Source: a virus. From it: a stretch of 64,000 nucleotides of DNA. Under the pieces are notes generated by a model. It had not been told where the DNA came from, made no database searches, and saw nothing but the letters and a program-made list of their open reading frames with translations. A program made the translations under genes and the position numbers. Below, one piece after another: positions 1-64,000 of the stretch; the stretch's first letter is position 1, and each line of letters begins with the position of its first letter. The stretch spans positions 334,072 to 398,071 of the IMG/VR virus record IMGVR_UViG_3300017991_000048; one strand, given 5' to 3'.

Positions 1-66
1 AATGATAGAGGACACTCTGAGTGCTTTATTTAATTGTTCAGCGTCAACTGTAAATTTGATTTCCAT
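1..66 (-). CDS. dnaN: DNA polymerase III beta sliding clamp, N-terminus (partial)
   Basis: Only the first 22 codons are inside the window; the gene runs off the left edge. The peptide begins MEIKFTVDAEQLNKAL, close to the usual start of bacterial beta clamps (MKFTV... followed by L..AL). A GAGGATC ribosome site precedes the ATG. Clamp-loader delta and delta-prime genes lie further along the same strand, which supports a phage-encoded clamp system. The call rests on a short N-terminus and context only. Confidence 0.5.
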   Translation of the reverse strand, partial: MEIKFTVDAEQLNKALRVSSII

Positions 67-73
67 TTGATCC

Positions 74-343
74 TCATTTCTGTTGAAACTCTGCAAGAGC
101 GTTTTCAACTTCAGTCAGCGATTGATCCAACTTCTCGATCATAGCCTCTAACTCTTCTTTGGCTTGATCTCGCTCCTGAGCAATCTTCTTTGGGTCGTAA
201 CCCGCTTCTTTGATCTCCTGAACAATGGTAGCTAATTCCTCTTTTTTAGCTTCCAACTGCCCGGACAAAGTAGCCTTTTTCTGAACTACCGCATTATACC
301 TTTGTTGCAGTTCGTCGATCTTTTCCTTAATCTCATCAGACAT
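74..343 (-). CDS. small coiled-coil protein
   Basis: 89 aa, rich in Glu, Lys and Gln with heptad-like leucines over nearly its whole length, so probably one long coiled coil. The ATG at 343 is preferred over the GTG three codons upstream because AGAGGTG lies at suitable spacing. It sits between the putative clamp and a RecB-like nuclease. No family recognised. Confidence 0.6.
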   Translation of the reverse strand: MSDEIKEKIDELQQRYNAVVQKKATLSGQLEAKKEELATIVQEIKEAGYDPKKIAQERDQAKEELEAMIEKLDQSLTEVENALAEFQQK

Positions 344-368
344 TGGTATCACACCTCTTTGTTGCCAA

Positions 369-1265
369 TTAAAAGCTGATTTCCCCTTCCTCTACACCAC
401 GTTTTCGGTCCTCGACAATCTGTGCTTTAGTATTATCGGACAAAGCTTTCGAGCCTTCTGAGCAGTGCTCCCGATAGCCGCACAATGAGCAACTTGAACC
501 GGGGTTGGCCCAAAATATGGCGTTTGGCTTTCCCTTCCGAAGCTCTTTCTTGGCTGACTCAATTTCTTGGATTGTTTCCAATATAGCGTTCAAAAGAGCC
601 TCTAGCTGGCTCTTCGTTACTCCGCTCCAATCCATGCTCTCTTCAGGCTCAAACCGCCAATATAAAAACCCTAACTGGTCAGGGATCACCCCGTGCCTCA
701 ACCAATATAACATGGCGTACCAACGCAACTGGCGGCTATCTGTGTACTTGTCACGCCACCTGGACCCTTTGCCGTCTACAATCACCAAATCCCCATGGGG
801 CCGAACCCGTCTCATAATAAAGTCCGCACGACCTCCAATTATATGGCCTTTCACTTTCTCATCTAAGACAACCTCTGCCTCTGCATCAATCCCACCAAGC
901 CGGTGGTACTTTATGCTCCGCAGTCCTCTGGGGATAGTCTCACGGATTTCTTGCTCGACCTCATCTAAAGACCGGCTACCGGGCTTAAGGTTTGGCTCGT
1001 TCCAATCAAAAAACCCGCCCTTCTCCGTCTCCCGGACCGTGACTCTCGTCATTACCGGACGCACAAGGTCCATCAATCTCATCAGTATCAGATCAGCTTT
1101 CCACATCTCATCTACGTAAAACTGTTCAAAAATCTTCCCCACCACATCCCCGTAAAGCATATGGACGCAATTGCTCTTGGACGGTATCAGCTTCTGAATA
1201 TACCTGTAGTAATAAGCCCTTGGGCAATTCTTATAGACAGTAAAACCAGAATAAGACAGGTACAT
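369..1265 (-). CDS. PD-(D/E)XK nuclease, RecB/Cas4-like with Cys cluster
   Basis: 298 aa. An N-terminal Cys in CPRAYYYRY and a C-terminal group CSLCGYREHC match the four cysteines that bind an iron-sulphur cluster in Cas4/AddB-type exonucleases. The middle holds GRADFI, then IVDGKG and QLRWYA, fitting the D..(D/E)xK and QxxxY motifs of RecB-like nucleases. It probably resects or trims DNA ends. Its ATG overlaps the SbcD-like stop (TGATG), so the two are likely translated together with the SbcC-like and RecA genes. Confidence 0.8.
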   Translation of the reverse strand: MYLSYSGFTVYKNCPRAYYYRYIQKLIPSKSNCVHMLYGDVVGKIFEQFYVDEMWKADLILMRLMDLVRPVMTRVTVRETEKGGFFDWNEPNLKPGSRSLDEVEQEIRETIPRGLRSIKYHRLGGIDAEAEVVLDEKVKGHIIGGRADFIMRRVRPHGDLVIVDGKGSRWRDKYTDSRQLRWYAMLYWLRHGVIPDQLGFLYWRFEPEESMDWSGVTKSQLEALLNAILETIQEIESAKKELRKGKPNAIFWANPGSSCSLCGYREHCSEGSKALSDNTKAQIVEDRKRGVEEGEISF

Positions 1266-2239
1266 CAGGCTTCCCCACGGGCTCGCTTCAAATATGTCAA
1301 AGCCGTTTCTCTGACTTCGTGAGCGAAATCCAATATTCGAATATTATCTTCGATCGTTGCTGTTGAGTCGAATGTCGCATCTTCTTGTAACTTCTCGACA
1401 AACTCATCGATATTACGATTTTCGGTTTCTATCCGTTCCTTCTTTTCAAAATCAAACACTTCTTCAGCAGGGGCTACATTTAAAGGAAGCAGTTCGATCC
1501 CAATATTAGAGCCAAACTCTAATAAAGCCACCTGTGGGGTGCGAGTAATATTTTCATGCACCAGAGCGCCCCGCGAGACAGCGCCTTGATTCACAAAATG
1601 CTTGCCATCAATATCAACAACACCTTGATCTTGGTGCCAGTGCCCGAAACACCAAACGTCGGGGCCATTGGGAGTTACAAGATCAGAATACCTAAACACA
1701 GGCTCCTTGAAAAACCCTTCGACATTTGTTGGAGGTGATCCGGACGCCAAAGCATGAACAACCGCTACCAAATAATCGTCTTCCGGTTGCTTCTGAATCT
1801 CCAGGAGGTCATTTATGGTACGCCTCAAACTATAAGGCACCCCGACAACACGTACTTGTAAACCATCTTTCTGAAAAACCTCTTCCCGTAGTTGGCGAAA
1901 GACCCTGTAGACATACAAAACCCCAATCGGTTGCTGAACAACACTGTCAAGATTATTGTGTTTAATGTCGTGGTTACCTTCCACGTGGAAAACCGGACAC
2001 TCATATTTGCTATGTATCAATCCGGTACGATACATGGAAGCGTGGCTATTCTTACTCGCGCTCTTGATATGAAAATAGTCACCACCATCTAACACTGCAT
2101 CAACTTTATGTTCGCTTGCCAGTTGTCCGATCTGTTCCAGGTCAGACCAGATCTCAGCCGGGTAGTCGCCTTTCCAGGAGTCCGGGCTTCTATCAGAGAC
2201 ATGCACATCAGTGCGAAATATGAAAGCTACTCTAGACAA
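1265..2239 (-). CDS. SbcD/Mre11-like metallophosphoesterase
   Basis: 324 aa. The calcineurin-type metal motifs are visible in order: RTDVHVSD, DGGDYFH, EGNHDIKH, a later VVHALAS and FGHWHQDQ. This is the nuclease half of SbcCD/Mre11-Rad50 (T4 gp47 type). It appears to start with TTG directly after the stop of the SbcC-like gene. It acts with the upstream ATPase in double-strand-break processing. Confidence 0.85.
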   Translation of the reverse strand: MSRVAFIFRTDVHVSDRSPDSWKGDYPAEIWSDLEQIGQLASEHKVDAVLDGGDYFHIKSASKNSHASMYRTGLIHSKYECPVFHVEGNHDIKHNNLDSVVQQPIGVLYVYRVFRQLREEVFQKDGLQVRVVGVPYSLRRTINDLLEIQKQPEDDYLVAVVHALASGSPPTNVEGFFKEPVFRYSDLVTPNGPDVWCFGHWHQDQGVVDIDGKHFVNQGAVSRGALVHENITRTPQVALLEFGSNIGIELLPLNVAPAEEVFDFEKKERIETENRNIDEFVEKLQEDATFDSTATIEDNIRILDFAHEVRETALTYLKRARGEA

Positions 2240-3454
2240 TTAATGATCATCCAATGTTAAGGGCCGATTACATTCGCGGCACAGCATCCCCAAACTATCA
2301 AATTCCTGTAATATCTCGGCCTCTTCTTGAAGCGTTCCCTTCAACTCCTGTTTTAACTGTAACAATGCTTGGGACAACTCATAGGCTTGGGTCGCCCATA
2401 AAACAATACGAAGATAAACATCTCTCGTCTCTTCCAGCGGACCGAACTCCGGAAGAGAAAGCAGTAAGAGCTTTTGAATCTTATCCAAAAAGGATGCGAG
2501 CACATCAACCTTGGACGCCCATTGAACTAGCTTTTCATATAACACCCCTGAGGATGAAAACGATTCCATTTCCGGGATTTCAATAGCTTCCAACCCTTTC
2601 AAAGCCAAGACCGCCTGGGCCTTGCCGTGAAGTTCAGCGACTAGCCGCTCCAAAGTTGTAAACTTAGAATCCTCTTCCTTCAAAGGGCTGATGTCAGGTA
2701 CTTTTATCTGTTCGACCGCTTTTAAATCTCTAAGCTGTTGGCCAACGCTAAAAATAGCCTCTATAAATTGCTCCAACTGCTCCGCTTTCTCCTTAATAGC
2801 CTCTACCTGCTGGTAAACTTCCTCGACGTCTGATGCCTGACCCGCAACGCCATCCAACCCTTCATACCCCTCTAATGCTTCCGAGAGGTCTTCAATATCC
2901 TTCTCCCGAACCTTACGGGTGGCTCTGGCCTCTTTACGGTCTTTTTCGGCTAAACGTATGGCAACATTAATCTGATCCAACTTCGCCACGTCAGATAAAA
3001 TATCAGCCGCTACCGTGCCGGGTTTATCTAAGATAAAAATAGGCTTGAACTGATCCGAAACCTGTAAAAGCCCTTTTTCTTTTTCCCCTAACTTAACGGG
3101 CGAGAACCCCGGAGTCAAAAAGTCTGGTGTGCCTCTCCCCACTACCGTGTGCTCTGTGCCGTTGTGTACATACCTGTTGACGGCATCCCCCTTCTCCCAA
3201 AGGAGATCTAAACCCTCCGCCTTAATATGAACAGAACAAAAGCACTTACAAGACTTGGCCCCTTTGATTACACGAGGGCAACTAATACTGTGTCTTACAT
3301 AGTTATCAGCAGGGGAGCCCGTAAGAGCCGCTTTAATTGCTCTTATTACTGCGCTCTTGCCGATGTTGCTTCTACCGGCCAAAGCCGAAAAGCCATCCAC
3401 ATCAATAACTTGATGGGTTATAGATTGGAAGTTTTTAATTTCGACCCGGACCAC
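2240..3454 (-). CDS. SbcC/Rad50-like ATPase, ending at the zinc hook
   Basis: 404 aa, GTG start. The N-terminus is a Rad50-type head with Walker A GRSNIGKSA, followed by coiled coil. The protein ends with LCRECNRPLTLDDH, where CREC fits the CxxC of the Rad50 zinc hook. A normal Rad50/SbcC would continue with a second coiled coil and a Walker B/signature half; none follows, because the SbcD-like gene starts immediately. So this is half of a Rad50, or the other half lies elsewhere. Confidence 0.8.
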   Translation of the reverse strand: MVRVEIKNFQSITHQVIDVDGFSALAGRSNIGKSAVIRAIKAALTGSPADNYVRHSISCPRVIKGAKSCKCFCSVHIKAEGLDLLWEKGDAVNRYVHNGTEHTVVGRGTPDFLTPGFSPVKLGEKEKGLLQVSDQFKPIFILDKPGTVAADILSDVAKLDQINVAIRLAEKDRKEARATRKVREKDIEDLSEALEGYEGLDGVAGQASDVEEVYQQVEAIKEKAEQLEQFIEAIFSVGQQLRDLKAVEQIKVPDISPLKEEDSKFTTLERLVAELHGKAQAVLALKGLEAIEIPEMESFSSSGVLYEKLVQWASKVDVLASFLDKIQKLLLLSLPEFGPLEETRDVYLRIVLWATQAYELSQALLQLKQELKGTLQEEAEILQEFDSLGMLCRECNRPLTLDDH

Positions 3455-3456
3455 AC

Positions 3457-4722
3457 TCAGCCACCACCGGACTCTTCAGTCAGCGCCTCTTCTACCTCTG
3501 ACTCGATATCCGCCTCATCGTCACCCTCAAGATCGAAGCCTTCTAGCAATTCGTCTTCCTCCGTCAACTCACTACCTGCTTCTACAGCAGAAGCATTGAC
3601 CGCGACTGCGAGCTTTGTCCGAAGAGCTTCAAAAACCTTGGGGTTTTCGATCAAGAATTGACGGAACTTGTCACGTCCCTGAAACTTCTTGTCGAGCAAT
3701 GTATAGTAGGCTCCCGATCTCTTGATTAATCCTTGGACGACGCCAGTCTCAATAATCGAGTAATAATCATCAATGCCCACCCCGTAACGGATGAACATCT
3801 GGGTTGAATGCCCCTGCTTTGCGTCCACCTTAGACTTGACTACTTTCACATCAGTCACGTTACCATATGGGAATCGACGCTTCTTACCGCTCATTGGGTC
3901 TTTTCGCTCGACAACTTCTGACTTGATGCGAGCCGTGCGAAGACGAAGGTAAGCATAGAACTTAATAGCCTTGCCGCCGCTCGTATTCTCAGCCTCGCCG
4001 TAGCTTTTACCGCCGCCAGTATTAATCAATGCTCGTGTCTGATTGATAAAAACCAGAGCCGTGCCAGGATGATTCGGATCTGTTTTCTCTTTGTTGTCCG
4101 TGAGGCGGGGATACTTTTGCAGCCACGTAACAAACTTCGGTAACTCCTTAGAGAACTGCCGCGCAAGAGCGCCGATCTTAGCTTCAGCGTCGAAGCCTTT
4201 CTCCATTTCAGACTTCGGCACCATTGCAGCTACAGAATCCACCCCTATAATATCGAAGCCAGCAGCGATGCCAATGAACATCATCTTCCAGCCCTCTTCC
4301 ATATTATCCGGTTGGTAGACCAACAGCTTATCCTCATCATAAGACAGCCCAAGTGCCTTGGCGTAGCTATGATCTAAGGAATGCTCAAAGTCGATAAATA
4401 AAGCGGCTCCGCCTGCTTTTTGCGCCTCAACCATTGCAGAGATGAGTAATGTTGTTTTACCGCTCGATTCAGGCCCATATATCTCTATAATTCTACGCCT
4501 GGGAAGCCCTGGACAGACCAATCCCTTGCCGTCTTTAGTTGGGCTACCTCCAATCAGCATATCCACAGGAAAAGAACCCGTGGATACGTGCCCCAATGTC
4601 TTTGCAGAGGGCTGTAGTGGCTGTTGTTTTGTCGTTTTAAGAATAGTGGCTCTAGCCTTGGCCACCATCGTTGCCCTCTCACTAATGGGCTTCGTGCTCT
4701 TTTTTGTCTTTTTCGCAGCCAT
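3457..4722 (-). CDS. recA: RecA-family recombinase
   Basis: 421 aa. Contains Walker A GPESSGKTT, IDFEHSLD, the DSVAAMVPKSE strand and the INQTR loop followed by GGGKSYGEAENTSGGKA, all typical RecA core motifs. The N-terminus is lysine rich and the C-terminus is long and acidic. It would form filaments on single-stranded DNA for strand exchange. It lies between the SbcC-like and RuvC-like genes, a coherent recombination operon. Confidence 0.93.
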   Translation of the reverse strand: MAAKKTKKSTKPISERATMVAKARATILKTTKQQPLQPSAKTLGHVSTGSFPVDMLIGGSPTKDGKGLVCPGLPRRRIIEIYGPESSGKTTLLISAMVEAQKAGGAALFIDFEHSLDHSYAKALGLSYDEDKLLVYQPDNMEEGWKMMFIGIAAGFDIIGVDSVAAMVPKSEMEKGFDAEAKIGALARQFSKELPKFVTWLQKYPRLTDNKEKTDPNHPGTALVFINQTRALINTGGGKSYGEAENTSGGKAIKFYAYLRLRTARIKSEVVERKDPMSGKKRRFPYGNVTDVKVVKSKVDAKQGHSTQMFIRYGVGIDDYYSIIETGVVQGLIKRSGAYYTLLDKKFQGRDKFRQFLIENPKVFEALRTKLAVAVNASAVEAGSELTEEDELLEGFDLEGDDEADIESEVEEALTEESGGG

Positions 4723-4731
4723 AGATGCCTC

Positions 4732-5379
4732 TCACGTTTTGGGGAGTAATGAAAATCGAAAGTATCGCTGATCTTCTTTAAACACCGCGCCTGTCTTCAC
4801 TGTCTCGCCTTTACGCTTCCCCCGCGTAAATGTATGAATCCTTAAAAAGGCTCGATGTTCCGATGGAGTCAAATCTTCTTTGCCAATTTCGCCCCGAACA
4901 ACTTTCCAAAACCGGGCAGTGAACCGGGCCACATGATAGGCATCTGCCTCATCAGAGTTCCATTTCTTAATTCCAGTGTCCGCTTTAGCTGCCTCAATCA
5001 TATCCGACTTAAATAGTTTGCCCTTGCGAAGCTTCGGGTCTTCTTTCACCAACATCTTGAGAGTTCCAGGATCAAAGTACACCACATCTCGCCGCCGACT
5101 CCAGATAGCCTCATTGACCATCAAAAATAAGGCGTACAAACCCTCACTGTACAACTCTCCGAACGGAGGGGATTCCACACCGACCGTCTCGATCAATAGG
5201 TACCGGTCCAGCAAATCCTGTAGCTCTTCCCGTAATATTACATATCTTTCTACCCACATAGTTTTTGGCGTGGTAGACCAGCGGCCTTTAGCGAACACGC
5301 GGTCCTCACCCACCACTGTAGAATTGTGGATGCACCAGCCGAATCCACGAAGCGATGGGTCGAGACCGAGCGTGAACAT
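4732..5379 (-). CDS. RuvC-like Holliday junction resolvase
   Basis: 215 aa. Starts MFTLGLDPSLRGFGW, the first RNase-H-fold acidic motif of RuvC, followed by GVESPP and C-terminal WNSDEADAYHVA, which supply the other acidic residues. It probably cuts four-way junctions made by the neighbouring recombinase. It starts a run of genes going left toward recA. Confidence 0.8.
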   Translation of the reverse strand: MFTLGLDPSLRGFGWCIHNSTVVGEDRVFAKGRWSTTPKTMWVERYVILREELQDLLDRYLLIETVGVESPPFGELYSEGLYALFLMVNEAIWSRRRDVVYFDPGTLKMLVKEDPKLRKGKLFKSDMIEAAKADTGIKKWNSDEADAYHVARFTARFWKVVRGEIGKEDLTPSEHRAFLRIHTFTRGKRKGETVKTGAVFKEDQRYFRFSLLPKT

Positions 5380-5387
5380 GGTAAAGG

Positions 5388-5406
5388 ACGGGGGCTGAGC
5401 CCCCGT
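5388..5406 (-). terminator. GC-rich hairpin between two genes
   Basis: Perfect stem of eight pairs (ACGGGGGC with GCCCCCGT) around a three-base loop, just after the stop of the 296-aa gene, followed by CCTTT on the minus strand. The short T-run makes it a weak intrinsic terminator or an attenuator before the RuvC-like gene. Confidence 0.55.
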
Positions 5407-5411
5407 TCTGG

Positions 5412-6302
5412 TTATACCTGATCCAACATATCCTGGAAGTTGTCTGCCGTTATATCCTCAGTGGCAGAACCTCCAAGACCCAGTTTGGAACGTAACTGAT
5501 CCGTGGTCATCTCACGGAAGGGAATCAGCTTGTCATACAAATTCACAGCATGAGCCAGCACAGCGGCCTTGAACGTGTCATTCTTCTGCCAGATAGCCTG
5601 ACCAGCAAAGCTCACAGAGATGTTCTGATACTGAGTTTCTTTGCACTCCAGCTTGATATCCTGCAATGCCAACGACAGGTTGTTCTCACGAAGTCCGTCA
5701 TTGAGCTTCCAGATATCATCATACACACGAGAGCTAAAACGCCAAGGAATAAGCTGTAGCTTGTTCTCCTTGATCTGTCTGGCAAGCGTTTCCTTATTCA
5801 GTGTGCCCTCTCCGTCTGTCGGGTAGATCAACAAAAGGGTGGTAAAGTACATCTTGGGCTCCGGTAGACGCTTCCAAATCGCGTCAGCGTCAGCCCCATC
5901 TTTACCAAGCCGAGAAATCACATAACCAAGACCGTCCTGGTAATGGGCTTTCATAGCCTTGAAATGAGCGACTGAAACGTCCAATTTATCAGTTTCAGTT
6001 AACTGGTCCGCGCTCTTCTCAAGTTCTTCCGCTCTCTGCGTAAGGGCGCGATTGGCGACCTTGGTGACATCTTCACGTGTCAGCCTTTTGCTATCCTTTT
6101 TGGCTGCTTTTATGGCATTCCGAACAGCATTCTTATCATAGGTGTGAAAATACACAAATGCACACCTAATAACCTCGCCCTTCTTGGACATCTTCAGCCA
6201 GTCTTGTCGAGTTCCCCCCAATCCCTTCTCATCGGGGTCAAGAGCAACATCTTCATCAAAATCACTATACTCTTCTGGTAGATCATAATCTTCTTCGGCC
6301 AT
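5412..6302 (-). CDS. unknown; possible single-stranded DNA-binding protein
   Basis: 296 aa, beginning MAEEDYDLPEEYSDFDED. The ATG at 6302 has AAAGGAAAG in front and is preferred over a GTG 14 codons upstream. It has an acidic N-terminus, a lysine-rich helical middle, and a C-terminus ending TADNFQDMLDQV. The position next to RuvC and RecA suggests a role in recombination or ssDNA binding, but no motif proves it. Confidence 0.55.
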   Translation of the reverse strand: MAEEDYDLPEEYSDFDEDVALDPDEKGLGGTRQDWLKMSKKGEVIRCAFVYFHTYDKNAVRNAIKAAKKDSKRLTREDVTKVANRALTQRAEELEKSADQLTETDKLDVSVAHFKAMKAHYQDGLGYVISRLGKDGADADAIWKRLPEPKMYFTTLLLIYPTDGEGTLNKETLARQIKENKLQLIPWRFSSRVYDDIWKLNDGLRENNLSLALQDIKLECKETQYQNISVSFAGQAIWQKNDTFKAAVLAHAVNLYDKLIPFREMTTDQLRSKLGLGGSATEDITADNFQDMLDQV

Positions 6303-6478
6303 TGTCTTTCCTTTGTTCAGGTTGCTCTGGCCACGAAATGTCACTTAGACTGGAAGCCAGAAACAACAGTTTTCAGTTGACAGGCTTGGTGGCCTTTTCC
6401 TACAGGTGTCGCGAAGAGCCTAATGGAGTTGGCTTCCAAGCCTGTCAAAAGCCGCCTACACCAAAACTACAAAATAAT
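6303..6478. other. intergenic region with inverted repeat
   Basis: No gene seen. It contains a perfect 13-base inverted repeat, TTGACAGGCTTGG at 6377-6389 and its complement at 6436-6448, 46 bases apart, and a GGTGTA motif reading toward the 296-aa gene. Likely a control region. Confidence 0.6.
6457..6462 (-). promoter_or_regulatory. GGTGTA motif
   Basis: Minus-strand TTTTGGTGTAGGCG upstream of the gene starting at 6302; one of the recurring motifs. Confidence 0.4.
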
Positions 6479-7270
6479 TCATAGTTCTTCTAAAATAGAG
6501 ACAATATCCCGCATCTCGTCGCTTATGGGGTCTGGCTCTACCACTGGTTGGGGCTCTGCTGGCTTGTCTGACTTCTCAGGCATAGGTTCTTCTGGAGACT
6601 CCAAAAACTGAACCACAGCCTCCTCTTCCGGGCTTGCCTCTTCTTCTGATTCCGGATCTTCAGGGATCTCTTCTGATTCCGGGTCTTCAGGACTTTCCGA
6701 CTCATCCGCAAGCATATCGGCTAGTTCTTGCTCGTTCAGACCCTCATCTACAGCCATTCCTCCAACAGCCTCACCTTTGGTAGTGCGCTCATCGCCGTAA
6801 AAAGAGCCGCTTTCTATCTCTATTTTGACAAGACGGCGTTGATCCTTGATAGCCGCCATGGTCGCGTGTAGCTCTCGGTTACGGTGATTCACAACCTTAT
6901 ACACAGATTCCAACTCATGCATCTGGTCTTTAAGGTCATTAATCGCCTCTCGCTGATTACGTAGCATAAAGCCAGCGGTCGCCTTACGGTCCTCTACGCT
7001 GGAGAGGGATCTCACCCGGTCACTGTTGGCAATCAAATCGTCGTACTCCAAAGAGTAGGCCGCTTCGAGTTTCCGCAATTCACTGCTGACAGCCAGCTTC
7101 TCTTGGCTTACCTCAGAAATCACCAAACTCACCCGGTTGAGGTAATTCCGACAGGTGGCAATGACGTCCTGAAAATAGTTAGGCCCTAACGAACCTGGAT
7201 CTTTGTTAAGTTCCAGGATGTAGGTGACCATTTCCTTGAAAATGGCGTCGATACGTTCTTCACTGAGCAT
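6479..7270 (-). CDS. coiled-coil protein with acidic Pro/Glu-rich C-terminus
   Basis: 263 aa. The first two thirds are helical with coiled-coil character; the last third has repeated SEEIPEDPESEEE-like acidic segments. ATG at 7270 follows GGTGTAGTAAGGGGG. It overlaps the end of the RecD2-like gene by 11 bases. Function unknown; it might be a scaffold or adaptor. Confidence 0.65.
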   Translation of the reverse strand: MLSEERIDAIFKEMVTYILELNKDPGSLGPNYFQDVIATCRNYLNRVSLVISEVSQEKLAVSSELRKLEAAYSLEYDDLIANSDRVRSLSSVEDRKATAGFMLRNQREAINDLKDQMHELESVYKVVNHRNRELHATMAAIKDQRRLVKIEIESGSFYGDERTTKGEAVGGMAVDEGLNEQELADMLADESESPEDPESEEIPEDPESEEEASPEEEAVVQFLESPEEPMPEKSDKPAEPQPVVEPDPISDEMRDIVSILEEL

Positions 7271-9455
7271 CCCCCTTACTACACCTAATTCGCTCTGAAG
7301 TTATCAAATCCCGTAAAATTGTGTTGCGCTGTATTACTTTATCGTTCGCAACCGCTTTCAAAACAGCATCGGCGTCCCCCAAAAGCCAAACTTTCTTCCG
7401 TGCCCGTGTGATAGCCGTATAAAACAGATTCCTCTGTAGCATTACCCCCTGAGCTTTGACCAGAGGTAAAATAACAGTTTCAAACTCTTCCCCCTGGCAC
7501 CGATGTACGGTTACGGCATAAGCCAGTTTCAACATGAATCCAGCTTCTTCTTTCGGAATGTCTACATTTGCATCCGGTGAATCTCCAACCCCATGTATCC
7601 GAAGTGTAAGGCTGTCCTTTTTAATAGACACTAGCTTTCCAATATCGCCGTTATATATGTTGAGCTTGTAGTCGTTTCTAATGACCATAAGACGGTCACC
7701 AATCCTAGTCTCAAACTCCGGTAGCTTCCAACTGGGTTGCCCGGTCTTGGGGTTGAGCTTGTCGCGCAACTTCGCATTCAGATTATCAACGCCAACGGTG
7801 CCCTCATACTTTGGAGACAGAACCTGGAAGTTGGCATCCCGGCCTTTAAGTTTAGCCGCCATTTCAACTATAAAGCCCACCATCATACTCTCGTCAGAAG
7901 CCGACACGAATTGGAACTCTGTATTTTCCTTCTTGGGTAAACCAAGGGGCGACTGTCCATTCCGAATCTGGTGAGCCGCCAACACAATATCACTCGTTTC
8001 AGCTTGACGGAATATATGCTCCAACCGAACACGGGACAAAGCTTTACACGCAAGAAGCTCACGTAACACATTTCCCGCGCCGACCGATGGGAGTTGAGCA
8101 TCGTCTCCCACCAAAACCAACATTGTTTGAGGCTCCAAAGCATCCAAAAGACGGTAAAACAACGCCTGATCTACCATCGAAGTCTCGTCTACAATAACCG
8201 CTTCCGTTTCCAAGGGCTCATTACTGTCATGGCCCCAGTTATGCCCGTCATAACGGAGCGCCCGGTGTACCGTTTTAGCTTCGGTTCCAGTCACGGCTGA
8301 AAGACGTTTCGCCGCAATTCCTGTTGGAGCCATGAGCATATGACTTATTTTGAGTTGCCTAAAAAGATGAACAAAAGCTCGAATTAAAGTTGTTTTGCCT
8401 GTTCCAGGAGCCCCTGTTACCACTAATACCCGATTGGCTATCAGCCGTTCTATGGCTTCACGTTGCATGTCAGATAATGTGATACTGTTGGCAGCCTCGT
8501 AATTTTGTAAAAAGATATCCAGGTCTATCACCAATTCAGAAGACACCAAAAACCGGGACAGCATCTGTGCCGATCCTCGTTCGTAAAGATAAGTCTCTGA
8601 GGTGTAAACCCCTGTAGCTGCGTCAACTTTGAGAACCCCCTCTCTTTCCATTTCGCCCACAGCTTTGGAGGATTCTTCACCAAGGTTGTCACCAAAAGCA
8701 GGCACATTATTACGAAAAGCTAAGGTCTCCATTAGCTTCGAAATTTCCCCTCTCCGAACAAACAAATGCCCCTGATGGATTTGATCTCGGACAACCCATA
8801 ATACAGCCCCTCTGATGCGCCGGGGATCTTCCGGTCCTATCCCCCGTGCCACACCCAAAGCTTCGGCCCGACGAAACGGAAACTCTTCAATCTCCATCAA
8901 GCGGTAAGGATCATCTGAAATAATCTCGACAGCATCAGGCCCAAAACACCGAAAGATTTGAGCTATCAATAAAGAGTTGAAGCCATGCTTCTGGAGAAAC
9001 TCCGAAAAAACTGCCATCCCCCGTATTGTTCTCCACCGGGAACTTGCAATGGCTAACGCCGCTCGTTCCTCTTCGTCTTCAGCAGCCTCAAGAATTTGCT
9101 CACTCTTGAGAGCTTCATAAATCCCGTCGCCCAAATCCCGAACTGTTCTTCGTAAAAGAGGCCAACTGTCAAAAACTCTCACACAGTTTCCCAAAAAGAA
9201 CTGAGCATCTACAGCATTTCTGCACCAGGGAGTCCAATTCTTGACCTTGAACTGCTTCCCATACTTCTGATGGTTCCCCCACGCTCCACCTACCTCTAAG
9301 ATTGCTCCTGGGATAAGAGCAGTGACGCCAAAGAAATCCCCGGAAACCTTAGTACGTTTCGGCTTCACGTCATCAGGTTCGTAAACACGAAAAGAAAGAA
9401 TATGGAAGGGACCACTTCTATAGATCACCTTCTCGACGCGACCTCGAAGAAACAC
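7260..9455 (-). CDS. RecD2-like superfamily 1 DNA helicase
   Basis: 731 aa. Walker A GAPGTGKTT, Walker B VIVDETSMVD, GDDAQLPSVG and a late YAVTVHRCQGEE and YTAITRARK are the classic RecD helicase motifs. An N-terminal extension of about 300 residues, with a GIG helix-hairpin segment, fits the RecD2 type that works without RecBC. It likely unwinds DNA 5'-3' in repair or replication restart. Confidence 0.9.
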   Translation of the reverse strand: MFLRGRVEKVIYRSGPFHILSFRVYEPDDVKPKRTKVSGDFFGVTALIPGAILEVGGAWGNHQKYGKQFKVKNWTPWCRNAVDAQFFLGNCVRVFDSWPLLRRTVRDLGDGIYEALKSEQILEAAEDEEERAALAIASSRWRTIRGMAVFSEFLQKHGFNSLLIAQIFRCFGPDAVEIISDDPYRLMEIEEFPFRRAEALGVARGIGPEDPRRIRGAVLWVVRDQIHQGHLFVRRGEISKLMETLAFRNNVPAFGDNLGEESSKAVGEMEREGVLKVDAATGVYTSETYLYERGSAQMLSRFLVSSELVIDLDIFLQNYEAANSITLSDMQREAIERLIANRVLVVTGAPGTGKTTLIRAFVHLFRQLKISHMLMAPTGIAAKRLSAVTGTEAKTVHRALRYDGHNWGHDSNEPLETEAVIVDETSMVDQALFYRLLDALEPQTMLVLVGDDAQLPSVGAGNVLRELLACKALSRVRLEHIFRQAETSDIVLAAHQIRNGQSPLGLPKKENTEFQFVSASDESMMVGFIVEMAAKLKGRDANFQVLSPKYEGTVGVDNLNAKLRDKLNPKTGQPSWKLPEFETRIGDRLMVIRNDYKLNIYNGDIGKLVSIKKDSLTLRIHGVGDSPDANVDIPKEEAGFMLKLAYAVTVHRCQGEEFETVILPLVKAQGVMLQRNLFYTAITRARKKVWLLGDADAVLKAVANDKVIQRNTILRDLITSERIRCSKGDAQ
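7280..7285 (-). promoter_or_regulatory. GGTGTA motif before the coiled-coil gene
   Basis: GGTG TAGTAA lies 11 nt before the ATG at 7270, inside the end of the RecD2-like gene; AAGGGGG adjoins the ATG. Confidence 0.55.
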
Positions 9456-9460
9456 ACTAT

Positions 9461-11374
9461 TTACTTTCCAATAAGAGTTAGAAACTCACTCTCTGATATA
9501 CACTTCGTATTATTCTTACGTGCTGCCTGAGCCTTTGAGCTATTAGAGTTAGGGTCAGCCATCACAAGATAACTCAACTTCTTACCGACTGACTTTTTGA
9601 TCTCGCCACCGGCTTCTTTGACCATCTGTTCAAACTTAGGTCGGGGCTGGCTCAAAGCGCCCGTGAAACAAAAACTCAAACCTGACATTGAACCGTGGAT
9701 CTTTTCCTCAATCTCGACTCCAAGCTGGAGCAAGTCGTCCACCACTTCGCTTTCTTCCCGGAGCCATTTCCAAAGCGCCTCGGCCTTGACCGGCCCCAAA
9801 CCCTCAACAGCCGCCAACTGCTCGAAGGATGCAACTTTGAGTTTATCCAGAGAGTCATACCCGGCATCCATAGCCATCTTGATCGTACTCGATCCAATCA
9901 TGGGGATGCCTAATGACCCCAGTAAAGTCTCCAGAGGAACTCTACTCCTTGACCGTAAATTCTTGACCACCTTGGCCGCTGACTTTTTTCCCATTCTCTC
10001 TATATCGGCAAGATGGCTCTCTGTCAGACGGTAAAGATCAGTTATATCTCTGACCGCTCCCGATGAAACAAGCTTTTCGATCAATACATCGCCCCACTCT
10101 TTAATGTCCATTTTCGTAATGAAACGCTTGATTCGGCCCACAGACTGAGCGGGACAATCTGTTGTATTTGGGCAAAGCAAGTACTCGCCCGAAGGCTCAG
10201 TGTCAGTCCCGCAAGCAGGACACTGTGACGGCGGGTATGCAACAGAACCGGTGCCTTTTATCACTTCCTCAACACGTGGGATAACATCCTGAGCGCGGGA
10301 AACGAGAACCGTAGCCCCTACATCTAAACCCAACTCATTGATATAAGCTACGTTATAAAGACTCGCATTCGTGATGTTGGCACCCAAGATATTGACCGGC
10401 TTAAAAATGGCAACCGGAGTAATACGCCCCGTGCCGCCGACTTGCCAGTCTATCCGTTCAAGCACAGATTCCCTGGTTATAGACGCAAACTTAAAAGCCA
10501 TTGCGCCTTTCGGACAGTTATCATGTTCCCCCAGAGCCAACTGTGCGGCGAAGTTATTGATACTGATCACCAAGCCATCGATTTCATAGTCCAGTTCATC
10601 ACGTTTGAACTGTTGGTAATCCAACCAAAGATCTTGAGGTGTTTGAGTCCCAGGCACCATCGCTACCACGTACCAGTTAGGCACCAAAAATCCGTTATCT
10701 TCGAGCCATTTGAACTGTTCGGCTTCAGTCTCGAAATCCTTACCCTCAGCCACTCGGTAAAACATAACTGTCAGATGCTCGCAGCCCTGACCGTCATAAC
10801 GCTTCGCGATACCGCTGGCAGCGTTCCTTGGATTGGCTTTCTCCGGGAAATACTTGGTGTGATCGCTTCTTTTTAAGATAATTTCGCCACGCAATGTCCC
10901 TGTAAAGTTCGCGGGGCTTTTAGACCCGTGCATCTTGGCTACATTGACCGTGATATCCTCGCCCGTAGTCCCGTCTCCACGAGTCAGAGCACGGTTGAGA
11001 ACACCATTTCTATACTCCACTGCAATTGAGATTCCATCTAGCTTCTCTGTAGCCAGCAGGGGGGCCGTTTTTGATTCTCCAGTACCCATGACCCACGAAG
11101 CCAACTCGTCGGGAGTGTTGACTTTATTCAGTGATCCCATGGGGATCTCATGTTCGGCTTTTACCCACTCCGAAACCGGGGGTGCTCCTACAGCAGTCAC
11201 GGCTGGACTGTCGTGTTTCAAACTTGATAATTCGTCCACCCAAGCATCATAAACGGCGTCCGAAACTGTCGGCTCCGCGTTATAATAATCGTGCCGCGCT
11301 TGTTGAATTAGACTCTCCAACTCAGCAATACGGTCGGCAGAGGCTTGGTCCAAAAGTTCAAAAATATCAGCCAT
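9461..11374 (-). CDS. ligA: NAD-dependent DNA ligase
   Basis: 637 aa, full length for LigA. The adenylation motif EKLDGIS carries the nucleophilic Lys; a four-Cys zinc finger (CPAC...CPNTTDCPA), helix-hairpin-helix repeats and a C-terminal BRCT domain (FTGAL...GGEIKKSVGKKLSYLV) follow in the usual order. ATG at 11374 is preferred to the adjacent GTG because the promoter-like GGTGTA motif is 12 nt upstream. Confidence 0.95.
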   Translation of the reverse strand: MADIFELLDQASADRIAELESLIQQARHDYYNAEPTVSDAVYDAWVDELSSLKHDSPAVTAVGAPPVSEWVKAEHEIPMGSLNKVNTPDELASWVMGTGESKTAPLLATEKLDGISIAVEYRNGVLNRALTRGDGTTGEDITVNVAKMHGSKSPANFTGTLRGEIILKRSDHTKYFPEKANPRNAASGIAKRYDGQGCEHLTVMFYRVAEGKDFETEAEQFKWLEDNGFLVPNWYVVAMVPGTQTPQDLWLDYQQFKRDELDYEIDGLVISINNFAAQLALGEHDNCPKGAMAFKFASITRESVLERIDWQVGGTGRITPVAIFKPVNILGANITNASLYNVAYINELGLDVGATVLVSRAQDVIPRVEEVIKGTGSVAYPPSQCPACGTDTEPSGEYLLCPNTTDCPAQSVGRIKRFITKMDIKEWGDVLIEKLVSSGAVRDITDLYRLTESHLADIERMGKKSAAKVVKNLRSRSRVPLETLLGSLGIPMIGSSTIKMAMDAGYDSLDKLKVASFEQLAAVEGLGPVKAEALWKWLREESEVVDDLLQLGVEIEEKIHGSMSGLSFCFTGALSQPRPKFEQMVKEAGGEIKKSVGKKLSYLVMADPNSNSSKAQAARKNNTKCISESEFLTLIGK

Positions 11375-11384
11375 CACTCTCTAT

Positions 11385-11390
11385 TACACC
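11385..11390 (-). promoter_or_regulatory. GGTGTA motif before ligA
   Basis: GGTG TAATAG followed by the ATG 12 nt after GGTG. Confidence 0.55.
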
Positions 11391-11416
11391 TGAGGACGGC
11401 TTTTCTCTATAATTTC

Positions 11417-11641
11417 TTACGAAAAGTTGGCCTCGCCACCTTCCCCCACCAGTCGAGCGAGTTCAGCCACCGTTTTAAGAGGGGTAAGGATAAACCGGAC
11501 TTCTTCCCCCTTGTAATACTCCAGGCGCTCCTGGATATCTAAAAATTCGTTAGACCCGTCTTCCTGTGGAATCCTCAAAACCATACGACCACTGATTGGG
11601 TCTAATTCCACGACCCCCTCTACCATCGTCCCAAGATCCAT
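11417..11641 (-). CDS. small hypothetical protein
   Basis: 74 aa beginning MDLGTMVEGVVELDPISGRM, a compact beta-rich sequence. The ATG at 11641 lies just after the reductase stop at 11650. Unknown function; small phage gene between reductase and ligase. Confidence 0.6.
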   Translation of the reverse strand: MDLGTMVEGVVELDPISGRMVLRIPQEDGSNEFLDIQERLEYYKGEEVRFILTPLKTVAELARLVGEGGEANFS

Positions 11642-11649
11642 TTTAAACC

Positions 11650-13971
11650 TCAAGGAAATATAGAGCAGGCTCCGCCAGCGCAAGCCGCTTCTGATTTTAG
11701 GTCTGTGACATCATCCTCTTCAAACATCGAAGTGTAGTCAACTGGCTCATACTCCCGAAGGATATCATTCCACCTTTGCTCATCAGCAGTCGTAATAATT
11801 GCCTCGTTTGGAGCAAAAGCGTAATCCTTATCCCCGCTGGTCTGTAACAAGGCCACTCCAGTGAAAAACTCACGGTTAGACCACAAGTACTCCAGGATGC
11901 TGTCCCACTCATCCGGGCGAACCGTAATGGTATTGGACACATTATGGTTCAACCCAGTCGGGCTTGTCTCACTGGTTCCGGGAAGAACCCAATTCTGCTG
12001 TGTAGACTTCACCATATCAAGAAACTCGATGGCAGCTATGTCCTCTTTAATAACCGCCTTCGGTGAAGCCTCAACAGGGAACTCAATGACCCACTTGCCG
12101 TCTGGCTTACGGACACACATATGAGGGTTCACTCTCTTGAACGCCTGGAACACCGGCTCTAACTCATCGGCTATCACCCTCCGGATATATCTGCGAGCAT
12201 GGTGAGCATGATGGCCAGAGCCCACACAACCCAACTCCAAAGAAGTTGTTCCAGAAGGCTTCACACAAGTGGTCCTGGCGGCGGGATTGATCCCAAGACG
12301 AGAAGCGTAATAAGCATTCCACTCTTTAATCTTATGGGCTATCTTTTTCTGGTACTCAGGATTGCAGGCGACATCAGGCACATCCAATATGCCGGTCATC
12401 CCAATCCCCAATAAAGCATCACGTTTGGCGAGACACTCCGAAATCCACCCCAAGTAAGGCATCTCAGTGTAAGTGGCCTGAAGAGTGCCGATTAGAGCGG
12501 CTGCTTTTGCCGCTTTTTCAAAATCTTCATAACAAGTGAACTTGGCAGCGTTGATCTCACAGAGGTTGCAAAAAGCCCATCCCGTGAAAACGTCTCCTGT
12601 CTTCACCTTGATGCCCTGCTCCTTGAGTTCGACTTTTAGCTCCTTATCAATTACAAGCTTTGGGTCAAGACCTATTTCACAGCAGGGGTTTGTCCCATAG
12701 TCATAATCGTTTGTGAAATAAAATCCAGGCTCACCCCACTGCCTGACCATCTCAAAGGCACGTCGGAACTGTTTCTTCTTAGCTTCGTCCCGTTTAAGGA
12801 CCACAGAGTTGTTAGCATTCGCAAACCAAGGGCTCTTGGCATACCAATCACTGGTCTTGGCATACATCATTTCACTGTCATCAAGTGAGAAAAGACAGAT
12901 CATTGCCGAGCGGCGTATGCCACCGGAAAGTACAGCGTCCGCAGAATGGCATAAGATAGTATGACATTCTATAGGCCGAAGCTTTCTACCTTGTGCCGCC
13001 GAAAGCACAGAACGTATACGTTCCAACGATTCCTTCAACTTCAAATGCCCTGGAGCTTTACCTCCTGAGGTCTTGAGTGGGGCTCCAGCAGGCCGAATCT
13101 TATGATAACTAAACTCTATGTTGGTTCCATCTTGATAGCTCTGAACTAATGCCTTCAAAGCGTCCGCCCACCCTTCAATACTGTCACCTATAATATGATG
13201 GACCACCTTCTTTTCGTCAATATACTGAATAGCTGGTAACTGCTCTATATGATCGAATTGGACGGAATAACCAACACCGCAGCCTGAGAGTAGTAAAAAC
13301 AGAGCTTCAGAAAAAGCTTCAAAGCGATCAACAAGCGTAAAGGAGCAATTATAGAGCCGGTTGTTATTGGCTAACACCGCAGCCCCTCCAAATTGCATTG
13401 AACGCATTGACGGAAGAACCCTTTTTTCCCGTACCACGTCGAAAGCTTCATTTATCTCAGCCGTCATTTCCGGGAACCGGCCTATGTGCATATCCTCAAC
13501 TCTTGCTACAGTCTCTTTAAAAACTTCCCTTCTCTGTAGCTCTGGAATGTACCGGGCATATTTACTGGCGTGTATATAGTCAGAGATGCCCTTTGGATCT
13601 GCGGCCTTGGTCCGTAACTGTCGTAACTCCTGTCGTTGGTGGCGATAAAGGATGTACGCTTTCGCAACTGCGAATTGCTTGTGCTTCATTAAAGAAGTCT
13701 CCACGGCATCCTGTACCGTCTCAACGTCCACAACCTCTTCCACCAATGAGTTTAGGACAGTTTTGACAACCGCCCCTATGTTTCTTCCATCGGTGGGGGT
13801 TAGATCTTCCCCCTTCGCAGATTTAACACTGAGCCAAGCCGACTGAATGGCGCTCTTTAATTTGGTTGATTCAAAAGTCTGAAGAGTAACACCGTCACGT
13901 TTACGAATGTATTTAACATCAACAGTTGCCATAGTATACATTTGAGGTTTGGGTTCAACCTGAGCTTGCAT
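11650..13971 (-). CDS. nrdJ: adenosylcobalamin-dependent ribonucleotide reductase (class II)
   Basis: 773 aa. An N-terminal ATP-cone-like segment is followed by a reductase barrel: NRLYNCSFTLVD, LLLSGCGVGYSV, GGIRRSAMICL, CVKPSGTTSLELG and a C-terminal CAGGACSIFP that would carry the redox cysteines. This matches monomeric B12-dependent reductases, which make deoxynucleotides without oxygen or a second subunit. Needs host or environmental cobalamin. A later ATG (MATVDVKY) is a possible alternative start. Confidence 0.9.
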   Translation of the reverse strand: MQAQVEPKPQMYTMATVDVKYIRKRDGVTLQTFESTKLKSAIQSAWLSVKSAKGEDLTPTDGRNIGAVVKTVLNSLVEEVVDVETVQDAVETSLMKHKQFAVAKAYILYRHQRQELRQLRTKAADPKGISDYIHASKYARYIPELQRREVFKETVARVEDMHIGRFPEMTAEINEAFDVVREKRVLPSMRSMQFGGAAVLANNNRLYNCSFTLVDRFEAFSEALFLLLSGCGVGYSVQFDHIEQLPAIQYIDEKKVVHHIIGDSIEGWADALKALVQSYQDGTNIEFSYHKIRPAGAPLKTSGGKAPGHLKLKESLERIRSVLSAAQGRKLRPIECHTILCHSADAVLSGGIRRSAMICLFSLDDSEMMYAKTSDWYAKSPWFANANNSVVLKRDEAKKKQFRRAFEMVRQWGEPGFYFTNDYDYGTNPCCEIGLDPKLVIDKELKVELKEQGIKVKTGDVFTGWAFCNLCEINAAKFTCYEDFEKAAKAAALIGTLQATYTEMPYLGWISECLAKRDALLGIGMTGILDVPDVACNPEYQKKIAHKIKEWNAYYASRLGINPAARTTCVKPSGTTSLELGCVGSGHHAHHARRYIRRVIADELEPVFQAFKRVNPHMCVRKPDGKWVIEFPVEASPKAVIKEDIAAIEFLDMVKSTQQNWVLPGTSETSPTGLNHNVSNTITVRPDEWDSILEYLWSNREFFTGVALLQTSGDKDYAFAPNEAIITTADEQRWNDILREYEPVDYTSMFEEDDVTDLKSEAACAGGACSIFP

Positions 13972-13980
13972 GTAAATTCC

Positions 13981-14940
13981 CTAACGAGCTATAGATAATA
14001 TTGCTAACTCAACCAACGTCCGTTTTGATTGAGCAGGGCCTTTCACATTTGCATCTAATTTACATAGTCTTTTCATATATCTTACGAGAGACTTGGAATC
14101 GTGCTTACGTGCAATGGGAGCCGCCACGTTTTTATACGGCCAATCCTTCATACCCACCGAAACCGCTATATCTGATTCCCCTACACCTTTATCTTGAAGA
14201 TCTCTGATAATTGTTGTTCTTTCTACCTGCTTCATTAAAGCGTGTACTACGGGAATGAGAATGTCGTCGCCTGCATTTCTATATAACACCGAAAATAGAT
14301 TCAAAGCTTTCTTCCAATTCTTGCTCATCATCTGCTCAGCTACTTGATATGGCTCCGCTTTAGGCGTGGGGCTTGTTATCAATGTGATATGATCTTTCTG
14401 AACGGTTCCCGCCTGCCCAACATAAATAGCTAGCTTCCTCAACTCGTTTTCTAAACGATAAAGATCCGTACCAACATATTGGAACAAAGCTTTCGATACA
14501 TCTTTATCAATCACCACACGTAAACGGCTCGCTTCCGTTTTAATGAACTTTATATACCCGTCCACTTCCCACGGCTTTAGTTTACGTCGTTCTACACTCT
14601 TTCCTTTTGAAGCGGCTAACGACCACACCTCTGGTAGCTTTGATCCCCTCACAATAGCCACAAGGATAAGACTCTTATCGGAAAGGCTACGACCCTCTAT
14701 AAACCGATATAACTCTTTTTGACCCTTCAACTTTTGGGCATTATCAAGAATGATAGTGCGAGGGGCGTCAGAATACGCTTCACAAAAATCAACCAACTCA
14801 ACATCTGTTAGCTTCTCTTCAGCGTTAAGTTGAAGAACTTGACGTTTTCCCTGTCGGGCTCTTTCTACATCTCGGTCAAGATAAAAATCTTCGTCGCCGT
14901 ATGCAACTACAAAAGGTTTGAACGAAGATTTAGAAACCAT
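13981..14940 (-). CDS. holA: DNA polymerase III delta subunit (clamp loader)
   Basis: 319 aa. Pattern YGDEDFYLDRDVERA at the start, an Asp-Asn-Ala-Gln (ILDNAQKL) segment without a Walker A, then GTDLYRLENELRKLAIYV and a helical C-terminal domain fit HolA. Ends with TAG. With delta-prime next door and a likely beta clamp at the window edge, the phage seems to bring bacterial-type clamp loading. Confidence 0.8.
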   Translation of the reverse strand: MVSKSSFKPFVVAYGDEDFYLDRDVERARQGKRQVLQLNAEEKLTDVELVDFCEAYSDAPRTIILDNAQKLKGQKELYRFIEGRSLSDKSLILVAIVRGSKLPEVWSLAASKGKSVERRKLKPWEVDGYIKFIKTEASRLRVVIDKDVSKALFQYVGTDLYRLENELRKLAIYVGQAGTVQKDHITLITSPTPKAEPYQVAEQMMSKNWKKALNLFSVLYRNAGDDILIPVVHALMKQVERTTIIRDLQDKGVGESDIAVSVGMKDWPYKNVAAPIARKHDSKSLVRYMKRLCKLDANVKGPAQSKRTLVELAILSIAR

Positions 14941-14951
14941 ACTTAACTCAA

Positions 14952-15896
14952 CTAAAAAGATTCAGCGAGAACTGTCTTAAAATGAAAAGAAAGATTCAGC
15001 TTTGTTCTGCGGTACCGGTTTCTTAGCTCTTTTATCTTTTGAGCTAAATCGGCCCACGCCTGCAAACTGACTTTCTTCCCCAACTTTTCCAAATCATCAA
15101 GGCGGTCTGTGTGAATAGCCTTCATAGGATCTACACAAACTACAAGAACATCATGGATGATTTGTTCCAGAAATTTCAGAGCTAACAACAAATCCCGATC
15201 CATAGCATCCACAGAAGAAAAAAGAGCCGACAAATCCTTTTTCAAACCAAGCTGAAGGACATCCATCACTTGATCGCGAAGAGCTAATCGGCCTGCACCC
15301 CAATAGCGAATGGCATCGCCTACCGATCCCTCTCCCATTCGCGTGTACACAAGAGCTTTAGCGCTCTCTTCGTATTGCTGAACTATTGATAAAACAAATG
15401 CTTCCGGTAACGGTAGGTACTGCACCCGTCCACACCGAGATCGAATCGTGGGAAGGACTTGAACAATATCCTCAGCCAACAGAAAAAATCTCGACCGGGC
15501 AGGAGGATCTTCCAAAGTTTTGAGAAAAGCGTTTGCTGCGGAAATCGTGAAACGATCCGCTCCATCGATGATAAAAATCCGGACGTGGGCGACAGAAGGA
15601 AAACTTTTTGCATCATTAATTAATCGCCGCACTTCATCAACGCCGATGTCTTTTTCTGTCGCTGCCAGCGTGACAACATCCGGATGAATCCCCTTACCGA
15701 TTGTGTAGCAGGAGGAACAAGGACAGTCTGCCTCTCGTTTTTCCGTGCAAAAAGCTTCCTGGGCAGCTTTGAGTACCGAAAATCTTCTGCCTACCCCCGC
15801 AGGACCGATCAATAAAAGAGGCGACACCAAACTTCGCTCAACGAAGCGTTTAAGGAATTTTACCCCCTCCGTCTGGTGTTGAACTTCCGCTAGCAT
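14952..15896 (-). CDS. holB: DNA polymerase III delta-prime subunit (clamp loader)
   Basis: 314 aa from MLAEVQHQTEG. P-loop-like GPAGVGRRF (Lys replaced, as in non-ATPase delta-prime), a zinc-binding CPCSSCYTI, FIIDGADRF, NAFLKTLEDPP and SRCGRVQYL are the typical AAA+ clamp-loader motifs. It overlaps the upstream small zinc protein by 47 bases. Confidence 0.85.
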   Translation of the reverse strand: MLAEVQHQTEGVKFLKRFVERSLVSPLLLIGPAGVGRRFSVLKAAQEAFCTEKREADCPCSSCYTIGKGIHPDVVTLAATEKDIGVDEVRRLINDAKSFPSVAHVRIFIIDGADRFTISAANAFLKTLEDPPARSRFFLLAEDIVQVLPTIRSRCGRVQYLPLPEAFVLSIVQQYEESAKALVYTRMGEGSVGDAIRYWGAGRLALRDQVMDVLQLGLKKDLSALFSSVDAMDRDLLLALKFLEQIIHDVLVVCVDPMKAIHTDRLDDLEKLGKKVSLQAWADLAQKIKELRNRYRRTKLNLSFHFKTVLAESF

Positions 15897-16095
15897 CGCC
15901 TGAACCCAGTGACTTTTTCCGATGGATAGGGTCCACCGGAATAAATTGCAGGACTGCGTGGTAGTGCTGCCCACACTCCTGGCAAATGTGCCTGTGAACC
16001 TCTACACCACTGGGCTCAAGCCGCCCCTCACATTTCAAGCATCTGATGAAGTCTTCTGTCACAATTCGACAGAACCCCCGACTGGCACATTCCAT
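15850..16095 (-). CDS. small zinc-finger protein
   Basis: 81 aa with CLKC and CQEC pairs about 18 residues apart, one zinc ribbon. Overlaps both neighbours, so it is part of the clamp-loader operon. Function unknown. Confidence 0.65.
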   Translation of the reverse strand: MECASRGFCRIVTEDFIRCLKCEGRLEPSGVEVHRHICQECGQHYHAVLQFIPVDPIHRKKSLGSGDASGSSTPDGGGKIP

Positions 16096-16271
16096 GTCCG
16101 CTTACACTTACAGCATTGGTATAAACGGCTCCCTGGACTCTGGCCCGGAACTTTCATCTCGATGGCCAAAATAGAATCACAATCTGGGTTTTTGCATCTA
16201 AAATGTATCTGTTCCGGAGCCTCTTCTTTTTCTTTGAGCCCTGGAACGGTCCCGGCAGGATCGATAGGCAT
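16059..16271 (-). CDS. small zinc-ribbon protein
   Basis: 70 aa. Cysteines CKNPDC and CCKC form a likely zinc ribbon. Starts MPIDPAG after a GTG-less leader; overlaps the next small zinc protein by 37 bases. Unknown function. Confidence 0.6.
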   Translation of the reverse strand: MPIDPAGTVPGLKEKEEAPEQIHFRCKNPDCDSILAIEMKVPGQSPGSRLYQCCKCKRTWNVPVGGSVEL

Positions 16272-16279
16272 CAATCACC

Positions 16280-16870
16280 TCAATAAGTTGTTGGGAAGTC
16301 TACAGGAAAAAGTTGCTGGAGAACCTTTACAAGCTGATTGTAAAGGTCCGCTTTAGGGTCGTCTGAAGAATTGACACGTTGTTCCGGAGGTTCCAATGGG
16401 GTTCCGTCTGGAACAGGGTTCAATGCCTTGAAAGAGGGCGACAAACCCCCAAAATCACGGAATTTCAACGTTGTCAATAACTGCTGAATTTTACTGTACT
16501 CATCAAAAGAGAAGTAGCCCAAAAATGACTGTATCCCGCCAGCCGGGTTTTCTGGCGGCTGAGGCATCAAACGGTTAGGCTGAGGCGACATTATTGGAGG
16601 GGGTTCATTCGGAGGTGGGATCACAGGGCTGTAAGAACTCGTGCTGTACCGGAAAAAAGGAAAAATCTTGCGCCAGTCGTCTTCCCGGACAACCACAGTG
16701 TACTCGTCTTCTCGAACAAACTTTACGAACACTGTGTCTTTGGACTGGCCGCGAAAAATCTTGGCTCGACCGCCGATGAAGTCCACAATGGCTTGGGCAA
16801 CTCTGGGAGCGTCAGAACGCCTCAAATTAACCAGCCGTGTCCCTCCTACTCTTTGAAGCCGAGAATCCAT
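16280..16870 (-). CDS. hypothetical protein with Pro-rich centre
   Basis: 196 aa. A compact N-terminal domain (residues 1-90), a proline-rich linker with PPPNEPPPIMSP, and a C-terminal helical part. Not recognised. Lies between GroEL and the zinc-ribbon genes. Confidence 0.6.
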   Translation of the reverse strand: MDSRLQRVGGTRLVNLRRSDAPRVAQAIVDFIGGRAKIFRGQSKDTVFVKFVREDEYTVVVREDDWRKIFPFFRYSTSSYSPVIPPPNEPPPIMSPQPNRLMPQPPENPAGGIQSFLGYFSFDEYSKIQQLLTTLKFRDFGGLSPSFKALNPVPDGTPLEPPEQRVNSSDDPKADLYNQLVKVLQQLFPVDFPTTY

Positions 16871-16893
16871 AATCTAGATATTTGACAAAGACT

Positions 16894-18492
<1,599 letters not shown>

Positions 18493-18858
18493 TCATTTGT
18501 CTTTATGTTTCCGATACACCATCTCTACTTCAGCAGGGTCCAGATCAGGCGGTTCGGGCACTGTCTCAGATACAGGCGGACGGTACAATGGGACTTCTCC
18601 CTTTCTAAGCTTCCAGGCAGGGCTCTTAGTCTGGTGTTTCCGTAACCGAAACCACCCCAATGCATCTAAGACTAGGATTTTTTGGTCCGCATGTTCTCCA
18701 GACCATAGAAGTTGGTCGTCTTCGTCAACCAAAGACGCTCGAAACCACCCGTCTTCCCCTCTCGAACACTCAAAGTTCCATGAAGCCGGGATTACATGCT
18801 CAAGTCTAATTATAGCCTCTTCAGCACTCCAGTTAGCCGCTTCATCAAGTGAAAACAT
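18493..18858 (-). CDS. hypothetical protein
   Basis: 121 aa, with Trp and acidic residues and a Pro-rich segment near residue 95. Its ATG is 13 nt after a GGTG motif. Sits directly upstream of groEL with 12 bases between; probably co-transcribed. No family recognised. Confidence 0.6.
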   Translation of the reverse strand: MFSLDEAANWSAEEAIIRLEHVIPASWNFECSRGEDGWFRASLVDEDDQLLWSGEHADQKILVLDALGWFRLRKHQTKSPAWKLRKGEVPLYRPPVSETVPEPPDLDPAEVEMVYRKHKDK

Positions 18859-18869
18859 ACCCTAAGACT

Positions 18870-18875
18870 TACACC
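18870..18875 (-). promoter_or_regulatory. GGTGTA motif upstream of groEL operon
   Basis: TTTTGGTG TAAGTC with ATG 13 nt after GGTG; follows the terminator at 18883-18911. Confidence 0.55.
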
Positions 18876-18882
18876 AAAATTA

Positions 18883-18911
18883 AACCAAGGGGAGCAATGC
18901 TCCCCTTGGTT
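18883..18911 (-). terminator. intrinsic terminator after the VWA gene
   Basis: Thirteen-pair perfect stem (AACCAAGGGGAGC with its complement), three-base loop, then TTTAATTTT on the minus strand. Ends transcription from the VWA gene just before the groEL promoter motif. Confidence 0.85.
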
Positions 18912-18918
18912 CAGTCAA

Positions 18919-20523
18919 TTACCAACGTTTGGACTTCTGAGAAAGCTTCTTTTTCTTAGCCTTCTTGGGCTTATCTTTACCTTTTGGGATATCAACCCTA
19001 ATCTTCTTAATTGCCTCTAGGTTAGCAGCCCCAATTCCCGGTGCTACCTTAACACCTCCGATCCCTCGTATTGGATCAGCATCCCCGGAGGTATCAGTCG
19101 TCCACACCGCTGGAGATCCGTTCGTATCTCCATGCGAGGTCACCGTGGTCCCGTCTCCGGTTCCGTCCACACCGTCATCCGCCTCAAAATAACCCGCTAC
19201 GGCATTCTGAGCAGTGTTAGACATAACCACACCCAGATCACACATATCCGCCTCAGCAATCTCGTCGTAACTGCCGCCAACTCCACGGGTAACGCCCCTG
19301 GAAACACTGGCAAAATATGCAGTATTGGCCCCATACTCCTTCTGACTTGCCATTTTACCGCTCAAACCCTTGGAAACAGCCGCCACGCTTAACAACCCGC
19401 GAGTTTTGAACTCACTCGCAGCGTTGTTCATATGGAGCACAGCCGCATCGTAATTGCCCTGTTTGGCGTGTTCCTCAGCTTCGATCTGGGCTTGTACAAG
19501 TTGAGCCAGCCCGACAATCTTGTCCAAACCCTCATCTGGCTTCTCTTGGTGCTCGCCCTTCTTTACGAACTGAGCTTTAGCTTTGACCTCTAACTGTTTG
19601 TGTTCCTTACGCAAGTTCGCGTCCAGAACGTCATATCCAGCAGCCACCTCGAAAACATTGACTTCACGCGGGAACGCACTCTTCTGTGGTTGCAGCTTCA
19701 CCGCCAAAACCAGATGTCTGATTTCTTCGGAAAGAATATCGGGCACCTTTATAGTCACCTGCCCAAGACCACCTTCCTCGACATCGACGTCTGAAACCAC
19801 CTGATCAATACTATGACCAGCCAATGGATTCACATCGATTATGAGGTTTGTAGCGTATGTGCTGAGCAGACCACCCAATTCCTTGCCAAAGGCCGAGAGA
19901 GCGTCGTCAGGGTTCTTCACAAAAGAGTAATTCCCGTCTCCCTTTTTGGCTACGTCCAGCAGCATATCTTGTCGAACATCTGTCCCGTAGCCAAAGGCAC
20001 TGATACTGGCGTAACTCTTATTAGACTCTACCAACTTCACAATCTGCTCAGGTTCCTGAGCAGGCCCTCTGTTGGCATTGCCGTCTGTGAACAGGATCAC
20101 CCTCAAAATCACTTCTGAGGACAAGTCCATCTTATTGGCTATGTCGAAACCCTTGAGAAGAGCGTCAGCAATATTAGTACAGCCCCTGCACTCCAGGGCA
20201 CCTACTTTACGCTTCAGATCCTCCTTGGCTTCGGCTGTGCAGGCCACCGGTCTTGAGATGATTTCGGCATCATCTGCAAAGTCAATTAGCCCACAATGGT
20301 CATTTGGTGATAGGTGCTCAATCAGCTTGATCAACGACCGTTTTGCGTACATGAGCTTGTCGCCGTACATTGAACTGGACGTATCGACAAGCGGAACAAC
20401 ACACAGTGGCGGTCTTTTATCCTCAACCGACACCGATGGCGCTGTCATCTCTAAAACGAGATGAGCTTCTGTTTCCTGGTCAAACTGGACTTTATTAAAT
20501 GTGAGTTTCGCATCAATTTTCAT
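18919..20523 (-). CDS. von Willebrand factor A domain protein
   Basis: 534 aa from MKIDAKLTF, chosen because GGGAGGA lies 10 nt before this ATG. The MIDAS motif VDTSSSM (DxSxS) starts a VWA fold, followed by a beta-rich domain and helices; the C-terminus is Lys-rich (KKAKKKKLSQKSKRW), which may bind nucleic acid. It has its own promoter motif at 20709 and terminator. Substrate unknown. Confidence 0.85.
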   Translation of the reverse strand: MKIDAKLTFNKVQFDQETEAHLVLEMTAPSVSVEDKRPPLCVVPLVDTSSSMYGDKLMYAKRSLIKLIEHLSPNDHCGLIDFADDAEIISRPVACTAEAKEDLKRKVGALECRGCTNIADALLKGFDIANKMDLSSEVILRVILFTDGNANRGPAQEPEQIVKLVESNKSYASISAFGYGTDVRQDMLLDVAKKGDGNYSFVKNPDDALSAFGKELGGLLSTYATNLIIDVNPLAGHSIDQVVSDVDVEEGGLGQVTIKVPDILSEEIRHLVLAVKLQPQKSAFPREVNVFEVAAGYDVLDANLRKEHKQLEVKAKAQFVKKGEHQEKPDEGLDKIVGLAQLVQAQIEAEEHAKQGNYDAAVLHMNNAASEFKTRGLLSVAAVSKGLSGKMASQKEYGANTAYFASVSRGVTRGVGGSYDEIAEADMCDLGVVMSNTAQNAVAGYFEADDGVDGTGDGTTVTSHGDTNGSPAVWTTDTSGDADPIRGIGGVKVAPGIGAANLEAIKKIRVDIPKGKDKPKKAKKKKLSQKSKRW

Positions 20524-20735
20524 GGCTTTGGTTCCTCCCGTAGCCGTTTCTGGCTCAACAACTTCCCTGGCGCAGACCTGGACTGATCTCAAAACCAAAG
20601 GACCGCTGAGCGGTTGCAGAACGTCCACCACCTCCCCAAACCCGTAGGTGCGGTCGGTAGCACGAGAGGTCCAACCCGATTGGGCGCTACCTCACGCTTT
20701 CCAAGATATACACCGGAAAGCTGAAAGTCAACCCT
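20524..20735 (-). other. 5' leader of the VWA gene
   Basis: About 190 nt between the GGTGTA motif and the ATG. Contains GGTAGC...GCTACC enclosing CCAA...TTGG, a small branched fold in the transcript. May be a leader regulator; no known riboswitch recognised. Confidence 0.35.
20709..20714 (-). promoter_or_regulatory. GGTGTA motif upstream of the VWA gene
   Basis: TTTCCGGTG TATATC on the minus strand; the transcript would have a leader of about 180 nt. Confidence 0.5.
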
Positions 20736-21002
20736 TTAGCTCTCTGTAATATCTACTTGCCAGACCCCATCGCCACGGCGCGATGCAACCCCGATAACGC
20801 CCAGTGCCTCTTCGATCTTTTTGATGAGTTCAAAGCCATCAATCCACTTGGTCTCATCCTTTACAGTCAGAATCCCCTCCATCCGCACTCCATCAGAGCC
20901 ATGGATATACTTGTCAAGATGAGATCGTTGGAGGATTAGCTCAAGGCCCACGGATCGAAGAGGACCAACTGCCTTCTTTAGAAGAACCTCAAGACTCTTC
21001 AT
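20736..21002 (-). pseudogene. small protein, probably missing its true start
   Basis: 88 aa from the ATG at 21002. The frame stays open upstream and encodes CDYRKTAAKFDLYDKW before reaching a TAG with no usable start codon. The upstream segment resembles the shared N-terminus (YSYDYRMKSG type) of four other small proteins in the window. A one-base deletion near 21080 would explain the lost start. It may still be expressed from the internal ATG. Confidence 0.5.
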
Positions 21003-21103
21003 TTCAGCAACGCGATGTTTCCCAACAATATCCCGCCACTTATCGTAAAGATCAAACTTAGCGGCAGTTTTACGATAGTCGCACTATGGCTGTTATCAAA
21101 AGG

Positions 21104-21640
21104 TTACCCATAAGCCAGTAAGTGCTTCGGAACACCGCTCAAGTAGAACTCCCACTCTTCCGGTGCCTTATCGATCGGGATCGCTGGCATAGGCAACGGC
21201 AAAGCCTTGGGTCTGACCGGCTTTTTCAATAGCCGCATCTTGGCTTGCTGAGGGGTACGTCCCGCCTTCCGATTATTACAAGGAAAGCAAGCGGTGACTA
21301 TATTGGTCCAAATTGTTTTGCCGCCTTGGTTCCGTGGAATTACGTGGTCGTAGTTCAATTCACGACGTGGAAAGCGCTCCCCACAATATTGGCACTGGAA
21401 GTTGTCTCTTGTCAGAACATTAATTCGACTGAACTTTACACCCTTTTTGTGAGTCGGGATTTTAGCCGTGATCCGAGCCACAGACGGGATCTGAAATGAT
21501 ACACTGGGGGATGATACAGTCTCACCGTATGACTCCAAAACCTCGATTTCACCGCACACGAGTCTACAGATCGCATCTTGCCAAGAAACGATTCGGTGTG
21601 GTTGCATCCACGGGGTAAGGAGTAACGTTTGATACTGCAT
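21104..21640 (-). CDS. HNH endonuclease
   Basis: 178 aa. Classic HNH core: CQYCGERF, NYDHVIPRNQGG, TACFPCNNRKAGRTP. AAGAGGAAAG precedes the ATG. Probably a free-standing homing or packaging-type nuclease. Confidence 0.9.
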   Translation of the reverse strand: MQYQTLLLTPWMQPHRIVSWQDAICRLVCGEIEVLESYGETVSSPSVSFQIPSVARITAKIPTHKKGVKFSRINVLTRDNFQCQYCGERFPRRELNYDHVIPRNQGGKTIWTNIVTACFPCNNRKAGRTPQQAKMRLLKKPVRPKALPLPMPAIPIDKAPEEWEFYLSGVPKHLLAYG

Positions 21641-21655
21641 CTTTCCTCTTCATAA

Positions 21656-21883
21656 TCAATGCACTGTTTCTATGCTTTTTTGTTCCAACTGTTCCCTAAC
21701 ACTCGAACCTAACTCTGCCGCTCGCTCTTTGGTGAATCCTTTTTCCTCCGCAAACTTTACCAGAGTTGTAATCAAAGCGATCTCTACCACCATCGAGGAC
21801 GCATCCCCGAAAACATCTACAATCTTATTATGCAGCTTGTATGCCTTTCTCACTTCTGATGAGCTAACCGGCGTTTTCTTCAT
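21656..21883 (-). CDS. small hypothetical protein
   Basis: 75 aa from MKKTPVSSSEVRKAY with GGAG 7 nt upstream. Helical. The reading frame extends upstream through a tRNA, which is not coding. Unknown. Confidence 0.65.
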   Translation of the reverse strand: MKKTPVSSSEVRKAYKLHNKIVDVFGDASSMVVEIALITTLVKFAEEKGFTKERAAELGSSVREQLEQKSIETVH

Positions 21884-21904
21884 ATTTATGCTCCAACGAG
21901 TCAG

Positions 21905-21988
21905 TGGTCGGGGCAGGACTCGAACCCGCAAGCTTCTCAGCAACCAAGGTCAAGCCTCAGCCGTGTCTTCCGATTCCACCACCCGACC
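21905..21988 (-). tRNA. tRNA-Leu-like, anticodon unresolved
   Basis: Acceptor GGTCGGG/CCCGACC, leucine-type D arm and T arm GCGGG/CCTGC are intact. The best anticodon stem gives a loop GCTTGAC without U33, so the anticodon cannot be assigned. Confidence 0.7.
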
Positions 21989-22030
21989 GTAACTTTGTTA
22001 TGACACGCTCAGATGTGCAAGCAAATAAAA

Positions 22031-22291
22031 CTAGCTCAGAGATAATTTCCGAAGGGCTATAATGTCGCCCTTCCGTACCGCACACACAACGCCCCGCTGA
22101 TCCAGTTTTAGTGCCTTAGATGGGAGCCAAACAGCCGCTTTAGCACAACTCTGGCTCCAGCCGGGGATCAAAGCCTGACGTCCAAAACGATCGTATGAGC
22201 GTCGTCCGCAGTTCATACACACAAAAACATGTGACGACAAAGGGACGACTTTGGGGATCAACCCAGGCTCAATTTTTTCGCATTGCTCCAA
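22031..22291 (-). CDS. small hypothetical protein
   Basis: 86 aa, TTG start with GGAGAG upstream. Contains one CMNC pair and a WSQSCAKAAVW segment. The leader carries the parS-like site. Unknown. Confidence 0.5.
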   Translation of the reverse strand: MEQCEKIEPGLIPKVVPLSSHVFVCMNCGRRSYDRFGRQALIPGWSQSCAKAAVWLPSKALKLDQRGVVCAVRKGDIIALRKLSLS

Positions 22292-22363
22292 GCTTCTCTC
22301 CGGTGCGCTTTTATCCTACCCCTACCACAAGTGGTTTTTCCAAAAACCGTGTAGCACAGATGG

Positions 22364-22379
22364 TGTTTCACGTGAAACT
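22364..22379. promoter_or_regulatory. parS-like ParB-binding site
   Basis: Contains the perfect 14-base palindrome GTTTCACGTGAAAC (22365-22378). It matches the conserved bacterial chromosomal parS sequence TGTTTCACGTGAAACA at 15 of 16 positions. No ParA or ParB gene is in the window. Confidence 0.75.
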
Positions 22380-22395
22380 TCCACTCTACTTTAAC

Positions 22396-22401
22396 TACAC
22401 C
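22396..22401 (-). promoter_or_regulatory. GGTGTA motif
   Basis: TTTTTCGGTG TAGTTA, upstream of the parS-like site and the 86-aa gene. Confidence 0.5.
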
Positions 22402-22445
22402 GAAAAAGTAGGCTCTTGCAATATAATCCCCGCCAAATAATTTGA

Positions 22446-22575
22446 GAGCATTCGAGATGAGAAGCAGGTTTATGGTTTAGTCAATGGGAATCGAACCCAT
22501 TACCCTCTGTGTATAAGACAGATGCTCTACCAAATGAGCTATGACCGCTTGTATGCTATCTCCTGTTGAATGCTC
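22446..22575 (-). ncRNA. tRNA-enclosing RNA element, copy 1
   Basis: Outer helix GAGCATTC/GAATGCTC, inner helix GAGATAGC/GCTTCTC (one bulge), core CATACAAG on the 5' side and TAAACC on the 3' side, with CTC before the outer helix. It encloses a complete tRNA-Ile. Same architecture as seven other copies. Confidence 0.6.
22476..22548 (-). tRNA. tRNA-Ile(UAU)
   Basis: Anticodon loop CTTATAC and a standard T arm. The acceptor stem pairs only over five positions. Enclosed by RNA element copy 1. Confidence 0.75.
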
Positions 22576-22579
22576 TCGG

Positions 22580-22666
22580 TGACGGATGTTGGACTCGAAC
22601 CAACCTTAGCTCGACAACCATTCCTCAGAACAATCATACCGGGGATCACCTGATCCCTGATCCGTC
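22580..22666 (-). tRNA. tRNA-like, anticodon unresolved
   Basis: Acceptor GACGGAT/ATCCGTC and T arm GTTGG/CCAAC are perfect. The D stem is 5 bp with a short loop, and the 37 nt between D and T arms give no normal anticodon arm; CGGTA/TGTCG would close a 20-nt loop. Confidence 0.55.
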
Positions 22667-22674
22667 AAAATCTT

Positions 22675-22813
22675 CCCGTATCCGAGTTTATGAACCTGTT
22701 TGATTGCTCGTTTACAAGACGAGTGCCTAACCACTAGGCTATTTTCCAGAATGATAGGAAAAGTGGGATTCGAACCCACGTATGCATGTAAGATTCAAAT
22801 TGTTGGATACGGG
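22675..22813 (-). tRNA. circularly permuted tRNA-Thr(UGU)
   Basis: On the transcript the T arm and 3' acceptor half (ending TTTTCC) come before the 5' half (GGAAAA, D arm, anticodon arm with loop CTTGTAA). The two halves are joined by about nine bases. Flanks pair as CCCGTATCC/GGATACGGG and TGAATC/GGTTCA, with cores TTACATGCA and AAACA. Element copy 2. Confidence 0.7.
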
Positions 22814-22817
22814 TTGG

Positions 22818-22950
22818 CGGGGCTATTGGGAATCGAACCCAAAATGCTTGTGAGGACCGGAGAAAAGCTCCTTTCAGAGCCGAGATTCCATCCTGGTTGA
22901 TTTGCTCTTCATTAACCGTGAAGTGACAGTACCAACTGTCTAATAGCCCC
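22818..22950 (-). tRNA. tRNA-Asn(GUU) with 64-nt variable-arm insertion
   Basis: Acceptor GGGGCTA/TAGCCCC, D stem GACAG/CTGTC, anticodon stem CTTCA/TGAAG with loop CGGTTAA (G at position 33). The insertion before the T arm has AGGA/TCCT and cores AATCAACC and TCACAAGCA, a divergent copy of the RNA element. Confidence 0.7.
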
Positions 22951-22968
22951 TCAAAGTTGTTAGGTGTT

Positions 22969-23052
22969 ATATCCGAGTTCTAAGCCTGTTTCATGTATAA
23001 ATGGTGCAGCTAGGCTGCGTCGGTTTGCATGTAAGGCTTAGGTAATGGATAC
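22969..23052 (-). ncRNA. RNA element with 34-nt non-tRNA cargo
   Basis: Outer helix GTATCC/GGATAT, inner helix CTAAGCC/GGCTTAG, cores TTACATGCA and AAACA. The enclosed 34 nt (22992-23025) hold only a GCAG...CTGC hairpin. Confidence 0.55.
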
Positions 23053-23083
23053 AAGCCTAAGATTAATGATTCCTGCCCTCCTG

Positions 23084-23653
23084 TCAAGTAATAATTACAC
23101 CGCCCGGTGAATATTCGTAACCCTTTTTCTTTCCGGTGTGGAGAAACTCCTGAGCAGACCGGGCCAAAAGCGCCGAAACCACGCCAATAAACGGCAAATG
23201 CTCACCGCCCTCACAGGTGGGCGCTCCAGCTACATCTGCCGAATCGATCACAAAGTACTCATCCCAACACACCCGGCCAAAGATCCCATCGGCTGACATG
23301 GCCCCGTGAAGACACGGAATCTCATTTTCCCGGACAAAACCCTGGACTACCTCCCTGGACGGCCCATCGTCCAGACAATCAATGACCAGATCGGCCCCAG
23401 AAAGTAGCTCTCTCGCATTATCTGAAACCAGCTTGTGTGGGATTGTAGTTAGCTTCACACCATACAGAAACTGCATGGTCTGTTGTAATGATTGTGTTTT
23501 ATTCTTGCCCACTCCCGGCTTGCCGTGGAACTGAGCCAGGACGTTTTTCTGCTCCACCCTGTCCAGATCTACAATACGGAGGTCAGTCTCCACATTCCGT
23601 AAAAACAGAACGACATGCGACCCCAAAGCCCCGACTCCTACAACTACGATCAT
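23084..23653 (-). CDS. E1-like ThiF/MoeB-family activating enzyme
   Basis: 189 aa, starting at the Rossmann glycines GVGALG (6-11). VDLDRVEQKNVLAQF, GKNK, VIDCLDD and APTCEGG (Cys147) match the E1/ThiF adenylation core. The usual Arg of the NxxRQ motif is Ala40. ATG overlaps the stop of the LAGLIDADG gene (ATGA). It should adenylate the C-terminal Gly of the Ubl encoded upstream. Minimal length, no separate catalytic domain. Confidence 0.85.
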   Translation of the reverse strand: MIVVVGVGALGSHVVLFLRNVETDLRIVDLDRVEQKNVLAQFHGKPGVGKNKTQSLQQTMQFLYGVKLTTIPHKLVSDNARELLSGADLVIDCLDDGPSREVVQGFVRENEIPCLHGAMSADGIFGRVCWDEYFVIDSADVAGAPTCEGGEHLPFIGVVSALLARSAQEFLHTGKKKGYEYSPGGVIIT

Positions 23654-24459
23654 TGCCACAAACTCCAAACTTTCGATGGAGAAACCCCATACTGATTAGC
23701 CGTCTCTTTTACCGTGGTTTGCCAACGTTTCGCTATAATGGCTTTTTTGGTATCTTCAGGAATTCGACGCCCTTTCCCTGTGGTCTGTAACGGGCGCACA
23801 TGCTTCAATTTATAAGCACAACACTCATGTAAACTTGGCTCAATTATCGTTTGAATTTTTACAGCATGATCTCGTTTTCCGACCAGAATTTGTGGATGCC
23901 CTCGCTGATTCGTTTGCAGCCGTGCTTCAATATTAAAAACCATCTTAAGTTGTTGAACTAATCCCTCCACCTCAGCATGGCTAAAACCGTCAGTACAAAA
24001 TCCTAATGTTCCTTTAGAGTCCCCACTTCGTCCGTCCCCGCAGAACCAATGCCTCAAAGACACGCTATCTAAAATTAAGTCGGATGGCACAATCTTATGT
24101 GGGTTATACCATCGGTCATACTCACGGACTAATTCCACATAACTTTTTGTCCGAAGCACTCGATACTCACCCCCCGATGTTTTACGGCCATCCGGAAAAG
24201 TAGTTGGGGGTTGTACACGGCAATCGATTACGGAGTCCATACCATACTCCCCAAGCTCCGATCCTAACTGTTCCAACCAACCCACGCGAGATGGATGCTG
24301 CCAAAGGCTTATAGAAGCGCTGTGGCGCTTTTTGCCACATTGAATTGAAGCGTCTGACAGTAACATTCCGTCTAACACGGATTGCAAACCAGGAGACATA
24401 GCCACACGCCTGACACGCGAAGCCTGATATTCAGCCATTGTTCGCTTCTTTTTCTTCAC
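23650..24459 (-). CDS. LAGLIDADG-type homing endonuclease with HTH tail
   Basis: 269 aa. LDGMLLSDASI and LRHWFCGDGRSGD fit the two LAGLIDADG helices; the C-terminus (KETANQYGVSPSKVWSLW) looks like a helix-turn-helix. GTG start overlaps the preceding stop, and its own stop overlaps the E1 start, so it is embedded in a translated operon. Confidence 0.75.
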   Translation of the reverse strand: MKKKKRTMAEYQASRVRRVAMSPGLQSVLDGMLLSDASIQCGKKRHSASISLWQHPSRVGWLEQLGSELGEYGMDSVIDCRVQPPTTFPDGRKTSGGEYRVLRTKSYVELVREYDRWYNPHKIVPSDLILDSVSLRHWFCGDGRSGDSKGTLGFCTDGFSHAEVEGLVQQLKMVFNIEARLQTNQRGHPQILVGKRDHAVKIQTIIEPSLHECCAYKLKHVRPLQTTGKGRRIPEDTKKAIIAKRWQTTVKETANQYGVSPSKVWSLWQ

Positions 24460-24566
24460 TTGTCAAAATCCTCATCAAAATGCTTAATTATTTTACCTTC
24501 AATGACACAAGCTTCCTTGATCATCTCACCGGGGTACTCGTCTGTCCTTACATCTGAGACGTACAA
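24456..24566 (-). CDS. short ORF, possible second part of a frameshifted gene
   Basis: 36 aa from TTG, containing YVSDVRTDEYPGEM. It overlaps the 46-aa gene upstream in another frame and could be its continuation after a one-base shift. Ends in a TGA overlapping the LAGLIDADG start. Confidence 0.35.
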   Translation of the reverse strand: MYVSDVRTDEYPGEMIKEACVIEGKIIKHFDEDFDK

Positions 24567-24666
24567 TCTCTGGGTAGCTTACTATGGGTTCAGTTAGCTC
24601 GCCGTCTTTCGCCATTCGGATGCGGCAGTTTTTGCGCAGATCTTCAATGTTTACAAGCTCGCCCAT
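24526..24666 (-). CDS. small hypothetical protein
   Basis: 46 aa, MGELVNIEDLRKNCRIRM. Start overlaps the upstream stop as ATGA, good support for translation. Unknown. Confidence 0.5.
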   Translation of the reverse strand: MGELVNIEDLRKNCRIRMAKDGELTEPIVSYPEIVRLRCKDRRVPR

Positions 24667-25172
24667 CACTCCCCGCTTTTATTCAACCAAAGATCTTTCA
24701 AACGTTCTCGTTCCTTCACAACGAACTTTGCGGCCCTTTTCATGCGCTCACGTTCTCTCTTAATAAATTCCGTAACCTCTTTACAGTGCTCAGAGTCAAC
24801 AAGCGGTTTAGTTTCAGCATCATCAAAGATTTTGGTGTGAAAATAAAATAAAGCGTCTTCATCCCTTTCTTCCGGTACCACTTCCCGTTCAGAGTCATAG
24901 TAATAATGGTGCGGCGGATCTGTCAGTACTTGACTCATCCAATACACTATAGTGTAGGCATATGCCCGCTCCCCACGGCCAACCCAAGAGGTATAATCAA
25001 ACCCTACAGGCCACTTTACACTGTCATCACAATAAGAAAGATCTGTAGCAAGGCGCAGGCCAGTCATATCTACCATCTCTTTACCCATGCTGTGAAAATG
25101 CTTCTCCAGAAAATCAAACATTCGCATTTGATCTTCTTTACTTTTCGCAGCTACGTAAATTGAATAGCCCAT
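24666..25172 (-). CDS. hypothetical protein
   Basis: 168 aa from MGYSIYVAAKSKEDQ. Aromatic-rich centre (HHYYYDSE, ALFYFHT) and a basic, helical C-terminus. Not recognised. In the operon ending with the E1-like gene. Confidence 0.6.
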   Translation of the reverse strand: MGYSIYVAAKSKEDQMRMFDFLEKHFHSMGKEMVDMTGLRLATDLSYCDDSVKWPVGFDYTSWVGRGERAYAYTIVYWMSQVLTDPPHHYYYDSEREVVPEERDEDALFYFHTKIFDDAETKPLVDSEHCKEVTEFIKRERERMKRAAKFVVKERERLKDLWLNKSGE

Positions 25173-25174
25173 TC

Positions 25175-25681
25175 TTACTCTACAAGCTCTTCCACCACAG
25201 TAATCTTCACGATTTTGAAATCCCAAAGAGCACCCGCACTGGTCCTTCGACGGATATCAAGTTCGCTCTTACAAGCATCTAAATCACGCCAGCCAAAACT
25301 TAAACCCTCAGCCCAACTCCGGTTTCCAGCTGGAGGAGGGAAAATGTACTTATGGGTCTCAATAAAAACACAGGGCGGGTTTTTCGCTGCCGATTCCCTT
25401 CGACACCGTTCGACGTGTTCCGCTTTCATCTCCATCCGGATAAGGTATCCTGTCTTATCCCTGCTCAAATGCTGACGAACAGCCTCATCCCGAATCTGTT
25501 CAGCGATATAGTCAAAGAACTCAAAGCCACAAGACTTACAAGTGCGTAGAGGTACAGTCACCATGAGTTCAATGGCATCGTCGCCTCCGCCGTATATGAA
25601 CTTGTCCTCAATATCACGAGACGTAATGCATCCTTCAACCCCACACGACGCACATTGATCAGTCACGCTAGCTTTCTCCAT
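25175..25681 (-). CDS. MqsA/YgiT-type zinc-finger protein
   Basis: 168 aa. CASCGVEGC and CKSCGFEFFDY form the four-Cys zinc finger of YgiT/MqsA antitoxins. The usual C-terminal HTH is not evident. No toxin partner recognised beside it. Overlaps its upstream neighbour by 19 bases. Confidence 0.6.
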   Translation of the reverse strand: MEKASVTDQCASCGVEGCITSRDIEDKFIYGGGDDAIELMVTVPLRTCKSCGFEFFDYIAEQIRDEAVRQHLSRDKTGYLIRMEMKAEHVERCRRESAAKNPPCVFIETHKYIFPPPAGNRSWAEGLSFGWRDLDACKSELDIRRRTSAGALWDFKIVKITVVEELVE

Positions 25682-26016
25682 TCCGGGAATGGTCTTTCCT
25701 CAGAGCGATCCCACCAACGGTATCTGAACCCCTGGAAACCTTTTATCTTCTGATCGATGGTGACAGCTTTTGCACCACCGCCACGTACCAGAGCAAATCC
25801 TTGTCCAGTCCGTTCAATCCACACTAACGGTGAATACCCGATCAAATGACCATCATAAACTACATATACACTCTCACCTCGCTCTAGCTTCTTAGGGCAT
25901 CGACTACCTATATTCCAAGCCCAGTGATTGCCGCTCCATTTCTCACCCGCTGGATCACCTTCATTAATCCAATGCTGTAGACCAAACTTCTTAGGTAACG
26001 TAACTACAACGTCCAT
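25663..26016 (-). CDS. hypothetical protein
   Basis: 117 aa with a high Trp content (HWAWNIG, RYRWWDRSEERPFPEW). Unknown; in the operon between the Ubl cassette and the E1-like gene. Confidence 0.6.
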   Translation of the reverse strand: MDVVVTLPKKFGLQHWINEGDPAGEKWSGNHWAWNIGSRCPKKLERGESVYVVYDGHLIGYSPLVWIERTGQGFALVRGGGAKAVTIDQKIKGFQGFRYRWWDRSEERPFPEWRKLA

Positions 26017-26053
26017 TTATCCCCTCGGTGTTTTTCCAATCCCACAAGCTCTT

Positions 26054-26371
26054 CTAGCATAAATCCCGATGCTTACTGAGATCTATTTTTGTTTTAAAGA
26101 GCTTTTGGAAATCGATTTTTTCTCCTGCCCTTATCCGCGCCGATAATGTCTTGAGAGTAGCGGATAAAATTGTACGACCACCAGGGGATAAATAACGATC
26201 AGCCTCTTCGTTTGTCTTGCACTTTTTGATGCACACAAGATCCAACTGAGGCCCGGTCCAAAACCCTACATGCCAACGACCGTCCCACTTGATCATATTT
26301 TTCAAAGTACCGGGGTTTGCATACCAGACCGCATCACAACCCATAATATGAATTAGTAGTTCGGAAATCAC
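26054..26371 (-). CDS. hypothetical protein
   Basis: 105 aa, GTG start; MGCDAVWYANPGTLKNM near its N-terminus. Unknown. Confidence 0.55.
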   Translation of the reverse strand: MISELLIHIMGCDAVWYANPGTLKNMIKWDGRWHVGFWTGPQLDLVCIKKCKTNEEADRYLSPGGRTILSATLKTLSARIRAGEKIDFQKLFKTKIDLSKHRDLC

Positions 26372-26383
26372 AAGACCTGTTTT

Positions 26384-26743
26384 TCACTTCCAATGGTAAG
26401 CCATAGCTTTATTGAACTTATCCGGGTAACTCAACTCTGCATTTTCGGCACAAAGGTTGTCGCGTTCTTTTACTATTTCTGTCAGGTCTTGCACTAAAAA
26501 CTCTTCATCTTCTCTGGAGTTTGACGCGGCTTTGATAGCAATGTGCAAAACCTCATGCAAAATGTAGTTTTCTGGCAGGGCGCAGTCTTTTGGCCCTCTT
26601 CCAATAGTGGCTGTTTTACTTTCATTTAGATGAATCTGAGAACGCAGCGAGTCCCAGTTTTCATCAAGTGTTATTTTCCACCCTCTTAGATTACGAAAAC
26701 GCCGCTGCCAGTACAATATTTCTTTCTGTGGTGCCATCTTCAT
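26384..26743 (-). CDS. small metalloprotease-like protein (HExxH)
   Basis: 119 aa. HEVLHIAI at about residue 64 fits the HExxH zinc motif, and no other domain is visible. It leads the second half of the operon, behind the GGTGTA motif at 26848 and the 37-base tandem repeat. Confidence 0.5.
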   Translation of the reverse strand: MKMAPQKEILYWQRRFRNLRGWKITLDENWDSLRSQIHLNESKTATIGRGPKDCALPENYILHEVLHIAIKAASNSREDEEFLVQDLTEIVKERDNLCAENAELSYPDKFNKAMAYHWK

Positions 26744-26753
26744 ACTTTCTTAT

Positions 26754-26827
26754 ACAACTCAGGACAAAAAATCTAAGAATAAAACGGTCTACAACTCAGG
26801 ACAAAAAATCTAAGAATAAAACGGTCT
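26754..26827. repeat. perfect 2 x 37-base tandem repeat
   Basis: Units at 26754-26790 and 26791-26827 are identical (beginning ACAACTCAGGAC, ending AAAACGGTCT). Located in the leader just before the HExxH gene. Confidence 0.9.
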
Positions 26828-26847
26828 TCATCTAATATAACAACTAC

Positions 26848-26853
26848 TACACC
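26848..26853 (-). promoter_or_regulatory. GGTGTA motif
   Basis: GCGGTG TAGTAG in the 188-base gap, reading toward the HExxH gene. Confidence 0.45.
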
Positions 26854-26931
26854 GCATAGCAAGGGGGTATCATCTTTGATAACATCAGAATGAAACGGAC
26901 TTCACAGACCACAAGATCGAGGACATAACCA

Positions 26932-27186
26932 TCAGCCATTGAGGGCTATACATTGTTTACACCGGCAAGATTCTCCTTCTGGAAGTAAATATTGATGCTC
27001 TCTTTGGTGTTGAAACAAAGCATCTAATCTCTCTTTAGGATCGTTGAACCTTTGCCCGTTTTTGTCCGTGCCGCCCCATTGAAATGGGGCATGGCATATA
27101 GTACACCAAGAATTATTTGAAAGCAGTTCGCCATCCGGTAGTCTTTGCCACCGTCCACACCCTAGACATAACATTTCGATCGGCAT
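26932..27186 (-). CDS. zinc-ribbon protein
   Basis: 84 aa from MPIEMLCLGCGRW; GAGAGG precedes this ATG. CLGC and CTIC plus a C-terminal CRCKQC. Part of the Ubl/JAMM operon. Confidence 0.65.
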   Translation of the reverse strand: MPIEMLCLGCGRWQRLPDGELLSNNSWCTICHAPFQWGGTDKNGQRFNDPKERLDALFQHQREHQYLLPEGESCRCKQCIALNG

Positions 27187-27206
27187 AATTGGCCTCTCAC
27201 TCGGTT

Positions 27207-27506
27207 TCAGCCCCACAGTTTTCCTTCATTGTCAACAATGTAAGTTTCCCGCTTCCACGGGCCAGTTTTATCTCGTAACGGATCGCACATATTCAAAACT
27301 TCTTCACCCTCCGCACTGCCTCTTTCCCACCAGCAAACGTGCGTTTCCACTTTATCATTGCCTTCAAAGTAGTAATCAGGCGGCGCGACTTCGATACGCA
27401 GCAGTTCATCAGACACGATCGAAATCCTAATCAATGCCTGATGCCGCCTCGACCACTGAAAGCCCAGACGAGCACCGCGCAGCATTGCTCCAAATCGCGT
27501 TGTCAT
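27207..27506 (-). CDS. hypothetical protein in the Ubl cassette
   Basis: 99 aa, MTTRFGAMLRGARLGFQW. ATG overlaps the stop of the Ubl gene (ATGA), so the two are translationally coupled. No E2 or E3 motif seen. Confidence 0.6.
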   Translation of the reverse strand: MTTRFGAMLRGARLGFQWSRRHQALIRISIVSDELLRIEVAPPDYYFEGNDKVETHVCWWERGSAEGEEVLNMCDPLRDKTGPWKRETYIVDNEGKLWG

Positions 27507-27778
27507 ATAGAACCAAAAGGCGTTTTAGGGCGTAACTGGATTAAATTATAAGGACGCCCCTCAGTCGGGGAGAATCGGTCCACAACAAAGTCAGACAGAT
27601 CTGCCTGCTGTGCCGGGATTCCAGGAATGCTTCCGCCAGTGATAGCCTCAGAAACCCAATTTTTCACGTCTTCGTCAGACGCAGCAAAAAGAACCGGGTC
27701 CTCTAAATCTCCGTTGCAACCGCCAAAAGTGACATTCACGCGAGCATCGTTTTCATTGATTACGTTGTCTTCAGGCAT
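27503..27778 (-). CDS. ubiquitin-like beta-grasp protein (predicted)
   Basis: 91 aa. Starts a beta strand NVTFGGCNGD, has a helical middle and ends LIQLRPKTPFGSI. Removal of the last two residues would expose a C-terminal Gly, the form used by ubiquitin-like modifiers. It overlaps the JAMM peptidase gene (which could do the trimming) and shares the region with an E1-like gene. The fold is inferred from size, pattern and context. Confidence 0.6.
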   Translation of the reverse strand: MPEDNVINENDARVNVTFGGCNGDLEDPVLFAASDEDVKNWVSEAITGGSIPGIPAQQADLSDFVVDRFSPTEGRPYNLIQLRPKTPFGSI

Positions 27779-28205
27779 TTTGTACCTCCGTTAATTGATA
27801 CGACTCATCTCTGAGCCTTTGAAGCCAAACCGGTTCGTTAGAATACAAACGCGGTTGCCCTCCCTCCATAGCGACCCCTCTGACAATTTGAGGGAGAGTG
27901 TAATAATCTAATTTTTCAGGCCCGATCCATGTCACAGTCACCAATGTGTCAGAACTTGTAATCCACCAAGTAAGTCGTTTACCCAGTGCCGCCTCAATCG
28001 CGGCGAAAGTTGTCAGATCTTCATACGACGGCCCTGGCTCTCCGCTCCCCGGATGGCTATGAGCAAAACCCGCTACTATCTCCCGGTTCCCCCATATCAC
28101 ATCCCACAGTCTCCGACTGTCAGGCAGATACGCTATACTACGATCATCGGGTATGTGCCAGTAAATAGGCAATCCCATTTCGTCAATTACAACACCAGCT
28201 TCCAT
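27771..28205 (-). CDS. JAB/JAMM metallopeptidase
   Basis: 144 aa. HSHPGSGEPGPSYED supplies the zinc ligands H49, H51 and D63 plus S60; Glu2 could be the catalytic acid. This is the short prokaryotic JAB type, predicted to process or remove the Ubl. Confidence 0.85.
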   Translation of the reverse strand: MEAGVVIDEMGLPIYWHIPDDRSIAYLPDSRRLWDVIWGNREIVAGFAHSHPGSGEPGPSYEDLTTFAAIEAALGKRLTWWITSSDTLVTVTWIGPEKLDYYTLPQIVRGVAMEGGQPRLYSNEPVWLQRLRDESYQLTEVQNA

Positions 28206-28496
28206 TTAGCTCTCCACATCATAGCCAAGCACCTCTCCGATGTCTGTGAAGTACTTGACCATCTTCGCTTCCAAGTCTTCGACCGCTTCTTTGAACGTAC
28301 CCCCGACGCCTTCTACCCCATGGTAAAAAGCTCTAAAACCTTCATTTGCTCCCCTTTCCCTTATCATCCATGCCTTTCCTACGAACATATACCCGTGCTC
28401 TATGTCTATCATCCACTTATTCGGCTCGTAAGTGGCTTTCCACACATTCCGTTTCTTCCCGCCAAACATTACAGTCTTTGGAATATATTTAGACAT
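28206..28496 (-). CDS. hypothetical protein in the Ubl cassette
   Basis: 96 aa, MSKYIPKTVMFGGKKRNVW; mixed alpha/beta. Stop abuts the JAMM start. Unknown. Confidence 0.6.
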   Translation of the reverse strand: MSKYIPKTVMFGGKKRNVWKATYEPNKWMIDIEHGYMFVGKAWMIRERGANEGFRAFYHGVEGVGGTFKEAVEDLEAKMVKYFTDIGEVLGYDVES

Positions 28497-29418
28497 GCCT
28501 AAACACCACCAATTCGCCTAGAGCCAGAGCTTCCAAGATCACAGAAGGTAAGCTTTCGAGAGTCAAAAGCGTGTCACCTTTTTCACCCGTATCGTGATCT
28601 GTTAGACATACGCCAGCATCGATAATCCTAAGATTTTTGTCACAGACACACTCGTATCTCTCCCGGTTCAATCGGAACTTGACTATCTTTTCATCCTGAA
28701 GCCCCGGCCTACAATCCAGGAATTCGGCTCCGCCGACCGCCAAAGCTGCTCTGGCCGCGTCCTCAAAAGACTCTTTAGCCACCTCTCTCCTGGTAGCCCC
28801 ATCACCGAGATTTTTAATGATTTCAAGCCTTTTGGCCTCTCGTTGCCGAGCTTCCTCTTCTTGCTTACGCCTCTCTTTTAACTCCTGTCTACGCCGCTCC
28901 GCTTCCTTACGCTGCCAAATCTCCATACGGAACGCCGCGTCCAAAGCGGGGCAAACTCCCTTGATTTCAGCCACGGATTCCTGATCATCTAAGAATGCCG
29001 TTTGCACCTCAAATTCCGGTCCCAGAGGCATCTCCTGCTGGATATAAATCAGGGGTCCGTCCTCACAGATCCTGCCAGCAGAAACCAATACAAACCGGTC
29101 CAGGCCCGGTTCTATCAACCGGACTTGCTCCGAATGATCCACGATATTCTTAGGGTCTGGATCAACTCTGGCGTCCACCGAAACCAACCGGTTACCGACC
29201 AAATAACCTGTGGTCTTACCCCGGAGCCTCTCTGGTTCCGGTTCAGCCGGTTTCACGTAGTAAGCCTTACGCCCGTTCAGTGTGAACATGCTCCATCCAT
29301 GCTCCGGAGGATAACCGCCCTCAATGGACCATCGACGTGGGCCTGACCGGAGAGATCTACCACCGACCCAAGGCAAAACCTGAGTTTCCTTATCCTGTAG
29401 TAGACCTCTCCAAGCCAT
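28489..29418 (-). CDS. hypothetical protein with charged coiled coil
   Basis: 309 aa. N-terminal beta-rich domain, Arg/Glu-rich coiled coil at about 165-200, then a C-terminal domain ending SLPSVILEALALGELVVFRHV. No E2 active-site pattern seen. ATG 8 nt after a GGTG motif. Confidence 0.6.
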   Translation of the reverse strand: MAWRGLLQDKETQVLPWVGGRSLRSGPRRWSIEGGYPPEHGWSMFTLNGRKAYYVKPAEPEPERLRGKTTGYLVGNRLVSVDARVDPDPKNIVDHSEQVRLIEPGLDRFVLVSAGRICEDGPLIYIQQEMPLGPEFEVQTAFLDDQESVAEIKGVCPALDAAFRMEIWQRKEAERRRQELKERRKQEEEARQREAKRLEIIKNLGDGATRREVAKESFEDAARAALAVGGAEFLDCRPGLQDEKIVKFRLNRERYECVCDKNLRIIDAGVCLTDHDTGEKGDTLLTLESLPSVILEALALGELVVFRHV

Positions 29419-29424
29419 TGATAT

Positions 29425-29430
29425 TACACC
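29425..29430 (-). promoter_or_regulatory. GGTGTA motif
   Basis: AAATGGTG TAATAT, 8 nt before the ATG at 29418, just after the VWA/TROVE-like gene. Confidence 0.45.
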
Positions 29431-29433
29431 ATT

Positions 29434-31305
29434 TTACGCCGCCCAAGCAGGCTTCTCAAGCAGCTTTGTGTTGACGATTGTGTCCACTAGAGACACGCGA
29501 GGGGTTGCAGTCCTGGAAGCTTTGCCCACAGGGGTAGCAGCAACCAAAGCACGGATTGTGCGGGGAATAGCGTAAGGATCAGCGAAGATCTTTTCGTCGA
29601 TCATGAAGCACGGAATTCCCAAAGCAGCCGCCGTATCGGTGACCGCACGGTACTCACGACCGCCCCAGTTTGTCTCCACATACAGGAATCCAAAAGCCAT
29701 CGGACTGAGGCCAGACTGATGAACAGCGTGATCAAACTCACGGGCCTGCTCATCTCCCACAAAGATGAAAAGCACGTCTTCATCCTCTTTGGGCCTGTGG
29801 TGCTGAAGCACTCGAACCCCAGAACCGTAATCAGTGCCGCCGCCAGCCCGGAAGCCACGGAAAGCCTGTTCAACACCAGTTGCGGAATGGTGCTTGAGTG
29901 TTACCTCTCGCCCCGCCGTGTTGAAAACGGAAATATGAATCTGCTCAGCCGGGAAACCCTGCAAAAACTGTGCGAGATACTTCTTGGCCTGCTCAATGGC
30001 GTTATCCATCGAAGCAGAGATGTCCACCATGAAGTAAACACGGATACCCTTGGTGACCTCCTCAACTGCCTTCTGAACTGCCGTGTCAGCCGCCTCAGAC
30101 AATTTCTCCTGGGTTTCCTTGGACTTAACTCGCTGTGCGATGTTAGCAGCCCTGGTATCCTCAGCCGCCTTGACCGCCTTTTCCCATCGGAGACAGATAT
30201 CCTTGACCTCAAGAAGACCAAGCTCTTCCAACGTAGGGGTAGCAATGATCAGATCCTTGTCAGAAAGTGACCCGGCCTCGATTGCAGCCGCCATGATCGC
30301 TCTTGTTACGCCAATCTCCTTGGGCAAAAGGCCCACGATCCGCTTGTAGTTGGGCTTGTCCTGGACGACCTTCTCACAGATCTGTTCCTCTGTAAGACCA
30401 TCCCAAGACTCAGCCGCCGCTACATCCTGACCGATAGCCATGGTTCGATGCCCCTCCTTGGACTGGACTTGCCGCCAACGGAGAGTCTCAAAGAACTTGG
30501 GGCTGTTCGGCTTGTAGCCTATTGCACGAGCCAGTTCCATGACAGTGCGCCGAAAGCCAGCCTTGACCAGACCCTCAAGCATCTTGGGATTCTCTTCCCT
30601 GTACCGGAGCCACTTGTCCACCGCTTTGGGCCAACGCCCCAGAAACGGCTTACGGGCAGACTTGCCGAAACCGAGTTCACGGTTGATCTCCGCAACCTCA
30701 GGCAGACGGAGCACATTGTAAACCCTCAAAAGTAGCTTGGGGTTGAAGCTGGCCTTGCCGTCGTTCTTGCTCTTGGCAGTAAGAAGGAACATGGCTTCGC
30801 CAACGTCCCGGTAGTCCTCATCGAAAAAGACAACCTTATTGCCCTCTGTAACCGGGTCACCCTTACGGCACTGGACAAGCATGAACGCCGCCAGAATGGT
30901 CTTAAGATCTCTGTGATCTTGAGTGTAGGCGTAAGAGGCCCACTTCGCCGCAAACTCATTATCAAGGTTCCAGACCTCAACAATTTGCTTGTAGATCCAG
31001 GTCACGACCTCCGGGTAAAGACCGGCAGGCTGATAACGGCCAATAGTCTGAGTACCATCTTTGATACTCCCGTCGTCTTGCAGGACACCGAGTTTGACCT
31101 TGGTGCTCTTACGGCCAACCTTACGCAATTCGTAAACGACCTTAGTACCGTCCTCATCAGCATGAGTCACAGGCGACCACCTTGTACCCACGACCGATCC
31201 AGGGTCAGTTACCACAACTCCAGGTCGATTGTGGACAGCGTGATCCGAGTATGAAAGGACCGTCTGTAATATTCTCTCTGCCGGTCCGAGATTCTCGTTT
31301 TCCAT
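29434..31305 (-). CDS. TROVE/Ro60-like protein with VWA domain
   Basis: 623 aa. The C-terminal third is a VWA domain with MIDAS DISAS (D428, S430, S432) and GGGTD. The N-terminal 400 residues are helical; GRWPKAVDKWLRYRE and RRTVMELARAIGYKP resemble the TROVE pattern G.LRKA...WY and R...LLRLAHPKP. Ro60 proteins of this layout bind Y RNAs and misfolded RNAs. Two GGTGTA motifs lie upstream. TROVE assignment needs a profile search. Confidence 0.65.
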   Translation of the reverse strand: MENENLGPAERILQTVLSYSDHAVHNRPGVVVTDPGSVVGTRWSPVTHADEDGTKVVYELRKVGRKSTKVKLGVLQDDGSIKDGTQTIGRYQPAGLYPEVVTWIYKQIVEVWNLDNEFAAKWASYAYTQDHRDLKTILAAFMLVQCRKGDPVTEGNKVVFFDEDYRDVGEAMFLLTAKSKNDGKASFNPKLLLRVYNVLRLPEVAEINRELGFGKSARKPFLGRWPKAVDKWLRYREENPKMLEGLVKAGFRRTVMELARAIGYKPNSPKFFETLRWRQVQSKEGHRTMAIGQDVAAAESWDGLTEEQICEKVVQDKPNYKRIVGLLPKEIGVTRAIMAAAIEAGSLSDKDLIIATPTLEELGLLEVKDICLRWEKAVKAAEDTRAANIAQRVKSKETQEKLSEAADTAVQKAVEEVTKGIRVYFMVDISASMDNAIEQAKKYLAQFLQGFPAEQIHISVFNTAGREVTLKHHSATGVEQAFRGFRAGGGTDYGSGVRVLQHHRPKEDEDVLFIFVGDEQAREFDHAVHQSGLSPMAFGFLYVETNWGGREYRAVTDTAAALGIPCFMIDEKIFADPYAIPRTIRALVAATPVGKASRTATPRVSLVDTIVNTKLLEKPAWAA

Positions 31306-31359
31306 TTTACTATCCAGTCTACCTACCGAACTAGGGGCAGGCTCCTATTGATGTACTAT

Positions 31360-31365
31360 TACACC
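31360..31365 (-). promoter_or_regulatory. GGTGTA motif
   Basis: TGTTCGGTG TAATAG, upstream of the Ro60-like gene. Confidence 0.5.
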
Positions 31366-31395
31366 GAACACTACGATGCAAGAGTTATTTACTCC

Positions 31396-31401
31396 TACAC
31401 C
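31396..31401 (-). promoter_or_regulatory. GGTGTA motif
   Basis: TTTTTTCGGTG TAGGAG, second motif upstream of the Ro60-like gene. Confidence 0.45.
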
Positions 31402-31444
31402 GAAAAAAGTTAAGTTCGTAAAGATTTAATGAAAATTCCAAGGT

Positions 31445-31747
31445 ATGACCAGTGCGGAAAAAGTAGTCGCTCGTTTCTTAGAGACGAACCCCGGACAGCT
31501 TTCTGACAGGCTGGCTTTTAAATACCAGCCCAAGGAATCTAAGAAATCCAAAGTGGATCGTCTCATGCGTCTCATAACCGACCAGACCGGCATCGGGCGC
31601 GGGGTTGCCAAGGATATAGCTGACGCGATTATCCGTGGGCGAGATGTGCTCAGGCTGGCGATCCAGAAAGGGTGGCCCGTGGTCGAGGGCGCGATTGAGG
31701 GTCCGCGTGGTACATATCAATTGAATGAAGCCATGGCTGCGGTCTAG
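31445..31747 (+). CDS. small protein with AEKVVARFL N-terminus
   Basis: 100 aa. MTSAEKVVARFLETNPG, then a Lys-rich helical domain. Two other proteins here share an AExVVxRY/F-type motif. Ends in TAG, in frame with the next gene. Confidence 0.7.
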   Translation: MTSAEKVVARFLETNPGQLSDRLAFKYQPKESKKSKVDRLMRLITDQTGIGRGVAKDIADAIIRGRDVLRLAIQKGWPVVEGAIEGPRGTYQLNEAMAAV

Positions 31748-31756
31748 GAGAGACAT

Positions 31757-31954
31757 ATGGATCACAAGCGCTGGAAAACATCTGACATTGACAAAGACCA
31801 AATACGTCAAGACGTTGAAAGAGTCCTCAAGTATGGCACCGACGCTGAGGTCAATGCTTTATGCGAAGTTCTCATGGGCCTCAGATGTGGTTCCAAATGG
31901 TACCACGGCACTTGTGATCCTCAGTCTCAAACCTTCAAAACGGGTAAAAGCTAA
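31757..31954 (+). CDS. small hypothetical protein
   Basis: 65 aa, MDHKRWKTSDIDKDQ; GGAGAGA precedes the ATG. Same frame as the upstream gene, separated by TAG and three codons. Unknown. Confidence 0.65.
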   Translation: MDHKRWKTSDIDKDQIRQDVERVLKYGTDAEVNALCEVLMGLRCGSKWYHGTCDPQSQTFKTGKS

Positions 31955-32217
31955 GGCTTCATCCTTACGGTATCCCTCCTTTCCAGGCTCAACTCCGGTA
32001 CAGCCCAGTCGAAATCAGGCAGAGTCTTTGCAGTCTGCCAACACCTGATCCGGTGATTCCTGAATTCGTAATAAAAATCAGGATCGTCAGTCCAATGCCC
32101 CATGCCAGACAAGACTGGCAACCCACACTCTTCGCAGCACATAAGACCAGCGTCCCGCGCCCTCATAGGGAACAGGTGCAACACTTCCGCATTGGTGTGT
32201 GCGTCTCGCCTGATCAT
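31951..32217 (-). CDS. small zinc-binding protein
   Basis: 88 aa from ATG at 32217; CCEECGLPV plus a His/Cys tail. Convergent with the plus-strand pair, overlapping by four bases. Confidence 0.55.
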   Translation of the reverse strand: MIRRDAHTNAEVLHLFPMRARDAGLMCCEECGLPVLSGMGHWTDDPDFYYEFRNHRIRCWQTAKTLPDFDWAVPELSLERRDTVRMKP

Positions 32218-32234
32218 TGTACTGTCCAAAAGTC

Positions 32235-32414
32235 TTATGACTCATTCATGTCTCCGAAAAGCCTGTCCAGAATCCGTGCCAGCCATCGGCATTTATCACA
32301 AAGCCCTGTGAGGTTCAAATCACACATAAGCTGACAGTTGTTACACATCATCCTGGTGATCGGTTCTTTGATGACCGTCGTTCCTTGCTTACCTTCCATC
32401 CGTGTTATTTCCAT
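32235..32414 (-). CDS. small zinc-binding protein
   Basis: 59 aa, MEITRMEGKQGTTVIKEP; CNNC and CDKC pairs make a likely zinc knuckle. Found by reading the minus strand directly. Confidence 0.6.
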   Translation of the reverse strand: MEITRMEGKQGTTVIKEPITRMMCNNCQLMCDLNLTGLCDKCRWLARILDRLFGDMNES

Positions 32415-32549
32415 AGCTACCTCGTTGAACTTGAATCTGAGTTGTCAAAGCTGGTTGGTTTTGGAAGGGGCCTGATAACCCCGAAGGGCAAGCAATCGGT
32501 CCCTGAGATTGCTAGACTTGTAAGCTTTCACATATAGACCCAAGTTCGG

Positions 32550-32624
32550 CGGGAGTGACAGGATTCGAACCCGCGTAAAACTGGCTTAGGAAACCAGCGC
32601 CCTTCCTAGCTAGGCCACACTCCC
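32550..32624 (-). tRNA. tRNA-Arg(CCU)
   Basis: Acceptor GGGAGTG/CACTCCC, anticodon loop TTCCTAA, standard T arm. A small gene ends inside it. Confidence 0.9.
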
Positions 32625-32774
32625 TGAAAACTTCCTTTCTATCTCGTCCCTCAATTCGTTCAATTCTTGGGCCAAACGTTCGCGTGTCTCATCCGTAACC
32701 AAGACAATCTTACGCACCCGACGTTTTCGTTGCTTATTCAATCTCCTACGTCTCTGTCCTTTGGTGCTTTTCAT
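32610..32774 (-). CDS. small basic protein
   Basis: 54 aa, very Arg/Lys-rich N-terminus then a helix. ATGA overlap with the HTH gene upstream; stop lies inside the tRNA-Arg gene. Confidence 0.6.
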   Translation of the reverse strand: MKSTKGQRRRRLNKQRKRRVRKIVLVTDETRERLAQELNELRDEIERKFSGSVA

Positions 32775-33253
32775 CCCAATCCCTTAAATGTTTTGCGTTC
32801 ACAATCTATCACAATGGCTTCTTCACGGGACTCAACTTTCTTCTCCAGGCTCATCCAAAGAGCGCCGATAGCTCTGTTCTTCACGCTGTCTCTCATATGT
32901 TGTGCCGCAAGGACGGACGCCCGTAGTCTCTTTTCAGTTAGCCATTTCATCGAAGTTGCTTTCTCTCCAGCTTTTTCCCATCTGGTTACAGTAGCCGCCT
33001 TCACTGAACGTTCTTTCCCAAACTCCGTCAAAGTCATATCAAAAGAATGCCTGATGAATCGTACCTCATCGCCTGTGAGCCGTACTGGTTTATGCGCTAA
33101 TTCATAAAGGGTCTTTTGTGTTAACACATTGTAATTAATATTTGGGGTCCATGAGCCTCGCACCATAACCATTGGAACATTACGCAACACTACCGGGAAT
33201 CCATACCCGTTATAAACAAACCTCCTTTGTACCTTCCTTTTCTGCCTCGTCAC
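32771..33253 (-). CDS. XRE-type HTH regulator, MqsA-like
   Basis: 160 aa. LTGDEVRFIRHSFDMTLTEFG...VTRWEK is a helix-turn-helix; the N-terminal NVPMVMVRGSWTPNIN resembles the linker of MqsA-family antitoxins. The zinc finger of that family is absent here but present in the gene at 25175. Confidence 0.65.
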   Translation of the reverse strand: MTRQKRKVQRRFVYNGYGFPVVLRNVPMVMVRGSWTPNINYNVLTQKTLYELAHKPVRLTGDEVRFIRHSFDMTLTEFGKERSVKAATVTRWEKAGEKATSMKWLTEKRLRASVLAAQHMRDSVKNRAIGALWMSLEKKVESREEAIVIDCERKTFKGLG

Positions 33254-33450
33254 TTTTCCTCACGAAGAGTAATTGTCATCGATATTTGTTTCCCCTTGTA
33301 AATGGTCAGGTGCTTCTTTACGTCTCTCACTAACTCATCGATCTGTTCATTATGTGACGCAAGCCGTGCTACATACTCTGATGGAGAAAGGGTTGAATCA
33401 GGGGTTAGTCCTTTTAAAACCATTGAAAACTTCTGTGGTTGCATTCCCAT
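33250..33450 (-). CDS. small hypothetical protein
   Basis: 66 aa, MGMQPQKFSMVLKG; overlaps the HTH gene by four bases (ATGA type), so likely co-translated. Unknown. Confidence 0.6.
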   Translation of the reverse strand: MGMQPQKFSMVLKGLTPDSTLSPSEYVARLASHNEQIDELVRDVKKHLTIYKGKQISMTITLREEK

Positions 33451-33467
33451 CGGTTCAAACCGTGCCT

Positions 33468-33779
33468 TTACTCACGAAAGATCTCAAACAAACCATTTCC
33501 GACTGTCTTCTTGTAGATCCTCAGCTTCTCTTTCTCACTCCACTCATACACATTATCTTCAGGTTCAAAGCTCAAAGAATCTGCTACTAGCGTTCTTTTT
33601 ACGTGAGGCTTCCCTAGATCCTCCGTCATCCTTTCATCTGTATCATAACGCCACTTGGTAGATACCTGAATGAGTTTGCCCTTTGAATATGTTACGCCGC
33701 CCCTTCCGCCACCGATCCGATATGTGTAAGTGGCTCCCTCTTTTAGCTTCTTATACTGGGCCGGTTGAATCTTCTTCAT
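33468..33779 (-). CDS. hypothetical protein
   Basis: 103 aa with a Gly-rich stretch YRIGGGRGGVTY; small beta-barrel-like pattern. Unknown. Confidence 0.6.
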   Translation of the reverse strand: MKKIQPAQYKKLKEGATYTYRIGGGRGGVTYSKGKLIQVSTKWRYDTDERMTEDLGKPHVKRTLVADSLSFEPEDNVYEWSEKEKLRIYKKTVGNGLFEIFRE

Positions 33780-34032
33780 GCACTTTCCCGATTTGCAACA
33801 CTATCTTTGTCTTATGCTTTTCCAGTAAACTCACAATCGCAGAAGCAAATAACACGCCTATCGCCGCAGGGATTATACAAGGTGCGAAAATTATCAGGGT
33901 CCCTCCAAGAAACACATCCTCAATAGTTATTACTACACAACCCGTATTTCGATACATCAACACAGCCAATATAAAACACACCAACACCATTACGACATAA
34001 GAAAGTACGATATATGTGATTGCGTAATCCAT
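33751..34032 (-). CDS. small membrane protein
   Basis: 93 aa with two hydrophobic segments (about 6-26 and 42-69), so probably inner-membrane. Overlaps both neighbours. Confidence 0.65.
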   Translation of the reverse strand: MDYAITYIVLSYVVMVLVCFILAVLMYRNTGCVVITIEDVFLGGTLIIFAPCIIPAAIGVLFASAIVSLLEKHKTKIVLQIGKVHEEDSTGPV

Positions 34033-34227
34033 TCAGTCTGCTTCGACAGGCTTACGCCCTGTAAGAATCTCTAACCTCTTCATCAATCTGCGTTTAGCCC
34101 TTCTCAAACTCCACAAGGAGTTGCTATTAAACATTTCCCTTTCCGTGCGACTTCCTGTCTCCGCTATCAAAAGCTTGTGCGGATCTCCCGCTATCCCGGC
34201 TGTTGATATGTGAAAAGATACTTTCAT
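34033..34227 (-). CDS. small hypothetical protein
   Basis: 64 aa, basic C-terminus. Start overlaps the HNH stop. Unknown. Confidence 0.55.
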   Translation of the reverse strand: MKVSFHISTAGIAGDPHKLLIAETGSRTEREMFNSNSLWSLRRAKRRLMKRLEILTGRKPVEAD

Positions 34228-35099
34228 ACAATTCGTTCCTCTAACTCCATATGGCAGTTAGCGCACATCAAATCACACTTTTCAACTTCTGCTAGAAGTT
34301 TCTCCCATGCCACCACAGTGCCTACACTTATCCCGAACTCTTTCTTTTTTGGGTCTCTGTGGTGAAAACTCAAAGCCCGTAAACACCTGTTATACCCGCA
34401 TTTACACGATCCGCCAAGATGCTCTACTAACTTTTCCTTCAGCTTTCGTCGTCTACGTTTTACCCCCTCATATTCACACTTCTTACACATCCATCGATCT
34501 TTTAAATGATCTTCCCTTAAAGCAAATGTGACTCTGCCATGATACTTACAAACGGCAGTTTTCTCCTTCGCCGTGTTTCTTCTAACTCGCTGAATATCAG
34601 GCATAAGATCAAATGTTTCATGTATCTCCATATGACAATTGGAGCACAACAGATCACATTTATCTAGCTCTTTTTTCAACTTTTCAAAAGACAAAATCAT
34701 TGTTCTGGAGTTCAGAGAAAAGCTCTTTACTTTTGGATCGCGATGGTGGAAACACATCGCTCGCAGACTTCTGTTATAACCACACCTGATACATTTGCCG
34801 CCTTTATATTCAGCGCACTTTTGTTTCTTAACCGCTCGTGCTCTGGCAATCACGCAAGAATTGCATATTGACAAACGATGACCAGCCTTTTTAGTATAGA
34901 TATAAATTCGGCCACATAATGAGCACTCGACTTTGGACCCCTCACTATTTCTTTTTTTCCCTCCATCCTGACAATTAGTTTGCAGCTTGTACTTCTTTAA
35001 CCAGTAGCGTATTGTAGTGTAAGAAAGGCCAAACTCAGAGGCCAAATCTCTGATTGATTTTCCTTCCTCTACAAAAAATAATAACTCTGCTTTTTCCAT
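34224..35099 (-). CDS. double HNH homing endonuclease
   Basis: 291 aa. N-terminal HTH (IRDLASEFGLSYTTIRYW) and two similar HNH units: CGYNRSLRAMCFHHRDP...CSNCH and CGYNRCLRALSFHHRDP...CANCH. The internal duplication is clear. Lies beside tRNA-Ile, typical for a homing nuclease. Confidence 0.85.
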   Translation of the reverse strand: MEKAELLFFVEEGKSIRDLASEFGLSYTTIRYWLKKYKLQTNCQDGGKKRNSEGSKVECSLCGRIYIYTKKAGHRLSICNSCVIARARAVKKQKCAEYKGGKCIRCGYNRSLRAMCFHHRDPKVKSFSLNSRTMILSFEKLKKELDKCDLLCSNCHMEIHETFDLMPDIQRVRRNTAKEKTAVCKYHGRVTFALREDHLKDRWMCKKCEYEGVKRRRRKLKEKLVEHLGGSCKCGYNRCLRALSFHHRDPKKKEFGISVGTVVAWEKLLAEVEKCDLMCANCHMELEERIV

Positions 35100-35106
35100 G
35101 GCTTGG

Positions 35107-35177
35107 TACGCGCACAGAGACTCGAACTCCGATTCCCCGCTAATCAGGCGGGTGCCTTACCATTAGACGATACGCGC
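35107..35177 (-). tRNA. tRNA-Ile(GAU)
   Basis: Anticodon stem CCCGC/GCGGG, loop CTGATTA; acceptor GCGCGTA/TGCGCGT. Confidence 0.9.
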
Positions 35178-35401
35178 TCATCGTCTTGCCGGTCCTCAAC
35201 CGGCTTGGTAATGGACTCGTCATCGAAGGTAGGCAGGTTGTCCCGCATGAACTCTATTTCTTCCCTGGTCACGTAACGCCTCCCAAACTTGTCTGTGATC
35301 AAATATTCCTGTTCCAACCATCTGAGAGCTTCTTTTGCTCCCGGTATCATCAGTATCAATTTGAATACCGGTCTTTTGTGTTTGATATAGTTCCAATTCA
35401 C
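35144..35401 (-). CDS. small hypothetical protein
   Basis: 85 aa, GTG start overlapping the upstream stop; C-terminus reads into tRNA-Ile. Unknown. Confidence 0.5.
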   Translation of the reverse strand: MNWNYIKHKRPVFKLILMIPGAKEALRWLEQEYLITDKFGRRYVTREEIEFMRDNLPTFDDESITKPVEDRQDDERVSSNGKAPA

Positions 35402-35575
35402 TTATAGTCCCTTGCCGGTAATAGACTTCGCGCCGTCCTTTAACCAATCGTCTAACACTTTCACACCTGTCGATGTCTTGGCACCCATGAGCACATCAGA
35501 TTTGGCTGCGTTCATGTTCTTTACCATTTTCAGAAACGCTGTACGTGCCTTTTCGTTCTCAAATTTTAGCTTCAC
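35402..35575 (-). CDS. small basic protein
   Basis: 57 aa, GTG start with GAGG upstream: KLKFENEKARTAFLKM, Lys-rich. Stop is followed at once by the next gene. Found by direct reading. Confidence 0.55.
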   Translation of the reverse strand: MKLKFENEKARTAFLKMVKNMNAAKSDVLMGAKTSTGVKVLDDWLKDGAKSITGKGL

Positions 35576-35594
35576 GTAAGACCTCGCACATTAG

Positions 35595-35669
35595 TGCCTC
35601 GAACTGGAGTTGAACCAGTGACACGAGGATTTTCAATCCCCTGCTCTACCTACCTGAGCTACCGAGGCA
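35595..35669 (-). tRNA. tRNA-Phe(GAA)
   Basis: Acceptor TGCCTCG/CGAGGCA, loop TTGAAAA. T loop is TTCAACT. Confidence 0.9.
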
Positions 35670-35845
35670 TGATCATTGTCCCGATAGCTTCTAAACTTCT
35701 CATCGTATGTGGTCTTCCTGGTCATTCTTAATTCTCTCAGTTCTTTCAACCACTCAGCTAACTGTTTGTGATCCTCTTTGCAACAGGGATCGTCCATCTC
35801 CTTGATCTTGTGTTCTATGTGTTTGATCGCTTCGTCTAATGTCAT
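35633..35845 (-). CDS. small hypothetical protein
   Basis: 70 aa, MTLDEAIKHIEHKIKEMDD, helical, with a CC pair; ends inside tRNA-Phe. Confidence 0.5.
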   Translation of the reverse strand: MTLDEAIKHIEHKIKEMDDPCCKEDHKQLAEWLKELRELRMTRKTTYDEKFRSYRDNDHASVAQVGRAGD

Positions 35846-35985
35846 TTTACCAGAAAGTTTCCAAATGTAAGACAGAACACCAAAAACAAAACTACCGCGC
35901 TAATGCCAATAACAACTGTTGAATCCTTCCACTCAACCTCCATCCACATATCTAACGGTCTTAACCACTTTGGTATCTGTTTCAT
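35842..35985 (-). CDS. small membrane protein
   Basis: 47 aa from MKQIPKWLRP; one hydrophobic C-terminal helix (VVIGISAVVLFLVFCL). ATGA overlap with the next gene. Confidence 0.55.
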   Translation of the reverse strand: MKQIPKWLRPLDMWMEVEWKDSTVVIGISAVVLFLVFCLTFGNFLVK

Positions 35986-35989
35986 TTGG

Positions 35990-36065
35990 TCCGTCCGGTT
36001 GGATTCGAACCAACAACACCACCGCTTATGAGACGGGGACTCTAAACCAATTGAGCTACGGACGG
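35990..36065 (-). tRNA. tRNA(CAU), Met or Ile2
   Basis: Acceptor CCGTCCG/CGGACGG, loop CTCATAA. Confidence 0.85.
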
Positions 36066-36138
36066 TTACGTTTTGCAGGTTCACCCTGCTCACGTATCAT
36101 CCGTATGTTGTTGTAATGTTCCATCTCTTACTCCTTGG

Positions 36139-36221
36139 TGCGCCGGGAGGGATTCGAACCCCCACTATGCTTCCGCAACACAGATTTACAGTCTGCTACC
36201 CGACCATTGGGACTCCGACGC
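36139..36221 (-). tRNA. tRNA-Tyr(GUA)
   Basis: Class II, loop CTGTAAA, acceptor GCGTCGG/CCGGCGC. A GGTGTA motif is 8 nt upstream. Confidence 0.9.
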
Positions 36222-36228
36222 ATATAAT

Positions 36229-36234
36229 TACACC
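36229..36234 (-). promoter_or_regulatory. GGTGTA motif before tRNA-Tyr
   Basis: AACGGTG TAATTA just upstream of the tRNA-Tyr 5' end, so the motif also serves RNA genes. Confidence 0.5.
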
Positions 36235-36302
36235 GTTTGCCGCCTTTCGCGGCCCGGTATAGCGTCGGTCTATGTTACAGACTGTTTCCATCTTGTTCCT
36301 CA

Positions 36303-36530
36303 TTACCACGTGGCGTGGTGTTTGGTTCTCGGTGCCCATGTGTTAGGGTGCTTCTTTACAGGTCCTCCGCGCACTATTTTATTCATCCTCAGCTTTCTAA
36401 CCTTCTTTGACTGACGTTTCCGGATCGTCATTGAGTACGGCAGATTGCCGACCCACTCATCTGGAATTCTTACGAGTTTTCCTCGCCTTACCCTGAAATA
36501 ACCTTCTTCTGTTTCTATCAATTTACTCAT
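36303..36530 (-). CDS. small basic protein
   Basis: 75 aa, MSKLIETEEGYFRVRRG, strongly basic second half. Unknown; between tRNA-Tyr and tRNA-Asp. Confidence 0.6.
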   Translation of the reverse strand: MSKLIETEEGYFRVRRGKLVRIPDEWVGNLPYSMTIRKRQSKKVRKLRMNKIVRGGPVKKHPNTWAPRTKHHATW

Positions 36531-36532
36531 AG

Positions 36533-36607
36533 CGCCCTGTGACGGAATCGAACCGACCTAACAACTGATCGACAATCAGCCTGCATAGCCCAGATGCACA
36601 ACAGGGC
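36533..36607 (-). tRNA. tRNA-Asp(GUC)
   Basis: Acceptor GCCCTGT/ACAGGGC, loop TTGTCGA, discriminator G. Confidence 0.9.
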
Positions 36608-36663
36608 ATCAGATCGTCAGCTTCGGTATCTATCCATGTCATTGTCTTTTCCTACTTTCTTGG

Positions 36664-36734
36664 ATGCGGCCCTGAGAGTCGAACTCAGTTAGCTGGGCTT
36701 ATGAAACCGAGCCAGCATCCCCGCTTGCACCGCA
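36664..36734 (-). tRNA. tRNA(CAU)
   Basis: Loop TTCATAA; one mismatch in acceptor and in anticodon stem; CCA encoded. Confidence 0.75.
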
Positions 36735-36749
36735 CAATATTTATTGGTC

Positions 36750-36821
36750 CGGGCGACTGGATTCGAACCAGCGATTACGTGATCCCAAATCACGTGGGCT
36801 ACCAGACTGCCCCACACCCGG
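36750..36821 (-). tRNA. tRNA-Pro(UGG)
   Basis: Acceptor CCGGGTG/CGCCCGG, loop TTTGGGA, CCA encoded. Confidence 0.9.
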
Positions 36822-36929
36822 ATAACGATTCCGTGCCTCGATTGCACGGGCGACCGGGTAATGGTTGCCGATTTGTGATACTGTAAAACATCTTGTCTTT
36901 CCTCTCCCGCCAAGGAAATCAAGTGTTCT

Positions 36930-37093
36930 ATTTGGCGGGTTCTGTGACCCGCCTCTTATGAAGCGAGTCAGTTAACGATAAAATCGCTGGGGCTATATAT
37001 CCCAGTAATTCTCGGCTCTGTTGGTACAATCTGCATAATCTGACTCTGTGAAAACTAACTCCTAGACTGTGATTCTGACCCTACTAATACACC
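36930..37093 (-). ncRNA. candidate structured RNA with GGTGTA promoter
   Basis: A GGTGTATTAG motif (37084-37093) is followed by about 150 nt without a gene. It contains GAGTCAG...CTGACTC and a terminal GGCGGGT/ACCCGCC hairpin. Not a tRNA. Confidence 0.4.
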
Positions 37094-37133
37094 GTGTCAA
37101 GCACTTTCTTCAAAAACTGAATAGAGAACTCGG

Positions 37134-37421
37134 CTACTTGGGGTAGGTCCAGGTTTTCTCGTGTAGCTCGTTTACAAGACGTCTCATTTTGCTGCCCTCA
37201 GAGCGAAACCCGGCAGCGTCTGCACACTCAGAAAGCCGATCGAGCAGATCCCCTACCATATGATGGACATTATCCTCGCCTACCGTCCTGGCATATGATT
37301 GGGCATCTTTTATCAAGTCCTTGAGGCCACTCTTTACCCTGCTCAAGTTCACAGTAGCCATACGATCAGTATCGCCAGTTTTAGCTAAGGCTTCTTCAAA
37401 TGCTCTTCTTGGGTTTGCCAT
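37134..37421 (-). CDS. small helical protein, RRAFEEA family
   Basis: 95 aa, MANPRRAFEEALAKTGD; helical throughout. Its start resembles those of the genes at 54115 and 54447 (KVRKAFEEA). Confidence 0.65.
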   Translation of the reverse strand: MANPRRAFEEALAKTGDTDRMATVNLSRVKSGLKDLIKDAQSYARTVGEDNVHHMVGDLLDRLSECADAAGFRSEGSKMRRLVNELHEKTWTYPK

Positions 37422-37449
37422 ACTCTACATTATCACAAAAAGACAATGG

Positions 37450-37532
37450 TACACAGGGCGGGACTCGAACCCGCACGTCCTTTCGGACACAACCACCTCA
37501 GGGTTGCGTGTCTGCCTTTCCACCACCTGTGT
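37450..37532 (-). tRNA. tRNA-Leu(GAG)
   Basis: Class II, loop CTGAGGT, acceptor ACACAGG/CCTGTGT. Confidence 0.9.
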
Positions 37533-38334
37533 ATACTTCTTTTCCCCGGTGGTACATCACCAAGCTCTCGCCCATACCCACATTGAGGGTTTGCAAGATT
37601 GACTCCACCGACCTACCCACCGAAACCGGGCAACCCTTTCTCTTCTGCTTCGTCAAATATTGATGCACCAAATCCCAATCAGAAATCTTTGAAGAACCGC
37701 CACGGCTGTCAGTTCGTTGTCGGTGTGACCCAAATCCCGTGAGGTGCTTATTCCACAAAGGAGCAAAATCTCTAAGAAGCATCTGTTCCCCGTCAAACCA
37801 GTCCGGTAATCCTATAAAACGGCAAGTGAAATTCTCTAGCCCCAACCCTTGCTGCTGTATTGACTGAGCGTGTTCTTGAAGGCGTCTACCCAAAGAGGTG
37901 TACACGGCCTCACCGACATAGATAGCTAGTGTGGAAGCCTCTGAGCAAATCGGAGCATACAAGTCCCATTCACGCCCCACATAAAACAAACAATAAGCCC
38001 CAACGAGCGAAACCTTCACATCCCCTCTGAGGAAGGGCGTGAGAGAATAAGGGCCGCGTTGAAACAATTCCCGGTAAAACCTACGACGCAGTTCCAACTC
38101 ACTGCTTAAAGGGCCTTCTGAGAATGGGTTCCAACTCTCTAAATGTCTACCCAATACCGGGGTTGTAGGGACCGAAGGCTCTCTCAGGGGTTCAGGTTCC
38201 TCCTCAGGGCCGATGCCTGTTGCAAGAAAGTCCTCAATCGAATCGGTTCCGGGTGGCGGCTCTCGCAGGGGTTCAGGCTCCACTTTAGGAGCGAAGCCCA
38301 TCGCATCAAGAAAACCCTCAATCGAATCAAACAC
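37498..38334 (-). CDS. Eco29kI-like GIY-YIG endonuclease (second copy)
   Basis: 278 aa, GTG start overlapping the first copy's stop. STLAIYVGEAVYTSLGRRLQEH, NFTCRFIGLPDWFDGEQMLLRDFAPLWN and GFGSH match the Eco29kI GIY-YIG fold. N-terminus carries repeats of PEPLREP and SIEDFL. C-terminus reads into tRNA-Leu. No methylase partner beside it. Confidence 0.7.
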   Translation of the reverse strand: MFDSIEGFLDAMGFAPKVEPEPLREPPPGTDSIEDFLATGIGPEEEPEPLREPSVPTTPVLGRHLESWNPFSEGPLSSELELRRRFYRELFQRGPYSLTPFLRGDVKVSLVGAYCLFYVGREWDLYAPICSEASTLAIYVGEAVYTSLGRRLQEHAQSIQQQGLGLENFTCRFIGLPDWFDGEQMLLRDFAPLWNKHLTGFGSHRQRTDSRGGSSKISDWDLVHQYLTKQKRKGCPVSVGRSVESILQTLNVGMGESLVMYHRGKEVYTGGGKADTQP

Positions 38335-39142
38335 CAAACACCTCAGACCTCCGATAGCGCATCAAACTTTCTCGCACCCCAACACTAAACATCTCCTGGA
38401 TAGGCTCAACCGGACGCCCACCGCCTGAAGCGGCACCCAACCTTGCCTTGCCTGTCAAAGATTGGTGAAAAAGATCCCAATCAGACACTTTCTGAATATC
38501 AGCGTAACCGAACGCATGACCAAAACCGCGAAGGTATCTATTCCACAGAGGCGAGAAATCCCGAAGCAGCATTTGCTCTCCGTCAAACCAGTCTGGCAGC
38601 CCCATAAAGCGACAGGTAAAGTTCTCCAACCCTAGCCCCTGCTGGTGGATCGACCGGGCGTGTTCTTGCAACCTCCCGCCCAACGAAGCGGCTACCGATT
38701 CCCCTACATAAATCGCCAAGGTCGAGGCTTCAGAGCGAACCGGGGCATATGGCTCCCACGCATCTCCCACGTAGAATAAACAGTACACACCAAGCAAAGT
38801 GCTTCGCACATCACCGTTGAGAAATGCTGTCAGAGAGTAGGGGCCTCGTTGAAACAACTCCCGGTAAAACAAGCGTCGGAGTTCAGGCTCATCATCAATT
38901 AATCCTGCCTGGAAAGGGTTCCACACTTCCAGGTGATGGCTGAGTACCGGGGTGGTAGGGACCGAAGGCTCTTTCAGGGGTTCAGGTTCCACCTCAGGGG
39001 TGATGCCTGTTGCATCAAGAAACCCCTCAATCGAATCGCCGCCTTCCGGAACTGAAGGCTCTCGCAGGGATTCAGGCTCTACGATGCCCATTGCATCAAG
39101 AAAAACCTCAATCGAATCGCCGCCTTCCGGAACGTCTTGCAC
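38327..39142 (-). CDS. Eco29kI-like GIY-YIG endonuclease (first copy)
   Basis: 271 aa, GTG start 12 nt after GGTG. Close paralogue of the next gene: same YVGES, LRDFSPLWN and GFG motifs and the same N-terminal repeats (SIEVFLDAMG, PEPLKEP). Tandem duplication. Confidence 0.7.
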   Translation of the reverse strand: MQDVPEGGDSIEVFLDAMGIVEPESLREPSVPEGGDSIEGFLDATGITPEVEPEPLKEPSVPTTPVLSHHLEVWNPFQAGLIDDEPELRRLFYRELFQRGPYSLTAFLNGDVRSTLLGVYCLFYVGDAWEPYAPVRSEASTLAIYVGESVAASLGGRLQEHARSIHQQGLGLENFTCRFMGLPDWFDGEQMLLRDFSPLWNRYLRGFGHAFGYADIQKVSDWDLFHQSLTGKARLGAASGGGRPVEPIQEMFSVGVRESLMRYRRSEVFGV

Positions 39143-39152
39143 AACGCTCCCC

Positions 39153-39158
39153 TACACC
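39153..39158 (-). promoter_or_regulatory. GGTGTA motif before the GIY-YIG pair
   Basis: TTGGTG TAGGGG, 12 nt before the GTG at 39142. Confidence 0.5.
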
Positions 39159-39172
39159 AACTTGTTCCTTGG

Positions 39173-39243
39173 CACGGGTAGAGGGAATCGAACCGACATC
39201 CCTGGAACCAGAACCCAGTGCTCTACCATTGAGCTATACCCGT
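39173..39243 (-). tRNA. tRNA-Gln(CUG)
   Basis: Acceptor ACGGGTA/TACCCGT, loop TTCTGGT, CCA encoded. Confidence 0.85.
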
Positions 39244-39244
39244 A

Positions 39245-39439
39245 TTATCTCTTACTTCTTTCCATCATTGACGGACGATTCCAAACCTTCTGAAACGCCT
39301 CTTTCATTGCCTGAGGAAGACCGGGAAACCGTTCTTCCCCTCTCCTTTCCATTTCCAATATAACGCAATCCCGTTCGGTTTCTAGATCCTTCAATCTTTG
39401 AAAGAGTTGCTCATCCGTTATCTCTGTTAGGTTTGGCAT
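39245..39439 (-). CDS. small helical protein
   Basis: 64 aa from MPNLTEITDEQLFQRL; coiled-coil-like. The frame upstream is tRNA sequence. Confidence 0.55.
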   Translation of the reverse strand: MPNLTEITDEQLFQRLKDLETERDCVILEMERRGEERFPGLPQAMKEAFQKVWNRPSMMERSKR

Positions 39440-39453
39440 GGCTTTCTCCTTAG

Positions 39454-39526
39454 ATGGGGTGGCGGGAATCGAACCCGCAACTTTCGATGTCAAAGACCGA
39501 CGCTCTACCTATTGAACTACACCCCA
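39454..39526 (-). tRNA. tRNA-Gln(UUG)
   Basis: Acceptor TGGGGTG/CACCCCA, loop CTTTGAC. Confidence 0.85.
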
Positions 39527-39531
39527 AATAC

Positions 39532-39726
39532 TTACTTTGGCTCTGCCTGTGGTCTAACCTTTGGCCTGTCTCTCGTGGGGCCAGATCTCGGACCACCCAG
39601 TGTCAATCCTTCAGTCAAAGGCTTCCTTTCCCCTTTGTGGTTATGGCCACAACAAATACCCCGCCGACAAAATGCCCCACACCGGGGGCACCACCATCCA
39701 TCATAACCATCGTATTCTTCAATCAT
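39532..39726 (-). CDS. small zinc protein
   Basis: 64 aa from MIEEYDGYDGWW; CPRCGAFCRRGICCGHNH is a cysteine-rich zinc site; Pro/Arg-rich tail. Confidence 0.55.
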   Translation of the reverse strand: MIEEYDGYDGWWCPRCGAFCRRGICCGHNHKGERKPLTEGLTLGGPRSGPTRDRPKVRPQAEPK

Positions 39727-39742
39727 TATACTTACCTTTCGG

Positions 39743-39827
39743 CGGAAGACAGAAGAGTCGAACTCCATACTCTTTCGAATACGCACTCCTTAGCAGGGAG
39801 GCTCTAACCCGGTTAGATTTGTCTTCC
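39743..39827 (-). tRNA. tRNA-Ser(GCU)
   Basis: Class II, acceptor GGAAGAC/GTCTTCC, loop CTGCTAA. Confidence 0.9.
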
Positions 39828-39832
39828 AACAC

Positions 39833-40543
39833 CTATTTAAGATAACGTCCCGATCTTCCCGCCCCTCTATTTAATCCACAATAAGTTGGGGTCAAAGAGT
39901 GACAGTTAGGACACAAAAGCCTTAAATTATCTTCTAAATCATTCCTCCAATCACCATCTATATGATCAACTTGCAGCGGTGTTCTTCCTGTGGACGGGTT
40001 TACCTTATCCCACCCACATTCACAACATTTTGATCCGTACTTCTCAAACAAGTACCGACGAATATGATTCGAAATTTGCCCCGCTAAACCACGCTTCGTT
40101 GATTCTGCTTCGCCTTCTTTCCATGATGCAATAAAACAATAATACTCTTTATCAGCATTAAATTTAGATGCACAAGAAGGCGAACAATATTGTTGTCTCT
40201 TAGGTCCAAAAAAATGACTACCGCACTGTTGACACACCTTGGGTGTTTTAACAAATTCAAGACTAGATCTTCTAGCTCTCCCCGCAGCTTTCCCCGCACA
40301 AGAAGAACTACAAAACATCTTTCTCCCTTTGCGTTCTGACTGATATATCTCAGCATTTCTACGCTCAAATTCAACACCACACTCAGCGCACACTACTATA
40401 CTATAACCACCCACTCCGTTAGGATTGCGTTTTGGGTGCTCCTTATTGGTACACGTAGCCGCACAAGAGCGAGAACAAAACCGTCTATTCTCAGTCAGAG
40501 TCCCACAATTGTCACAAGGGTGTTTCGGATGCTTTGTCGGCAT
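39833..40543 (-). CDS. HNH endonuclease with zinc fingers
   Basis: 236 aa from MPTKHPKHPCDNCG. Four Cys-pair fingers (for example RRFCSRSCAATC and QYCSPSCASKF), then HNH core CCECGWDK, LQVDHIDGDWRND, LLCPNCHS. The start region shows a short duplicated GGAAGGTGTAG. Similar HNH core to the gene at 45830. Confidence 0.85.
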   Translation of the reverse strand: MPTKHPKHPCDNCGTLTENRRFCSRSCAATCTNKEHPKRNPNGVGGYSIVVCAECGVEFERRNAEIYQSERKGRKMFCSSSCAGKAAGRARRSSLEFVKTPKVCQQCGSHFFGPKRQQYCSPSCASKFNADKEYYCFIASWKEGEAESTKRGLAGQISNHIRRYLFEKYGSKCCECGWDKVNPSTGRTPLQVDHIDGDWRNDLEDNLRLLCPNCHSLTPTYCGLNRGAGRSGRYLK

Positions 40544-40586
40544 ACCTACACCTTCCATAAAACCTTTGTCTACACCTTCCATTAGC

Positions 40587-40669
40587 GGAAGTCAGAGGGA
40601 TCGAACCCCAAGCCCGAAGGCTCGCACAGATTTCAAGTCTGGCTCGCACCCATGTACGATTTGACTTCC
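40587..40669 (-). tRNA. tRNA-Ser(UGA)
   Basis: Acceptor GGAAGTC/GACTTCC, loop CTTGAAA. Confidence 0.9.
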
Positions 40670-41002
40670 TTTGATAAAACATTCTGTGTGTGGAATATAG
40701 TTACGACTATAGAAAAAACTGCCGCCAAAGAACCGTTCCCCTTTAGAAAAGGAACGAGAGTTCGCGTCCGGAAAGATGCATGGAAATGGTGGGATCGAAA
40801 CATATCCGACTGGCCCAAAGACTCCCCAGAATCTACCGGTAGGCGCGAACTTCTTTTGAAACTGTCCAAAGAAGTAGGGAAAATAATCTTCGTCAGCCCC
40901 CGACCAGCATGGAGATCTGATGAAAAACGGGGGATCGACGTTAAGTTTCCCAGTGAGTCCAAGGATATTAGATTGTTCCCGCCAATGTTAGATATAGTCT
41001 AG
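40652..41002 (+). CDS. hypothetical protein
   Basis: Up to 116 aa; the first ATG lies inside the tRNA-Ser gene, so the real start may be the GTG near 40688. FRKGTRVRVRKDAWKWW looks like a small beta domain. One of few plus-strand genes. Confidence 0.5.
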   Translation: MYDLTSFDKTFCVWNIVTTIEKTAAKEPFPFRKGTRVRVRKDAWKWWDRNISDWPKDSPESTGRRELLLKLSKEVGKIIFVSPRPAWRSDEKRGIDVKFPSESKDIRLFPPMLDIV

Positions 41003-41003
41003 G

Positions 41004-41088
41004 CGGAAGGCAGAGTAATCGAAACCCACACCCTTACGAGTGCCCACCACTTTCGAAGCGGGTCCAGCGCCTTGCTGATTTACCTTCC
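41004..41088 (-). tRNA. tRNA-Ser(CGA)
   Basis: Loop TTCGAAA; T arm irregular, as in tRNA-Ser(GGA). Confidence 0.8.
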
Positions 41089-41092
41089 CTGG

Positions 41093-41164
41093 TAGGCGCG
41101 GGTGGAATTGAACCGCCGATCTCTACCGTGTCAAGGTAGCGCTCTACCACTGAGCTACGCGCCT
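41093..41164 (-). tRNA. tRNA-Val(GAC)
   Basis: Acceptor AGGCGCG/CGCGCCT, loop TTGACAC. Confidence 0.9.
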
Positions 41165-41168
41165 GTAG

Positions 41169-41237
41169 TGACGGCGAGGAGACTCGAACTCCTGCGGACC
41201 AGCATATGAGACTGTCCTTCCTCCTTGGAACGCCGCC
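41169..41237 (-). tRNA. tRNA(CAU)
   Basis: Loop CTCATAT, acceptor GGCGGCG/CGCCGTC. Confidence 0.8.
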
Positions 41238-41443
41238 TAATACAAATCCCACCACATGGTCTTGGGGTGCCGGTCCTGAATATCCTCGTACCGTTCATGG
41301 TGCATCAGGGTACGAACTCTGGCCCGTTGCTTTCGCCAGTATTCTCTAAGGTATGAAACGAAGGACGGAGGGTGCCAAGTGCCGCCACGACCTTCTCTTT
41401 TAGGGTTATGCCTACCGGGTTTACGCCTGTAATTTCGGTGCAT
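41237..41443 (-). CDS. small basic protein under RBS hairpin
   Basis: 68 aa, MHRNYRRKPGRHNPKREGR, rich in Arg, His and Trp. AGGAGAGG before the ATG is buried in the hairpin at 41449-41481. Confidence 0.6.
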   Translation of the reverse strand: MHRNYRRKPGRHNPKREGRGGTWHPPSFVSYLREYWRKQRARVRTLMHHERYEDIQDRHPKTMWWDLY

Positions 41444-41448
41444 TACCT

Positions 41449-41481
41449 CTCCTTTCAGTTAGGGTCACTAACTGAAAGGAG
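41449..41481 (-). promoter_or_regulatory. 14-bp hairpin hiding a ribosome site
   Basis: Perfect stem CTCCTTTCAGTTAG with its complement, five-base loop. The 3' arm is the ribosome site of the 68-aa gene; the 5' arm (CACCTCCTTTC) copies the usual 3' tail of 16S rRNA. Confidence 0.75.
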
Positions 41482-41507
41482 GTGCTGTGTTCATGTAATC
41501 TTTCATT

Positions 41508-41825
41508 TTAGAACCAAACTAAATCCAAAATAAAGCCCACGATACCAGTGACTATCATAGCAAGGCTTACCAGTAACAGCCACTTATGACCGTCCCGCCT
41601 CAAACGCATCGCACATATGCTGCCAAATTCATGATCAACTATCTGCTTACGGTTCACCATTACCACCGATCCATCGGTACGCAAATCGGTTCTAGGTTCA
41701 GGTTCTACTGGAACTTCATCAACCATCCGCCAGCACTCTACACATCTGGTTTTAAAGGATAGATCAGCAAGCTCATCACGATAGCCGCCTAAGATAATTC
41801 CAGAGCCCCGACACTTATTAACCAT
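41508..41825 (-). CDS. small membrane-anchored protein
   Basis: 105 aa; CVECW pair near residue 34 and a C-terminal transmembrane helix. ATG 11 nt after GGTG. Confidence 0.6.
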   Translation of the reverse strand: MVNKCRGSGIILGGYRDELADLSFKTRCVECWRMVDEVPVEPEPRTDLRTDGSVVMVNRKQIVDHEFGSICAMRLRRDGHKWLLLVSLAMIVTGIVGFILDLVWF

Positions 41826-41834
41826 GCTTATTAC

Positions 41835-41840
41835 TACACC
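41835..41840 (-). promoter_or_regulatory. GGTGTA motif
   Basis: AAAACGGTG TAGTAA, 11 nt before the ATG at 41825; TTGACA lies 15 bases upstream of the TG. Confidence 0.6.
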
Positions 41841-41865
41841 GTTTTGGCGAAAGTGTCAAAATTGG

Positions 41866-41939
41866 ACCCGGAGGTCGGACTCAAACCGACTAGGTTGTCA
41901 GGCCCTGACAAGGAACCTACTATTCACTTTAGCTCCGAG
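41866..41939 (-). tRNA. tRNA-Ala(GGC), degenerate
   Basis: Acceptor CTCGGAG/CTCCGGG and anticodon stem TTGTC/GACAA pair well, but loop AGGGCCT lacks U33 and the D arm is irregular. Confidence 0.6.
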
Positions 41940-41943
41940 ATGG

Positions 41944-42017
41944 CACCCCTGAAGAGAATCGAACTCCTATCCCTGGTTCCGTAGACCAGTGCTCTCATTC
42001 CGTTGAGCTACAGGGGC
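41944..42017 (-). tRNA. tRNA-Arg(ACG)
   Basis: Loop CTACGGA, CCA encoded. A34 would need conversion to inosine. Confidence 0.9.
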
Positions 42018-42440
42018 TTAGGATTTAGGGCCATAAGACCTTTCTCGATGACAGTTTGAACACACCGCATCACACTTAGCTATCTCATCTAGCAAACGCT
42101 TAACGCTTACAGTTCGAGCAACCAATTTCGCTACCTCTAAGATTTTTTCCCCACGAACATGATCAAAATCCATAACATAATACGGGTATCTTTTCCCGCA
42201 ATCCACACACGGCACATCCTTAGCTTTCTGCGCTAACTGCTGAAGCTTTTTCCTCTGCGCTTTTCGTCTTTTCTCTGCCTTGTTTTTATAATACTCTGTG
42301 TTTTTTTGATAATGACTTCTTACATATCGCCGTTGGCATTCCTTACAATATACACTTAATCCATCTTTCCTGCTTTTCGATTTTGTAAACTCAGTTGTCT
42401 GTTTTTTCTTCTTGCATCTTGGGCAAATTTTCTTTTCCAT
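42018..42440 (-). CDS. HNH endonuclease
   Basis: 140 aa from MEKKICPRCKKKK. Zinc pairs CPRC and CKEC, then CVDCGKRYPYYVMDFDHVRG...CSNCHRE. Sits between two tRNA-Arg genes. Confidence 0.85.
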   Translation of the reverse strand: MEKKICPRCKKKKQTTEFTKSKSRKDGLSVYCKECQRRYVRSHYQKNTEYYKNKAEKRRKAQRKKLQQLAQKAKDVPCVDCGKRYPYYVMDFDHVRGEKILEVAKLVARTVSVKRLLDEIAKCDAVCSNCHRERSYGPKS

Positions 42441-42484
42441 GTCTACGATTATAACATAGATTTCCGTAGACAAGAAATAATTAG

Positions 42485-42556
42485 CGCCCCTAGAAGGAAT
42501 CGAACCTTCGTTTTCGGCTTCGGAGACCGACGCTCTCTCCACTGAGCTATAGGGAC
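42485..42556 (-). tRNA. tRNA-Arg(CCG)
   Basis: Loop CTCCGAA, acceptor GTCCCTA/TAGGGGC. Confidence 0.9.
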
Positions 42557-42571
42557 ATGAGATCCGTTCGC

Positions 42572-42630
42572 CCCTGGAAGCCCCGAACAACCGCCACAAG
42601 ACAGCAGATAGCGTTAGACCGCTTCCAGGG
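42572..42630 (-). ncRNA. inverted-repeat RNA between tRNA genes
   Basis: Perfect 10-bp stem CCCTGGAAGC/GCTTCCAGGG closing a 39-nt loop; no tRNA fold. Function unknown. Confidence 0.4.
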
Positions 42631-42676
42631 ACTAACCCGGTCCTGTCCCTACACGAATCTCCATAGGGCGGGTTGG

Positions 42677-42748
42677 CAGCCCCGGCAGGATTCGAACCTA
42701 CGTGATACCGGGTAGAAGCCGGTTGCCTCTCCTCTAGGCTACGGGGCC
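42677..42748 (-). tRNA. tRNA-Arg(UCU)
   Basis: Loop CTTCTAC, anticodon stem ACCGG/CCGGT. Confidence 0.9.
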
Positions 42749-42997
42749 ATTCCTTAATTTCTCTGCAATGTCCACAATATACTCGTTCCGGTAGACCTTC
42801 ATTCCCAACTTGGTTGAGACGTCCGAAATCCAGACTTTCCGCCCCTCTTCGTCCAACGTAACGTCGCAGAAATCGCCTATCATAGAGCCGTCCGTTACCA
42901 ACACATCGGCTCTTTCCATTCCAACCGCTTCCAAAATGAAAGCTACTTCATGTTCATAATCGTCGATTCTGTCTTGTGTCTCGATTTCAATCTTCAT
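42734..42997 (-). CDS. small hypothetical protein
   Basis: 87 aa from MKIEIETQD, acidic; ATGAAG overlaps the end of the upstream gene; its end overlaps tRNA-Arg. Confidence 0.55.
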   Translation of the reverse strand: MKIEIETQDRIDDYEHEVAFILEAVGMERADVLVTDGSMIGDFCDVTLDEEGRKVWISDVSTKLGMKVYRNEYIVDIAEKLRNGPVA

Positions 42998-43274
42998 CTG
43001 AAACAACCTTTACACGGTCAAGCGGTATTGGGTCGTAAACCCTCATCTGCCAACAGTCGGGAACATAGTTGTCGGTCCCGGACCCTGGCACATATTCCAC
43101 TTCCAGAACGATATTGCCATAACAAGCCGCCTCTTCCTTGTCAGCCGCCAGATATGTACATCGGCTTGGGCCGTCTTGTCTGCCCCACAGAACGCCCTCT
43201 TTTTGGATTATTGCCCAAAACTCAGAAGTTGTGCCGTGATACCACGTCTTATCGGTTTCTGGATTCTTCGTCAA
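42987..43274 (-). CDS. ADP-ribosyltransferase-like protein
   Basis: 95 aa. WYHGTTSEFW, GRQDGPSRCTYLAADKEEA and VLEVEY fit the H-Y-E pattern of small ART/PARP-fold enzymes (His-Gly-Thr, a Tyr on the second motif, a late Glu). It might modify host proteins or RNA. Overlaps both neighbours. Confidence 0.55.
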   Translation of the reverse strand: MTKNPETDKTWYHGTTSEFWAIIQKEGVLWGRQDGPSRCTYLAADKEEAACYGNIVLEVEYVPGSGTDNYVPDCWQMRVYDPIPLDRVKVVSDED

Positions 43275-43767
43275 AATCGATGACCCCTAATTCAGCGTCG
43301 GACACACATTCATCAAAACGGTCATTGAAGCCATCATCCAATAGTATCTGCTCAAAGCCATCGATCCTAACAAAGCCGCCTGAAGTTATTTGCCCTACCT
43401 GCCATCCAAGATAATCCAAAGATTCCCAAAGATTGAACTCGTGTGCTTCCATCTGAAACCACTCAGAAAAAATACCGTAAGCCACTTCGCCAAAATCAGT
43501 GGTCGGCGGTCGGAATGGTCTTCCACAGAACTCACAGTACCGAGCCGTCTCTGTTCTTGTTTTGCGTTTGCAATTCGAACACGCAGCATCCTCCTCTTCT
43601 TTTACCAGACCTTCTGCCACATCTAAGAGAACTTTTCGAAACGCATTCAAAATATCTTTTGGAGTGTCAAAATCACCGCCCTGACACGATACGACAATCA
43701 CAGGAACCTTTGATCCTTCATAAGTCCCGTACCCAAGTATTAGGTTTCTATATTTTCGATCAGCCAT
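43249..43767 (-). CDS. hypothetical protein with zinc ribbon
   Basis: 172 aa from MADRKYRNLI. CSNC...CEFCGRPF in the middle; acidic C-terminus. The frame upstream is tRNA-Cys. Confidence 0.6.
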   Translation of the reverse strand: MADRKYRNLILGYGTYEGSKVPVIVVSCQGGDFDTPKDILNAFRKVLLDVAEGLVKEEEDAACSNCKRKTRTETARYCEFCGRPFRPPTTDFGEVAYGIFSEWFQMEAHEFNLWESLDYLGWQVGQITSGGFVRIDGFEQILLDDGFNDRFDECVSDAELGVIDFDEESRNR

Positions 43768-43778
43768 TATTCTCCTGG

Positions 43779-43850
43779 AGTACCGGGCGGGAGTCGAACC
43801 CAGAGCCTCTACGGGGTTGCAACCCGCAGCCATCCCAGATGGACCGGTAC
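43779..43850 (-). tRNA. tRNA-Cys(GCA)
   Basis: Acceptor GTACCGG/CCGGTAC, loop TTGCAAC, CCA encoded. Confidence 0.9.
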
Positions 43851-43852
43851 AT

Positions 43853-44164
43853 TTATAAATCTAAAAGGTACTTCATATGTGTAGCTTCAGGGTGGTCAGG
43901 CTCTTTCTCTAATGCTGCCCTCAAACACTCAATGTGTAAGAAAGTATCGAACTCTGTGTCAAACGCATCACAGCCGTCCTTACCACAAAACCAACACACG
44001 TCATCAGCTTTTTTCTGAGCTTTATCCGCTGTTCCGTCGTGTTCGCTACAAAGAAATGGACCCTCAGGTAATTTGGGGTCTAAACAGTCAACCCAAAACT
44101 CCCATTCGCAATCCGGTGCTGAACACTTCACCTGTACGGTGCCTTTTGGTCTAATCTCGTCCAT
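43853..44164 (-). CDS. zinc-binding protein
   Basis: 103 aa; two Cys-rich sites (CSAPDCEW...CSEH and CWFCGKDGC...HIEC). ATG 11 nt after GGTG. Confidence 0.65.
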   Translation of the reverse strand: MDEIRPKGTVQVKCSAPDCEWEFWVDCLDPKLPEGPFLCSEHDGTADKAQKKADDVCWFCGKDGCDAFDTEFDTFLHIECLRAALEKEPDHPEATHMKYLLDL

Positions 44165-44173
44165 GCCTTACAT

Positions 44174-44179
44174 TACACC
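44174..44179 (-). promoter_or_regulatory. GGTGTA motif
   Basis: ATGGTG TAATGT, 11 nt before the ATG at 44164. Confidence 0.55.
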
Positions 44180-44184
44180 ATCGG

Positions 44185-44255
44185 TGCGGGTAGAGGAAAT
44201 CGAATCCTCATATGGAACTTGGAAGGCTCCCATCTTGCCATTAGATCATACCCGC
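44185..44255 (-). tRNA. tRNA-Gly(UCC)
   Basis: Acceptor GCGGGTA/TACCCGC, loop CTTCCAA. Confidence 0.9.
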
Positions 44256-44259
44256 GTAG

Positions 44260-44344
44260 CGGAAGCAGGAGTAATCGAAACCCATACCCTTACGAGTACA
44301 CATAGCTTTCCAGGCTAGCCTGACACCTTGCCAGTTCTACTTCC
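44260..44344 (-). tRNA. tRNA-Ser(GGA)
   Basis: Loop CTGGAAA, acceptor GGAAGTA/TGCTTCC-type. Confidence 0.85.
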
Positions 44345-45063
44345 TAGACTCGTAAATCGTCCTCTATTACTGAAACCGCCCAATTAGCGTGTTGATGGCA
44401 GAGTATTTTACGAAGCCCTTTTATAGACAACTTTCGTGCGGCTCCATCAAAGTATAGAGTATACATCGGCGGTGGGCCTCCCTCAAAAACAGGACAATAG
44501 CCTGATCTTGGCACGGTACGACTTTTTGCACTCATATACACTCTGCCCGTCTTTGCCAAAAGAAAGATGCGTTTGGGCACCTCAATTAACTCATAGCGGC
44601 ACCAGCCTTCACTTCTAAAAGACCGCAGCACCAAATAACGGTCATAAGTATCGAGATGAGCTATAAACTGCTCTCTAAGGCCCTCCAAATCCTTGGGGTC
44701 AGAGCCCCAACGACCTTTTGCCAACTCCATATACTTTGAGATATGTATCTCACTGAGCTTGATATTTTGGTCACCCTGAGTCTTCAAGGAAAAGTTTTGG
44801 CCTTCAATGATAGCATCGCATCCAGGGGTGCCTCTGGGAGAAAGCCTTGCACGTTTTCCACACCTACGCAGGCTCTTCACCAAAGCGTACTCAAAACTCT
44901 CCATGGATAGGGCTTCCGTCGTCAACTTATGATGGGCTTTCAAATGCTCTTCAAAGGTGGCATATACGTCAGGCTCTATTATCTGAGTCTCAGCTACAAA
45001 CGTCTCTGTTTTTGCCCCTTCTAATAAAGGCATAAAATCAAGAAACTCGTTCAAACTATCCAT
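44344..45063 (-). CDS. restriction-endonuclease-like protein (PD-(D/E)XK)
   Basis: 239 aa. RGTPGCDAIIEGQNFSLKTQG carries the D...(S)xK core of type II restriction enzymes, followed by ISKYMELAKGRWG. No methylase next to it. ATG 12 nt after GGTG. It may attack host or rival phage DNA. Confidence 0.55.
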   Translation of the reverse strand: MDSLNEFLDFMPLLEGAKTETFVAETQIIEPDVYATFEEHLKAHHKLTTEALSMESFEYALVKSLRRCGKRARLSPRGTPGCDAIIEGQNFSLKTQGDQNIKLSEIHISKYMELAKGRWGSDPKDLEGLREQFIAHLDTYDRYLVLRSFRSEGWCRYELIEVPKRIFLLAKTGRVYMSAKSRTVPRSGYCPVFEGGPPPMYTLYFDGAARKLSIKGLRKILCHQHANWAVSVIEDDLRV

Positions 45064-45073
45064 GCTAAAATCT

Positions 45074-45079
45074 TACACC
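45074..45079 (-). promoter_or_regulatory. GGTGTA motif
   Basis: ATTGGTG TAAGAT, 12 nt before the ATG at 45063. Confidence 0.55.
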
Positions 45080-45084
45080 AATAG

Positions 45085-45155
45085 AGCCTGTACCGGGACT
45101 CGAACCCAGATCCACGCCATACCAGGGCGTTGCATTACCCTTGTGCTATACAGGC
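45085..45155 (-). tRNA. tRNA-Thr(GGU)
   Basis: Acceptor GCCTGTA/TACAGGC, loop CTGGTAT. Confidence 0.9.
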
Positions 45156-45160
45156 AACGG

Positions 45161-45233
45161 TGCGGGTGGAGGGAGTCGAACCCTCACTGGCCTGGACTTG
45201 AATCAGGTGCCTCTGCCTTTGGGCTACACCCGC
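45161..45233 (-). tRNA. class I tRNA with CAA anticodon
   Basis: Acceptor GCGGGTG/CACCCGC. Loop TTCAAGT places CAA (Leu codon UUG) on a body with a five-base variable loop, unlike normal class II tRNA-Leu. Confidence 0.75.
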
Positions 45234-45243
45234 AGATTTATGG

Positions 45244-45326
45244 TACGAGAGGCGGGACTCGAACCCGCACGTCCTTTCGGACAGATGATTTTAAGTCACC
45301 CGCGTAAGCCATTCCGCCACTCTCGC
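45244..45326 (-). tRNA. tRNA-Leu(UAA)
   Basis: Class II, loop CTTAAAA. Confidence 0.9.
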
Positions 45327-45330
45327 TTAA

Positions 45331-45525
45331 CTAATACACAGCTTCATCGCGTTTTCGCATCAAGGCGTTAACTTCATCCCAAATATTTGGGCCTTTCGCC
45401 AACTCCATGGCAGCCTCAAATACAGCCTCTACGTGCCTGCCGTCCCGATCCTCATGCCCCATATCCCGTAAATGTTGGAGATACGCCTCAACAGCGTTGT
45501 CAAAGTTCTTCTGTGCGTCTGTCAT
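45331..45525 (-). CDS. small helical protein
   Basis: 64 aa, MTDAQKNFDNAVEAYLQHL. ATG 12 nt after GGTG. Unknown. Confidence 0.6.
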   Translation of the reverse strand: MTDAQKNFDNAVEAYLQHLRDMGHEDRDGRHVEAVFEAAMELAKGPNIWDEVNALMRKRDEAVY

Positions 45526-45535
45526 GGTATAATAC

Positions 45536-45541
45536 TACACC
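45536..45541 (-). promoter_or_regulatory. GGTGTA motif
   Basis: ATTTCGGTG TAGTAT, 12 nt before the ATG at 45525. Confidence 0.6.
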
Positions 45542-45549
45542 GAAATTGA

Positions 45550-45676
45550 GTTCCCCGGCAGGATTTTCACCTGCATCTGCCTGCTTAGGACAGACCGTTC
45601 TTTTCGCCGTAACCGACTCTGCCAGTCAGATCCAGGTGATCAGCCCTTCCCTAAACCAACTTGAACTACGGGAAAC
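45550..45676 (-). tRNA. tRNA-like with CUA anticodon and long D-loop insertion
   Basis: Acceptor GTTTCCCG/CGGGGAAC, D stem GTTC/GAAC closing a 62-nt loop, anticodon stem GTCTG/CAGGC with loop TCCTAAG (CUA, C at position 33), T stem GCAGG/CCTGC with atypical loop TGAAAAT. A UAG reader or a decayed tRNA. Confidence 0.5.
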
Positions 45677-45678
45677 GG

Positions 45679-45761
45679 TGCTGGAGACAGGACTCGAACC
45701 TGCATGGCCTTTCGACCACCATGGCCTGAGCATGGCGTGTATTCCTTTCCACCACTCCAGC
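45679..45761 (-). tRNA. tRNA-Leu(CAG)
   Basis: Acceptor GCTGGAG/CTCCAGC, loop CTCAGGC. Confidence 0.9.
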
Positions 45762-45765
45762 TTGG

Positions 45766-45838
45766 TACCGGGTCAGGGTTCTGCCCCCTGCTAAAACGGT
45801 ATGTAAGACCGCCGCCTTCACTAGCTGGCTCACCCGGC
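45766..45838 (-). tRNA. tRNA-Val(UAC), atypical T loop
   Basis: Acceptor GCCGGGT/ACCCGGT, loop CTTACAT, T stem CAGGG/CCCTG with loop GGCAGAA. CCA encoded. The HNH stop overlaps its 5' end. Confidence 0.7.
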
Positions 45839-46624
45839 TTTTGCCCATTTGCCGTCAGAGCCTCGTAATGGAGAACCTGACGTCCAAAATCCCCTTGGAG
45901 GAGTCTCTATTCCTAACTGTTTACAACGCTTTTTTATAGCGGAACCTGAGACGCCAATTTCAATAGCTAACGACGAAACTGGTTTAGCCCACACCAGTCT
46001 TTCCAACTCCGTGTTAGACGGCCAAACTTTCTTCTCAGGGTTACACTTTTTAGCAGCACAAGAACGGCAGCGCCTGTCACTAGGAGCTTTATATAACTTT
46101 CTTTCGATCCCACAGTCCGGACATACCACCACAATTAATTTACGTCGATTTTTAGACGTAGGCTCCTGAGAATGGCAATTAGGGCACATAAATCTAAGGT
46201 TCTCCCGCAAACAATTCCGCCAATCGCCGTCAATGTGATCTACTTCTAATGTAATAGAAGATCCTTGCCAGACATCTCCTTGCCCACACTTAGAGCAAAC
46301 GTATGGCACCCCCACTTCAATAAGTGCGCGTCTCAATCTTGCAGCAGCTTCTCTATACGGCTTATCTATGACCCTGAAAATTTCATTTGGTGTGAGCCGA
46401 AATGCACTGTACTGACCAATATAATAACCACGTCCTGTAAAATGCGAAGTATCTAAATGGTACTCTTCTATGTACCGTTTAACGTAACTCCAGACGCTTC
46501 CGCTTTTACTGTGTATACCTAGATATCTAAGCACCCCTGCGACTGACGTGCTGTGTCTCACCGCTTCCCTGAGCACTTCTTTCGTATACTTTCTTTTATA
46601 ATTCCCTTTTTTCCTTCTACCCAT
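45830..46624 (-). CDS. HNH endonuclease with HTH domains
   Basis: 264 aa from MGRRKKGNYKRKY. CSKCGQGDVW...LEVDHIDGDWRN...FMCPNCHSQ is the HNH core; a zinc pair and a C-terminal HTH (PVSSLAIEIGVSGSAIKKR) follow. Homing type. Confidence 0.85.
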   Translation of the reverse strand: MGRRKKGNYKRKYTKEVLREAVRHSTSVAGVLRYLGIHSKSGSVWSYVKRYIEEYHLDTSHFTGRGYYIGQYSAFRLTPNEIFRVIDKPYREAAARLRRALIEVGVPYVCSKCGQGDVWQGSSITLEVDHIDGDWRNCLRENLRFMCPNCHSQEPTSKNRRKLIVVVCPDCGIERKLYKAPSDRRCRSCAAKKCNPEKKVWPSNTELERLVWAKPVSSLAIEIGVSGSAIKKRCKQLGIETPPRGFWTSGSPLRGSDGKWAKAG

Positions 46625-46689
46625 AAATAAGGAGATATACAAATACATTAGACAGTATATCGCCGCCAAAACATAATCTATCAAAATAC

Positions 46690-46695
46690 GGTGTA
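46690..46695 (+). promoter_or_regulatory. GGTGTA motif, plus strand
   Basis: ATACGGTG TACGTA, 35 nt upstream of the decarboxylase ATG and in the direction of that gene. Confidence 0.4.
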
Positions 46696-46727
46696 CGTAC
46701 AGCCGATCACTTTCAACAGGAGCCACC

Positions 46728-47807
46728 ATGTCAGATCAACCGACCGTCACGGAACTCAAAGAACTGCTGGATAAAAATCCCGGATGGGATGAGAAGCTAA
46801 AAGACTCCATCTCTGAAGCCAAGCACGAAGCCATAAGAGCCGGGATTAGAGATGCTGACAAGTTCCCTGAAGGCTTAGAGGGTAAACACGGCTACTACGC
46901 CTACCTCAACAAGATGGTCCGCTGGATACCCTACGAAAATTATGCCGAAGAGTGTTTTTATATGCTAGCCAAATTTTATTGGCTCCTGGACCAGCCTACA
47001 GGCCGCGATTTACAAAAGCACAAGGCTTTCAACAAATGGATGAGAGACTTTGCCAATGACTGGGGCAATTTCCTGAACACCGACGAGTCGGCTGCTGGAA
47101 TCCAGACCTTCATTAATGATCCCGCCTTCAATGCCTGGGAGTACATGAAAAACCCGTCTGGGTGGCGTACCTTCAATCAGTTCTTTGGCCGGGAAATCAC
47201 CCCCGGCTTACGCCCTGTGTCCGGGATGAGAAATGATGACATTATTACCAGCCCCGCCGACTCTGTGTTCAAGGAGAAATTCCACATAGATGACAAGGGC
47301 GAAATCACCATCAAATATACACACCGGTACAAGATCATTGACCTTTTGGAAGGCAGCCCTTACAAAGAGGCGTTCCGGGACGGGCTGTTCATGCACAGCT
47401 TCTTGGGTCCAAATGACTACCACCGGTTCCGCGCTCCCGTCAGAGGCACCGTCCTTGAGTGTCGGGCGATTCAACAGAATGTCTACCTGGATGTACAGAT
47501 AAAAGACGGCCATTTCATAGCCCCGGACGGTGGTGGTTACGAGTTCACCCAGACCCGTGGGCTTATCATTTTTGACTCCCCTGTAGGCTTGGTAGCCGTT
47601 CTACCTATCGGAATGGCTCAAGTGAGCAGTGTGAACATGACAGCCGCGCTTGGCGCGTACCTGGATAAAGGTGAGGAGTTTGGGTACTTTCTGTTCGGCG
47701 GCTCTGATATCATAATGCTGTTTCAGCGGAACAGCGGGGTTGAAATCACCTGTGCGCCGGGGATTCATTACAACTGTGGGATGTGCGTGGGCGAGGTGGT
47801 TCTCTGA
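46728..47807 (+). CDS. phosphatidylserine decarboxylase-like enzyme
   Basis: 359 aa. TFNQFFGREITPGLRPV, SPADSVF, HSFLGPNDYHRFRAPV and GMAQVSSV are family motifs; the usual LGST self-cleavage site appears as FGGSD, whose Ser would give the pyruvoyl group. A Shine-Dalgarno CAGGAG precedes the ATG. It would change host lipid head groups from serine to ethanolamine. Confidence 0.85.
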   Translation: MSDQPTVTELKELLDKNPGWDEKLKDSISEAKHEAIRAGIRDADKFPEGLEGKHGYYAYLNKMVRWIPYENYAEECFYMLAKFYWLLDQPTGRDLQKHKAFNKWMRDFANDWGNFLNTDESAAGIQTFINDPAFNAWEYMKNPSGWRTFNQFFGREITPGLRPVSGMRNDDIITSPADSVFKEKFHIDDKGEITIKYTHRYKIIDLLEGSPYKEAFRDGLFMHSFLGPNDYHRFRAPVRGTVLECRAIQQNVYLDVQIKDGHFIAPDGGGYEFTQTRGLIIFDSPVGLVAVLPIGMAQVSSVNMTAALGAYLDKGEEFGYFLFGGSDIIMLFQRNSGVEITCAPGIHYNCGMCVGEVVL

Positions 47808-47809
47808 CC

Positions 47810-48211
47810 CTAACGCTGACGGAGCGCCATCTGCCGCATGGCTTCAGCGTCTCTTGCGTCCTGACGCCCCATGGCTTCGGCCACAGCCACAGCAGCGTCT
47901 CTTGGCACATCGTCTCGGTAAAAAGCATCCGGGATGTCGAATGAACTATCTTCGATAGGATCTCCCTCAGAGCGGAAGTATCTGGCGAACGTCTTGTTGT
48001 AGACTTTATACATTATGCGTTCGACCTCACTTGCTCTCTCGATAGTATCACTGTCGATATCATAATCGTAAATAGCATCAATGTATGCTTGAAGCAGACT
48101 TTTAATCAGCCTGTCCCGGTCATCCAAAACGGCCTCAATGAGTCGTTTAAGAATAGCACGAGCCGGGGATGCTGTGCGTGTGCGGTGATCATAACTATAG
48201 TTGTCCATCAT
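47810..48211 (-). CDS. small protein, YSYDHR family
   Basis: 133 aa, MDNYSYDHRTRTASPA then helical. N-terminus shared with genes at 48249, 51153 and 54844. Confidence 0.65.
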   Translation of the reverse strand: MMDNYSYDHRTRTASPARAILKRLIEAVLDDRDRLIKSLLQAYIDAIYDYDIDSDTIERASEVERIMYKVYNKTFARYFRSEGDPIEDSSFDIPDAFYRDDVPRDAAVAVAEAMGRQDARDAEAMRQMALRQR

Positions 48212-48248
48212 TATGTTAGTCCTACAAAAATATAAACTTGGGTCAAGG

Positions 48249-48857
48249 TTATCTATAAGGGTTATCTATATGCCCCTCAGGAGCGTACTTTCGCCAGATA
48301 CGCAAGCCTACAGCCTCAGGTAAGGCCACTAGCAACGGCATTATCACTTCGTTCATGTGCTGCTCTGAGGCTCTCCAGTACCGGGCATCGTCGCTCATGG
48401 CTCCAAACCAGTCATGCCGTTTAAGTTCCTGCTCAAGCTCGCGGACAGTTTCGGCCTCTGTCTTGGCCCGGATCTTAGCCTGCTGCTCGCGGACAACGCG
48501 CTCTACGTCATCAGCGTCGTACACGCCGCCCATCCGCATAGTCAGCAAATGGTCGCTTGGCGTAATGACATAAACATCAAATGTTAGATACCGTGGGTTG
48601 AACAAACCGAAGCCCTGCACGGAACCAATAATCCGCTGACTGCTGGTTCTCACATCATGGGCTGCTCTTCGACGGCCTTTTTCAGCCTCTTCCAAAGGAA
48701 GGTAATTACGGTCAGGGCCATATAGACTTTTCGGGAACGCCTTAACCCTGTCCTCGTATACCACCACCACTTGGCGAGCATCCGACCGTAAGATTATATC
48801 AGCCCCTTTACGCCCCGCACTGGAGCCGCACTTGATACGATGGTCGTAGCTATACAT
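48249..48857 (-). CDS. YSYDHR-family protein
   Basis: 202 aa from MYSYDHRIKCGSSAGRKG. Alpha/beta domain followed by helices. AGGGGT precedes the ATG. The RNA at 48884-49011 lies upstream. Confidence 0.65.
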   Translation of the reverse strand: MYSYDHRIKCGSSAGRKGADIILRSDARQVVVVYEDRVKAFPKSLYGPDRNYLPLEEAEKGRRRAAHDVRTSSQRIIGSVQGFGLFNPRYLTFDVYVITPSDHLLTMRMGGVYDADDVERVVREQQAKIRAKTEAETVRELEQELKRHDWFGAMSDDARYWRASEQHMNEVIMPLLVALPEAVGLRIWRKYAPEGHIDNPYR

Positions 48858-48883
48858 ACCCCTACGATTTATCAAAAGGTTGT

Positions 48884-49011
48884 AAAAAGGCCAACGTAGA
48901 ACGCACTAGCCAGTTCGATCTAAACCGGCCATCAGGTTAAAACCTTCAGGACACTCAGTGCTTATTCATCCCACTCAGTGCCAAGCGGGATACGTGTTCT
49001 AAGGTTGGCCT
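48884..49011 (-). ncRNA. candidate Y-RNA-like small RNA
   Basis: The ends pair: AAGGCCAAC with GTTGGCCTT (9 bp), then a 2x1 loop and TAGAAC with GTTCTA (6 bp). Inside are hairpins ATCCC/GGGAT and AGGTT/AACCT, and GCACTGAGTG occurs twice. It ends in TTTTT. A GGTGTATAAT motif sits 7 bases before the start. Confidence 0.55.
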
Positions 49012-49017
49012 TATGTT

Positions 49018-49027
49018 ATTATACACC
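49018..49027 (-). promoter_or_regulatory. GGTGTATAAT promoter of the small RNA
   Basis: GGTG followed directly by a perfect TATAAT (49018-49023); the best -10 of all GGTGTA motifs. Confidence 0.7.
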
Positions 49028-49035
49028 AGTGAGCC

Positions 49036-49350
49036 TTAACATATACCTTTAACTTGAGAAAGTGTCTGAGGGCTAGGCTTGGGAATCGCCTCATATAGCT
49101 TGGCCCACCGGCCTAAGTCCTTCCGACGTTCCAACTCCCTCTTCGTCTTGCTCAAAATAATTCGTGCCACCCGGCGTTGCTTCCATGTCAGACCGCCTGC
49201 TCGTGTCCACCATTCAGGGGTTTCCTTTACAAAAGTTCGCTCCCAAGGTGTCAGCGTCAACTCTTCAAAGAGTCGGTGCTTGGAGATCAGGACCATGCCC
49301 CGGCACAAATCATCGTCCTCTAACTTCATTATCTCAGAGTCGTGAGCCAT
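49036..49350 (-). CDS. hypothetical protein
   Basis: 104 aa, helical and basic; ATG 12 nt after GGTG. Unknown. Confidence 0.6.
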   Translation of the reverse strand: MAHDSEIMKLEDDDLCRGMVLISKHRLFEELTLTPWERTFVKETPEWWTRAGGLTWKQRRVARIILSKTKRELERRKDLGRWAKLYEAIPKPSPQTLSQVKGIC

Positions 49351-49360
49351 GCTCTAATAC

Positions 49361-49366
49361 TACACC
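49361..49366 (-). promoter_or_regulatory. GGTGTA motif
   Basis: CTTTTCGGTG TAGTAT, 12 nt before the ATG at 49350. Confidence 0.6.
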
Positions 49367-49460
49367 GAAAAGGATGAAAAAGCTAGCGCGAAAATTCGCC
49401 GGTTTGGGCTGTAAAGTCGCGCAGTTGCGCCACCAAACTATAGCAGTTTCAAGCTCTTGG

Positions 49461-49533
49461 TGGAGAGTGCGGGAATCGAACCCGCCAAAAATTGTCTGCC
49501 AGACAACTTCGCCGCCCTTGGCTGTTACTCCCC
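49461..49533 (-). tRNA. tRNA-Ala(GGC)
   Basis: Acceptor GGGGAGT/ACTCTCC, loop CTGGCAG. Confidence 0.9.
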
Positions 49534-49627
49534 TGACGGCCCCTAAAAGAGACCGGACAGTGTGGACGCTCTCTGTCATCAGCACCGGATCACCGGCTTC
49601 CCGTCTCCGCTAGGTGACGAGAAATAG
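49534..49627. other. structured spacer between two tRNA-Ala genes
   Basis: No gene. Contains GAGAC...GTCTC and GACAG...CTGTC pairings; possibly a small RNA. Confidence 0.3.
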
Positions 49628-49704
49628 TGGAGAGGACGGGAATCGAACCCGCCATAAAATAGCTGTGTGCAAGACAGCTTCGCCGCCCTTGGCTGTTCCT
49701 CCCC
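49628..49704 (-). tRNA. tRNA-Ala(UGC)
   Basis: Acceptor GGGGAGG/CCTCTCC, loop CTTGCAC. Confidence 0.9.
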
Positions 49705-49710
49705 TAAAAC

Positions 49711-50055
49711 CTAACGCTTATAATACCGTTCAAGTATTTCGTCTCGCTCATCGTCCCTGCGTTGTTCAGCGTCATGTAGCTCATCCATGGCTTTATCTAC
49801 GTCACGCATCATCATATTATAGTCCTGAGCAGCGTCACGTAAAATATGATAAACATTCTTAAGATCTGGGTATTTCCTAGCGATATCTTGTGCTTTATGG
49901 ACTAGATCGGACGCAAATTCATCAAGGGAATGGAGGTCATCAACCTCTTCTCGAAAGGCTTGGATTTCCTCAGATTGGGAGTACAACTCGCTTGTCCGAT
50001 CTTCGTCCTCAGGGCTGAGTTGCGTTGCCCGTTTGTACCTGTAGCGCCGTTCCAT
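49711..50055 (-). CDS. coiled-coil protein
   Basis: 114 aa, MERRYRYKRATQL then long charged helices. Similar in design to the protein at 51153. Confidence 0.6.
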   Translation of the reverse strand: MERRYRYKRATQLSPEDEDRTSELYSQSEEIQAFREEVDDLHSLDEFASDLVHKAQDIARKYPDLKNVYHILRDAAQDYNMMMRDVDKAMDELHDAEQRRDDERDEILERYYKR

Positions 50056-50078
50056 ACACTTGTGGCCATATCAAATAA

Positions 50079-50306
50079 TCACAAAGGCGGCAATTTTCTC
50101 AATACCTCAAATGCTTCCGGGTAAATCCAAGCGCTCATCTGCCCCAAATCATCAAAATGATGGTTCACATTCACCAGGACATAACAACCGTCATCTATAA
50201 TAAAATGCGATTCGGCCCCATGCTCATCTCTCAAAGAGGCTACAGGAGTGGCTTTTTCACAATTAGTCAATGTTACACTTTCAGCCGTTTCGACTTGCTT
50301 GTACAT
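50079..50306 (-). CDS. small hypothetical protein
   Basis: 75 aa; GGAGG before the ATG and a GGTGTA motif at 50324-50329. Unknown. Confidence 0.6.
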   Translation of the reverse strand: MYKQVETAESVTLTNCEKATPVASLRDEHGAESHFIIDDGCYVLVNVNHHFDDLGQMSAWIYPEAFEVLRKLPPL

Positions 50307-50331
50307 AAGTCCTCCAATGACCTTACACCGG

Positions 50332-50404
50332 GGCTGGCGACAGGATTCGAACCTGCTACGTCTGGTTTACAAAACCAGTGCTCTGCCTACTGAGCTACGC
50401 CAGC
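50332..50404 (-). tRNA. tRNA-Thr(UGU)
   Basis: Acceptor GCTGGCG/CGCCAGC, loop TTTGTAA. Same anticodon as the permuted copy. Confidence 0.9.
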
Positions 50405-50446
50405 AAATAATTGCCTGATAGGATCTCGAAATAAAAGGAGTTGGAG

Positions 50447-50806
50447 ATGCCTCTTGCCGAACATATTGTTGAACGTTACGCTGCTAGAGCCAGAACTTAC
50501 GCTCAAGCCAGAGAAGAAATCTTAGATTACCTGGACAAAGAAGGTTGGAAGCTGTCTTCCAAAACCCTTAGAATACCCCACGCCACTTCACCTGACGGAA
50601 ACTTTCGCCTGTGGTTCAAAACCCAAGCCGTGTACCACACATTTGCTGACCCTGGCTACCATCGATTCGGAGACGCTCGATCTCTCTCTTATGACCTGGA
50701 CATTCGTAGAATGTCGCCAGAGAAATTTCTGGACTACATTATAAAAGAAAGAAAGCGAAGAGAAGACTTTGAAAAAAGAGAGCTAAGGGAAAGAAGGGGT
50801 TGGTAG
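50447..50806 (+). CDS. hypothetical protein with AEHIVERY motif
   Basis: 119 aa, MPLAEHIVERYAARARTYA; AAGGAG upstream. Helical N- and C-termini around a beta segment. Confidence 0.65.
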   Translation: MPLAEHIVERYAARARTYAQAREEILDYLDKEGWKLSSKTLRIPHATSPDGNFRLWFKTQAVYHTFADPGYHRFGDARSLSYDLDIRRMSPEKFLDYIIKERKRREDFEKRELRERRGW

Positions 50807-50832
50807 TCAAAGACTATTGAAATCAAGAGTAG

Positions 50833-50917
50833 TGCCGGGGACAGGAATCGAACCTGCACGTCCTCTCGGACACTGATTCCTAAGACCAGCGTGTCTACCT
50901 AGTTCCACCACCCCGGC
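50833..50917 (-). tRNA. tRNA-Leu(UAG)
   Basis: Class II, loop CTTAGGA. Confidence 0.9.
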
Positions 50918-50922
50918 ATTGG

Positions 50923-50994
50923 GTTACCTGACGGGAATCGAACCCGCTACACAAGATCCACAATCTTGCCGCTAACCATTTGCGTTCAGGCAAC
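50923..50994 (-). tRNA. tRNA-His(GUG)
   Basis: Loop TTGTGGA; extra G-1 facing C73, the histidine identity pair. Confidence 0.9.
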
Positions 50995-51002
50995 ATACAT
51001 AT

Positions 51003-51137
51003 TGGAGGGGCTTTCCGGAGTCGAACCGGAAAGAACGTGTAGACGTAACAAGGATGCGCCCTTTATGTCAGATGCCTCTGATAAAGACGCGAGTATCGTG
51101 CGTCGAACAGTTTGACGGCCTCCCGTCAAAAGCCCCT
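51003..51137 (-). tRNA. tRNA-like, anticodon unresolved
   Basis: Acceptor AGGGGCTT/AAGCCCCT, T arm TCCGG/CCGGA, D stem GACGG/CCGTC with only four loop bases (GAGG), CCA encoded. The centre holds a 10-bp hairpin but no clear anticodon arm. Confidence 0.5.
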
Positions 51138-51152
51138 AAACTTTATGGTTTA

Positions 51153-51476
51153 CTATCGCTCCCACCCCAATTCTTCCATCTCTTCTTCTCTATTCCTCGC
51201 AGCTTCATAGACTACATCGTCCGCTTCACTCAACGCCTCTAATGACCTATGGAATATTGCAACGCCGTTACTTATTAGACGAACTGCATCCTTAATGTCC
51301 GGATTCTTTCTCGCTAATGCCTGAGCCTTTCGCACCAGCTTATCAGCATCCTCTTCCATATGAATAAAGTCAGATATATCACTTTCAAGCTCTTCGAGAC
51401 TATATATCTCGTTCTCCAACTCACGCTCTCGTCTGCTGTTGTCACCGGCTTTTTTTCGGCGGTCGTAACTATACAT
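51153..51476 (-). CDS. YSYD-family coiled-coil protein
   Basis: 107 aa from MYSYDRRKKAGDNSRRE, then charged helices. Confidence 0.65.
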   Translation of the reverse strand: MYSYDRRKKAGDNSRRERELENEIYSLEELESDISDFIHMEEDADKLVRKAQALARKNPDIKDAVRLISNGVAIFHRSLEALSEADDVVYEAARNREEEMEELGWER

Positions 51477-51502
51477 ACCTACATAATGTATAAAGAAATT
51501 TT

Positions 51503-51654
51503 GCTCACGATCGAGAGAAAGACCTGTTTTAGCTTTGTGCTTGTTCTCAAGACAAGTGCGTTTACCATTCCGCCATATCTCGGCTAGGCCGAAACAACAG
51601 GATTCGAACCTGTAAACATTATGCATGTAAGATCATATCATTATGATCGCGAGC
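51503..51654 (-). tRNA. circularly permuted tRNA, UGA anticodon
   Basis: T arm ACAGG/CCTGT and 3' acceptor TTTCGGC precede GCCGAGA, a leucine-like D arm and anticodon arm CTTGT/ACAAG with loop CTTGAGA. The halves are joined by CTA. Flanks pair as GCTCGCGATC/GATCGTGAGC and GATC/GGTC, cores TTACATGCA and AAACA. Confidence 0.7.
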
Positions 51655-51658
51655 ATGG

Positions 51659-51808
51659 TGGGAACGCCAGGATTCGAACCTGGATTGCATGTAAGCGCCG
51701 TGAAGTATCTCCTATTTCTAGGGAGCTATCCCATATAAGAGATGAGTGACAGTGCTGTTTATCGCTTTCGATTGGATGTCGAATTGGTTTGCCATTTCCA
51801 ACGTTCCC
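51659..51808 (-). tRNA. tRNA(UCC) with variable-arm RNA element
   Basis: Acceptor GGGAACG/CGTTCCC, anticodon stem TTCGA/TCGAA with loop CATCCAA (A33). The roughly 85-nt insertion has TAAACAG, helix GCACTGT/ACGGCGC (one mismatch) and TTACATGCA before the T arm. Confidence 0.65.
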
Positions 51809-51819
51809 TAATATTACGG

Positions 51820-51953
51820 TGGGGGATTGTGGAATCGAACCACAAATGCATGTAAGCGCCGTTAGATTGTTTCCCTAAAGAAACGAGATACAGTGCTGAT
51901 TATTATCGCTTTCGATTTACAGTCGAAGTGAGGAACCAACCTCAATATCCCCC
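51820..51953 (-). tRNA. tRNA-Tyr(GUA) with variable-arm RNA element
   Basis: Acceptor GGGGGAT/ATCCCCC, loop CTGTAAA. Insertion of about 65 nt with TAATCAG, the same GCACTGT/ACGGCGC helix, inner GTTTC/GAAAC hairpin and TTACATGCA. Confidence 0.75.
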
Positions 51954-51984
51954 TTACAGTTCCGATATTTATACCGGAACTTGG

Positions 51985-52055
51985 AGCACGTGACGGGAAT
52001 CGAACCCGTGTATCGGCATTGGCAACGCCGCTCCTTACCTCTAGGATACACGTGC
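51985..52055 (-). tRNA. tRNA-Gly(GCC)
   Basis: Acceptor GCACGTG/CACGTGC, loop TTGCCAA, CCA encoded. Confidence 0.9.
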
Positions 52056-52061
52056 AGTTGG

Positions 52062-52136
52062 TCAGAGTGGTCGGATTTGAACCAACGATCTCCTGTCCCC
52101 CAGACAGGCGCTTTGGCCAGACTAAGCTACACCCTG
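52062..52136 (-). tRNA. tRNA-Pro(GGG)
   Basis: Loop CTGGGGG, CCA encoded. Confidence 0.9.
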
Positions 52137-52137
52137 G

Positions 52138-52208
52138 TGACCCTACGGGGAATCGAACCCCGATCTGCGGGATGAAAGCCCACCGATCTTCCATTGAACT
52201 ATAGGGCC
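52138..52208 (-). tRNA. tRNA-Glu(UUC)
   Basis: Acceptor GGCCCTA/TAGGGTC, loop CTTTCAT. Confidence 0.9.
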
Positions 52209-52211
52209 TCA

Positions 52212-52307
52212 AGTGGTTGGCCGGGGTCGAACCGACTTTCCATATCCCTGGACTTGTGGTGTCGAACCACTTGAGGGAGCTACCCTCACTGGCCTACCAG
52301 CAACCAC
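52212..52307 (-). tRNA. tRNA-like with two T-arm-like hairpins
   Basis: Acceptor GTGGTTG/CAACCAC, D stem CTGG/CCAG with four-base loop, stem TGAGG/CCTCA (loop GTAGCTC), then GTGG/CCAC with TTCGACA and a normal T arm. Anticodon AGC by position only. Confidence 0.5.
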
Positions 52308-52311
52308 TTGG

Positions 52312-52384
52312 CGCTCCCAACGAGACTTGAACTCGTGTTTCCAGATTGAGAATCTGGCGTCCTGGCCGACTAGACGATGGGAGC
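52312..52384 (-). tRNA. tRNA-Glu(CUC)
   Basis: Acceptor GCTCCCA/TGGGAGC, loop TTCTCAA, CCA encoded. Confidence 0.9.
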
Positions 52385-52387
52385 AAA

Positions 52388-52552
52388 GGTTCAATCCTTA
52401 ACGGCAGTGGAGTCAGCAGCTACTAACCCTCTCTCTGATAGCTTCCGTGAGACGCTACGCTCACTACTTGCCAGGGCAGTCTTCCGTTCGACGGGAACGC
52501 TACCTTACAGCTTAATAGGCTGCACCGAGTCATTTAAGCCTGGACTGAACCC
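52388..52552 (-). ncRNA. 165-nt RNA closed by a 10-bp stem
   Basis: GGTTCAGTCC pairs with GGATTGAACC at the ends (one GU); inside are AGGCT/AGCCT, TTCC/GGAA and GTGAG/CTCAC hairpins. Lies between two tRNAs. Not tRNA, tmRNA or RNase P by eye. Confidence 0.5.
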
Positions 52553-52555
52553 GGA

Positions 52556-52626
52556 GCCTCGATTCAGAATCGAACTGAAATCAGCCGCATACGAAACGAC
52601 CGCATTGCCATTATGCTATCGAGGCA
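52556..52626 (-). tRNA. tRNA-Thr(CGU)
   Basis: Acceptor GCCTCGA/TCGAGGC, loop TTCGTAT. Confidence 0.9.
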
Positions 52627-52633
52627 GAGGGTT

Positions 52634-52704
52634 TACTGGGCCACCGATCCTTTCGCTCATGTGGAATTGAGCCTACTAAGATCGGACTCCACAGGCCCAG
52701 TAAG
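52634..52704 (-). ncRNA. 71-nt pseudoknotted RNA
   Basis: Three nested stems (TTACTGGGCC/GGCCCAGTAA, CCGATC/GATCGG, GCTCA/TGAGC) and a pseudoknot between the hairpin loop (52661-52666) and the strand 52689-52694 (TGTGGA/TCCACA). All helices are perfect. Confidence 0.55.
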
Positions 52705-52712
52705 ATCCCTGG

Positions 52713-52781
52713 CAGGCCAGTAGAGAATCGAACTCTATCCTACAGATTTGGAATCTGTTTGGCTACCATAGCCCCTGACCT
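52713..52781 (-). tRNA. tRNA-Trp(CCA)
   Basis: Acceptor AGGTCAG/CTGGCCT, loop TTCCAAA, CCA end encoded. Confidence 0.9.
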
Positions 52782-52786
52782 ATCCA

Positions 52787-52912
52787 GAGCGTTCGAGTTA
52801 TAAAGCAGTTTATGGTTTGCAAAGTGGGACTTGAACCCACGACTTTCTGTGCCTAAAACAGACGTCCTACCAACTGGACGATTTGCATGTATGCCCAATA
52901 TTATGAACGCTC
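52787..52912 (-). ncRNA. tRNA-enclosing RNA element, last copy
   Basis: Outer helix GAGCGTTC/GAACGCTC, cores CATACATG and TAAACTG, AACTC before the outer helix. Encloses the next tRNA. Very close in design to copy 1. Confidence 0.6.
52817..52887 (-). tRNA. class I tRNA with UAG anticodon
   Basis: Anticodon stem TCTGT/ACAGA, loop TTTAGGC, acceptor TGCAAA/TTTGCA. Anticodon reads Leu CUA although the variable loop is short. Confidence 0.7.
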
Positions 52913-52942
52913 TTGGCGGTAAGTGAAGGAATCGAACCTTCG

Positions 52943-53326
52943 TTATTGACCATCCTCACCTTCGTCCTCCAAATGCTCCCACAAAGTCTTATCAGGTTCC
53001 GGGCTTTCGACCACCACCGGCTCTGATGGCTCTGCCGGGATTCCATAATATGCGGGGGGTACTATTGGCGCTCCCTGCTCTGGAGCTACCTCTGACAAAA
53101 CCACATAACTTACAGAACCATCCGGGCCTCTCACACATAACCGATTCCGTTCATCAACATAAAGCGACAACTGATTGTTAGAGTGGTTCGCTATATCAAA
53201 CCTGCCCACTGCACTGATTGCAGCAGGTTCTACGCCTTGCCACTCGACGGCAAGAGTATTAGCGGAGACAAGACTGCCAGAATCGTCAATGAAAAGAGGA
53301 TCATTATCTTCGGGATCATCAGGCAT
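52943..53326 (-). CDS. hypothetical protein
   Basis: 127 aa from MPDDPEDNDPLF, 12 nt after GGTG. Beta-rich N-terminal part, Pro/Glu-rich tail. Unknown. Confidence 0.6.
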   Translation of the reverse strand: MPDDPEDNDPLFIDDSGSLVSANTLAVEWQGVEPAAISAVGRFDIANHSNNQLSLYVDERNRLCVRGPDGSVSYVVLSEVAPEQGAPIVPPAYYGIPAEPSEPVVVESPEPDKTLWEHLEDEGEDGQ

Positions 53327-53336
53327 ATACCAAGTA

Positions 53337-53342
53337 TACACC
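53337..53342 (-). promoter_or_regulatory. GGTGTA motif
   Basis: TTTTGGTG TATACT, 12 nt before the ATG at 53326. Confidence 0.55.
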
Positions 53343-53348
53343 AAAAGG

Positions 53349-53421
53349 CTCCGGAGGCAGGACTCGAACCTACTACTAATCGGTTAACAGCCGACCGCTC
53401 TACCAATTGAGCTACCCCGGA
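53349..53421 (-). tRNA. tRNA-Asn(GUU)
   Basis: Acceptor TCCGGGG/CTCCGGA, loop CTGTTAA. Confidence 0.9.
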
Positions 53422-53426
53422 AAATG

Positions 53427-53463
53427 TGGGATGGCACCTCTAGGACTTTCGAGGCCCATCCCC
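53427..53463. other. hairpin spacer
   Basis: GGGATGG...CCATCCC enclosing CCTC...GAGG in the gap before tRNA-Asn; no gene in 53422-53550. Confidence 0.35.
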
Positions 53464-53550
53464 GTGAATCAGGTTACCACCGCAAGCGGCAAGCAACCGT
53501 TCACCGAATTCTCTATTCAATTTTCAAAGAACACGTATACGTTATCGCGG

Positions 53551-53622
53551 TGCATCGCCTGGGAGTCGAACCCAGTTAAGTTCGGTTAAGAGCCGAATGC
53601 TCAGCCGTTGAGCTTGCGATGC
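53551..53622 (-). tRNA. tRNA-Lys(CUU)
   Basis: Acceptor GCATCGC/GCGATGC, loop CTCTTAA. Confidence 0.9.
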
Positions 53623-53629
53623 CTAGTGG

Positions 53630-53702
53630 TAGGGCCGGTGGGAGTCGAACCCACAATTGGACGGGTTAAAAGCCCGGTGCTCTACCATTGAGCGACGACC
53701 CC
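53630..53702 (-). tRNA. tRNA-Lys(UUU)
   Basis: Loop CTTTTAA, acceptor GGGGTCG/CGGCCCT. Confidence 0.9.
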
Positions 53703-53790
53703 ATAATCCAAGGATCATCTTTCGTTTCAATCTCTTTCTCATCACAATCACTTCCTTTCCACGCTAAAAATTCTGGCCCATAAACGCCAA

Positions 53791-53820
53791 AAGCCGCCAA
53801 GGTCATTTCCAAGGCGGCTT
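53791..53820 (-). terminator. intrinsic terminator
   Basis: AAGCCGCC/GGCGGCTT stem followed by TTTT on the minus strand, after the small ORF at 53855. Confidence 0.7.
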
Positions 53821-53854
53821 CAAAGCTATCTCTTACGAGTGATCTAAAGTCCGC

Positions 53855-54007
53855 CTATGTACCCACCTCCAGATTCATTAGACTTTGGCTACATTCGGAG
53901 GTGGGGGTATAGACTGCGGCATGACGGAGGAATGACGAGACGCACCACAACCCCGCAAGCCGTTTCGCCTGCTTGGGCTTTCCCTGTAATGTGATTCTCG
54001 TAAACAT
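53855..54007 (-). CDS. small basic peptide
   Basis: 50 aa, MFTRITLQGKPKQAKRLAG; GAGAAGG upstream. A CCACCTCC/GGAGGTGG hairpin lies within its 3' part. Coding status uncertain. Confidence 0.4.
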   Translation of the reverse strand: MFTRITLQGKPKQAKRLAGLWCVSSFLRHAAVYTPTSECSQSLMNLEVGT

Positions 54008-54114
54008 CGTAATTACCTTCTCACGCCGGTATCTATTCATTTACACCTGAGAAGACCGTTGTGCAAGGAAAATTATTCAACTTTCTGAAAAATACAAGAG
54101 CTTCCGATAGTTAC

Positions 54115-54432
54115 CTATAGCTGACGTAGCTTCCTTGCGTACCCCCTGAGGTTATTTCTGTCACCCTCTGAATAAGAAAAGGTCTGGCCTCGCTTCTTTT
54201 CGTGAAGCTCTGTGAGCATATCCCCCATAACAGCCAGGGTGCTTCTTAGGTCGTCAATCATATATCGTTCGAGTTTATCATACTCGTCAAACTCGTCACC
54301 CCCTTTTATAGAAGGCACCCTCCGCATTAGATCTTGCCAATCGTTATCAAACCTCTTGGCGGCATTTATAAACCCTGTAGACGCCAGCTTTTCCATAGCC
54401 TCTTCAAAAGCTTTGCGTACTTTATGGCCCAT
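54115..54432 (-). CDS. small helical protein, KVRKAFEEA family
   Basis: 105 aa, MGHKVRKAFEEAMEKLAS; helical. Paralogue of the next gene. Confidence 0.65.
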   Translation of the reverse strand: MGHKVRKAFEEAMEKLASTGFINAAKRFDNDWQDLMRRVPSIKGGDEFDEYDKLERYMIDDLRSTLAVMGDMLTELHEKKRGQTFSYSEGDRNNLRGYARKLRQL

Positions 54433-54446
54433 TGTCTGCTCCCTAT

Positions 54447-54821
54447 CTAATCTATTAGATTTGCTACCGCTTCCAACCTTTTCACCACGACCTTGAAGTG
54501 GTTTAGATCCGCCAACTCCGCCTGATCTCTTTTTTCATTAAGTCTTCTGAGCATTTGACACACATCATACAGCCCGTGCGCCAAATCCATAGCCATCTTC
54601 TTTTCCATTTTCTGGTAATCGTCGTCTTCCCCGTCCCACAAAAACGGCGGCATGTCTGGATCTTTGGAGTACTCCTGCACTTCCTTTACCATCATGTCCA
54701 ACTCATCTATCGCATCACTCCACTTATCCTCAAATGTAGCAAACCTCGTTACCATTCTTGGCACCGCGACTCGCTGATGACCTACCGCTTCTTCGAAAGC
54801 TTTGCGAACTTTATGAGTCAT
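54447..54821 (-). CDS. small helical protein, KVRKAFEEA family
   Basis: 124 aa, MTHKVRKAFEEAVGHQR; acidic and helical. Adjacent paralogue. Confidence 0.65.
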   Translation of the reverse strand: MTHKVRKAFEEAVGHQRVAVPRMVTRFATFEDKWSDAIDELDMMVKEVQEYSKDPDMPPFLWDGEDDDYQKMEKKMAMDLAHGLYDVCQMLRRLNEKRDQAELADLNHFKVVVKRLEAVANLID

Positions 54822-54843
54822 TTTTTATTCTCCGACCGTAAAC

Positions 54844-55125
54844 TCACATAATGAAGTCGCCCTCAAACATTACTACTATATCCACTCCCTGCCTCTTACC
54901 TTTTTCCCGGACTTCTTCTTTTATGTCATCCACAATGGGGTCAGGCTCCCAATCCTTAACAGTGGCAACCATGGCATCAGAACGCATGAGATCGCTAAAA
55001 CCCGTTCTCCTTACAGAAAACTTGTTACGGAATCCGTGCTTACGTAAAACCTCTTTGACAATTCTCCGTGCTTTAGCCGCCTCAGCACTGCCAGACTTCA
55101 TACGATAGTCATAACTGTAAGCCAT
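54844..55125 (-). CDS. YSYDYR-family protein
   Basis: 93 aa, MAYSYDYRMKSGSAEAAKA, alpha/beta. SDAMVATVKD resembles SDGVRMEGILTVKD of the damaged gene at 20736. Confidence 0.65.
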   Translation of the reverse strand: MAYSYDYRMKSGSAEAAKARRIVKEVLRKHGFRNKFSVRRTGFSDLMRSDAMVATVKDWEPDPIVDDIKEEVREKGKRQGVDIVVMFEGDFIM

Positions 55126-55135
55126 CTGTACGCTC

Positions 55136-56152
55136 CTATGTCACCGTAGCATTAGCCGTGAACCCTGAGTCACCCGGCATGTTAGAACCACCGGCAAGCG
55201 CCACGTCCGCTGCTGCCGCCACGCTGGAGTCTCCGTTCAATGTCAGATCGATCTCATCATAAATATCAATATCAGCCGCCACGCTGGAATCGCCAGCCAT
55301 GGTGGAATCGACCTGATACGTCACCCCGGCTCCGGGTGTGACGCTGGAGTCGCCAGCCATGGTAGCTGCACCCTCATATGCAACCGTAGCTGTCCCGGAA
55401 GCTGTCGAGTCGCCAGCCATGGTGCTGTCGGCCCCAAGAATCAAGCTTGGAACTGCAATCCAACTAGAGTCACCCGGCATCAGAGCCTGTCCCTGGTGCT
55501 GCTCAGCTACCTCAATGGACGCTCCTGGGGCTATGTCCCAAATCACCTCGTTTCCAACCTGAACCCTGTCTATGGTTCCAGCAAAGTCGGCCAACGCCAA
55601 TTGCCCAAAAGTTGTGCCAACCATGAGAGATGTGGGCTGAAATGGAGTCCAAGGGGGAACATTTGTATACCATAACGCCACCCAATCATTATACTGGAAC
55701 CCCGCATGTCGGCCAAAATACACAACATTTTCGACATCCCAAGCCAGAGTGATCTCCAAATTCTGACCTTCTGGCACTGGCGGAGGGGTAAAAATGGCAC
55801 TCTTGCCTGCCAAATTCCCGAATTGGTCATAAATCAAGGCGTAAGGCCGGTTGATAGCATCAACCGCGACTCCCAAATACAGCGACCCGGCTCTTAAAAA
55901 AGCCACGGCTTGATCCACTCCCTGTGCCCCGGCAGAACAATCAATCTGCATTGTACCCACTCGACCGGACAAGGAAAAACCCCGTGGAGTCTGTAAAGTA
56001 TGCTCTCCGACGCCTCGAACCTGGACATTAGCCCCTGGTAAAAGCGTGGAAACGATGTTTCTGCCGTGGGTTCCAGGCCCATTTTGAGGAGGAACCACAT
56101 CTACTTCCATAATGAAGCCAGCAGGCGAAAGGATAGAAAATGTATCGGGCAT
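55136..56152 (-). CDS. structural protein with LamG-like domain and repeats
   Basis: 338 aa. N-terminal beta-sandwich (lectin/LamG-like, about 1-215) and a C-terminal tail of MAGDSS/MPGDSS-type repeats at least six times. Probably a tail or decoration protein. Confidence 0.6.
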   Translation of the reverse strand: MPDTFSILSPAGFIMEVDVVPPQNGPGTHGRNIVSTLLPGANVQVRGVGEHTLQTPRGFSLSGRVGTMQIDCSAGAQGVDQAVAFLRAGSLYLGVAVDAINRPYALIYDQFGNLAGKSAIFTPPPVPEGQNLEITLAWDVENVVYFGRHAGFQYNDWVALWYTNVPPWTPFQPTSLMVGTTFGQLALADFAGTIDRVQVGNEVIWDIAPGASIEVAEQHQGQALMPGDSSWIAVPSLILGADSTMAGDSTASGTATVAYEGAATMAGDSSVTPGAGVTYQVDSTMAGDSSVAADIDIYDEIDLTLNGDSSVAAAADVALAGGSNMPGDSGFTANATVT

Positions 56153-56193
56153 ACCTAGTAATTTTCAAAAGAACTTTTGTCTTTACATAGGAC

Positions 56194-56808
56194 ATGGACC
56201 CAGTTTTCACAGATCCCGTCCAAAGAATGCTCCGGGAAGCCTCTGACGCCCCGGTCACTCTACCATTCACTTGTAATGTTTTTAGCCCTGAATGGAATCA
56301 ATTTGTAGAACTCTGGGCACCTCGAATCCATACTTTTGTCCGACACGCTCTGGGATCTTGGGGCACGGAACCGTTGCCCACAATCCTAAAAATATCTGAT
56401 GGTTTCCACGCAGCGGGAGCAAACGCCAGCTTTAATATTACGACCGGGCAAATCAAATTGGCGGTCACTCTTGAAGGAAAACCCGGCGTACTGTTAGAAA
56501 AGATTACACATGAGATGGTCCACGGCGCTCTCTCAGAATTTCCAGAGGGCGATCCCTTCTATGAGGAAGGTTGGGTTGATTATATGGTCTGGGTAATGGC
56601 TCACGCGCCATGTTGGGAACCTTACAAAAATGACATGATTAGAGCCGCCGCAGACAATCTTACAATACGCCGGGAACGCGCCATGAAAACCGGGAGCGAC
56701 TACGACCGCAAGCGTTGGGCCGGTGGGGTTTATGCCGCCGCTGCCTTCGGTCCTCATATTGTGGCAATGTTACGGATGAAAAAAGAAGAGGGAAACTTCA
56801 CGTGGTAA
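56194..56808 (+). CDS. zincin-like metallopeptidase
   Basis: 204 aa. ITHEMVHGAL is HExxH; the downstream EEGW could supply the third ligand. Plus strand, divergent from the structural gene. Confidence 0.65.
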   Translation: MDPVFTDPVQRMLREASDAPVTLPFTCNVFSPEWNQFVELWAPRIHTFVRHALGSWGTEPLPTILKISDGFHAAGANASFNITTGQIKLAVTLEGKPGVLLEKITHEMVHGALSEFPEGDPFYEEGWVDYMVWVMAHAPCWEPYKNDMIRAAADNLTIRRERAMKTGSDYDRKRWAGGVYAAAAFGPHIVAMLRMKKEEGNFTW

Positions 56809-56815
56809 CCCGATA

Positions 56816-57370
56816 TCATCGCGCCTGAGAGTCTATCATCTCCGAAAGTTCTATCGCTGACATCGGCACATCTGCTTTAACCGGAAAAACAACCCTCTCG
56901 TCTTTCTCATCGGTATCTAACCCCGCCAAAAAAGCTCGCCACTGCTTCTTGGGGTGCTCAAAAGCCAAGACTCTTGGCTCAAATACCCATGTCCGCACAG
57001 CCGAAACGTTAACTTTGGCAAAAAGATATGCCAATTTGCGCCTATCAATGACCTGATCCAGAAGAACCCCCTGGCTCTCAAGCAACACATCTCCGGGCGG
57101 CACCAGACCTACAGGCGGTTTCCCGGCCCATTTTTTCAACTCCGATAACTCTATCTCAACGGAATTGACCGGCTTTTTGGTGAGCATCTCTTCCAAATCT
57201 TCAGGGTAGTCCTTGCTCACCTTCGCCCCTCGTTGTTTCACAGCCAATAAAACGTGGTTGTCAGTCGCCACCGACCATATTGTCTTTTTGACTTTTAGAG
57301 AAAAAGGGGCTCCATGCCATCGTTCAGTTCCGATGGAAAAACGCATAAGCTGTGAAAGTAATCCACTCAT
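56816..57370 (-). CDS. hypothetical protein
   Basis: 184 aa, beta-rich; RFSIGTERWHGAP and WSVATDNHVLLAV. Not recognised. Confidence 0.6.
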   Translation of the reverse strand: MSGLLSQLMRFSIGTERWHGAPFSLKVKKTIWSVATDNHVLLAVKQRGAKVSKDYPEDLEEMLTKKPVNSVEIELSELKKWAGKPPVGLVPPGDVLLESQGVLLDQVIDRRKLAYLFAKVNVSAVRTWVFEPRVLAFEHPKKQWRAFLAGLDTDEKDERVVFPVKADVPMSAIELSEMIDSQAR

Positions 57371-57385
57371 ATCACGAGGTAGGTT

Positions 57386-57574
57386 ATGGACTCTACAGAA
57401 GTACTTAGTATAATTCTTGACGGTTTGGAAGCATTACAAGAAGACCCGGATGACGAAGTTCTCAAATCCGATGTAGCTTTACACCTCACAAACCTAGCTG
57501 AATGGTTGGCCAAAGGTGGGGATGTCCCGGATGCTCAAGAAGCCTTCCGAAAAGCCGGGTACGTTTTAGACTAA
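57386..57574 (+). CDS. small acidic protein
   Basis: 62 aa, MDSTEVLSIILDGLEAL; helical, acidic. Overlaps the convergent gene by four bases. Confidence 0.55.
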   Translation: MDSTEVLSIILDGLEALQEDPDDEVLKSDVALHLTNLAEWLAKGGDVPDAQEAFRKAGYVLD

Positions 57575-57786
57575 ACCACGTCAGCTTTCACAATATCATA
57601 CAGCAATGGCAACGAGGCTTTGGCAAGCTGCTGAATCTCAGCGATTTCTGACTGCACTATGGATGGATAAAGTCTTCCAACCATAACGTGTACCAGATCC
57701 CAACGTTCTTTTGTTTCTTGGTCAATAATTCTCTGAGTCAACTCCCCGTTTTCAGAAAGCTCGTACAATCTCTTAATTGTTCGCAT
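57571..57786 (-). CDS. small hypothetical protein
   Basis: 71 aa, helical; ATG touches the methyltransferase stop, so co-translated. Confidence 0.55.
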   Translation of the reverse strand: MRTIKRLYELSENGELTQRIIDQETKERWDLVHVMVGRLYPSIVQSEIAEIQQLAKASLPLLYDIVKADVV

Positions 57787-58463
57787 TACCCCTCCTGCGG
57801 CAACTCTTCCATCAGACGCATAATTTCCCTGGAAGTTTCAAGTTCCGTCAAGCGTTCCTTTAGTTTAGGCGACACAGCTTGATCCGCTGGCATCGGCCCC
57901 TCCGCTTCCAAGCCCCAGGTTTCCCATCCCGGATACTTATAACGAGCAAACAACTCTATGCGCGGTATATCTCCAAAAAGCTCTTCAATCCGCTCTCTCG
58001 CTTCCAGGGGTTTCTCGGAATGCCTTGGCGGTCTTGGGGCAAAGATTAACTGTCCCTGTCTCTCGGTTTTGAGAGGCAACGTCCGTCCTCTCGGTTCAGT
58101 GGAGCCTATAATAACCAACTCCGTCGTGGGCTTTACAAAAGAAGGTCGTACTCCCTGACCCCTGATTACCTGACCGTCCTTAGTCGTTTTGATCCATATA
58201 TAAGCGATACCACGATAGTGTAACCCCCAAACTCTCAGCAAATCAATTCCTTGATCTACGTGAGTGCTGGTAACCCACATAAAGACAACCCCTGGCTTCG
58301 CTAGTATTACGGGAACCGGCAATTCAGCCAACTCATCAAAGCTCATCATATTATAGTGTTTACCCGCAGCTTGAGGTTTGTCTGGGTCTCCAAAAAAAAA
58401 AAACCACGGAGGGTCCATGTAAATTAACGCATAACGCCCTGAGTGTGCTTCTAAATCGATCAT
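57786..58463 (-). CDS. MT-A70-type adenine methyltransferase
   Basis: 225 aa. YMDPPWFFF is the DPPW catalytic motif; PRHSEKPLEARERIEELFG and WGLE follow as in MT-A70 enzymes. Likely N6-adenine methylation of phage DNA. Confidence 0.85.
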   Translation of the reverse strand: MIDLEAHSGRYALIYMDPPWFFFFGDPDKPQAAGKHYNMMSFDELAELPVPVILAKPGVVFMWVTSTHVDQGIDLLRVWGLHYRGIAYIWIKTTKDGQVIRGQGVRPSFVKPTTELVIIGSTEPRGRTLPLKTERQGQLIFAPRPPRHSEKPLEARERIEELFGDIPRIELFARYKYPGWETWGLEAEGPMPADQAVSPKLKERLTELETSREIMRLMEELPQEG

Positions 58464-59437
58464 AACTTTTTCTCCATTGAAAACCCACGTAGTTTGAGAA
58501 AACCCATAGCAAACTCCTCAAACTGATCATCTGTAAGGTTCCCTAATGCAGTGTTAATTCTATTACATACTATCCGAACATTATTCTTTGTGTAACCGTC
58601 GCTAGAATCCACCCTATCCAGACTGGCAGCATATCTATTTGCGAATCCAACCCCGCTGCCTTTTCTCCCACGCGATAACGGGATGCCCGTTACCTCACAT
58701 TTAAAATCGATCACCACTAACCGATCAAATACCCAAGGTTGATCTATATCAAATTCAAGATTAAACCTAGACGCTCTTTCTTTGGCTCTTCTCACTAACT
58801 CAGCGGCTCGCCCTTCCCATGTGTGCCGATAGGATTCAATGTTTAAACTACTACATGACTTGCATATGCTGTCATAATAATGATGATCCCCCCGCCTCTT
58901 TAACCGAAAATCATCAGTGCGGTTTTTTAACTTTTTACACACTGTACAACGTTTGACGCCATCCAACCCTAACTTCTTCCGAACGGCTCGCACCCCGCCC
59001 CACTTTTTAACTATAGTACCATGTAAACTATCCAACCCCGCAGATATAAACCCGGCTCTCCCTGGAAGAACTCCCTCATTAAGTGTTACCAATTCACGAA
59101 GATGCTTTTTAACATTACCCCAATCATTCCAATACCCATGGTAAGGAGCTTTGAATTGCGGCATTTCTGGTCTTGATCGCTCCCTGATTGGCACCTCACT
59201 TTTTCGGAGTCTATTACTAATGGTGCTTGGGCTTACCTTATACTTGACAGCAAGGGCCTTCATCGTAGCGCCATTCAGATACTCCTGTATCATATCCGTA
59301 GAAATTACTTTTCTCTTATTCAGGCAAGATTTGGAACAATAATGATTAGTGGTGTCCGAACGAACACGTCCAAGCTCCCTTTGAAACTCTTTGCCGCAAT
59401 CAGGATTGGCACAAATCAAACTAAGAATGGTTGCCAC
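58460..59437 (-). CDS. homing-type endonuclease with zinc fingers and HTH
   Basis: 325 aa. CANPDCGKEF and CSKSC fingers, HTH ALAVKYKVSPSTISNRLRK, CTVCKKLK...CKSC, and C-terminal ASLDRVDSSDGYTKNNVRIVCNRIN. Inserted between two methyltransferases. Confidence 0.7.
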   Translation of the reverse strand: MATILSLICANPDCGKEFQRELGRVRSDTTNHYCSKSCLNKRKVISTDMIQEYLNGATMKALAVKYKVSPSTISNRLRKSEVPIRERSRPEMPQFKAPYHGYWNDWGNVKKHLRELVTLNEGVLPGRAGFISAGLDSLHGTIVKKWGGVRAVRKKLGLDGVKRCTVCKKLKNRTDDFRLKRRGDHHYYDSICKSCSSLNIESYRHTWEGRAAELVRRAKERASRFNLEFDIDQPWVFDRLVVIDFKCEVTGIPLSRGRKGSGVGFANRYAASLDRVDSSDGYTKNNVRIVCNRINTALGNLTDDQFEEFAMGFLKLRGFSMEKKL

Positions 59438-61172
59438 TTTTTTCCTCCTGACCCAACCCCAGCATTAACTCAAAAGCCTGCTGTTGCGATTCATCTTCTG
59501 CTCTGATCTCCAACTCCGGTTTCATCAACTCGACTCTTTTGTTTGCAATTTCATGGAACAGGGTGTCCTTTTCGATACCAATATAGTTACAACCCGAAGC
59601 CAGCGCAGCGATACACGTTGTACCTGACCCACAGTAAGGATCTAGGACCACGGCATCTTTGGGCGTTACCAGCTTCACAAGCCACTCAATTAGTTTCAGA
59701 GGCTTCATGGTCGGGTGTGGGTTTGTATCCTCCGGGGCAAGCTCAAAGAACTCTTGCAGTTCTTCAGGGATATAGTTTTGCGGTTGAATGTCCTCCGGGT
59801 TCGTATTGTAATGATCAGGCCACTCCGTAAACACTCGCTCTTTCTCTTCTTCAGATAGATTTTCACGAAGAGCCACAAAAGGGAACTCAGGCTTATTTTT
59901 GGTCAACCACCCGCTGCGTTCTTTGGGGCTTACCTTCCCCGCGTACTTGAAAGGAGCGTCCGGTTGAATCTGTCCAAAGAACCGAGAAGCTCCGCCAGCG
60001 TCACTAACATAACCAACCTTTGGTCGTTTCACATTACCGCGACCAAACATCCCTTCGTCCAAGGACTTGTGATCTTTAATATTACCATGTGCATGAAGCC
60101 AACCGCTCTGTTTATCTAACATCTTGACAGGGCAGCCATCGACGCACTCGTAAACCGAGATCTCTTCCATCCCCTCTTCATCCCCCGTCTGAGTTTGTTC
60201 GTATTCGTGCCCCGCCCCGTCCCCAAAAGGCTTCATCCCATCCGTAAACCGGTTGATAACAGGAGCCTGAACCTTCTTGGTGCCCACAACTTTACACTCT
60301 TCCGCGTGTGTTAGAATCAAGTTTGCAGGCCAACGCCCTCCGGTTTCCTTCCAGGCACCCTTCCCAACCGGTTGGTTGCCATCCCAACGATCTCGTTTTT
60401 CACCAGAGGACAAGGTAGGTTTCGTCATACCCCCTGTTTTTCCAATCCGACACGCATCTATATTATAAGCCCCGGTCCCATGTTCTAACACATTCTCAGC
60501 TACCGTGGGCTTTTCCAAAGGCTTACGAAATACCAATATTGGCTCCCACGATGGTTTGAGAGCAGTCCCGTACCCTTCCCATTGCTTGGCTTCTTCAGTT
60601 GCAGGCTCAGTCAGCAAAGCATGATCTTGTCGTTCTCGTCTTGGGTCCACGTTACCCATAGGAGCCGCCGACGTTCCTCTAAATTCATATTGGTACCTTG
60701 GGTCAGATTTTCTTCCAATAACTTTACGCTCCGCTCCCGCCATTTTGTCCAAGGTTTTTCCTACGTTTAAGCTTTTGGGAAAGCCCTGGCCATGCACCCA
60801 TTGTAAGGTTGTAACCCCGAACTGGCTGGCTACCGTGTCCCGATTCTCAAATCCAGCCGCCCTGAGCCCCAGAGAAATGAGATCAAAAGTCCGTGTCCCC
60901 CCAAAACTCAGGAGGTGTCCACCGGGTTTAAGAACGCGATAGCACTCTCTCCAAACAGCAGGCGACGGAATGAACCAATCATGGCCCATGAAATCACCGC
61001 CTGTGTTTAACTGGGAACCCTGAAGATAAAGTAAAATCTCATCAACCGTGGGCTCGTGCGTACCAAGACCATACGGAGGATCAGTCACGATAGAATCTAC
61101 CGATTCATCCGGTAACGTCCGCAAGACTTCTAAGCAGTCGCCAAGTAAGATCTGGTTCAGCACCCGGATCAA
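59421..61172 (-). CDS. DNA N4/N6 methyltransferase with long insertion
   Basis: 583 aa. TDPPYGLG near residue 33 and DPYCGSGTT near residue 515 are the catalytic and SAM motifs in beta-class order. About 250 residues between them are unusual for the family. Modifies phage DNA. Confidence 0.85.
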   Translation of the reverse strand: MIRVLNQILLGDCLEVLRTLPDESVDSIVTDPPYGLGTHEPTVDEILLYLQGSQLNTGGDFMGHDWFIPSPAVWRECYRVLKPGGHLLSFGGTRTFDLISLGLRAAGFENRDTVASQFGVTTLQWVHGQGFPKSLNVGKTLDKMAGAERKVIGRKSDPRYQYEFRGTSAAPMGNVDPRRERQDHALLTEPATEEAKQWEGYGTALKPSWEPILVFRKPLEKPTVAENVLEHGTGAYNIDACRIGKTGGMTKPTLSSGEKRDRWDGNQPVGKGAWKETGGRWPANLILTHAEECKVVGTKKVQAPVINRFTDGMKPFGDGAGHEYEQTQTGDEEGMEEISVYECVDGCPVKMLDKQSGWLHAHGNIKDHKSLDEGMFGRGNVKRPKVGYVSDAGGASRFFGQIQPDAPFKYAGKVSPKERSGWLTKNKPEFPFVALRENLSEEEKERVFTEWPDHYNTNPEDIQPQNYIPEELQEFFELAPEDTNPHPTMKPLKLIEWLVKLVTPKDAVVLDPYCGSGTTCIAALASGCNYIGIEKDTLFHEIANKRVELMKPELEIRAEDESQQQAFELMLGLGQEEKSGNHS

Positions 61173-61985
61173 TTACACTGAAAGTCGGAGTTCCTCAAAG
61201 CCCTCTTTCAAAACATCGCGAATCTTGGGCTTGTAGATCACACTCCAGGAGGATTCATTCAAAGGCTTGCCCTGTCTGCTGTATGGGTGGGGAATCAAAG
61301 CCTTCGTCCCGTCACCTATAATCTCTCGATCGGTATACCCATCAACGAGCCACAGCTTTACATAAAGAGGGGCATCCTGGTGGATCGCCTTCAATTGGTT
61401 TCGAATTTTCGGCAGCATCCGCTTAACATACTTCCCTACTGTGTCCTCATCAAAAACGGGCAATTCGTGACGGCGCTCTCCCCCTTCATCACTAATGTAG
61501 ACGTCACTGACCTCTTTTTTCTTGCGTATGGCGTTCAGAGCCTCATTGGACAAAGATGTCAGTACATACTGCTCAGCCTGTCTGCGGGTGCTTCCGGGAC
61601 GGATCTTCTTAGATCCACCAGACAAAAAGCGAACCAAGAAATCAGACATGACCTCTTCGATCAGGTGCGGGTTATGAAATTTCTTCATCAGAGTGGAATA
61701 CGCGAGCCCACCGAAATTCCGCCCGTATCCGTGGGGGAGATAGTTGGCCACTGGCTTACGGGTAATATCAAACTCTGAGGCCGGTTTTCCCCTGATTTTC
61801 GGCATTCCTTCAGTAATTCCGTGAGTTAGGAACTCACCGTAGACAGCCTTCCCGAAAGCGTCACTGGTGGAGACAGCCAATCGGGTACAGAATTCCGCGA
61901 ACCGCAAATGAAAGGGCAGAGAAGCCCAGATCTGCCTGCGGAGCTTTCCAGAAGCTTCAATTAGATGTGCAACCCGGTACATCAA
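61173..61985 (-). CDS. sigma-factor-like protein
   Basis: 270 aa. GGLAYSTLMKKFHNPHLIEEVMSDFLVRF and AEQYVLTSLSNEALNAIRKKKE resemble sigma region 2 (helices plus N....RKKK); a basic C-terminal part could be region 4. Could direct polymerase to phage promoters. Confidence 0.45.
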   Translation of the reverse strand: MMYRVAHLIEASGKLRRQIWASLPFHLRFAEFCTRLAVSTSDAFGKAVYGEFLTHGITEGMPKIRGKPASEFDITRKPVANYLPHGYGRNFGGLAYSTLMKKFHNPHLIEEVMSDFLVRFLSGGSKKIRPGSTRRQAEQYVLTSLSNEALNAIRKKKEVSDVYISDEGGERRHELPVFDEDTVGKYVKRMLPKIRNQLKAIHQDAPLYVKLWLVDGYTDREIIGDGTKALIPHPYSRQGKPLNESSWSVIYKPKIRDVLKEGFEELRLSV

Positions 61986-62006
61986 CCTAGCGAGCTAACA
62001 AGAAGA

Positions 62007-62996
62007 CTAACTATACTCTCTTATCAGCGGTCGGACGGTCTCCAGGACCGATTTACGCACCTTCGGTGGTAATTCAGACCTCCGTAACGCCTGCATCAGA
62101 GAAGCTCCATTCTCAAGAGAAGTAAATACTTCACTCTCATGCTCTTCAATCGGCTTACAGGTCTGTACCCCATCCATGCACTCATGCAGAGTCTCTGAGA
62201 GCATCTGCCGAGCCTCATCGAGGGCAATCATCGTGTCCACCGTTGTCGATTTGTCCGGTAAGGTGGACTCCCAGGCTGGCGAAGGCTCATCTCTCAGATA
62301 TGCCGGGGGTGTCTGTGGGCGTTCCTTATGTCTCCGACTCTGAGTTCGGCAGAAATTCGCAAAATGGTTCAAAACGGCCAAGGTCAGGTAATTCTGGAAC
62401 TGCGTCCGGGTCACCTTCACAGGCGGGAACTTCAGATACCCTTCAGGTCGGCTCTCTCCAACAACAACCCCATCCCGGACATCCCGCCCCATGCTCCGAA
62501 AGGCTCTCTTGATCTTCCCGCCCTTCGTTCGGCTCTCCAGGGTCAACTGGATTATATCCTCGAAAGCAAAAAGAGCGGTCTTCGCGGTATACCCCAACAG
62601 CCCCTGTGCTTCAAAAGCAGCAAGATTAATCGGGGTTGGCATCCAGTGGCTTTTCTTCCGACGTCCTCTCTTCCGACTCCCGTCTTTGTTCCTCCTGGAG
62701 TGTCCTTTGTGATAACCCATCATCGCAAAAACCCACTGGCTCCAAGAAACACCAAGGAAGTCACAAGCTTCCACAGCCGTCATCACTTTTGGTGTTTGGC
62801 TTTGCACCTTTTCCATGAAGCGGGTCAAAACTTGTGCTTCTAAAATCTTCACCCACACATAGGAATGCAAGTCTTCAAAGTTTCTTTCAACTTTATTATG
62901 TTTAAGAAGCAGGTTTTTGACGAGAGGCCCATACTGACGGTGCAACTCTTCGTAATCTTTAGGGATAATTGGACTGTCAGATGACAAGAGCATCAC
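62007..62996 (-). CDS. sigma-factor-like protein
   Basis: 329 aa. YGPLVKNLLLKH...EDLHSYVWVKILEA and FQNYLTLAVLNHFANFCRTQSRRHKER resemble sigma regions 2.1-2.4, separated by a long insertion with RNKDGSRKRGRRKK. C-terminal helices may be region 4. Confidence 0.45.
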   Translation of the reverse strand: MMLLSSDSPIIPKDYEELHRQYGPLVKNLLLKHNKVERNFEDLHSYVWVKILEAQVLTRFMEKVQSQTPKVMTAVEACDFLGVSWSQWVFAMMGYHKGHSRRNKDGSRKRGRRKKSHWMPTPINLAAFEAQGLLGYTAKTALFAFEDIIQLTLESRTKGGKIKRAFRSMGRDVRDGVVVGESRPEGYLKFPPVKVTRTQFQNYLTLAVLNHFANFCRTQSRRHKERPQTPPAYLRDEPSPAWESTLPDKSTTVDTMIALDEARQMLSETLHECMDGVQTCKPIEEHESEVFTSLENGASLMQALRRSELPPKVRKSVLETVRPLIREYS

Positions 62997-63363
62997 TTGA
63001 CTTCCCCATTATTGTAGCTCGTTTGAGAGAGAAACGAGGCAAAGGTTAAACGGACAGCGGACTAATAGGACTACCTGTATCCTGTATTGGAGTCAACAGT
63101 TTATTTAACAAAAATATGATTTCTCGTATTTGTAGAAAAGAACTTTTTTGAGGTAAAGTAGAATCAGAATACTTTATTTTCCTATTGCTTTGAATTCCTT
63201 TGAGTATGTGAAAAGGTTAAAGAGAATTTGGTTTAAGGGTTTGGTTTTTACGGTTTTGGTGTTTCTAGTTTCAGTGACTCAATCCAGTGGAAGGGGGAGA
63301 TCTTTAATCGGCTTTCGATCTCCCTGGCACCTACTTCGCTGATATGCCCTACACTTCATATCC
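62997..63363. other. strand-switch region
   Basis: About 365 AT-rich bases between left- and right-reading genes, no CDS. Possible promoter or replication region, but no repeat found. Confidence 0.4.
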
Positions 63364-63516
63364 ATGATCCGACCTGTAAAGCACATCTCCGCCGACCAGC
63401 TTCCCAAAAGCTCTGGATCAATGCTGGTCGAAGCATCCAGCTACCGAAATAACTGGCTAGAACAGTTGGCCTTTCCTCTTGGTCAGGGAACTTTCCTGCC
63501 GAGAACGCCTGCCTGA
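63364..63516 (+). CDS. small hypothetical protein
   Basis: 50 aa, MIRPVKHISADQLPKSS. First gene after the strand switch. Confidence 0.45.
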   Translation: MIRPVKHISADQLPKSSGSMLVEASSYRNNWLEQLAFPLGQGTFLPRTPA

Positions 63517-63571
63517 GCAGTATGGGGCCTGAGGACCTTATTCGGGCTTTACACCAGCGTTTCCGACTTCT

Positions 63572-63577
63572 GGTGTA
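63572..63577 (+). promoter_or_regulatory. GGTGTA motif, plus strand
   Basis: TTCTGGTG TAAAAA, 12 nt before the ATG at 63588. Confidence 0.5.
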
Positions 63578-63587
63578 AAAAAGAGGG

Positions 63588-63899
63588 ATGCCGCTCACTT
63601 TTTTGGAACTATCCGATCTTCCGGATAAACCTCGTGCAAAAACCGATCTCCCCTTTCTTCGAATAGGCGACCGTCTCAATCTGGGCTTCCGCCTGGAAAG
63701 GATGAACAACGGACGCAGAGAGGTGCTTGATGTTAGCGGGGAGTACTCGGTTACTTCCCTGTCCTTGGATCTCTCAAACACGCTCCAGCAAGTTGCCCAG
63801 GTTTCCGCCACAGGCAAAGCTCCATCCTGGCAAGCCGTCAAACTTCTCCCACCACGCACCTTGCCACCGGCTAAATTCCCACCCACCGAGATCAAATAA
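63588..63899 (+). CDS. small phage protein
   Basis: 103 aa. RIGDRLNLGFRLER and VLDVSGEYSVTS form a beta-rich domain; Pro-rich C-terminus. AGAGGG upstream. Likely structural. Confidence 0.6.
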   Translation: MPLTFLELSDLPDKPRAKTDLPFLRIGDRLNLGFRLERMNNGRREVLDVSGEYSVTSLSLDLSNTLQQVAQVSATGKAPSWQAVKLLPPRTLPPAKFPPTEIK

Positions 63900-63928
63900 T
63901 TAAGACCGTTTCGAGGATTTGAAGAAAC

Positions 63929-64000
63929 CTAGATTGATTCTAGGTATCGTTCGACCACACGCTCAGCGGTCTTGAATCGCTTTTCTGTTCGCCAGCGGCG
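63929..64000 (-). CDS. C-terminus of a truncated gene (AERVVERYLESI)
   Basis: Last 23 codons of a minus-strand gene entering from the right; ends AERVVERYLESI then TAG. Convergent with the previous gene. The ending matches the motif in genes at 31445 and 50447. Confidence 0.5.
   Translation of the reverse strand, partial: RRWRTEKRFKTAERVVERYLESI

Follow-up and report, generated by a model that had tools for sequence, protein, structure and literature searches.

We describe a group of RNA elements of about 50-85 nt that interrupt or surround tRNA genes in huge phages and that probably constitute a new family of very small, structured and excisable tRNA introns, with a permuted form that would circularise its exon. 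The anatomy of the element, its covariation, its linear and permuted layouts and its recurrence in many huge phages are established here by computation, and the linear copies examined are restricted to tRNA-like genes. Excision followed by ligation, which we infer, is the most economical reading of both layouts, because the halves of a permuted gene become one tRNA only if their element-side ends are joined.

The window analysed here, 64,000 nt in length, corresponds to bases 334072-398071 of a 398,071-base huge-phage record. Among its gene products are phage-type UvsX, an NAD DNA ligase, ribonucleotide reductase, GroEL and a DNA methyltransferase, and ARAGORN identifies 39 tRNAs in it; four tRNA-Ser genes fall under the ARAGORN default score (39741-39827, 40585-40669, 41002-41088, 44259-44344 (-)). 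Two protein-coding regions of the window are also repetitive: neighbouring ORFs of 279 and 271 aa at 37498-39142 (-) have long direct repeats between them (76-93% identity), in an apparent tandem duplication, and a 338-aa ORF with no PHROG match contains three copies of a 60-base direct repeat at 55281-55445. The window holds eight copies of the element (Table 1): three linear copies, with inserts of 64-83 nt, two around permuted tRNAs, two that enclose whole tRNAs and one that encloses a short non-tRNA exon, the whole-tRNA and non-tRNA-exon copies having been added by a relaxed scan. The remainder of the 398-kb record yielded zero copies in the relaxed scan and, for linear copies, with CM R1.

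At the locus singled out in a preliminary description of this DNA, two minus-strand tRNAs, Tyr(GUA) (51953-51821) and UCC (51808-51656), carry inserts of 66 and 83 nt between the anticodon arm and the T arm, in agreement with that account. Both inserts contain the common helix reported there, with AAWCA-GCACTGT on the 5' side and ACGGCGC-TTACATGCA on the 3' side, and both contain an inner hairpin that is different in sequence in each. Neither tRNA is called in its unspliced form by ARAGORN or by Rfam at gathering thresholds, and with permissive Rfam settings the Tyr gene gives a weak match to tRNA-Sec, under the cut-off of that family. At minimum energy the Tyr transcript folds into a cloverleaf, with the insert forming a separate hairpin (z = -2.26). 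No intron-less Tyr allele was found with one search pattern. The 10-mer CTTACATGCA occurs 11 times in the window with at most one mismatch, against 3.2 occurrences expected, and its five exact occurrences (22783, 23026, 51622, 51686 and 51847) all lie within the element.

Table 1. Coordinates of the element copies and of their tRNA or other exons in the window.
Feature	Position	Strand	Basis
tRNA-Tyr(GUA) 5' part (acceptor strand, D arm, anticodon arm)	51911..51953	-	Sequence; ARAGORN gives Tyr once insert removed
66-nt linear insert, tRNA-Tyr; element core 51848-51898	51845..51910	-	CM R1, 43.5 bits
tRNA-Tyr T arm and 3' acceptor strand	51821..51844	-	Sequence
UCC-anticodon tRNA 5' part; A33 in place of U33	51767..51808	-	Sequence
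83-nt linear insert, UCC tRNA; element core 51687-51757	51684..51766	-	CM R1, 39.6 bits
UCC tRNA T arm, acceptor strand, encoded CCA	51656..51683	-	Sequence
Permuted element 3' piece (Pb', loop B, Pa', CTTACATGC), tRNA-Ser(UGA)	51623..51655	-	Sequence
tRNA-Ser(UGA) 3' half (T arm and acceptor 3' strand), comes first	51589..51622	-	Joined halves, ARAGORN 117
tRNA-Ser(UGA) 5' half (acceptor 5' strand, D arm, anticodon arm), comes second	51539..51583	-	ARAGORN on joined halves
Permuted element 5' piece (CAG, Pa, CTCTC, Pb), tRNA-Ser(UGA)	51502..51526	-	Pb GATCGTGAGCA pairs with upstream TGCTCGCGATC
Permuted element 3' piece, tRNA-Thr(UGU)	22784..22813	-	Sequence
tRNA-Thr(UGU) 3' half, comes first	22757..22783	-	Joined halves, ARAGORN 116.5
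tRNA-Thr(UGU) 5' half, comes second	22706..22747	-	ARAGORN on joined halves
Permuted element 5' piece, tRNA-Thr(UGU)	22675..22698	-	Pb GGATACGGG pairs with upstream CCCGTATCC
Element 3' piece ahead of whole Leu-TAG-called tRNA; last 4 bases ATGC are the tRNA's first bases	52885..52913	-	
Whole tRNA (Leu-TAG call), encoded ACCA, between element pieces	52813..52888	-	ARAGORN
Element 5' piece behind Leu-TAG-called tRNA, CTG form	52786..52808	-	
Element 3' piece ahead of whole tRNA-Ile(UAU), ATACAAGC form	22547..22577	-	
Whole tRNA-Ile(UAU) between element pieces	22473..22546	-	ARAGORN
Element 5' piece behind tRNA-Ile, CTG form	22444..22467	-	GAATGCTCTC pairs with upstream GAGAGCATTC
Element 3' piece ahead of short non-tRNA exon	23027..23054	-	Sequence
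Exon of about 38 nt, GCAGC/GCTGC hairpin, no tRNA	22989..23026	-	Sequence
Element 5' piece behind non-tRNA exon	22967..22988	-	Sequence
GUU-anticodon tRNA 5' part, G33	22907..22950	-	Sequence
64-nt linear insert, GUU tRNA	22843..22906	-	CM R1, 41.8 bits
GUU tRNA T arm and 3' end	22815..22842	-	Sequence

A third copy, one of six in the window that the preliminary description does not mention, adjoins the UCC tRNA downstream (51655-51502, minus strand) and lies around a circularly permuted tRNA-Ser(UGA). Here, at 51622, and again at 22783, around a tRNA-Thr(UGU), the order of parts is the 10-mer CTTACATGCA, the tRNA 3' half, the 5' half, CAG and a strand that pairs upstream of the 10-mer, so that in both genes the 3' half precedes the 5' half and the two make up one cloverleaf. 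The permuted gene is not the sole tRNA-Ser(UGA) of the phage, since relaxed ARAGORN settings locate an ordinary one at 40585-40669. In the two whole-tRNA copies (22444-22577 and 52786-52913, minus strand) the motifs take the variant forms ATACAWGC and CTG, and ACCA is encoded. The 38-nt exon within 22967-23054 (-) would yield a very small RNA circle.

Linear and permuted copies have a common anatomy, with the consensus (GC N3-9) CA / Pa of 7 positions, the first pair always G-C / NACUC / Pb / about 5 nt, A-rich / Pa' / UYACAHGC. Near-invariant bases lie in two internal loops, on both strands and at a fixed 7-position spacing, and the sequences of the helices are free to vary. The element is predicted to fold as a hairpin that two conserved internal loops interrupt. 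Loop A (5' GC-N3-9-CA; 3' UYACAH-GC) would adjoin the exons and be followed by the 7-position helix Pa, beyond which loop B (5' NACUC; 3' about 5 nt, A-rich) would lead into Pb, a helix of free sequence.

Relatives of the element were gathered by pattern scans of IMG/VR, which returned contigs of huge phages, the longest of 618 kb, that show this anatomy too. We parsed 28 permuted and 17 linear candidates, 42 of which entered an alignment. In this alignment 92.9% of helix cells are paired (58.7% when shuffled), 208 cells are changed on both sides (58 when shuffled), and covariation scores 0.96, whereas slid versions reach 0.19 at most; these figures are inflated by the selection of rows that were required to pair. 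A GC dinucleotide lies 3-9 nt ahead of CAG in 31 of the 42 copies, compared with 19% in shuffled flanks. We therefore give more weight to three independent controls, namely reversal, piece swapping and the search with CM R1 described below, the first two of which are free of the pairing-selection bias of the alignment. The reversed-sequence control over 2.6 Mb returned 0 matches, against 54 (31 permuted and 23 linear) in the unreversed sequence, and in the piece-swap control 27 of 28 permuted elements had two pieces that matched, as opposed to 3.8% of the pairings of pieces from different loci.

With CM R1, linear copies were recovered from 18 of the 24 element-bearing records, whereas 10 large contigs that lack the motif, 7 isolated jumbo phages and 26 contigs recruited by look-alike motifs gave none. 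A syntenic block with linear, permuted and whole-tRNA forms is kept in three phages (G000, L018 and L074). Searches of isolated phages with blastn gave nothing beyond tRNA-sized matches. Several candidates were discarded: a pattern scan of genome contigs gave 24 matches, none of which fit the element model in the scan made, and those examined resemble chance matches, ordinary tRNA-Val(UAC) or, in the case of L111 (Woesebacteria), a tmRNA 3' end; and the patterns TTACACGCA and TCACACGCA mostly pick up ordinary tRNAs, such as the variable arms of Ser and Leu tRNAs, which the CM turns down.

Removing or rejoining sequence at the element boundaries restores recognisable tRNAs. After element removal ARAGORN calls a tRNA in 35 of 43 linear copies, compared with 0 of 43 before removal, a contrast due in part to the inability of ARAGORN to handle so long a variable region; further copies from other records likewise lie inside tRNA-like genes. 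Joined permuted halves mostly give ARAGORN tRNA calls scoring above 100. In several class I permuted tRNAs, C44 together with the bases past the 3' GC forms a canonical 5-nt variable region, and joining at the GC dinucleotides in L018 (linear) and L012 (permuted) creates a variable-arm hairpin across the junction (TTTG-TACG-CAAA and AACG-CATA-CGTT, respectively). No single splice register fits every tRNA, since the distance from the 5' GC to CAG varies between 3 and 9 nt among the 31 copies that have it, and, with joining at the GC, the variable regions of class I permuted genes whose GC is distal would come to 10-13 nt. The whole-tRNA copies, which need no splicing, also count against excision and ligation as a general account.

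In the mechanism we put forward, both strands of loop A in the precursor would be cleaved close to the two GC dinucleotides, releasing the hairpin, and the exon ends would be joined, which in linear genes would restore the variable region of the tRNA. Permuted genes have Pb opened out and the exon within the element, and there the same reaction would join the end of the exon to its own start, generating a circle that tRNA end-processing enzymes such as RNase P could open at the acceptor to give a normal tRNA. The joined ends would most likely be a 2',3'-cyclic phosphate and a 5'-OH, sealed by an RtcB-type ligase of the phage or its host.

Within this framework the splicing activity may reside in proteins, with an endonuclease of the phage or host reading the two loops and an RNA ligase, whether RtcB or another, sealing the exons, a version that we hold tentatively and at somewhat below an even chance. 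RtcB joins 2',3'-cyclic phosphate or 3'-phosphate ends to 5'-OH ends, and small ribozymes and tRNA endonucleases leave ends of this kind. Of the 15 records of 250 kb or more that carry the element, 9 contain RtcB (PF01139), compared with 1 of 10 that do not carry it (Fisher p = 0.018, with relatedness ignored). An RNA ligase scores above cut-off in four records, and L271 (G004:228000-243000) contains an RNA repair island in which RtcB, an RNA ligase and RlaP lie together near a tRNA cluster. Against a dedicated protein machinery, RtcB was not found in this record or in 6 of the 15 large element-bearing records, its neighbours include no conserved partner gene, and the archaeal-type splicing endonuclease EndA (PF01974) was detected neither in this record nor in 17 element-bearing records, which are possibly fragments and whose hosts could supply the enzyme. 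Moreover, RtcB and other ligases also repair tRNAs cut by host defences. A LAGLIDADG protein lies beside RtcB in both L271 and L279.

The other version of excision and ligation is a self-splicing ribozyme, in which the hairpin alone would catalyse both steps free of protein. In its favour, the near-invariant bases of the two loops are held at a fixed spacing and the helices are of free sequence, and the layout tolerates circular permutation, as do autocatalytic introns; the negative EndA results and the large records lacking RtcB, which weaken the protein-dependent version, speak for this one. On the other hand, the element shows no likeness to known catalytic cores and is far smaller than any self-splicing RNA known to us, conservation of loop sequence suits recognition by a protein equally well, and the enrichment of RtcB suggests a ligase partner. 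We regard autocatalysis as possible, if doubtful; with the same reserve, the element could be a new ribozyme class with a self-splicing core of about 50 nt that leaves tRNAs and whose natural permuted form generates RNA circles during infection.

The preliminary description left undecided whether the insert is removed by splicing or stays in place as a giant variable arm. The permuted copies in this and related phages tilt that choice towards excision, which as a reaction is deduced from gene layout. Retention of the linear insert, with the resulting RNAs acting as decoys or other tRNA mimics, is unlikely, and draws on the peculiarities of the carriers and on the Tyr fold, in which cloverleaf and hairpin coexist. 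Many linear carriers lack U33, have 8-nt anticodon loops, as in four-base-codon tRNAs (the element-bearing tRNAs of L154, L258, L200, L224, L245, L269 and L297), or have no anticodon arm (L074 and L333). Equivalent carriers in the syntenic block of G000, L018 and L074 differ in anticodon (GUU, AUC and UAU for one; UGU, AGA and none for another), and one carrier of the block has lost precisely its anticodon arm. These anticodon features suggest that translation is possibly not what element-bearing tRNAs serve, and one possibility is that the odd carriers are decoys against tRNA-cutting host defences. A retained arm nevertheless leaves unexplained why an element of the same polarity surrounds permuted tRNAs, whose halves need joining.

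A further alternative, and quite an improbable one, is that the element is cut out and the pieces are left unjoined, so that permuted genes would give two-piece tRNAs. Permuted tmRNA genes are known to give a two-piece tmRNA, and the whole-tRNA copies require cutting only; yet linear copies would then split an ordinary tRNA for no gain, and in several cases the joined products rebuild canonical variable regions. That the copies are decayed or chance repeats without function is scarcely credible, and very unlikely as the sole explanation, because, even if tRNA clusters are repetitive and the 3' motif alone arises by chance in ordinary tRNA-Val, Ser and tmRNA genes, the reversed control is empty, covariation is strong and the CM parts true from chance loci.

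To our knowledge, the introns of bacterial tRNAs are ribozymes of group I or group II that run to hundreds of bases. The element matches none of the known intron classes tested and looks like a new kind of intron; no report of it was found in the collection of open papers searched. If excision and ligation is confirmed, the element would provide a third route to interrupt and rebuild tRNAs in bacteria, would be one reason why tRNA finders overlook some tRNAs of huge phages, and would perhaps be the smallest splicing RNA, with possible use as a compact tool for making RNA circles.

No intron or ribozyme family of Rfam 15 matches the element, at gathering thresholds or at E <= 10, which upholds the earlier statement that no group I core fits: covariance models detect neither a P3-P8 core with its guanosine site nor an HDV-like or other known small ribozyme, and there is no Rfam match to group II domains V/VI. 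At 64-83 nt the window inserts also exceed a class II long variable arm, which reaches roughly two dozen nt. Group I introns of bacterial and phage tRNAs resemble the element in lying within a tRNA and in having permuted intron-exon layouts that give circles, but they are a few hundred nt long, as opposed to about 50-85 nt, and have a core that the element lacks; the element, for its part, sits between the anticodon arm and the T arm. Bacteria also have natural, circularly permuted group II introns that give RNA circles, a precedent for a natural permuted intron, although the element is far smaller and without group II domains. Archaea and some algae are known to have permuted tRNA genes, and the archaeal and red-algal systems include tRNA introns, among them introns at non-canonical positions, genes with the 3' half first, circularisation and a ligation of the RtcB type that is plausible for the element too. 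Their bulge-helix-bulge (BHB), however, is a motif of shape only, with a 4-bp helix, two 3-nt bulges and no sequence motif, whereas the element has a 7-position helix between two sequence-conserved loops, and occurs in phages in which EndA was not found. Two-piece permuted tmRNA shares with it the permuted order of a tRNA-like RNA but no motif, and the permissive Rfam matches to tmRNA are weak and run through tRNA-like parts only. Lastly, the HDV-like theta ribozymes found near phage tRNAs are likewise small structured RNAs tied to tRNA maturation, but they cut once beside the tRNA, whereas the element lies inside or around the tRNA and has two boundaries.
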